From the NCBI GenBank assembly GCA_013044475.1, contig JABEUM010000129.1:1-35669 (forward strand): a stretch of 35,669 nucleotides of DNA, given 5' to 3'. The notes beneath the pieces are model-generated. The model was not told the DNA's origin and ran no database searches. It saw only the letters and a list, made by a program, of their open reading frames with translations. The stretch's first letter is position 1. Every line of letters begins with the position of its first letter. The position numbers and the translations under genes are program-made. Positions 1 to 35,669 of this stretch are shown here, in pieces. The DNA comes from Acidimicrobiaceae bacterium (GTDB lineage Bacteria > Actinomycetota > Acidimicrobiia > Acidimicrobiales > Acidimicrobiaceae).

Positions 1-477
1 CACCATCGTTTCAAACCATATAAAACCAAACGACGAAGATTTTCCTGACTTTGTCGTGATAACTACTCCAACGATACTTCAGAAACAAGCATTCGAACTA
101 TTGGGTGTTTCGCACCGCCTGGGATACATGTAGTCATAACTTTTCGCATCTACTATCGCAAATGCGCTGGCAGATTGCTTGAGGCTTGAATCAGGAACCT
201 GAACTACGGACTAGCCGAGGATCGCACGGCCTCGGCAATCATGCGCTCCTGAAGCGCTACATCACCCGCCGACTGTTCCGCACCCTGGCCGCAGCACATC
301 CGATTCCAACGACTTGATAAATATAGAAGCATCCTGGGTATTCCGTTGTCTCCAGGAAACCCAGCCTGTTTAGGTCCTTTGTCTGAACGTCTCGAAGCAA
401 TCGCGTGTGTGCGTACCAAAATGCTGGCCGAGCGCAAATAATTAACGTGGCCATGGCCAGGGATAAATAAATGGCCA

Positions 478-505
478 TTGACACGCGTCCATCAAGTGTT
501 ACGAT
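478..505 (+). promoter_or_regulatory. Putative sigma70-type promoter of the TetR gene (TTGACA - 16 nt - TACGAT)
   Basis: TTGACA at 478-483 and TACGAT at 500-505, upstream of an SD (AAGGAGG) and TTG start at 557. Confidence 0.5.
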
Positions 506-512
506 ATAACAA

Positions 513-530
513 TGTTCAAACTTGAAACAT
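513..530. promoter_or_regulatory. Inverted repeat TTCAA-AC-TTGAA (inside ATGTTCAAACTTGAAACAT), candidate TetR operator
   Basis: Dyad between the TTGACA/TACGAT promoter and the TetR SD. Confidence 0.45.
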
Positions 531-556
531 GAAATCTCAATATTCAAGGAGGCGAA

Positions 557-1411
557 TTGACTGAAAAGGTCCAGACACCAACGGGCCTTGCGCGCAGGCC
601 ACAACGTTTGTCAGGGCAGGCGACGACAGATCGAATGCTGAAGACGGCTGTCGCGATGCTGGGTAACAGCGGACTCGCCGTGAGCTTGGAGCATGTGAGC
701 TTGGAAGAGGTGATCCGTGAGGCTGGTGTCTCGCGCAGCGCCGTTTATCGAAGATGGCCGCATAAGGATTTGTTCTTTCGCGATGTGGTGATCGAGCTGG
801 CTAAGAACGCCACTCCGGAGATCACTTATGAAGAGGTAGGACTCTTGCGCCAGGTTGTGTCCGAGCATGAGGAGTGGTTGCGGACGCCAGAAGGGCGCAC
901 CGGACTGGTGGCTGAATTGATTCGTAAGCTGGTTTTGTTGGATTTCGACACGCTCTGCCAATCGACCGCGTGGCGAACATATCTCACGCTGAATGCGGCG
1001 TTTTTGAGCATCTCTGACGACCAGACACGAGACCAGGTCGGCGCCGCGCTGACAGAGTCCGAACTGATCCACATTGCAACCGTAGCGAGTGCCTGGGCGA
1101 TGATGACGAGTCTGTTCGGCTTTCGGATGCGGTTATCCATCGACGCCAGCTTTACGACGTTGGCGTCGATGCTGGACGCTTCGCTTCGAGGCATGGTGCT
1201 TGCTGCCTTGTCTGATCCGACCATCGTGACACGCCGAGTGTTCGCTAAACCACTTGGGGCGATCGAGGAGGCGAATTGGTCGTTGCCAGCGTTGAACTGC
1301 GTCACGATTGCCTGGGGAATGTTGGAGCCAGACCCCGATGTCGTCTGGGACACGCAGCGGATCACGATGGTGCGAGAGACACTGCGCGCCCTGAAGGTGG
1401 AGGACCTATGA
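557..1411 (+). CDS. TetR/AcrR family transcriptional regulator
   Basis: N-terminal HTH pattern (..LEEVIREAGVSRSAVYRRWPHKDLFFRDVV..). TTG start preceded by AAGGAGG. Confidence 0.85.
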   Translation: MTEKVQTPTGLARRPQRLSGQATTDRMLKTAVAMLGNSGLAVSLEHVSLEEVIREAGVSRSAVYRRWPHKDLFFRDVVIELAKNATPEITYEEVGLLRQVVSEHEEWLRTPEGRTGLVAELIRKLVLLDFDTLCQSTAWRTYLTLNAAFLSISDDQTRDQVGAALTESELIHIATVASAWAMMTSLFGFRMRLSIDASFTTLASMLDASLRGMVLAALSDPTIVTRRVFAKPLGAIEEANWSLPALNCVTIAWGMLEPDPDVVWDTQRITMVRETLRALKVEDL

Positions 1412-1499
1412 ACTTCCAGATTCTCTCGCCGCTCTGCGCACTGTCCGGCTCGGCTGATCGCTTGAGGTCGAACGAACGCCGGACGAGGGGGCGAGACTG

Positions 1500-2444
1500 A
1501 TGCCGATCCCCGCAATCCGCACCCGAGGTCTCACCAAACGATATCGCGACTTCGTTGCGTTAGACGACCTCGACCTACAAGTCGAAGCGGGCGAGGTCTT
1601 CGGATATCTGGGGCCAAACGGCGCTGGAAAAACGACCACGATCCGTCTGCTCCTCGGATTGGCGAGACCAACGAGCGGAAAAGCAGAAATCTTCGATCGG
1701 GACTGCCACCGCCAGACCGTGGAGGCACACCGCAGGTTGGCCTTCGTTCCAGCGGAGTCCGGCCTCTGGCCCTCTCTTACCGGAGAGGAGACCTTACATA
1801 TTTTGGGCCGTGTCCAAGGAGGAGTCGACCTCGCCTACCGCTCCGAGCTCATTGAGCGGTTCGAACTCGACCCGACCAAGAAGGTCCGGGCCTACTCGAA
1901 GGGCAATCGCCAAAAGGTACTTTTGATCGCCGCTTTGATGACGAGGCCGGACCTGCTCGTGCTGGACGAACCGACGAGTGGACTGGACCCAATCATGGAG
2001 GAGGCGTTTCGTCACAGTGTGCGAGAAGCACGCGACCGCGGCCAAACCATCTTCTTGTCTTCGCACATCTTGGGCGAGGTCGAGGCACTGTGTGACCGGG
2101 TCGCGATACTGCGCGCGGGCCGAATGGTCGAGGTGGGAACGCTCGCACAACTGCGCCATCTCTCGGCGTTGACCATCGAGGCAACCTTTAACGGCCCTGC
2201 ACCCGACCTGACCCAAGTGCCTGGGGTCACACGAGTGGTCGTGGAAGAGAGCCGCGTCCATCTCCAACTCCAAGGACCAATCGCCCCGCTCATTGAGGCT
2301 TTGGCCAGCACCGATCTACAGGGCTTGCTCAGCCGCGAACCGTCGCTGGAGGAGCTATTCCTTGCCATCTACGAAAGCCCCATTGACTTTGCCCAAGGCC
2401 ATGTCTCAACAGCGGTCGCTGCTAACGAGGGGAATCGTCCGTGA
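1500..2444 (+). CDS. ABC transporter ATP-binding protein (DrrA/CcmA-like exporter type)
   Basis: Walker A GPNGAGKTT, signature-like YSKGNRQKV, Walker B LLVLDEPTSGLDP, H-loop SSHIL. Confidence 0.93.
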   Translation: MPIPAIRTRGLTKRYRDFVALDDLDLQVEAGEVFGYLGPNGAGKTTTIRLLLGLARPTSGKAEIFDRDCHRQTVEAHRRLAFVPAESGLWPSLTGEETLHILGRVQGGVDLAYRSELIERFELDPTKKVRAYSKGNRQKVLLIAALMTRPDLLVLDEPTSGLDPIMEEAFRHSVREARDRGQTIFLSSHILGEVEALCDRVAILRAGRMVEVGTLAQLRHLSALTIEATFNGPAPDLTQVPGVTRVVVEESRVHLQLQGPIAPLIEALASTDLQGLLSREPSLEELFLAIYESPIDFAQGHVSTAVAANEGNRP

Positions 2445-4114
2445 CCGCCACGCTGACAGGTCCACGGTCGGATGAGACCACACCGTCTGGTCGGCATCCG
2501 TCTACCATTATCGCTAGACAGGTGGGGCGCGAGGCAGTCCGCTCGGGATTGTTGTGGGGACTCGCGTTCGGCGTATTCATCGTCCTCCAGACTTCGGCAT
2601 ACACGTCTCAATACAAGACTCCGGTGGCCCGCGCCGGCTTAGCTCGAGCGTACGGCACCAATCTCGGTCTCAACGCTCTGTTGGGTCAGGCCAAGGCAAT
2701 CAACACGGTAGGTGGGTGGGTCGAATGGCGGTTCCTCGGCATCCTCAGCATTCTTGGCTCCGTTTGGGGTCTGTTGACTTCTTCTCGACTGTTGCGTGGC
2801 GAGGAGGGAGCGGGCCGCTTTGATTTACTCCTGGTCGGCCAGACCACTCGCGGGAGGGCGACAATTCAGTCGTTGACCGGCCTCGCTGTCGGCGTGATGG
2901 CGATGTTCGTGCCGATACTGGTGGGCACAATCATCGTCGGTCACGGTGCCTCAGTCGGTCTCCATTTAGGGCAGAGTCTTGCGCTCTCCGCTGCCCTCAT
3001 CTCCGGGTCGGTAATGTTCCTGACCATTGGCTCACTGACTAGCCAACTGGTGCGCACCCGCGAGCGCGCCGCTGCATTCGCTGGAACACTGTTCGCAGTG
3101 GCGTTTGCGCTGCGGATGGTGGCCGACACAGTCGCCGGTGCCCACTGGCTCATCTGGCTGAGTCCGCTCGGGTGGATTGAGGAGTCCCATCCCCTCACGG
3201 GACACGATCTCTCTCCGCTGTGGATCGTCCTTGACATGACGATAATCACCAGCGTCGCGACTTGGCGATTGGCGCAAATACGCGACGTCGGCGCCGCTGT
3301 TTTCTCCGGCTCCGATACTTCTGCTCCGCACCTTCGACTCCTCGGTAACCCAGTGACCCTCGCTATCCGCCTCGCACGCTCGACCATTGGCGGTTGGTTG
3401 CTTAGCGTGGCGGCGTTTGTCATCCTTATCGGGGCGACGGCCGAGTCGGCGACCGCGGACCGAAGTGGATCGAGCGGGATTGGCCAGGCGTTGGGCAGAC
3501 TCGGCGCGTACGGATCGTCCGTCGCGGATTACCTGGGGCTCACGATGTTGATGGTTGCTCTCATCGTCGCGATGATCGCCGCTACTCAGATGACGGCGAT
3601 CCGACGTGAGGAGGCCGACGGACACCTGGAGGTACTTCTGGTGCGGCCCCTCCGACGCAGTTCGTGGCTCGCCGGTCGAGTAGCCCTTTCGGTTCTGATC
3701 CTGGTCGTAACCGGTGTCGTCGGCGGTCTCGGAACCTGGATCGGTGCGGCGTCTCAGAACGCTGGCATAAGTCTTGGTGCACTAATCCTGGCGGGGTTCA
3801 ACGTTGTACCGCCAGCAATTGTGTTACTAGGTCTGGGCGCGATGACGTATGGCCTGTGGCCTCGAAAGACGGGCGTCGTTGTCTATGGCTACCTCGCTTG
3901 GTCATTCCTAATCGAGATGGCGGGTGGGCTTAGGAAGGTAAGTCACTGGCTCCTCAATTCGTCGGTCTTCTTCCATATGACACCCGCCCCTGCGACCAAC
4001 CCGAATTGGACAAGCGCAACGATCATGATCGGCCTCGGGGCTGTCGGCATTTTCTTCGGAGGCTTCTCTTTCCTCCGACGCGACCTACAGACCGACGCAG
4101 GAGAAATGTCATGA
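2441..4114 (+). CDS. ABC transporter permease (polyketide/antibiotic exporter-like, multi-TM)
   Basis: 557 aa, many hydrophobic segments, GTG start overlapping the ATPase stop (GTGA). Confidence 0.85.
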   Translation: MTATLTGPRSDETTPSGRHPSTIIARQVGREAVRSGLLWGLAFGVFIVLQTSAYTSQYKTPVARAGLARAYGTNLGLNALLGQAKAINTVGGWVEWRFLGILSILGSVWGLLTSSRLLRGEEGAGRFDLLLVGQTTRGRATIQSLTGLAVGVMAMFVPILVGTIIVGHGASVGLHLGQSLALSAALISGSVMFLTIGSLTSQLVRTRERAAAFAGTLFAVAFALRMVADTVAGAHWLIWLSPLGWIEESHPLTGHDLSPLWIVLDMTIITSVATWRLAQIRDVGAAVFSGSDTSAPHLRLLGNPVTLAIRLARSTIGGWLLSVAAFVILIGATAESATADRSGSSGIGQALGRLGAYGSSVADYLGLTMLMVALIVAMIAATQMTAIRREEADGHLEVLLVRPLRRSSWLAGRVALSVLILVVTGVVGGLGTWIGAASQNAGISLGALILAGFNVVPPAIVLLGLGAMTYGLWPRKTGVVVYGYLAWSFLIEMAGGLRKVSHWLLNSSVFFHMTPAPATNPNWTSATIMIGLGAVGIFFGGFSFLRRDLQTDAGEMS

Positions 4115-4420
4115 CGCCGGTCATCACAACAAAGAGTCTCACCAAGACCTTCGGATTGCATCGGGGTGTTGACAAGCTGCAGTTCGAGGTAACCAAGGGC
4201 GAGGTGTTCGGTTTCCTCGGACCGTAGGAGCAGAGAAGTCCACGAAAATCCGCCTACTCCTTAGCCTCTAGCATCCGACCTCCGGAAAGACGACCGCTTT
4301 CGACAAAGACCAGATGCACAATGCTCCAGCAATCCTTAGCGTACCCTTGGCAAGTGCGCTCCTTACGGTCTGGCGTCTGGACGAGTTCACGTCCATGACG
4401 TCCTGGCTCTGAAGACACCC
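4111..4420 (+). pseudogene. Degraded second ABC transporter ATP-binding protein
   Basis: Intact N-terminus MTPVITTKSLTKTFGLHRGVDKLQFEVTKGEVFGFLGP then a frameshift/stop exactly at Walker A. The next frame reads GAEKSTKIRLLLSL*HPTSGKTTAFD. Confidence 0.8.
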
Positions 4421-4452
4421 TCGCATTCTAGCGAAAGCACCAGACGGGGGCT

Positions 4453-4865
4453 GACTTCCACGATCACGGCAAGACTTGGTGGTTAGGGCACTTAGACACG
4501 TACTTGCGAGTGTGCGAGGCGATCGTCGATCGGCTGAAACCTCTCAGCCTTCGAGACGTCGATCGAGCGCTCTGGAAATGGGGTCGACTCATTGCGTAAG
4601 AAGAATCACGGAGGCACGTCGGAGCGATGAAAGCGACGCCAAGTGAACGAAGTGAAGTGCTCATCCACTTCAAGAACCAGATGGCCGACGACCCAGTTGT
4701 CCACCTGGAGAAGGTCGCCGTAGAGCGTGCCGGGGCGGATGTTAACGACATCTGGGATGTTCACTACAAGAACAGCCGATGGTGAGCAGCCCGTTGAACT
4801 TTTACTCGCAGCAGGCTTTCCAAGTGGACGACAAGCCTGCTTTTGGAGGTCACTCGACTACTTGA
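4453..4865 (+). pseudogene. Remnants of one or two actinobacterial hypothetical proteins
   Basis: Fragment ..ADFHDHGKTWWLGHLDTYLRVCEAIVDRLKPLSLRDVDRALWKWGRLIA*, then 4627-4785 MKATPSERSEVLIHFKNQMADDPVVHLEKVAVERAGADVNDIWDVHYKNSRW*, which continues in another frame as VSSPLNFYSQQAFQVDD. Confidence 0.5.
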
Positions 4866-6072
4866 TGTGTATCCCTGATATGGCTCTGGAAATGATGAGA
4901 CGCTGGATCTCGCTGGTGCCTTCGAAGATCGTATAGATCTTTGCGTCACGGTGCCAGCGCTCTACGGGATACTCCCGTACATACCCATAACCACCAAGTA
5001 TCTGAATCGCCTCTTCTGTAACATGGACTGCGGTTTCGCCGGCAAAGACCTTGGACATAGACCCTTCGCCACTGTTGAACGGTACTCGGTTAGCGGCCAT
5101 CCAAGCTGCCCTGTAGACCAGCAACCTCGATGCGTCAATCCTCGTCGCCATATCGGCAAGCTTGAATGCGATGGCCTGATTCTCGATGATCGCCCGACCG
5201 AACTGCCTTCTCTCCTTCGCATACTGAAGGGAATATTCGTACGCCGCCCTCGCTATTCCGACCGCCTGGGCACCTACCACGGGCCTCGAAGCTTCGAAAG
5301 TAGCCATTGCCGCTTGAGAGGATGCCTTCTTGCCTTCCCGCACCCTAGCCAGTCTTTCGTCGAGCTTCTCCTTGCCGCCTAGCAGGCAAGATCCCGGAAT
5401 CTTCACGTCTTCGAGTATCACCTCGGCGGTATGGGAGGCCCGAATCCCCATCTTTTTAAACTTTTGCCCTTGGGAGAGCCCTGGAGTATTTGGAGGAACT
5501 ACGAAACTAGCCTGCCCTCTCGATCCCAGCTCAGGATCTACGCTCGCAACTACCACGTGGATGTCGGATATACCACCGTTTGTAATCCAAGTCTTTGTGC
5601 CATTTAGCGTCCAGGTATCACTCTTCTCGTCGTAGACGGCCCTTGTCCGCAAGGAACTGACGTCGGATCCGGCGTCCGGCTCGGTCACGGCAAACGCCGC
5701 CACCTTAGGTGACTCGACGGTACCGAAGCATTGGGGTATCCACTCGCCGATCTGTTCCGGTGTTCCGTTGGCGAAGATACCGGTTACAGCCAGGATTGTG
5801 CCAAAGATCGAAAGGCCGATGCCCGCATCACCCCAAGCCATCTCCTCGCTCACTAGAGCCATCAGTAGGCCAGACTTATCGGCGAAAGCGTTGGCAATGA
5901 AATCAAAGGAGTACAAACCGATCTTCGCAGCTTCTTCGATGATCGGCCAAGGGGTCTCTTCTCTCTCGTCCCATTCGTGCGCCGCCGGCCTGACAACATT
6001 CTCTGCAAATTCGTGCACCCACTTTTGGATCTGAATCTGATCCTCACTAAGTGTCAGGGAAAACTCGGCCAT
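4858..6072 (-). CDS. Acyl-CoA dehydrogenase
   Basis: [54 protein letters not shown]. The ORF opens at 6144, but [12 protein letters not shown] at 6072 looks like the real start. Confidence 0.92.
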
Positions 6073-6208
6073 TACGCCCCGCCTTTCGATAAGCGTCCGG
6101 AAATCTTCAGTTATATTACCATCTAGTAACATAACGTGCTCCATTTACCGAAGTAATTATGAAACTTTAATTTCCAGAGACGATCAGCCCTCGAAGAACT
6201 GGGTCCAA

Positions 6209-7570
6209 CTAGGCCTTTCTAAACCTGAATCCCAAATCGGAATCTTCAACGACGTAACCGAGTTGGAGGATCTCGTCCCGAAATCTGTCGGCGGCCGCAA
6301 AATCCCTCTCCGAACGCGCAACCTTCCTCTGCTCGGCTAGCGCTATCACCTCTTGTGGAACCTCAAGCCTGTCCTGGACTACTATCCCCAATGTCGCAAG
6401 CAACAATAGGGCAGCCTTTGCATTGGAAACTGCCTCTTCGCTCTGGGCCCGGTCTAATGCGAAGTTCGCCCGAGTGATCGCTTCAAAGACGTATGACAGT
6501 CCGACCGGCGAGTTCAGGTCCTCGTCCATCGCATTATTGAAGCCGTCGATCACGTCTTTGCTCGGAGCAACCTCCGGTCTTTGCAAAACGACGTCGGCGA
6601 ATCTCCTGGCAAATGCGTCTATTCGCTCGAGAGATCTGGCCGCATCCTGGAGAATCTCCGTCGTCACCTCTAATGGTGAGCGATAATGGGATCGAGCGAC
6701 TAGAAGCCGATAAGCCCTCGGATCGGTCGAATCCAGCAGATCTTTCAGGGTCGTGAAGTTTCCGAGACTCTTAGACATTTTTTCATCGCCGACCATGACA
6801 AAACCGTTGTGCATCCAGTGCCGGGCAAAGTTCTTTCCCATCGCGATCGCTTGGGCCCGCTCATTCTCATGGTGCGGGAATGCTAGATCCATGCCGCCTC
6901 CATGGAGATCGAAGCCCTCCCCCAGTATTCCCAATGCCATAGCGACGCACTCGGTATGCCAACCTGGGCGTCCGAAACCAAACTGAGACTCCCATCCCCA
7001 CTCATTCTCCGGAGTCCTCTTCCACAGAGCAAAGTCCAAAGGAGACTTCTTCTGCTCATCGACCTCCACTCGGGCTCCACTTCGGAGGTCCGCTAGGTTC
7101 TGCCTCGCCAAAAGGCCATACCCATCGACCTTTGCGACCTCGAGGTAGACACCGTCTGTGGTCTCATAAGCGACACCGGTTGAGACCATTTCCGTCACCA
7201 TCTCGAGCATCTGTGCTATCCAGTCGGTAGCGTGCGGGGTCTCGTCGGGCTTGTCGACTCCGAGTCGCTCCATCAAATCCCACCAGACTTCTTCGTACCT
7301 CTTTGCGAGCTCCCCTGCGCTAATCCCGAGTTCGGCGGCCCTGGTGATAATCTTGTCGTCGACGTCGGTGATATTCGATACGAAGCGAACCTCAATCCCT
7401 CGATACTTCAGATACCGCCTCAGAATGTCGTAGACTAAGGTGAAACGACCGTGTCCAAGGTGCGGCTCATCGTACACGGTTGGACCGCAGACGTACATGG
7501 AAAACTTTCCCTCGGTACTTGGGACTATTTCAACTATCTCGGAAGATTGGGTATCAAAAAGGCGGGGCAT
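6209..7570 (-). CDS. cysS: Cysteinyl-tRNA synthetase
   Basis: CGPTVYDEPHLGHGRF, GWHTECVAM, HHENERAQ, KMSKSLGNF. Confidence 0.96.
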   Translation of the reverse strand: MPRLFDTQSSEIVEIVPSTEGKFSMYVCGPTVYDEPHLGHGRFTLVYDILRRYLKYRGIEVRFVSNITDVDDKIITRAAELGISAGELAKRYEEVWWDLMERLGVDKPDETPHATDWIAQMLEMVTEMVSTGVAYETTDGVYLEVAKVDGYGLLARQNLADLRSGARVEVDEQKKSPLDFALWKRTPENEWGWESQFGFGRPGWHTECVAMALGILGEGFDLHGGGMDLAFPHHENERAQAIAMGKNFARHWMHNGFVMVGDEKMSKSLGNFTTLKDLLDSTDPRAYRLLVARSHYRSPLEVTTEILQDAARSLERIDAFARRFADVVLQRPEVAPSKDVIDGFNNAMDEDLNSPVGLSYVFEAITRANFALDRAQSEEAVSNAKAALLLLATLGIVVQDRLEVPQEVIALAEQRKVARSERDFAAADRFRDEILQLGYVVEDSDLGFRFRKA

Positions 7571-7860
7571 AGCTAGCCAATTCTAGTTGACCCATCGACG
7601 ATAGAAGTTCCACTAGCAGCGAAGGTGGGACTAATCCAATATCACGCTTGGCTTTAAGGGCTGTCTCGGTGGCCATCTATAGCGTCTGACCGCCTATTCA
7701 GCTGGGCCTAGGGTCGATATCACCCTCGCCTCGGGCGCCAATTGGATCGAAATCCAGCCGCAGCTAATAATCGAGGTGCCTTTGGCCAGCGGCACTCTGG
7801 GCAACTACTCTCTAATGAAACCATTTTGCGAACTTGTACCAAAAAAGGATCGACCTTACA

Positions 7861-10520
7861 TGAACATCTCACTACCCGAACGGCCGAGCGCAGAAGGCCT
7901 AGAGGCTAAGTGGAGCGAAGTCTGGGAGAAGAGGGGCATCTACCGCTTTGATCCCGACTCCAAAAAGCCGATCTTTTCCATTGACACTCCGCCGCCGACG
8001 GTCTCGGGTTCGCTTCACATCGGTCACGTGCTCTCCTATACCCATACCGACATAGTCGCCAGGTACAAGAGGATGCTCGGACACGAGGTCTTCTATCCAA
8101 TTGGCTGGGATGATAACGGAGTACCAACCGAGCGCAGGGTGCAGAACTATTTTGGGGTCCGTTGCGAACCGGAGGTCCCCTACGACCCAAACTTCGTGCC
8201 CCCATCCGAGCCATCAAAAGACCAGATTCCGATATCCAGGCGGAACTTCATCGAACTCTGCGAGGAGTTGACCTCAAAAGACGAGCAGATTTTCGAGGAG
8301 CTCTGGCGAACAATTGGGTTGTCGGTCGACTGGACGAAGACCTACTCCACCGTCGGCGCAAGGTCTCAAAAGATCTCCCAGACTTCATTTGTCCGGCTGA
8401 TCAAGCAGGGCGAACTGTACTCCCAAGAGTCCCCGACCCTGTGGGACGTCGATTTCCGGACCGCAGTCTCCCAGGCAGAACTTGAAGACCGTGAAGTCCC
8501 AAGCGCCTATCACCGGGTACGGTTCGATCTGAAAAGCGGTGGCGCGGTTGAAATTGAGACGACCAGGCCCGAGCTGATACCGGCTTGTGTCGCCCTCGTG
8601 GCCCACCCAGATGACGAGCGATTCAGCGGTCACCTCAACAGTAGGGCCTACAGCCCACTCTTTGGCGTCGAGTTACCCATCGTTACCCATCCGCTGGCTG
8701 ACCCGAACAAGGGCACCGGCATTGCGATGGTCTGCACATTCGGCGATCTCACCGACGTGACTTGGTGGAAGGAGCTCTCCCTTCCGATAAGGCTGATCGT
8801 CGGGAGGGACGGTAGATTTTTACCTTCAATCCCCTTTGGCAGCGACAACTGGCCTACCAGGGATCAAAAAGCAGCCGAACTGGCCTACCAGGAGATAGCT
8901 CAGAAGGCGGCGAATGGCGCCCGCAGGCGAATCCTCGAGCTGCTCAAGGATTCAGGTAACCTCATCGGCGAGCCAAAGCCAATAGTCCACCCGGTCAAAT
9001 TCTTTGAAAAGGGCGACAAGCCACTTGAGATCGTCGCATCTCGCCAGTGGTTCATCAAGACACTCGACAAGAAGCCGCGCCTCATCGAGCTCGGCGGACA
9101 CATCAGTTGGGTGCCGAAATTTATGCAGGTGAGGTACGACAACTGGGTTGAGGGTCTCAACTCGGACTGGAACATATCCCGCCAGAGGTTCTTTGGGATA
9201 CCCATCCCTATCTGGTACCCAACGGACGAGCTAGCGGAACCGATCTTCGACAAACCGATCATTCCAGACGAAAGCCTCCTGCCATTGGATCCTCAGAGCT
9301 CGGCTCCCCCCGGCTATCAGGAATCCCAGCGTAACCAGCCACACGGTTTCGTCGCCGACCCTGACGTGATGGACACCTGGGCTACATCGTCGCTTACGCC
9401 GCAGATCGCAGCGGACTGGCTCAATGAGCCAGAGCTATTTGATCGGCTATTCCCGATGGACCTGCGCCCACAGGGCCAAGACATCATTAGGACCTGGCTC
9501 TTCTACACCCTTCTAAGGTCAGAGCTAGCCCATAGGGTCGCCCCTTGGAAATCAGCCATCATCTCCGGTTTCGTCCTCGATCCCGACAGGAAAAAGATGT
9601 CAAAATCCAAGGGAAACGTCGTCACACCGCTTCCTCTAGTAAAAACTCACGGGGCCGACGCACTTCGCTACTGGTCCGCTGGGGGTCGGCCAGGGGTCGA
9701 CACCGCCGCCGAAGAGGGTCAGATGAAGGTCGGCAGGAGACTGGGGATAAAGATCCTAAACGCTTCTCGCTTCGTGCTTGGCCTAATCCAACAGCCCCTC
9801 GAGCAGTCGGAGAAAAATGCCAAGGTTTCACTCAAACCGATAGATGCCGCACTATTAGCGCGACTCTCACAGACTATCAAGGAAGCGACCGCCGCCTTAG
9901 ACGATTACGACCACACGAAGGGGATAGAGGTCGCCGAGAAGTTCTTCTGGGAGTTCTGCGATGACTATTTAGAGTTCGTAAAACTCCGCGGCTACCGGGA
10001 GATCTCTTCAGATGGATCCATGACGGTCGAATACGGCGCTGCAGTCTCTGCGAGGGTGACGCTACTAGCTGGAATATCCGTTTCACTGCGGCTGCTAGCC
10101 CCCTACCTACCGTTCTCGACCGAGGAGGCCTGGTCCTGGTGGAACGAGGGGTCGGTCCACCAAACTCGTTGGCCCGAAGAGGGCGATCCCTCTATCCTCG
10201 CAGCCTCCTTTGCAAAGGAGCTTTTTGGGGTTGAACTAGAAACAAATGGCCAGGGCGACGACCTAGCTCTACTCGGATTGGCATCGAGTTTGATGTCGCA
10301 GCTTCGCAAGACCAAGACCGAAGCGAAGGTTTCCGTAAAGACACCGATTGACTCAGTAGAGATTGGAGCCGACAAGAAGCGGCTCATATCCCTCCGGCTT
10401 ATAGCCGACGACCTGCGGCGTGCGCTTGTAATCGAAGGTGAGCTGGCGGAAGTTGAAACCGAGGAGGGGTCGGAGCCGTGGGCGAGGGCCAGGGTGAAAG
10501 TGGTGGACCCAGCGGGTTAG
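7861..10520 (+). CDS. valS: Valyl-tRNA synthetase
   Basis: HIGH motif SGSLHIGHVLSYTHTD, KKMSKSKGNV, WYPTDE, ValS-type editing and anticodon regions. The open frame extends to 7776; 7861 (MNISLPERP) is the preferred start. Confidence 0.95.
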
Positions 10521-10521
10521 G

Positions 10522-11262
10522 CTAGCCCAGCAGCTCGTCTAGCTTTGCCCTAGAAACCGGGCCGTCGTAGGAGACCTCACCGGAGGACAATGCGACGCAT
10601 CTGTTGGCGATGCCGAGAAGATCAAGTGAGTGAGAAGCCACCAAAAAGGACTTCTTCTCCTTCAAGCTCTCGCCGATCAACTCCAGCAAGGTGTTCTTGC
10701 CAGACTGGTCTAGACCGACGAAAGGTTCGTCGATAATCATCGCCTTAAAGGGACGAATAAAGGCCATTGCAAGTGCGACTTTTTGTCGCATGCCCCTAGA
10801 GAAGCCACTCGGCATGCGGTCCTTCACCTGGATGAGTCCGAATCGATCCAACAAGTTCTCAGCCAGTTTCTCAGGGCTGTCCACTCCACATAGCTTCGCC
10901 GAGAAGTAGAGGTGCTCGATCGTCGAAAGGTCGTCGTACAGGGAAGGCGTGTCAAAGGCAACAGAGAGTACGCTCCTGGCGTCCTTCGAACCCGCTTTCG
11001 CCCCAAATATCAGGACGTCTCCAGAATCGGGCTTAGAAAGTCCAGATAGAATTCGCAAAAGAGTCGTCTTTCCAGATCCATTATGGCCAACGAGGATGAC
11101 CACCTCTCCCTGGTTAACCTCGAAGCTAACCCCCGCTACAGCCGGGGTTCCATCGAAGGACTTAGCTATCGATTTGAAGCTGATCGCTCCGGTCTTGCCC
11201 TTGGGTTGAGAAATCCTCTTACCTGTATCGCTCACGTCTCTGGGATCCTTCTTCTTATCCAA
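10522..11262 (-). CDS. ABC transporter ATP-binding protein
   Basis: Walker A GHNGSGKTT, FSRGMRQKVALAMA, MIIDEPFVGLDQSG, ASHSLD. Confidence 0.93.
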   Translation of the reverse strand: MDKKKDPRDVSDTGKRISQPKGKTGAISFKSIAKSFDGTPAVAGVSFEVNQGEVVILVGHNGSGKTTLLRILSGLSKPDSGDVLIFGAKAGSKDARSVLSVAFDTPSLYDDLSTIEHLYFSAKLCGVDSPEKLAENLLDRFGLIQVKDRMPSGFSRGMRQKVALAMAFIRPFKAMIIDEPFVGLDQSGKNTLLELIGESLKEKKSFLVASHSLDLLGIANRCVALSSGEVSYDGPVSRAKLDELLG

Positions 11263-12803
11263 GCCGAACCGGCAATGGGTACAATCAGCGAGAAAGTTCC
11301 GGCGGATATCAGAGTCGAATATAGATTCGCGGGATCACTCGCCATGCCCCTAGCTTCAAAGACGGGTATAAATCCGCATCCGGCGATGAGTATCGGCAGG
11401 AACTCTATCACCATCTTTACCATCTGTACGGAGTCCGCCGCCATCATGGAAAGTGCGCTTTCGGCTCCGCCTTTGCCAAGCGCAGATATCCCAGCTCCGA
11501 CGAGTCCACTTGAAAGTACCGGAATCGCTATCAAAAGCGCCATGATTGTGTTCTCTCCACCACCGGGGAGTAGACCAAGCAGAACAAAGGATGGGATCGC
11601 GAGGATAACTCCGGCTATCAAAGGTCCGATCACCAGGATCCTCTCGACCCTTCCTCTTTCGATTGGACTCAGAGAAACTATTTCTGGATGGTCCACCTCC
11701 TGGCTTAGCGCGTCGGTGAGCTCTATCCCGACCAACCAGCCAGCGATGATCCCCGGGAGGGCGAGAAGTGGCGAGGTATCCACTGCGTATTTCGCCGAAA
11801 CAAATATCACACCCTCTAACAAAACGACCCGGACTACCTTGGAATATCCCCACCTCAGTGCGGGGACCAGACTCCGCCAGAGGTCAGGGGCCTTTTCAAA
11901 AACGAGCCTTCTGAATGGCTCGGTGAATGACGTCCTCGGGCGTATCTTGTCTCCGACGAGTGACCTTCTCATCAAAGCCACAGTTCTGAAATCCCTAAAG
12001 GTCGCGGCAAAGCGGATTATACCGATCAGCCTCGCCCTGCGTTGGAGGATCTCTGGATCGACCCCTGGGATGAGAAAGAGGCCCAGAGCTACGACGACTG
12101 CGGAGAAAGCGAGTGCAAAAAACAGCGTCCCTGACACCACAGCTACCCTCGCACCGAACCCCGCCATCATGATGAGTCCACCGGGCATCAGTCTTACGAA
12201 AGACGTCGGATCGAGGAGCAAGAAGACCCCTGCGAGCGCTATCACCGCGGTCTCCGCCAAGCTAAAGTAGGCTATTCGAGCCCGTGCCCCCGAGATTATC
12301 GCCGCAGAAGCTTGGTAGCTGATCGTCACCACCATAGCAAAACTGATACTAGACGCAGTCGACTGCCAGGCATTCTTGCTCGCCAGCAGATGAGCGAGCG
12401 AGACCCCAATCGCCCCTCCGGCAATTACGCCTACAAAGAGGCTATGGCGTAACGAAACCGCCAGCTTCGAGCGCAAAAAACGCTCCACCGGATAAGGCGA
12501 CAGAAGTACCATCTGAATCTCTGAACCGAGTAGCCCCAATGGACCGCCCCTCGAGCCACTCCTAATCCCGAAAAAGATCGCCATGAGCCAAAGGATGTCG
12601 CCGCCCATGGCGAGATGCCCCGCAAGAGCACTCCGGTCCGATGGTACCGCAGACATAGACGCCGTGGCACTCGCCACGACGTCCGCCAAAATACCTAAAC
12701 CAAAGGCCGCAAGATATGCCCGGTAGATCGCCTGAAAGAGATTGACCCTCTCGACAAAGTGGGCTCGCCTAGCACCTTGGAGTTCTACAAGGGGATCGGA
12801 GAT
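11232..12803 (-). CDS. ABC transporter permease, multi-TM; start codon uncertain
   Basis: Hydrophobic 485-aa ORF from TTG at 12689. The open frame extends upstream to a TAG at 12804-12806 with a plausible N-terminus (SDPLVELQGARRAHFVERVNLFQAIYRAYLAAFG) but no ATG/GTG/TTG. Confidence 0.75.
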   Translation of the reverse strand: MSDPLVELQGARRAHFVERVNLFQAIYRAYLAAFGLGILADVVASATASMSAVPSDRSALAGHLAMGGDILWLMAIFFGIRSGSRGGPLGLLGSEIQMVLLSPYPVERFLRSKLAVSLRHSLFVGVIAGGAIGVSLAHLLASKNAWQSTASSISFAMVVTISYQASAAIISGARARIAYFSLAETAVIALAGVFLLLDPTSFVRLMPGGLIMMAGFGARVAVVSGTLFFALAFSAVVVALGLFLIPGVDPEILQRRARLIGIIRFAATFRDFRTVALMRRSLVGDKIRPRTSFTEPFRRLVFEKAPDLWRSLVPALRWGYSKVVRVVLLEGVIFVSAKYAVDTSPLLALPGIIAGWLVGIELTDALSQEVDHPEIVSLSPIERGRVERILVIGPLIAGVILAIPSFVLLGLLPGGGENTIMALLIAIPVLSSGLVGAGISALGKGGAESALSMMAADSVQMVKMVIEFLPILIAGCGFIPVFEARGMASDPANLYSTLISAGTFSLIVPIAGSAWIRRRIPET

Positions 12804-12808
12804 CTAGA

Positions 12809-13834
12809 TCAGCCCCCGGAAATATCCCTAATCGACTTCTTTCCCGCCGACAAGAATGGCATCATCCCACGGAGTTGTACTCCGACGCCCTCGATCTGAT
12901 GGGCATTTGCTTTTGCCCTCAGCTCGTTAAAGTGGACCTGACCAGCTTCGTTCTCAGCTATCCATTCCGAAGCAAACTTGCCGGACTGGATCTCGTCCAG
13001 GACCCTCTTCATCTCAGCCTTAGTCTCCGAAGTCACAATCCTCGGACCGCGGCTCAAACCGCCGTACTCGGCGGTCTCCGATACTGAGAACCACATTCCG
13101 GATAGCCCCTCTTCATAGAGAAGGTCAACGATCAGTTTTAGCTCATGGAGGCATTCGAAGTAAGCCGACTCCGGCTGATATCCCGCCTCGACGAGGGTTT
13201 CGAAGCCCGCCTGAACCAAAGAGGCCAACCCGCCACAGAGCACTACCTGCTCCCCGAAAAGGTCCGTCTCGGTCTCCTCGGAGAAGGTGGTGTCGAGTAC
13301 CCCAGCCTTCGTTGAACCGATGGCGTGTGCATAGGCGAGGGCAAGATCGTGTGCTTTACCCGTAGCGTCCTGGGCTACGGCAATAAGAGATGGCGTTCCG
13401 CCGCCCTCTTGGTAAGTTCTCCTCACCAAGTGACCCGGTCCCTTTGGCGCAATCATGATCACGTCGACATTGTCCGGGGCCTCTATCTGTCCAAACCTAA
13501 CGTTGAACCCGTGGGCAAAGGCTATCGCTACACCTGGGCGCAGATTGGCAACGACATCCTCATCGTAGATCTTTTTTTGCACCGTGTCCGGGGCCAAAAA
13601 CATGATGAGGTCAGCTGACTTGGCGGCTTCGGAAACCGAGACCACACTGAGACCCGAAGCCTTGGCCTTCTCCGCCGAGGCCGAGCCGGGCCTTAACCCA
13701 ACTACAACATCTACTCCCGAGTCAGCCAAATTGAGTGCATGGGCATGACCTTGCGAACCATAACCGATGATCGCCACTTTCTTGCCTTGTAACAGGCTTG
13801 GGTCAGCATCGGCCTCGTAGTACATCTTCGCCAT
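12809..13834 (-). CDS. ilvC: Ketol-acid reductoisomerase
   Basis: [53 protein letters not shown]. Confidence 0.97.
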
Positions 13835-14413
13835 TTAAGACGCCTTTCCTGATTTGGATCTCGCTCTAGTCGGAGCGCTTCGGTCCAACTTCTGCAAAGC
13901 CACCCTACCAGTTCGCTGTATTTCAACGATCGGGTAGGCACCGAGCAGCGCTTCGAAGTCGTCAAGCATCTTGGGAGAACCTGCGAGCATCACCGTTAGC
14001 TTGTCGAAGCCGACATCGACGATCTTGCCGTCGAAGATTCTCACGAGTTCAATCAACTCGGATCGAGTCTCGGAAGAGGTCGAAATACTCCCCATCAACA
14101 GCTCGTACTCTACTGCCTGCGCAGCATTGATCTCAGAGATCTTCAGGACGTTGATCAACTTGTGAAGCTGCTTTGTTATCTGCTCCAAAGGGGCGGATTC
14201 GACGTCAACGACGATGGTGACCCGCGAAAATCTTTCATCTTCAGTCGGAGCCACAGAAAGGGAGTAGATGTTGTATCCCCTCCTCGAAAAGAGCTGTGCA
14301 ATGCGGGCTAGTACACCCGATTTATTCTCGACCAACACCGACAAGACGTGGTGTTTCGCCTCCAAATTGGTCCTATTGCCCCCCATGGGGACCACCGAAC
14401 TCGAAAAGGTCAC
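13835..14413 (-). CDS. ilvN: Acetolactate synthase small subunit
   Basis: ACT domain [48 protein letters not shown]. Confidence 0.96.
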
Positions 14414-16128
14414 TTTCTCTCCATTTCTTGTGGTCCGATGACGATCTCGTCATTTGTCTTGCCCGCTGGCACCATCGGAAATACCTTTTCCCAAGTGTCT
14501 GTCCTAAAGTCGATCACGACCGGACGGTCATTTATCGAATTTGCCTTCTCGATAGCGACTTCGACCTCATCGGCGCTGTCGACCCTAATCCCGACGCATC
14601 CCATCGCCTCGGCCCACTTGACGTAGTCAGGGAGGTCAGGGGAGAGGTATACCTCGGAATAGCGCTGGTCGTAGAACATCTCCTGCCACTGCCTCACCAT
14701 CCCCAAGTAGGCGTTATTTAGGATGGCCACCTTGATCGGGATCCTCTCAGCGGTAGCGGTTACGAGTTCCTGTGCAGTCATCTGAAAACAGCCGTCTCCG
14801 TCAATCGCCCAGACCACCTTGTCCGGCCTGCCGACCTTTGCACCAAGCGCCGCTGGAACAGCAAAGCCCATAGTCCCAAGTCCACCCGAATTCACCCAGG
14901 TGTTTGGGTGGTTGAACTTCCAAAACTGTGACGCCCACATCTGATGCTGACCAACCCCAGAAACCACGATGGTGTCTGGTGGCGCCATCTGCCTCAACCT
15001 CTCGATGACATATTGCGGCTTTAGCGGACGACCGCCTGGGTCCTGGTTGTAGCTCAACGGATACTTTTCACGCCAGGTGTCAAGCTCGGCTATCCACGGT
15101 TCTAACTGGCTCTTAAGATCGACCTTGAGCTTCTTGATCTCCCTGGTCAACTCGGGAATCACCAACTTCAGATCCCCAACAATCGGGACGTCTGGGTTTC
15201 TGATCTTGCCGAGTTCGGCGGGATCGATATCGACGTGGATGACCTTGGCATAGGGGGCAAAGCCTGCGACATTGCCAGTGACACGATCGTCAAAACGTGC
15301 CCCCAAGGTAATCAGTAGGTCGGACTTCTGCATCGAAGTCACCGCCGTGTAGTTGCCGTGCATACCTGGCATCCCGAGGCAAAGTGGGTTGTCGTCTGGG
15401 AAGGCCCCCCTCGCCATTAGGGTCGTCACGACCGGTATTCCACAGTGCTCGGCCAGAGCCAAAAGCTCTTTGGTCGCACCCGCTCTTAGCACGCCGCCCC
15501 CGACGTAGAGGACCGGGCGAAGCGACTTCGAGATCAGCTTTGCCGCCTCCTGGATCATCTTTGGATGGCCCTTGAGCGTCGGCTTATACCCCGGAAGGTC
15601 GACACTCTCGGGCCAGTACCACTCCATAGCCTGGTTTGAGACGTCCTTCGGCAAGTCAATCAGGACGGGACCGGGTCGGCCGGTCGTGGCGACGTGAAAA
15701 GCCTCCCGGACGACCGTTGGGATCTGCGAGGCATCGGTAATCAACCAGTTGTGCTTGGTAACGCTCATCGTGATTCCGGTAGTATCGGCTTCTTGGAAGG
15801 CATCGGTGCCAATCAAGCTCGTTCCGACCTGCCCGGTGATCACCACCAGCGGGATCGAGTCCATGTAGGCGTCGGCAAGGGCGGTAACGATATTCGTGGC
15901 CGCCGGTCCCGAGGTGACCATCGCAACACCCGGACGACCCGTGACGTGCGCATAGCCTTCTGCTGCGTGGCCAGCACCCTGTTCGTGCCTTACCAAGATA
16001 TGCCTGATGGTCGAGTCCAAAAGTGGGTCATAAACCGGAAGAATCGCCCCTCCGGGAAGTCCAAATATAACCTCGACCTGCTCCATCTCAAGACTTTTGA
16101 TCAGCGCCTGGGCACCTGTCAGTTGCAT
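14410..16128 (-). CDS. ilvB: Acetolactate synthase large subunit
   Basis: [66 protein letters not shown] upstream. Confidence 0.97.
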
Positions 16129-16329
16129 CTTGCTGACTCCTCAAAGCTAGAACTTCGGCCCCAATCTGGGTGCCGTCTCACTGCACTCGATCGCCATTCA
16201 CCTGCGATCTACCCTTTTTCCACCGAAGTTTCGGTGGACACAATCAACACACGGCGGCTCTCGTCCAAAGACCCTAGAGCCTCCTCGGACTAAAGACGAA
16301 ACGAACCACTTTTGGTGCGGATAAACAAA

Positions 16330-16354
16330 AAGACCTCCCCGAGGGGGAGGTCTT
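16330..16354 (-). terminator. Intrinsic terminator/attenuator upstream of ilvB
   Basis: Perfect 11-bp stem AAGACCTCCCC-CTC-GGGGAGGTCTT followed on the minus strand by TTTGTTT. Confidence 0.9.
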
Positions 16355-16378
16355 GTAGCGCACCGGGTGACCCGCTAC
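16355..16378 (-). promoter_or_regulatory. Second hairpin in the ilv leader (pause/antiterminator candidate)
   Basis: GTAGCG ... CGCTAC stem with inner GGGT/ACCC complementarity, directly between the leader peptide stop and the terminator. Confidence 0.6.
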
Positions 16379-16379
16379 G

Positions 16380-16421
16380 CTACGAAGGAAGTACTACGAT
16401 CTCTGAGGCGAAATTTGCCAT
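16380..16421 (-). CDS. ilv operon leader peptide MANFASEIVVLPS
   Basis: ATG GCA AAT TTC GCC TCA GAG ATC GTA GTA CTT CCT TCG TAG. Consecutive Ile-Val-Val-Leu codons immediately 5' of hairpin + terminator + ilvB. Candidate -10 TAGTAT at 16428-16433. Confidence 0.8.
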   Translation of the reverse strand: MANFASEIVVLPS

Positions 16422-16451
16422 GGGGATATACTAGACGCTAACAAAACGCCT

Positions 16452-18161
16452 CTAGGCTCCGGTAACGGCACCTATTTCAGCTCCTTTGACTAATTTTGCA
16501 TACTTTGCCAAAAATCCTCGTGTATATTTCGGCTCTGGATGGGTTACTCCCGCCTGCCTATCAGCAAGTTCTTTCTCGTCAACCACCAGATCGAGGGTGT
16601 GCTTTTCGACATCGATGACTATCTTATCTCCGTCTTTTACCAGGGCGATTGGTCCCATATCGACCGCTTCTGGCGAGACGTGGCCGATACACAGGCCATG
16701 AGTTCCCCCGGAGAATCGCCCGTCGGTGACTAGTGCCGAGTCGGCACCCCTGCCTGCACCCTTCATCGCACCCGTTACTGCGAGCATCTCACGCATGCCG
16801 GGACCGCCCTTTGGTCCCTCATAGCGTATTACTACGACGGTGTTTGGCTGGATTTCGCCTGCGAGGATGGCGTCCAATGCCGCTTCCTCACCGTTGAATA
16901 CCCTCGCAGTCCCCTCAAAGTAGTCGACGTCGATTCCGGCAACTTTTACGACCGAGCCCTTCGGCGCTAGCGACCCGGACAAAATAGCGATGCCGCCGAC
17001 TTTATGGATCGGGTTGTCAAGGTCATGGATCACGACCCCGTCGGGCTTAGGTGGCTTAACTGCGTCGAGGTTCTCCCCCATTGTCTTGCCGCTGACGGTT
17101 AGCGCATCAAGATTGAGTAATCCTCGGCTAGCCAATTCCTGCAGAACTACCGGAATTCCCCCGATCGCTTCAATATCGCTCATATGAAACTTTCCGTGTG
17201 GCTTCGTGTCGGCGATATGGGGAACCCTCTTGGCGATCCGGTTGAAGTCGTCCAACGTCAGATCGACTTCCGCCTCATATGCGATCGCCATCAGGTGGAG
17301 CACCGCATTGGTCGATCCACCTAGCGCCATGACCGCCGAGATAGCATTCTCAAAGGCGGCCTTGGTTAGGATCTGCCTCGTAGTGATCCCTTCTACCAAT
17401 AGATTGACCGCCATCTCCCCGGATAGGAAGGCAAAGTCCGTCCGCTTCCTGTCCACCGCCGGGGCCGAGGCCGATCCGAGGATGCTCATTCCGAGGGCCT
17501 CGGCGACCGAGGCCATGGTATTGGCGGTAAACATGCCGCCACAGCTACCGATAGTTGGGCAGGCATTCCTCTCGATTAGCGAGAGTTCTTCGTCGGTCAA
17601 TGCCCCAGCAGAGTAGGAACCAACCGCTTCAAAGACATCCACCAGATCGATCGACTTGCCGTTTAGATGGCCCGGCAGGATCGTTCCGCCGTAGAGAAAC
17701 ACCGAGGGCACATTCGATCGAGCTGCCGCCATCAACATACCCGGGAGCGACTTGTCACATCCAGCGAGGGTGACCATCGCGTCAAACCCCTCTGCGTGCA
17801 TCATCGCCTCCACCGAGTCGCAGATTATCTCCCGAGAGACCAGGGAGGCCTTCATCCCCTCAAAACCCATAGAGATGCCATCGGACACTGCAATTGTGGA
17901 GAACTCAAATGGGTAGCCACCCGCTTTGCGAATGCCCATCTTGGCATGGCGCGTCAGCTCTGCGAGGGACATGTTGCAAGGGGTTACGTCGTTGAAGGAA
18001 GACGCTACGGCCACTTGTGGCTTTTGGAAGTCTTCGTCCTCCATTCCAACCGCCCTCAACATCGCCCTGGCCGGTGCCCTGCGGTACCCGTCAGTTACGA
18101 CCTTGCTCGATGGCCTCTTTTCCGAAAGGTCCCGATTCTGGTTCAATCTCACCACTCCCAA
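16452..18161 (-). CDS. ilvD: Dihydroxy-acid dehydratase
   Basis: [65 protein letters not shown]. Confidence 0.96.
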
Positions 18162-18225
18162 GTCCGACTTCTCAAAGTTCTCTTCTGCACCTTATAGGTC
18201 GATGGCCCTAGTCGATGACCAGACC

Positions 18226-19713
18226 TCAACGTTGTTCTGCCAAGGCAAGTAAAATCCTAACAACGGCCTTTCCGTCGGCCTTTCCCGAAGTTGCTTTCAT
18301 AATCTTGCCGACAAAAAAGCCCTGCAGCTGAGCCTCTCCGGTCCGAAAACGCTCCCACTCCTTTGGATTTTGTGAAATTGCCTCATTGATGGTTTTGGTC
18401 AATTGATCATCCGTGAGCTGAGAAAGTCCCAGTCTCTCTTGGGCAACCCTCGGCGGTATGAGGTTCTTTGCGACTTCGGCGAGGATCGATTTGGCCTGTG
18501 TCGCCGACACTTTGCCTTCTATCTCCATCTTCAACAGTTCGATAAACCAGGAGATCTCAAATCCATCATCCAAGGGTGCCAAGCTCGCAAGCTCATTTGC
18601 ACAACGGGCCACCGTGATCTTCGGGTCAAGTCCCGCAGCTAATGCGGGGCGAACGAAGGGGTATAACTCGACCGATATTGCCGTCTCGATCTGATCGTTT
18701 GTCTCTGTTAGCCCGAGACTCTCGACGAGCCTCGCCCGCCGCTCCTTGGGAAGCTCGCCCAATTGGGATCTAAGACCCTCAATCCACTCTTCGCTTGGTC
18801 TAAGTGGCACAAGGTCGGGCTCGGGGAAGTACCTATAGTCTTCCGCCTCTTCCTTGTTTCGAAGGGCGACGGTTCGGCCGACACTTTCATCCCAATGTCT
18901 GGTCTGCTGGGTTACCTTCTCGCCGGCTAAATAAGCAGCGACCTGCCTGTGAGCTTCGAAGGTAATTGCACGGACCAATGAACGTAGCGAGTTCAGATTC
19001 TTGATCTCACAACGAGTTCTAAATGGCGTCTCCCCTATTGGTCGCACCGAAACGTTGGCGTCGACCCTCAGCGAGCCCTCCTCCATCTTTCCGTCAGATG
19101 CTCCAATTGCCACCAGGGTCGAGCGGAGTTCGCTAACGTACTCTCTGGCCTCTTCCGGGGAGGCAATATCGGGTCGTGAGACTATCTCAACTAAGGGTAC
19201 TCCGCTACGGTTGTAGTCGATCAGTGCCCGTTCTGCTCCGTGGATCCTTCCTGAGGTCCCACCTAGGTGGGTAATCTTTCCGGTGTCCTCTTCGACGTGC
19301 GCCCTTTCGATTCCGATCCTCTTGCCGCTAGGCAGCATCAGGTGTCCATCGGCGTTCAGCGGTATGTCATACTGAGAGATCTGGAAATCTTTTGGCATGT
19401 CGGGATAGAAGTAGTTCTTGCGATGGAAGATCGACGCCTGTACTCTCGCAGAGAGCGCCAGCCCGATCATCGCCGCTATCTCTAACGCCTTTTCATTTAG
19501 CACCGGCAGCGATCCCGGAAGGCCTAAGCAGGTCGGGCAGACGTTGGTATTGGCTTGTGCGCCAAAGACGTTTGCGCAGCCGCAAAAGAGTTTGGTCCTG
19601 GTCTTCAATTCGGTATGCACTTCCAGCCCGCAGATCAGTTCCCAACCGTCTGGGAGAAATTCAGATTCCCCACGAACCGCAAGATCATTCTGATTGGTCT
19701 CTGAGTTAGCCAT
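18226..19713 (-). CDS. gatB: Asp-tRNA(Asn)/Glu-tRNA(Gln) amidotransferase subunit B
   Basis: WELICGLEVHTELKTRTKLFCGC, RVDANVSVRPIGE, YRYFPEPDL. Confidence 0.96.
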   Translation of the reverse strand: MANSETNQNDLAVRGESEFLPDGWELICGLEVHTELKTRTKLFCGCANVFGAQANTNVCPTCLGLPGSLPVLNEKALEIAAMIGLALSARVQASIFHRKNYFYPDMPKDFQISQYDIPLNADGHLMLPSGKRIGIERAHVEEDTGKITHLGGTSGRIHGAERALIDYNRSGVPLVEIVSRPDIASPEEAREYVSELRSTLVAIGASDGKMEEGSLRVDANVSVRPIGETPFRTRCEIKNLNSLRSLVRAITFEAHRQVAAYLAGEKVTQQTRHWDESVGRTVALRNKEEAEDYRYFPEPDLVPLRPSEEWIEGLRSQLGELPKERRARLVESLGLTETNDQIETAISVELYPFVRPALAAGLDPKITVARCANELASLAPLDDGFEISWFIELLKMEIEGKVSATQAKSILAEVAKNLIPPRVAQERLGLSQLTDDQLTKTINEAISQNPKEWERFRTGEAQLQGFFVGKIMKATSGKADGKAVVRILLALAEQR

Positions 19714-21187
19714 GATTTATCGCCTCCTTTATCGAAGCGTCCAGTGACGGTGCTCCCCTAGACGACCCCTCCAAGGCGAAGGCCAATCTAAACATCAGAT
19801 CCTCCCTAAGCGCCGGGGCTAGTATCTGGACTCCTATTGGGAGACCCTCGGAATCCAAAGCGTATGGCATCGACATCGCAGGGTGGCCCGCTAGGTTGCT
19901 CGGGATTGTGCAGACATCGGAGAGGTACATCGTCAGCGGATCGAGGGATTTCTCTCCGAGCTTGAATGCTGTAGTAGGTGAGACGGGGGAAATCAACACG
20001 TCTACCTGCTGATAAGCCCGCTCGAATCCCGACTTAATTAACGTCCTGACCTGCTGTGCCTTGGCATAATAGGCGTCATAATAGCCCGAAGACAGTGCGT
20101 ATGTCCCGAGCATGATCCGTCTTTTTACCTCCGCTCCAAATCCTTTAGTCCGGGTTAGTACGTTTGTCTCTTCGATGTTTGAACCCTCGACCCTAAGTCC
20201 GAAGCGTACCCCGTCGAAGCGAGCCAGATTAGACGAAGCTTCGGCCGGAGCGATCAGGTAATAAGCAGAAAGGCCGAGCTTGGTCTCGGGGATGGAGATC
20301 TCGGTGACATCCGCACCAAGACTGGCGAGCGCATCGGCGGCATCCCTAAGGGCGCTAACTACTTCTGGATCGCTGCCTTCGACAAACTCCGTGACTATCC
20401 CGACCCGTAACCCTTCGATGGAAAGGCCCTTTTGCGCACTAAGTGAGCCCATCTGTTCTTCGTAAGAAGTCGAATCCTTGGGATCGAAACCGGCGATAAC
20501 TTCTAAGGTCAGGGCGGAGTCCATCACGGTAGAAGAAAAGGGTCCAATCTGATCTAACGACGAAGCAAAGGCGACGAGACCATACCGGGAGACCCTCCCG
20601 TAAGTGGGCTTGACCCCGACTACCCCGCATAGAGACGCTGGTTGGCGAATAGACCCACCGGTATCGGATCCCAGGGCGATTGGGACGATCCCCGCCGCCA
20701 CGCTCGATGCCGAACCACCCGAAGACCCGCCGGGTACCCTCGTCAGATCGACGGGATTGAGGGTTGGACCGTAGGCGGAGTTCTCGGTTGAGGAACCCAT
20801 CGCGAACTCATCAAGATTGGTCTTGCCGACAATGATCGCTCCCTCGCTTTCCAGGAGTTTCGTCACCGTGGCGTCATATGGAGGAATCCAACCTTGCAAG
20901 ATCTTGGAACCGCAGGTGGTCGGTAGACCGACCTTACACATGTTGTCCTTTAGGGCTATCGGAACTCCCGCTAGTCGGCCGGGGGATCCACCGCTGGCGA
21001 TGATCGAATCGACCCTCGCCGCCGCCCGCAATGCACCATCTCGGTCTAGAGCTAAGAAGGCATTCAATTTGGAGTTCAGGGCCTCCGCAATAGCCAGCGA
21101 CTTCTCTACGACCGATGTCGCCGTCACCTTTTGGTTATTGACCGACTCAGCTATTTCGAAAGCGCTCATGTTGTTCATCTCGCTCAT
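19706..21187 (-). CDS. gatA: Asp-tRNA(Asn)/Glu-tRNA(Gln) amidotransferase subunit A
   Basis: Amidase signature: [71 protein letters not shown]. Confidence 0.97.
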
Positions 21188-21486
21188 GACGGTTCACCCA
21201 AGACTGGCGGCACAGAGAACATACCTTGCGCCTCATCGGGCGCCTGAGACAAGGCTTCTGCTTGGCTCAGTCCAGAAACGACAGAATCGCTCCTGGTCCG
21301 ATTTACAAGTCCAAGTGGATGGGCGGTGACCTCTAAATCATGGATATCTAAAGACTCAATATCACTGGCGTGATCCAAAACCGAAGACAGCTGGGAGGCA
21401 TAGAGCTCCGCCTCTTCGTCGGTCAACGAGAGCCGAGCGAGCATCGCCACGTGGGCGACCTCTTTTGGAGAAATACGACTGGACAT
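21184..21486 (-). CDS. gatC: Asp-tRNA(Asn)/Glu-tRNA(Gln) amidotransferase subunit C
   Basis: ISPKEVAHVAMLARLSLTDEEAELYASQLSSVLDHASDIESLD. The ORF opens at 21516; MSSRISPKE at 21486 is the likely start. Confidence 0.92.
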   Translation of the reverse strand: MSSRISPKEVAHVAMLARLSLTDEEAELYASQLSSVLDHASDIESLDIHDLEVTAHPLGLVNRTRSDSVVSGLSQAEALSQAPDEAQGMFSVPPVLGEPS

Positions 21487-21679
21487 GTCAGAGATCCTAA
21501 AGCCAAAGATCTCCATCTGGAGTAATTGGGCAACTGAATTTCACATCCCATGAAGCGCCTCAGTTTAAATTCGACTGTCTTGAGGCTTATTAGAGTTCGC
21601 TCGAACGCAATTACAAAGGAGCTAAAGCCCACGAAAACTGGTAAATCTTCGCTCCTTAGACTTCGTCAATGTAGGTAGA

Positions 21680-22447
21680 TCACAAATTGGCCCTAATCCA
21701 CCCTATGGATTTCTCAGTCAAAAACTCCGAGTCGTTATCGACGGTAGCTACGTGGAACGAGTCTTTTAGCCAGATCCTCTCTATCTTCGCCCCGTATTTG
21801 GAGAGCAAAAAGTCAGAGGTGGAGGTAGGCACTACGTGGTCCTCCAATGAATTAAATAACAGAGCCGGGACCTTGATGGACGGGAGCCCTTCGACGATTG
21901 TGTCAAATGACTCAAATAGCGATATCGCCGCCTCGATCGGAGTCTCGGGATAGGAGGGCTCGCTGATCCCTTCCTTTTTGATGTCAGAACCTACCGCAGG
22001 TAGGAACTTGTTACCACCTTCAACCAGCGATCTCGCTAGTTCAAAAAAACTTGTCGCCGGGGGTTCAATCGCTGGATTGATCAGAATGAGCCCCTTCAGA
22101 GTCTCAAAAGTAACTCCTGCCTTCAAGGTCAGGGTTCCGCCCATAGACAATCCCATGACGAAGGTTGGAAGGCCCTCTTCAATCACCCGCTCGATAGCCG
22201 AAGAAGCTTCCCTCCACCAGTCGTCGAAACGCGTCTCGGCGAGTTCGTCGACCGTCGTGCCGTGCCCAGGGAGCAGTGGCACCTCAACCCTAAATCCCTC
22301 AGCTATCAGCGCGTCTACCTGGGGAATAAAGCTAGCCGGTGAGCCGGTAAAGCCATGGAGCACCACAACTGCGGCATCTTTGCCGGCAAAACTGCCTCCG
22401 TGATCAAAGCCTACTGACATATTGACCTCCCAAATAACCAGAACCAA
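21680..22447 (-). CDS. Alpha/beta hydrolase (carboxylesterase/monoacylglycerol lipase-like)
   Basis: VVVLHGFTGSP, LLPGHGTTVDEL, GLSMGGTL nucleophile elbow, LEDHVVP, DSFHVATVD. Confidence 0.88.
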   Translation of the reverse strand: MVLVIWEVNMSVGFDHGGSFAGKDAAVVVLHGFTGSPASFIPQVDALIAEGFRVEVPLLPGHGTTVDELAETRFDDWWREASSAIERVIEEGLPTFVMGLSMGGTLTLKAGVTFETLKGLILINPAIEPPATSFFELARSLVEGGNKFLPAVGSDIKKEGISEPSYPETPIEAAISLFESFDTIVEGLPSIKVPALLFNSLEDHVVPTSTSDFLLSKYGAKIERIWLKDSFHVATVDNDSEFLTEKSIGWIRANL

Positions 22448-22510
22448 CCCGTGAGTATCGGAACAAAACCTCGCAGCATCCCGCCGTCAAAGCGGGTGGC
22501 AGTCGCCACA

Positions 22511-22744
22511 CTATAGACGATGGATTGGCTGAGAGCTGGGCGGGTAATGGATCAAAAATGCGAGTGTCGGACATAACCTCTCGGCTTTCCTTGCGTGATC
22601 CAAAAGTTCTATAGGAAGGTCTTCGTGCACAATCTTTGGGTAGCCCCAGTCATCCAAGTGGATCAATTCGGGCAGAAGCTCGGCACAAATTCCGTGTCCA
22701 TCACAAGCAATCGGGTTGATCGCTATCTTGGCTATCGGCTTCAA
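22511..22744 (-). CDS. Ferredoxin with CxxHxxC...CP motif (3Fe-4S/atypical 4Fe-4S type)
   Basis: INPIACDGHGICAELLPELIHLDDWGYPKI...ERLCPTLAF. ATG overlaps the stop of the upstream NuoF-like gene. Confidence 0.85.
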   Translation of the reverse strand: MKPIAKIAINPIACDGHGICAELLPELIHLDDWGYPKIVHEDLPIELLDHARKAERLCPTLAFLIHYPPSSQPIHRL

Positions 22745-24102
22745 TTCAGCCTCAGCCTCTCGTATTTAGTCCCAGAAAAGTTAGGACGGCCTTTGCTAAA
22801 CGAACACCTGCTGGATTCATGGAGCCTTACCTCGTCAGCGAAGTTTTTCATTACCGACCTAGTTATAATTATCGCCCCATCCGGCATGGCACAGCCACCG
22901 CGTCCGACTATCTGATCGGCAAGACGACCGATCTCCTCCACCCCTTTTGGCATTGCGGCACCGTGGGCCAAGCGACCGATCTCCTTGGCGAGAGCAGGAA
23001 GGCCGAGAAAGCACGGGCCGCACTGACCCGCCGTTTGCGATGCGAGGTATGCGACTATTCCTGAGGCTTCCACCAATGGACAAGCCGAAGAGAAGCCGAT
23101 GATTCCGGCCCCTACTCCGAGGCCCAATCTTTTCATTTCGGGCTGATTTAGTTTCAGATCGACGATCCGATCTGGCTGTACGATCTGTCCGAAGTAGCCT
23201 CCCATCAAAACCGAACTAGCCGCTGTGATATCGACTTGTGCGTAGTTAACTATCTCACTGATGGGCGTGCCAACCTCGGCCTCTACGACAATGTAGGCAC
23301 CATTGTGCGACACGATGGTCAAGAGCTGAGATCCATACGGCCCTCCTTGCACTCCCATCGAGCGATAAAAGGACGGCCCGGATCGCGCTATCAGGGCTAT
23401 CGTTGCATAAGTCTCGACGTTTGAGATAAAAGTTGGCTTCCTCGAAACGCCTGTGGCGATGGGCCGATCGGGGAAGTAAGCGGGTTTTGGGCCCTTCCCA
23501 TTGAGCTGCTGGATAATAGAGGTCTCTACTCCGGAGGTATATCCGGGATCGGCAATCCTGGGTGTCACCGGGACCTTGTCCAACCTCAATTTTCTACGCT
23601 CCCTAAGGGCCGCTTCGACAGCAGACACCACCATCTGATTCTTGGTCTTCGCCATAAGGTAAGCCTTCGACGCCCCTAGGGCGCCAGCGACTATTGCTAT
23701 CCCCTCGAGGACCAGATGAGGCTGGTGGATTAGCAGGGATTCGTCTTTATGCGCAAGGGGTTCCGACTCAGACCCATTAGCTACGACGATTGATCTCCCT
23801 ACGTACGACGCCATCGAAGCCAGTTTTTTGGCGGTAGGAAAACCCGCTCCTCCGCGCCCGCTCAACCCTGCCTCGTCCAACATCTCGACGAGTGACGCGA
23901 AGTCGACCTTGGGCATTCGCAGATCTCCATGGGCCCTTAGGTGATCGGGAAAGCTCATAGATCGCTGCGGCATGACTCGGATGGAACCCGCCGCTTGTAC
24001 CTGCGAGACGACTAGACCTGGCCAGTTTGTAAATGTAGAAGACACCTGGCTACTCATACTAAGACACTCCATTTGGTAACTGATATCTGCCTTGTTGCGC
24101 AA
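22741..24102 (-). CDS. NuoF-like NAD(P)H-binding flavo-iron-sulfur protein (NADH:ubiquinone oxidoreductase 51 kDa subunit-like)
   Basis: GLSGRGGAGFPTAKKL, VANGSESEPLAHKDESLLIHQPHLVLEG, GQCGPCFLGLPAL, GRGGCAMPDG. Confidence 0.88.
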   Translation of the reverse strand: MRNKADISYQMECLSMSSQVSSTFTNWPGLVVSQVQAAGSIRVMPQRSMSFPDHLRAHGDLRMPKVDFASLVEMLDEAGLSGRGGAGFPTAKKLASMASYVGRSIVVANGSESEPLAHKDESLLIHQPHLVLEGIAIVAGALGASKAYLMAKTKNQMVVSAVEAALRERRKLRLDKVPVTPRIADPGYTSGVETSIIQQLNGKGPKPAYFPDRPIATGVSRKPTFISNVETYATIALIARSGPSFYRSMGVQGGPYGSQLLTIVSHNGAYIVVEAEVGTPISEIVNYAQVDITAASSVLMGGYFGQIVQPDRIVDLKLNQPEMKRLGLGVGAGIIGFSSACPLVEASGIVAYLASQTAGQCGPCFLGLPALAKEIGRLAHGAAMPKGVEEIGRLADQIVGRGGCAMPDGAIIITRSVMKNFADEVRLHESSRCSFSKGRPNFSGTKYERLRLN

Positions 24103-24146
24103 CTGGCAGCGATTGGGCCAGGAATAGTTGTGGTCGTTGCAACTTA

Positions 24147-25271
24147 CTAGTTGTCACCCGAAAAGCTTTGCCCCTGTACATAGGGGCCAACCTGACCGGT
24201 AAATGAGCTTTGGCCAGCGTTTACACTAGCGGAGAGAGTAACGCTATGTCCTGAGTTATCTTTGATCGAAAAGCCGATCGCCCCATTGTTCAAACTGGTA
24301 ACTTGGCCATTGTACGCTACGTTTCCCGATTTTGACACGACCTCGACTATCGAAGAGGACATCGAAAGCCCCTGGTCCGCCGGGACACCCATCAGGGTCA
24401 CAACGAGGTCGTATCCCTTTAATGCACCAAGCGGACCCATGAGTCGCAGGGCCAGTTCACCTTGACTGTTCTGAGCGGACTCTGTGATACTTCCCGACCA
24501 GTTAGATGTGAAATTCGACGGGATGCTGACGCTTGATGGTGAAGTTAGATTTTTGGTCAATGCGACGGGGGTCGTGACCGTACTCTGTGAAAAGACCCCC
24601 GAAATTCCAGCATTTGCCCTCTTTGCCCAGTTCATCTTGAAGGGACCAAGGACGCTAAAGCCAACCACCGAAAGTGGAGCCATCACTGCGAGGGTGCCGG
24701 AAAGGATCCTCTTTTTTGACCCAGCTTCAGTCTTGTCCAGGATCCTAATCCAGGCGGTAATCAAGAAGGCGGCACCAACCACCAGGTAGAATACCTTTCC
24801 TAGCAAGAACCTCGAATCGGATCCCGTTCCAAGACCATGGACGATAGATGCGAAGAACGCTAAGTATGCCAGTAGATGGACGATCTTCCAGGTCCGCTGT
24901 TTCATCTTTATTCGAATCAGCGACGTTATCAGCACGGCAATTCCGATATCTATAGCAATCGCCCCGAAGCCGATCCACAACGGACGGTAGGTAGAGACGA
25001 AGGGGATAAAGACGTCAAGCAAAGTTATCGGTACAAATGGATCCATCATTGCGGTAATGATGTGTATCGAAAGCACGACTACCGCTAGCAGCGAAAGGCT
25101 CCTATGGGTTTCGACTGTGATGAACCTCGGCAGGCGGGCAGAAAGTCTCGTTTGTGAGGCGGTCATCAAGCCCAGAACAGCGATAGCACCCAAAAGGGCC
25201 AGCCCGACAAAACCGGCGCCCCTCGAGATGTACCACAGTGGACTGGGCGTGGTGGCGGCCAGGAAGATCAA
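24147..25271 (-). CDS. Ferric-reductase-like transmembrane heme-b protein with C-terminal extracytoplasmic domain
   Basis: Paired His in TM helices: HRSLSLLAVVVLSIH and HLLAYLAFFASIVH. The track ORF opens at 25307; TTG at 25271 overlapping the apbE stop is a likely start. Confidence 0.8.
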   Translation of the reverse strand: MIFLAATTPSPLWYISRGAGFVGLALLGAIAVLGLMTASQTRLSARLPRFITVETHRSLSLLAVVVLSIHIITAMMDPFVPITLLDVFIPFVSTYRPLWIGFGAIAIDIGIAVLITSLIRIKMKQRTWKIVHLLAYLAFFASIVHGLGTGSDSRFLLGKVFYLVVGAAFLITAWIRILDKTEAGSKKRILSGTLAVMAPLSVVGFSVLGPFKMNWAKRANAGISGVFSQSTVTTPVALTKNLTSPSSVSIPSNFTSNWSGSITESAQNSQGELALRLMGPLGALKGYDLVVTLMGVPADQGLSMSSSIVEVVSKSGNVAYNGQVTSLNNGAIGFSIKDNSGHSVTLSASVNAGQSSFTGQVGPYVQGQSFSGDN

Positions 25272-26224
25272 ACTGATACCCCCTGGGTATCCCGCCGCCG
25301 GGGCCAATTACCGAGCACCCTTGAGCTACCATCTCTGAGCTTCACCATCGCCGGGAGTCGGGTCGATTCCAGCCAGGGGAAGCCAAATGAACCCATCGCA
25401 ATAGTCGCCGTCGAGGCAATGTTCGCATCGAGGGCCGACCCAGCAAGGACGGTGACAGCTTCAATCTCACCTACTGCGGAGCGCCCGGTATAGGGGTCGA
25501 CAATATGATGTTGGAGTGCTCCACCCTTCGACCAGCTCCTCTTCTTGATCGAAGAAGTGGCCACACCTCCGGTCGAAAAGCCCAAAATCTCGCCGGGGGA
25601 ATCGATATTGAGGGACTGGTCGTCGGTGATATTGATGTACCAGGGGTTGGTTTGGTCGCTACTAAAGCAGGATATGTCGCCACCAAGGTTTACTAAGACA
25701 TCCACTTCGTAGTTGCCTTCAAGAGAATCTCGGATCCGATCCGCGAGGTGAGGTTTGGCGGTAGCTCCGAGGTCCAGCAAGACCCCGGGTGGTACGCTTA
25801 CGGTCCTAGCGTCAGGGTCTAAAACGACGCTCCTGTAGCCACTAGGCATCACTACTCGTATCTTCAGGCCATCTTGATTTTCGACCTTGACCAGGTCAAA
25901 ATCCTTGCTATAGCCGAGCTCAGAAATCGTCTGGCCCAAAGTCGGGTCGAGATACCCCTTGGTAATAATTGATGCCCTGATAGCCTGGCTGATCTCGTCG
26001 TACAAGAGGTCAGATACCACCATTGCCACGCCATCGTTTGCCGCTAGCCGGCTCACCTCAGAGTCCGGACGAAAGCGGCTCGCCGCCAGATCCAATTCGT
26101 CGATCATCAGGTTGAACTCATCCACCATCTGATCGAAATACCTACCTGGCTCCTCCTCGTCTAGCCTAACTACAAATGAGCAGCTCGTTCCGAGTGCGGC
26201 CCTCTCAAAAAACCTCGTAGTCAT
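25268..26224 (-). CDS. apbE: FAD:protein FMN transferase (ApbE family)
   Basis: LDLAASRFRPDSEVSRLAAN, LLDLGATAKPHLADRI, LVNLGGDISC, HHIVDPYTGRSAVGEIEAVTVLAGSALDANIASTA. Confidence 0.9.
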   Translation of the reverse strand: MTTRFFERAALGTSCSFVVRLDEEEPGRYFDQMVDEFNLMIDELDLAASRFRPDSEVSRLAANDGVAMVVSDLLYDEISQAIRASIITKGYLDPTLGQTISELGYSKDFDLVKVENQDGLKIRVVMPSGYRSVVLDPDARTVSVPPGVLLDLGATAKPHLADRIRDSLEGNYEVDVLVNLGGDISCFSSDQTNPWYINITDDQSLNIDSPGEILGFSTGGVATSSIKKRSWSKGGALQHHIVDPYTGRSAVGEIEAVTVLAGSALDANIASTATIAMGSFGFPWLESTRLPAMVKLRDGSSRVLGNWPRRRDTQGVSV

Positions 26225-26526
26225 TATGACGCTCCAGTTGCCGCAGAAGGAGTAGGGGCAGAAGGGGCCGGAGTCGAAGAATTTGGAGTCGACGAACCGA
26301 CCGACACCGGGGGAGGCGCCAGCGTCGATGAAGTGACGTTGTAGGTAGATGAACCACTCTGGCTGGTGGTGGAGGTACTAGCGGGCGTCGTCTTTCCGGC
26401 GAAGGTCTTCTCGGCCAAACCCGATACGACGACAATCGAACCGAGAGCTCCGAGCCAAAGCGCCCTATTGATCCGCTTAGCTTTGGACAATGACTCGTCT
26501 CTAAACCTAGTGGAATATTTGCGCAT
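26224..26526 (-). CDS. Small single-TM, Ser/Thr/Pro/Ala-rich protein ending SAATGAS
   Basis: MRKYSTRFRDESLSKAKRINRALWLGALGSIVVVSGLAEKTFAG...PSAATGAS. SD AGAGGA before ATG at 26526; stop overlaps apbE start (TAATG). Confidence 0.75.
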   Translation of the reverse strand: MRKYSTRFRDESLSKAKRINRALWLGALGSIVVVSGLAEKTFAGKTTPASTSTTSQSGSSTYNVTSSTLAPPPVSVGSSTPNSSTPAPSAPTPSAATGAS

Positions 26527-26864
26527 AAAATCCTCTGAAACCTGTCGCTGTAAAAGTTCTAACTTCAACCATTAACAACACATCAGCCTGTGCTCAGACT
26601 GAATCGATCTCTAGAAAACCTTGGCAAGGGGTTATGAGCAGCAGCTCCCAGCAAAATAGCTTCAGCTTTTGTTCATAAATTTCAAAGCCCCCGCCGACCT
26701 CGAAGTGACCCATCTCACACTACTGAGACGCCAGGGCCCGATCCTCAAACCCAGCCTCCTCAAGCTAATTTATAACCGTAGGCAAGTCCTGAAAATGGTG
26801 CTGTCCAAAAAAGAGATTCCGAATGTGCTAGCTTCCACGAAGGATCAAACAGGGGTGGGGAAAG

Positions 26865-28085
26865 TTGTCTCAAGGTTCAAGCGGATCACTTCATAGCTTC
26901 CACTTTTCTGAGGAGCACCAAGCCCTCGTCGACTCAGTCGATGGATATCTTGAGCACCTGGGGCCAAGAAAAAAAGAACTCCTCAACCAGATCTTTGAAC
27001 AAGGCGAGTATCCAGACGAACTCAGCCGGGCGATGGTGGACCTCGGCCTCTTCGGAGCTTTGATCCCCTCGCAATACGGTGGCAGCGGGCTTGGTCTTCT
27101 CGGTATGGCTCTCGCTATGGAGAGGTTCGCTTCTTTTGGATTGGCCAACACCTTAGCCCTTTTGACAACAATGGATGCGATGGCGATCCAGCGAGGCGGA
27201 ACCGAGGAGCAGAAGCAACTGTTGCTACCCAAGATCGCCGAGGGCAAGATCAAGAGTGCCTTCGCTATCACTGAAGCCGATGCGGGAACCAACTCTTTTC
27301 GAATAGCACTCTCCGCCAGAGAGACCAAGGAGGGGGGATTTGTGCTCAACGGAGAGAAGGCGTGGATCACCGGTGTGGATCGTGCAGATCATATCTTGGT
27401 GGTCGGCCGGACGACCAGCTACCAGCAGGCCAGGTCGGCGGGACTGCCAAAGGCCTTCGGAATGAGCCTGTTTTTTATAGACGCAGCTACAAAAGGGATC
27501 ACCAAGTCAAAGATGAAAACGATGGGGATCGAGGGTTTCAATCAATTTCTGCTCTTTTTTGACGATGTCGAAGTTCCTAAAGCTGCGCTCATCGGAGAGA
27601 AAGATCTAGGAGCGGCTGTTCTGTTCGAAGCGCTCAATCCCGAAAGGATCATTGCTGCGTCATTTGCGGTCGGGATGGTCGACTACTTCGTGTCCAAGTC
27701 TGTTGATTATGCCAATGAACGCCGAGTCTTTTCCGACACCCCTATAGGTAGCTACCAGGCGGTACAACACCCACTCGCCAAAATTCGCATTACTCAGGAG
27801 GGTGCAAGACTACTTACCTACCAGGCCGCCAGCGCCTTCGATCAAAATGCCCCAATGGCGGTAGTGGCCAGGTATGCAAATATGGCAAAATATCTCGCCT
27901 CTGAAGTAGGTTTCGAGGCCGCAGACAGGGCGATTCAAACCCACGGCGGCAACGGCTTCGTGCGGGATTATGGAATCATCCAGATGTTGGCCCCGGCTCG
28001 GCTGGCCAAGACCGCCCCGATAAACAACGAGATGATACTTAACTTCATCGCCGAACACGAACTAAAGCTGCCGAGGTCCTACTAG
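26865..28085 (+). CDS. Acyl-CoA dehydrogenase
   Basis: SAFAITEADAGTNSFRIALSA, GEKAWITGVDRADHILVVGRT, QTHGGNGFVRDYGIIQMLAPARLAK. Confidence 0.92.
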   Translation: MSQGSSGSLHSFHFSEEHQALVDSVDGYLEHLGPRKKELLNQIFEQGEYPDELSRAMVDLGLFGALIPSQYGGSGLGLLGMALAMERFASFGLANTLALLTTMDAMAIQRGGTEEQKQLLLPKIAEGKIKSAFAITEADAGTNSFRIALSARETKEGGFVLNGEKAWITGVDRADHILVVGRTTSYQQARSAGLPKAFGMSLFFIDAATKGITKSKMKTMGIEGFNQFLLFFDDVEVPKAALIGEKDLGAAVLFEALNPERIIAASFAVGMVDYFVSKSVDYANERRVFSDTPIGSYQAVQHPLAKIRITQEGARLLTYQAASAFDQNAPMAVVARYANMAKYLASEVGFEAADRAIQTHGGNGFVRDYGIIQMLAPARLAKTAPINNEMILNFIAEHELKLPRSY

Positions 28086-28162
28086 TCGAAAGGCTTAAGA
28101 ACCTCTGGCCATCTCACCATCCACCGGGCCGAGCCGGCGGTCTCTCCTCCTACCGTTTAGGT

Positions 28163-29923
28163 ATGACTGTTCTTGTTGATGCCGAAGGCATTTCGATGTC
28201 TCGTTCCGATAGGCAACTTTTCAAAGAGCTCTCCCTTACCATCACCGATGGAGAAAGAGTTGGAATAGTCGGAATCAATGGAACCGGCAAGTCGACCTTG
28301 CTGAGGGTGCTGGCCGGTAGCGAGGTCCCCGAGGCCGGGGAGATCAGGTGGGGACGCGGCGTCCGAATCGGTTTCCTACAGCAGGACTCCCCGCTGCCTC
28401 CGGGCAGCGTCAGAGAGGCAGTCGGAGGGGGGTGGCAGAGCGAGGCAATCTTAGATCGACTCGGTATGGCTGGAATGATGGGTCGGAACATCTCTGAACT
28501 CTCTGGCGGCCAGGCAAAACGAGTAGCCCTCGCCAAGGTGCTAGCCCACCCCGCAGAGCTATTGATCCTGGATGAACCGACCAACCATCTAGACCTTCCA
28601 GCAATCACCTGGCTCGAGGAGTGGTTAGCTCGCTTCACCGGTGGCGTGATCCTCGTAAGTCACGACCGATATCTACTCGATCGTCTAACGACACGTATGG
28701 TAGAACTGGACCGAGGCAATGCTTTCCTGCACGGCGGTGGATACGCCGACTATCTTTCAGCGCAGATCGAGCGGGAACTACAAGCCCAGGGTGCCGAGTC
28801 CGTCCGACGTAATCAGGCACGAAAGGAACTCGCTTGGCTGAGACGAGGGGCAAAGGCACGAACTAGAAAACCCCAGGCCAGAATAGATGCCGCTAAGCGG
28901 TTAATAAATGCAACACCACAAGCCGCAGCGCGAAGTAGCGAGCTAGAGATCACATTTGATACGCCTCGGCTCGGGAACACCGTAATCGAGGCCGAAAAAG
29001 TATCATTTGCCCGAGATCCGTCTGGTGAGCCGGTGCTGAGCGAAGTTACTCTAAATCTCGACCCAAGGGAACGACTCGGCGTGGTCGGAGTCAACGGATC
29101 GGGCAAGACCACCCTTTTAGATATCTTGGCCGGCCTCTACCCTCCCACCTCCGGTCGAGTCGAACAAGGCACTACCGTCAAGGTGGGCTACTACCGACAG
29201 AACCTTCCCGAACTGGACCCAAAGGCGAGGGTGCGGGAAGTAGTGGCCGGACCTACGAGGACACCGGGCGACTTAGCGGACCAACGGTTGATGGAGAGGT
29301 TCTGGTTCGTCGGAGAATTGCCTTGGGCGACCATCGGTACTCTTTCTGGTGGTGAACGCCGGCGTCTGCAACTCCTGACCGTTTTAGCGAGTCGACCCAA
29401 CGTTTTACTACTCGACGAGCCGACAAACGACCTGGACCTGGACACTTTGCGCTCCCTCGAAGAGTTCCTGGAGCAATGGCCCGGCGCTCTGGTTACCGTC
29501 AGCCACGATCGGGCCTTTCTCGACCGTGTGACCGATCGGATCGTCGTCTGTCAGGACACCTTGGTCGAAGAGATCCCCGGCGGACTCGCCAGCTGGATCG
29601 CCGAAGTCGCTTCGCAAAAAGCAAGGGGTGAACCGGCGGCTGAGGTTCCAAAAGCTCAAGTCCGGTCGACATCCCTCCCTTCTGTTGAGATGGGAGAAAA
29701 AAAGCGTTCAAAAACTACCGTCGGCTTCGAGCTTCGTCGAATAGAAAAGCAACTCCAAGTCCTAGCCAAGGAGCACGATCGCCTGGTGGCTCTCTTTGAG
29801 GGAGCAGGGCACCATAAGGAACTCGCTGACCGGGGCTCTGAACTCGCCGTCATCCAGGAGCAGCAAAGAGTCCTTGAGGAGCGCTGGCTCACTCTAGCCG
29901 AGGAAGCCGAGTCAGCACGATAG
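28163..29923 (+). CDS. ABC-F family ATP-binding protein (Uup/EttA-like)
   Basis: Two ABC domains (GINGTGKST..LSGGQAKRVALAKVL..LILDEPTNHLDL; GVNGSGKTT..LSGGERRRLQLL..LLLDEPTNDLDL), no TM segments, charged C-terminal coil. Confidence 0.94.
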   Translation: MTVLVDAEGISMSRSDRQLFKELSLTITDGERVGIVGINGTGKSTLLRVLAGSEVPEAGEIRWGRGVRIGFLQQDSPLPPGSVREAVGGGWQSEAILDRLGMAGMMGRNISELSGGQAKRVALAKVLAHPAELLILDEPTNHLDLPAITWLEEWLARFTGGVILVSHDRYLLDRLTTRMVELDRGNAFLHGGGYADYLSAQIERELQAQGAESVRRNQARKELAWLRRGAKARTRKPQARIDAAKRLINATPQAAARSSELEITFDTPRLGNTVIEAEKVSFARDPSGEPVLSEVTLNLDPRERLGVVGVNGSGKTTLLDILAGLYPPTSGRVEQGTTVKVGYYRQNLPELDPKARVREVVAGPTRTPGDLADQRLMERFWFVGELPWATIGTLSGGERRRLQLLTVLASRPNVLLLDEPTNDLDLDTLRSLEEFLEQWPGALVTVSHDRAFLDRVTDRIVVCQDTLVEEIPGGLASWIAEVASQKARGEPAAEVPKAQVRSTSLPSVEMGEKKRSKTTVGFELRRIEKQLQVLAKEHDRLVALFEGAGHHKELADRGSELAVIQEQQRVLEERWLTLAEEAESAR

Positions 29924-30117
29924 CTCGGGCGGCTTCGTCACAACTAGACCAACATCGTCTGGACCGAGGGCAACTGCAGAAAGACGAGCCTTGCTATTAG
30001 AGGGGACAACCCGACAACAACCCAGCAAACAATCGTCGTAGAATATCCAAAAAAGTACCGCCGATAGAGCTAAAGGGCTACCGCGGGCCAGATCAAGGCG
30101 AAAACTGGAGGGCAATC

Positions 30118-30330
30118 TTGTCAGAAGTCAGATCCCCGATGGCCGGGTTGGTGGTAAAGGTCGCCACTGCGGTGGGCGCGGAGCTAAACATTGGGAACAC
30201 GGTGGTAGTCCTCGAGTCGATGAAGCTGGAGATACCCGTCGAGACGACGTCTTCGGGAAGGGTCGTGGAGATCAAGGTTACCGAGGGTGACTTCGTAGAA
30301 GAGGCCAACGTCTTGGTAGTCCTCGAATGA
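30118..30330 (+). CDS. Stand-alone biotin carboxyl carrier (biotin/lipoyl attachment) protein, 70 aa
   Basis: MAGLVVKVATAVGAELNIGNTVVVLESMKLEIPVETTSSGRVVEIKVTEGDFVEEANVLVVLE; biotinyl-Lys motif ESMKLE. TTG start. Confidence 0.9.
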   Translation: MSEVRSPMAGLVVKVATAVGAELNIGNTVVVLESMKLEIPVETTSSGRVVEIKVTEGDFVEEANVLVVLE

Positions 30331-31691
30331 GGACAGTCAGGATCGCCAGCGGGGTCGGCTTCTACGGCGACAGCTTTTGGCCAGCTATTGAGATTATCAA
30401 GGAGAAGCAGGCGGATTATGTCTGTTTTGAGGATCTGGCCGAATTGACACTGGCAATACTCGCCAAAGACAGGGCGAAAAATCCAGAGACTGGCTATACA
30501 AAAGACCTCATCCCTTCGCTGAGGGCGGGATGGAAACTCGCGATGGACGCTGGCATAAAGATCATAACTAATGCGGGTGGTCTCAACCCGGCCTCGGCTG
30601 GCGCTGCGGCTGCGAAACTCGCCAAAGAGTTGGGGATAACTCCGAAAATCGCAGTCATCAGCGGTGACTCGATATTTGATCGCCTCGAAACTGACGAACT
30701 CTTTCCCCACTCCGAGACCGGCTCCCCCTTGCCTGCAAGTATAAGAAAAGATGCGCTTTTTGCGAATGCCTACCTAGGTGCGAGGCCGATCGTCGAAGCA
30801 CTTAGCCGAGGTGCGGATCTCGTGATCACGGGTCGAGTTGCTGATGCAGCCCTGTTTCTGGCACCACTAGCGTACGAATTCGGCTGGGACTTCGATGACT
30901 TGGATCGCATAGCGCAAGGTACCGTCGTGGGTCATATTCTCGAATGCTCGAGCCAGGCCACCGGAGGGAATCACGGGCGGGATTGGGAGTCGATAGTCGG
31001 CTTAGAAAATATCGGCTTTCCCATCGCCGAAGTCAATGAGCGTGGAGACGCGATAATCACCAAGCTCGCCAACTCAGGCGGACGAGTCGATGAATTTACG
31101 ATAAAAGAGCAACTCCTCTACGAGATCCACAACCCTTTCGCCTACCAAACACCCGACGTCGTAATGGATATCTCAACTACATCGGTCCGACAAGTCGGTG
31201 TCAACCAGGTCTCGGTGACAAGCACTTCAGGACACAACAAACCAGACAGGTATAAAGCAATTATTGGTTATCCCTCTGGGTGGATGGGCCAAGGCATCTT
31301 GGGCTACAGCTGGCCAGATGCTTACAAGAAGGCCCAGAAGACTGCCGCTATAATCACAGACCAACTCAAGATCTTTGAAGACAAAGTGGAGTCGATCCGG
31401 ATAGAACACCTGGGTCTTGATTCTCTCCACGCTGAGATGGCCGCTAGCCCTGAAGTCTTGGCAGACCTACCCGAGGTGTATCTTCGGATCGCGATAAGAA
31501 CCCAAGAGCGCTCTGTCGCTGAGATGGTATCGAGGATGATGGTGCCATTGGCCTTAGCGGGACCTCCGACTGCATCTGGACTGCTCGGCTTTGACAGGTC
31601 GCGGGCGCTGATTGGACTCTGGCCCACTCTGGTTGAACGTGGTCCGATCGACGAAAATGTCTCCATTGATATCTTCGAGGTGGCCAAATGA
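30327..31691 (+). CDS. AtuA (DUF1446) family protein, acyclic terpene utilization-like, N-terminal part
   Basis: RIASGVGFYGDSFWPAIEIIKEKQADYVCFEDLAELTLAIL, GLNPASAGAAAAKLAKELG, VITGRVADAALFLAPLAYEFGW, GHILECSSQATGGN. Confidence 0.88.
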   Translation: MRTVRIASGVGFYGDSFWPAIEIIKEKQADYVCFEDLAELTLAILAKDRAKNPETGYTKDLIPSLRAGWKLAMDAGIKIITNAGGLNPASAGAAAAKLAKELGITPKIAVISGDSIFDRLETDELFPHSETGSPLPASIRKDALFANAYLGARPIVEALSRGADLVITGRVADAALFLAPLAYEFGWDFDDLDRIAQGTVVGHILECSSQATGGNHGRDWESIVGLENIGFPIAEVNERGDAIITKLANSGGRVDEFTIKEQLLYEIHNPFAYQTPDVVMDISTTSVRQVGVNQVSVTSTSGHNKPDRYKAIIGYPSGWMGQGILGYSWPDAYKKAQKTAAIITDQLKIFEDKVESIRIEHLGLDSLHAEMAASPEVLADLPEVYLRIAIRTQERSVAEMVSRMMVPLALAGPPTASGLLGFDRSRALIGLWPTLVERGPIDENVSIDIFEVAK

Positions 31692-31987
31692 GACTCATTG
31701 ACCTGGCCTTTTCTCGAAGCTCAGATAAGGGGAACCACTGCGACCTATCCCTGATCGCCTACGACCAAGAGAAGTACCAAGTACTGGTTGAAAAACTGAC
31801 TAAAGAGGCACTAAGCGATTACTTTTCGCCGCTTGGTCCTTCGGCAATAGACCTCTTCCGCCTCGACAACTTGTCGGCTTTGAAGATAGTCCTCTATGAC
31901 GTACTAGACGGAGGGGCCGCAAACTCTATCAAAGCCGATACACAGGGCAAATCCCTAAGTGGCGCGCTATTGCGGATGGAGATATGA
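31688..31987 (+). CDS. AtuA C-terminal-like domain protein (separately encoded)
   Basis: LAFSRSSDKGNHCDLSLIAYD...LDNLSALKIVLYDVLDGGAANSIKADTQGKSLSGALLRMEI. Confidence 0.82.
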   Translation: MRLIDLAFSRSSDKGNHCDLSLIAYDQEKYQVLVEKLTKEALSDYFSPLGPSAIDLFRLDNLSALKIVLYDVLDGGAANSIKADTQGKSLSGALLRMEI

Positions 31988-32057
31988 GCTGGGCCAGTTG
32001 TAGTTCCAGGCGGGAGATCTTTATGGAGCCAATTGACATTGACATTGACAGGAGCGA

Positions 32058-33596
32058 TTGACATTGGGAGATAGGCAGGATCGGGTCCGATCAACTCAGG
32101 CCAAGGTAAAAAAGGGCGGACCGGAAAAAGGCCACAAAAAACAGTCCGATGCCGACAAGCTATTCGTCAGGGACCGGCTCAAGCTCTTCTTCGACCAGGG
32201 AGAGATCAGAACCGAATACGGGATGCTAGCCCGCAATTGGAGTGAAGAACTTGCAGCCGATGGTGTGGTCTGTGGTTCCGGGGAGATAGCCGGGAGGTCA
32301 GTATTCTTCACCGCATCCGACTACACGGTTAAGGCGGGGTCAATCGGGCAGTACCACGGAGAGAAACTGATAAGGGCCCAGGAGGCGGCGATCCGGGCAA
32401 GGCGGCCGATACTCTATCTCATCGATTCATCGGGTGCGAGGATCGACGAAACCGGCGGTCACCACGTCGATAAGCGAGGCGCCGGACAGCTCTTTTACTA
32501 CCACTCCATCATGTCAGGTTCGGTTCCACAGGTAGGGGTCCTATACGGAACCTGCTTCGCTGGGACGGCATACACTCCGGTCTTCTGTGACCTATTGATA
32601 ATGATGCACGATTCATCGATGGCGATCGCATCTCCGAGGATGGTCGAAATGGTCATCGGTCAAAAGACCTCCCCCGACGAGCTTGGAGGTGCAAAAATGC
32701 ATGCCGAAGTTAGCGGGTCGGCACATTTCATCGCCGAGTCAGAGTCTCATGCGGCGGAGATCGTGAAGAAGATCTTTAGTTACTTGCCGGATAATTCCGA
32801 AGAAAAGCCAGCTAGATACCCCGCAGAAGACCCTGAGGTCTCCCCCGAGACGCTTGACGACATCATTCCACCCGATGCAAACAAACCATATTCGATACAG
32901 AAGCTCATCTCCGCGGTAGTAGACCGTGGAAGTTTCCTTGAAGTCAAAGAGCATTATGCCAAGGAATTGACGGTCGGATTCGCCCGGATCAAAGGTCAGG
33001 TCGTAGGTATCGTCGCCAATAATCCGCTCTATAAAGGCGGGGCGATCTTTCCGGAATCATCGGATAAAGGAGCTGAATTCGTCTGGCTCTGCGACGCCTA
33101 TCAGATCCCTCTGGTCTATCTTGTGGACACGCCGGGATTCATGGTTGGGACCCAGGTTGAGCGTTCGGCAATTCTCAAGCGAGGCCGCAAATTTATCTAC
33201 GCCACTTCGAGCGCAACCGTACCACGAATATGCGTTATAGTGCGCAAGTCATACGGAGCAGGGATATATGCGATGAGCGGTCCGGCCTACGACCCCGATA
33301 TAACCCTCGCCCTTCCCTCTGCCGAAATTGCCGTCATGGGCCCAGAGGCGGCGATCAACGCTGTCTACTTCAACCAACTCGCACAGATTGCCGATCCCGA
33401 GGAACGGTCCAAGGTCACCGATGAGCTCAGGGAGCAGTACAAGCAGGGTTACGACATCTTCAAGCTAGCTGGCGAAATGGTCGTCGACGAGTTGATTGAT
33501 CCGTCTCAGATGCGAAACGAAATATCCTCCTACCTCGAACTCTTCGCAAAAAAGTCGATCCAACTCCCACCAAAGAGACACTCCACGATCATCTGA
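32058..33596 (+). CDS. Acyl-CoA carboxylase carboxyltransferase (beta) subunit
   Basis: LYLIDSSGARIDETGGHHVDKRGAGQLFYYHS, VYLVDTPGFMVGTQVERSAILKRGRKFIYA, IVRKSYGAGIYAMSGPAYDPD. Confidence 0.93.
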   Translation: MTLGDRQDRVRSTQAKVKKGGPEKGHKKQSDADKLFVRDRLKLFFDQGEIRTEYGMLARNWSEELAADGVVCGSGEIAGRSVFFTASDYTVKAGSIGQYHGEKLIRAQEAAIRARRPILYLIDSSGARIDETGGHHVDKRGAGQLFYYHSIMSGSVPQVGVLYGTCFAGTAYTPVFCDLLIMMHDSSMAIASPRMVEMVIGQKTSPDELGGAKMHAEVSGSAHFIAESESHAAEIVKKIFSYLPDNSEEKPARYPAEDPEVSPETLDDIIPPDANKPYSIQKLISAVVDRGSFLEVKEHYAKELTVGFARIKGQVVGIVANNPLYKGGAIFPESSDKGAEFVWLCDAYQIPLVYLVDTPGFMVGTQVERSAILKRGRKFIYATSSATVPRICVIVRKSYGAGIYAMSGPAYDPDITLALPSAEIAVMGPEAAINAVYFNQLAQIADPEERSKVTDELREQYKQGYDIFKLAGEMVVDELIDPSQMRNEISSYLELFAKKSIQLPPKRHSTII

Positions 33597-33731
33597 AAAC
33601 GATCTTGTCCCAAGCCCTCTAGCAGCAATTTAACGATGAATTGCAGCTGGCGACCCATTGGGTAAATAGACCAAAAACGAGGTAGGACAGAATAGCCATT
33701 CCTTTTATAGCTGCATCAAAAAGCTGGCCCT

Positions 33732-34202
33732 TCAGTGAAGCGGCATGGCATAAGAAAGGGTCGAATGTGCCATAAGCTCTCCATTGGAAAAAATCTCAGC
33801 CTCGCCAAAGGTAACACGCTTTCCCAGTTTCAAGATGTTTGCCTTGGCGAGAATATCCGTCATCGCACCTTTGAAAAATGACGTCTTCATCTCGATAGTT
33901 ACCGCCATAGGCTCAATTCCGACCTTGGTCATGATTGCTACCCACATCGCCACATCGGCCACTAATTCGTACGACGAGCCGTGGAGTACTCCACCAGGCC
34001 TTACAAGTTCCTCTCGAAAGGGAAGGGATACCGATGCCGTGCCGTCGCCGACCTCGACGAGCTTTGCTCCCCACCATTTGATAAATGGCGCCTTTTCTAT
34101 CTCTTGCTGGAGCAGTTCAATTGGAACCACTGACAAAGCAACCCACCCCCAAATCTCTACAAAAGACCAGCATAGATTGGGAAGATGGCCTGCGCTTGGC
34201 AT
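33732..34202 (-). CDS. PaaI/hotdog-fold thioesterase
   Basis: RPGGVLHGSSYELVADVAMWVAIMTKVGIEPMAVTIEMKTSFFKGAMTDILAKANILKLGKRVTFGEAEI. The exact start is uncertain. Confidence 0.85.
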   Translation of the reverse strand: MPSAGHLPNLCWSFVEIWGWVALSVVPIELLQQEIEKAPFIKWWGAKLVEVGDGTASVSLPFREELVRPGGVLHGSSYELVADVAMWVAIMTKVGIEPMAVTIEMKTSFFKGAMTDILAKANILKLGKRVTFGEAEIFSNGELMAHSTLSYAMPLH

Positions 34203-34757
34203 AACTTGTTCAGTGCTTTGCCTCAGGTCTGGTAGACCAACTCGAGACAGCTACACAAGGTCCCAGCTAGGGGTAGTGGAAAACGATCACGCGTCGATGC
34301 AGCAGACCGAAACTGATCAATCCCAAGTCCAGCCGCAATTCCTGCTCCTGATAAAGCCTTCCCAGACCCGCAGATATGAACAGCAAGGGAGCAAAGATTG
34401 GCCTAAGCCTGATTCGACCTTCTTGCTTGGTTTCCTGGGTGCGAGCAAGAAAAGTCCGATACCAGCCACTAATGATTTTCCAGGTGCCAAAACCGTCGAC
34501 TGCTCAACCCTAAGACCGCCAGCGCAACCCCGCCGAGCTGGTGATCGTTGACGGCCTATATGGATGGCCGTAGGCCCGGTTATAAACCCGCTCGCCCTGG
34601 GTCAACAACACGATAAAGATATTGCAACCTTCAGAACCGTTGATCCCAGGTCAGCGAGTCGGCAGCCCGACGGTGCGGACCCCCACACCCCATTCCGGTA
34701 ATGCTCCGCCAATCCGGCGCCAGTGTCAGCCTCTCAAATCAGGTTTTTCCGAGCTTT

Positions 34758-35240
34758 TTATTCGTCTTTGTAATGACTGGATCGCCAGGCGGATTCGGGA
34801 GTGATGAGGTCAACCGTCGGGAAGTAGGTCCGATAGCGCGCCACATCCCGGGTCAGCAAGCGGTACCTACGCACAGCTGCATGCGCTCCGATGTAGAAGT
34901 CTGGGAGCGGGGCCCTCTTCCCGCCACCTCGGCGGCGATAGGTCAAGAATGCTTTGCCGGCTATGAATCCTGCCTCGAACGGGAGTTCTTCGCGCTGGAA
35001 ATCCTCAACGGGAAGGGCATCATCTAGATCCTCGATCCTGTCGAACCCGACTGATACCTCGGCATACACGATCGGGTTTATTACGATCGCTCCATCGTCC
35101 CGGGCCCTGGAAAGAGCGTCCTCTGACCATGTCGCCCATAAAGGGTCCTCCGTTACGATGTCGAGCACAACGCTCGAATCCACCAACGTGATCAACCCTT
35201 CGCCGACGCGTGACAGGGCAATGCTAGGCTCAATCGCCAC
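34758..35240 (-). CDS. vapC: PIN-domain toxin (VapC-like)
   Basis: LVDSSVVLDIVTED, NPIVYAEVSVGF, LPDFYIGAHAAVRRYRLLTRDVARYRTYFP; directly downstream of an AbrB-type antitoxin. Start may be internal (TTG before ITLVDSS). Confidence 0.9.
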   Translation of the reverse strand: MAIEPSIALSRVGEGLITLVDSSVVLDIVTEDPLWATWSEDALSRARDDGAIVINPIVYAEVSVGFDRIEDLDDALPVEDFQREELPFEAGFIAGKAFLTYRRRGGGKRAPLPDFYIGAHAAVRRYRLLTRDVARYRTYFPTVDLITPESAWRSSHYKDE

Positions 35241-35463
35241 GCAGGAGCTCCATAAGCTGATCAGTGTTCATCGTCGTGGTCGCCTTACCTCGCATATGCC
35301 GCACCAGCCGCTGGCCGCGAGTCGGGCTAGCGGCAACTCGGACGATGCGCAAGGTTTCTCCATCCTCGACGACATCCACCTCGTCACCCTGGTGCAAGCC
35401 GTACCGCTCACGTAGCGGCGCAGGAATTGTGACCTGGCCCTTGCTGTTAAGTCGCATTACCAC
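35230..35463 (-). CDS. vapB: AbrB/SpoVT-fold antitoxin (VapB-like)
   Basis: MRLNSKGQVTIPAPLRERYGLHQGDEVDVVEDGETLRIVRV. Confidence 0.92.
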   Translation of the reverse strand: MVMRLNSKGQVTIPAPLRERYGLHQGDEVDVVEDGETLRIVRVAASPTRGQRLVRHMRGKATTTMNTDQLMELLRGD

Positions 35464-35473
35464 ATCCTCATAC

Positions 35474-35496
35474 GTAGTACTAGCGATACATACTAC
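35474..35496. promoter_or_regulatory. Inverted repeat, candidate VapB autoregulatory operator
   Basis: GTAGTA (35474-35479) and TACTAC (35491-35496) just upstream of the vapB start. Confidence 0.45.
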
Positions 35497-35669
35497 ACGC
35501 GTTCTTTAACTGCACATTCCGAAGGGTCGGCGCTCCGTTTCCGGCGTTTCCGCGCACCTCTGAGTCGAAGGCCATGGAACGGCTGACGGGTTACCAAGCG
35601 GCTCATCAACGACGGAGGCCCACAAGTTCTCACAGTGATGAACCCTCCCAAGCTCGACTCAGACCCCTG

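Follow-up and report, generated by a model that had tools for sequence, protein, structure and literature searches.

The gap between ilvD and ilvB in an Acidimicrobiaceae bacterium contains a short leader element which, judging by sequence comparison, is not confined to the single site described in the first-pass annotation of this DNA; it belongs to a class-wide family covering several branched-chain amino acid (BCAA) operons. It is likely that the element is a BCAA-responsive attenuator that acts on ilvBNC through its translated leader. A more specific reading can be offered only tentatively: in this family, which is spread over Acidimicrobiia and, by matches to a covariance model, also occurs in other Actinomycetota, a footprint-sized hairpin at the stop codon (P1) may serve as the sensor and control the intrinsic terminator (T) by proximity, without a base-sharing antiterminator.

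Leader element and its start

The window, which is the whole analysed stretch of 35,669 nucleotides, carries on its minus strand the gene order gatC-gatA-gatB-ilvD-leader-ilvB-ilvN-ilvC, where NCBIfam equivalogs confirm gatCAB, ilvD, ilvB, ilvN and ilvC. The parts of the region are listed in Table 1. The sequence bears out the first-pass annotation in the positions of the short ORF, its ATC-GTA-GTA-CTT codons and TAG, in the 11-bp terminator stem with its T-rich tail, and in the TAGTAT box ending 6 nt before the ATG. The first hairpin is also present, but the limits given for it earlier (16355-16378) were slightly too short, and the fold extends it to 16383, stop codon included. T lies directly 3' of P1. 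The fold energy of 16420-16326 is -44.8 kcal/mol versus -26.2 +/- 3.2 kcal/mol for shuffled sequences (z -5.8; 0/200 shuffles).

Table 1. Features of the ilvD-ilvC region in the window.
Feature	Position	Strand	Basis
ilvD (dihydroxy-acid dehydratase), upstream of the attenuator	16452..18161	-	NCBIfam PRK00911/TIGR00110 above cut-off
-10-like box TAGTAT, 6 nt 5' of leader ATG (predicted leaderless transcript)	16428..16433	-	Sequence, comparison of 136 leaders
Leader peptide ORF MANFASEIVVLPS*, 13 aa, ATG 16421-16419	16380..16421	-	Sequence; BCAA-rich leader kept in relatives
Control codons ATC GTA GTA CTT for Ile-Val-Val-Leu, positions -6 to -3 relative to the stop	16389..16400	-	Sequence, GTA statistics
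Stop codon TAG of leader ORF, foot of P1	16380-16382	-	Sequence
Hairpin P1, 12 bp in two parts, stop codon included	16355..16383	-	Fold, covariation, footprint geometry
Intrinsic terminator hairpin T, 11 bp	16330..16354	-	Fold, covariation
T-rich tail TTTGTTTA of terminator	16322..16329	-	Sequence
Spacer between terminator and ilvB	16129..16321	-	Length about 18 to 230 nt among relatives
ilvB (acetolactate synthase large subunit)	14410..16128	-	NCBIfam PRK07789/TIGR00118
ilvN (acetolactate synthase small subunit)	13835..14413	-	NCBIfam equivalog
ilvC (ketol-acid reductoisomerase)	12809..13834	-	NCBIfam equivalog

The search of the window with the families of Rfam 15 (T-box, ppGpp riboswitch and others) gave no match at the gathering score. 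The best weak match was Phe_leader, a leader with a similar terminator, with 27 bits against a cut-off of 55. The spacer 3' of the terminator is mildly stable only (z -2.1), and a T-box or riboswitch within these 200 nt was rejected for want of an Rfam match. The spacer includes a perfect hairpin, TCCACCGAAACTTCGGTGGA, at window positions 16219-16238 (minus strand), followed by AAAAG, and a spacer of 180-200 nt between terminator and ilvB is conserved in the genus of the window. Elsewhere in the window, a NuoF-like protein (22741-24102, minus strand) scores well below the NCBIfam cut-offs.

A good -35 hexamer for the leader promoter was not found in the window sequence. When the leader start was taken as the nearest ATG or GTG giving at least nine codons, the end of a YANNNT box lay 6, 7, 8 and 9 nt upstream of it in 25, 25, 26 and 29 of the 136 leaders compared, which makes up to 105 leaders, versus about two for each other position. 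A Shine-Dalgarno-like motif lies before 14 of the 136 leader starts, as against 88 of 108 ilvB starts. Because of this -10 spacing and the scarcity of Shine-Dalgarno sites, the leaders look leaderless and initiation would take place on leaderless mRNA, as the first-pass annotation had guessed. The ilvL leader of S. lividans has been reported to be leaderless (PMC8079986) and that of C. glutamicum ilvBNC nearly so (PMC11857589).

Conservation and product-matched codons

The ilvB loci were taken from 30 relatives and 80 named genome contigs. Upstream of ilvB the relatives possess a BCAA-rich ORF, with the start of P1 lying 0-4 nt away from the first base of its stop codon. The relatives' ORFs were picked by BCAA content, hence the ORF itself is a selected feature, and the structure and gene-specific tests are independent of that choice. 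In the first alignment of 75 distinct leaders, which was not model-fitted, 92% of cells pair, with two-sided changes at 13 of 16 pairs. The covariance model R1, built from ilvB leaders only, matches 100/100 Acidimicrobiia ilvB loci searched (training rows included), and in the R1-fitted alignment of 100 loci 96% of cells are paired and two-sided changes occur in 14 of the 16 base pairs, a result reached by 0/500 shuffles. A match at E <= 0.01 was obtained for 257 of 296 genomes in the class-wide sample. The BCAA codons before the stop, together with P1 and T, persist 5' of ilvB across the whole class. This is the conservation in relatives on which the earlier proposal had been made to depend, and the presence of the element in about 100 relatives rules out a chance origin.

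In the phylum-wide sample R1 matched 78 of 247 genomes, 59 of these being outside the class. Fifteen out-of-class loci were inspected, and 13 of them precede ilvB, one precedes cimA and one is truncated by the contig end. The same tandem is seen before ilvB in other Actinomycetota classes (L163-L180, with L174 preceding cimA). In one relative (G005, loci L017 and L042 upstream of ilvB) the GACCTCCC-GGGAGGTC terminator is kept and P1 and the BCAA run seem to be gone; the leuA leader of this relative (L203) is intact. Four Acidimicrobiia-type ilvB genes with leaders (L062, L063, L075 and L079) are on contigs titled Acidobacteria/Acidobacteriota, Bifidobacterium breve or Thermoanaerobacterales, and these record labels are probably wrong.

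R1 further detects 44 leaders upstream of leuA, leuB or cimA. When 35 further matches were fetched from 40 relatives, 33 were placed just upstream of leuA, leuB or cimA, one upstream of ilvB, as checked by protein identity, and one was left unassigned. The exception, L204 (G039:C228:20620-20718), adjoins none of the BCAA genes tested and has no clear leader stop. The genome of the window itself contains a second match (G000:C165:17258-17350, minus strand, L149; E 9e-5) with the leader MQRVLRFNVAIVIIS before leuB-ilvE-cimA. A third, weak match there (G000:C168, E 0.285) was taken as chance, since it has no adjoining BCAA gene. The region before trpE was checked in 30 relatives, and none of them has a Trp leader built in this way.

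The codons of these sister leaders follow the products of the pathways. All 19 leuA leaders have Leu at -2 and -3, and Ile is absent from their last six codons; all eight cimA leaders have Ile at -2 and -4, and the 17 leuB leaders have Ile/Val, with Leu absent from the last six codons of both groups. In the 90 ilvB leaders the last six codons comprise 41% Val, 24% Leu and 8% Ile. The differences are pronounced both for Ile between cimA and leuA leaders (p=5e-18) and for Leu between leuA and leuB leaders (p=1e-25). The cimA leaders L151-L154, L156, L181, L190 and L219 end in Ile runs, e.g., IIIIR or IIIIS. Citramalate synthase supplies isoleucine only, and LeuB also works in the citramalate route, so control of cimA and leuB by Ile makes sense. 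This match of codons to products supports the BCAA attenuator reading of the first-pass annotation. Among Val codons, GTA accounts for 71.5% in ilvB leaders versus 4.4% in the downstream ilvB genes (odds ratio 55, p about 1e-146). It is present in 92 of 94 ilvB leaders and its commonest position is codon -4 (73 of 94).

Footprint geometry and proposed control of the terminator

Two features of an attenuator are recognisable in the sequence, namely a leader ORF with end-product codons, predicted to be translated, and a predicted intrinsic terminator between the leader and the structural gene. The geometry of P1 was compared with a ribosome footprint of 26 nt, the size used for M. tuberculosis (PMC13236596). 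The 5' arm of P1 ends +12 to +13 from the stop codon, equalling the ribosome's leading footprint in size. With the ribosome on the stop codon, 98-100% of this arm is masked; with the ribosome on codons -2, -3, -4 or -5, the masked share is about 60%, about 30%, 2-7% or zero, respectively. It follows that P1 would be free with a stall at -4 or upstream and blocked once translation finishes, and, since its 5' arm is masked at the stop codon and free at codon -4, P1 is probably the sensor in this footprint model.

In the proposed mechanism, the supply of charged BCAA-tRNA, chiefly of the Val-tRNA reading GUA, controls ilvBNC through ribosome-mediated transcription attenuation. Transcription would begin at the leader AUG or immediately upstream of it, and the ribosome would load onto the leaderless mRNA. 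When BCAA are plentiful, the ribosome at UAG is computed to cover the 5' arm of P1; P1 would not form, T would fold and transcription would stop. When BCAA-tRNA is short, the ribosome would stall at codons about -5 to -3, leaving P1 wholly or largely free, and the folded P1 against the 5' side of T may hinder T, so that RNA polymerase would read into ilvBNC. The chances that P1 acts in this last step as the ON hairpin seem roughly even. The hindrance would arise from P1 abutting T within or close to the RNA exit channel, and it is taken as steric or kinetic since the search for an alternative pairing with T gave none. With codons matched to the products, the same device would serve leuA, leuB(-ilvE-cimA) and cimA.

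The mutually exclusive structures that the first-pass annotation had suggested looking for were not detected by duplex energies, covariation or partition-function folding. Duplex energies of both arms of T against the leader and P1, with a mononucleotide-shuffle control, gave the 5' arm no conserved partner: mean z was +0.8 for the 92 ilvB leaders and lay between +0.3 and +0.9 for the three sister families. The E. coli positive controls gave z of -5.2 (thr), -2.1 (leu), -1.9 (trp) and -0.8 (his) for complementarity to the terminator 5' arm; the E. coli ilv leader was left out, having no terminator under the rule used. In the leader families examined, no complement to either terminator arm was found within the leader or P1. 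APC-corrected mutual information over 100 leaders revealed no third covarying helix, and the strongest covarying column pairs all belong to one of the two hairpins, P1 and T, the latter showing clade effects. In partition-function folding T is predicted to form with a probability of about 0.97, with means of 0.90-0.98, whether P1 is free or masked. Thus, the base-sharing antiterminator that trp/leu/ilv-type attenuators need for the classical 2:3/3:4 switch was not found here. The link from P1 to T rests on inference, as no partner of T and no third helix were found and T is predicted to form whether or not P1 is masked.

Among the alternatives, it is possible, if rather unlikely, that P1 joins T in a composite double-hairpin terminator, where a stall at -3 or -2 would block P1 and cut termination, with the same sensor and the opposite role of P1. 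The gap between P1 and T is only 0-6 nt in all 136 leaders, and hairpin clusters have been proposed as terminators (PMC8355165). Many leaders also have control codons at -3 and -2, where a stalled ribosome would part-mask P1, by about 60% of its 5' arm at the latter codon, which counts against the main reading. However, the commonest GTA position in ilvB leaders leaves P1 free, and a fed-state ribosome on the stop codon would block P1 too, until its release.

It is less probable still, and indeed doubtful, that attenuation is classical and relies on a mutually exclusive antiterminator that is species-specific and was therefore missed by the comparative search. Published descriptions or models of such structures exist for C. 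glutamicum (PMC11857589), for the ilvB-II motif of Corynebacterium (PMC10272879) and for ilvB1 of M. tuberculosis (PMC13236596), but in the leaders studied here upstream complementarity to the 5' arm of T is not enriched and, if anything, is depleted, and an extra covarying helix is absent.

The reading of the element as a plain terminator of ilvD, preceded by a short ORF that arose by chance, which its position 30 nt after ilvD in the window genome might suggest, is refuted for the family by comparison: 21 of 94 ilvB leaders lack an ilvD gene over the 1.4 kb or more of DNA available upstream, the codons, stop position, P1 and -10 spacing are conserved, and the design recurs before leuA, leuB and cimA. 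It is plausible, as was proposed earlier, that the attenuator uncouples ilvBNC from ilvD, and 46 of these 94 leaders are right after ilvD. As improbable as an ordinary ilvD terminator is a ligand riboswitch or T-box in place of a translated leader, despite the ppGpp riboswitches preceding some ilvB genes (noted in PMC10272879) and the translational T-boxes of Actinobacteria (PMC1262725), since an Rfam match is absent and product-matched codons sharing one reading frame that ends at a fixed stop require translation.

Relation to known attenuators

Ribosome-mediated BCAA attenuation is already known in Actinobacteria (PMC1262725, PMC10272879, PMC11857589, PMC13236596). The ilvB leaders of Corynebacterium, Mycobacterium and Streptomyces (Seliverstov 2005, PMC1262725) share with those of Acidimicrobiia a BCAA-rich short ORF, a terminator and the ilvB operon, but their ORFs overlap the terminator, whereas in Acidimicrobiia the stop codon opens a separate P1, which is followed by T. 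That survey did not include Acidimicrobiia and reported no leuB or cimA leaders. The literature searched, with partial coverage, yielded no attenuators in Acidimicrobiia or before cimA. The same survey relates that codon changes in the S. coelicolor ilvB leader left regulation unaffected, which is counter-evidence to the proposed mechanism.

The C. glutamicum ilvBNC attenuator and Corynebacterium ilvB-II (PMC11857589, PMC10272879) resemble the present elements in the near-leaderless leader, the CUU/GUA control codons, the two hairpins and the terminator. Their antiterminator shares terminator bases, and none was detected in Acidimicrobiia leaders; nor was the alternative pairing of the terminator (P2a) shoulder with the P1 loop, known from ilvB-II, seen there. 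The attenuator of M. tuberculosis ilvB1 (PMC13236596) has LVVI control codons with GUA, like the Acidimicrobiia ilvB leader, and its response to BCAA limitation, lost on codon change, was shown experimentally. It has a 166-nt leader with a modelled antiterminator, and a tandem of P1 and T with P1 beginning at the stop codon was not described for it.

The LEU element found before leuA in most Actinobacteria has a Leu-run leader ORF, as do the leuA leaders of Acidimicrobiia. It has been described as a pseudoknot in which Leu codons pair with the Shine-Dalgarno box, other attenuator elements being absent (PMC1262725), whereas the Acidimicrobiia leuA leaders have P1 and a terminator. The E. coli trp, thr, leu and his attenuators share the control codons, the stop codon near the switch hairpin and the intrinsic terminator; complementarity to the terminator 5' arm is clear in thr, leu and trp and weak in his, in contrast to Acidimicrobiia leaders, where none was detected.

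The missing antiterminator poses a testable question, namely whether a terminator can be switched by a hairpin with which it has no bases in common. The rise of GTA from 4% to 72% of Val codons is a clear example of how a single rare codon is used as the sensor. The leaders found here make up a computed BCAA attenuation regulon (ilvB, leuA, leuB-ilvE-cimA and cimA) for a large, mostly uncultured actinobacterial class, and their product-specific codons make the logic of this regulon readable from sequence.
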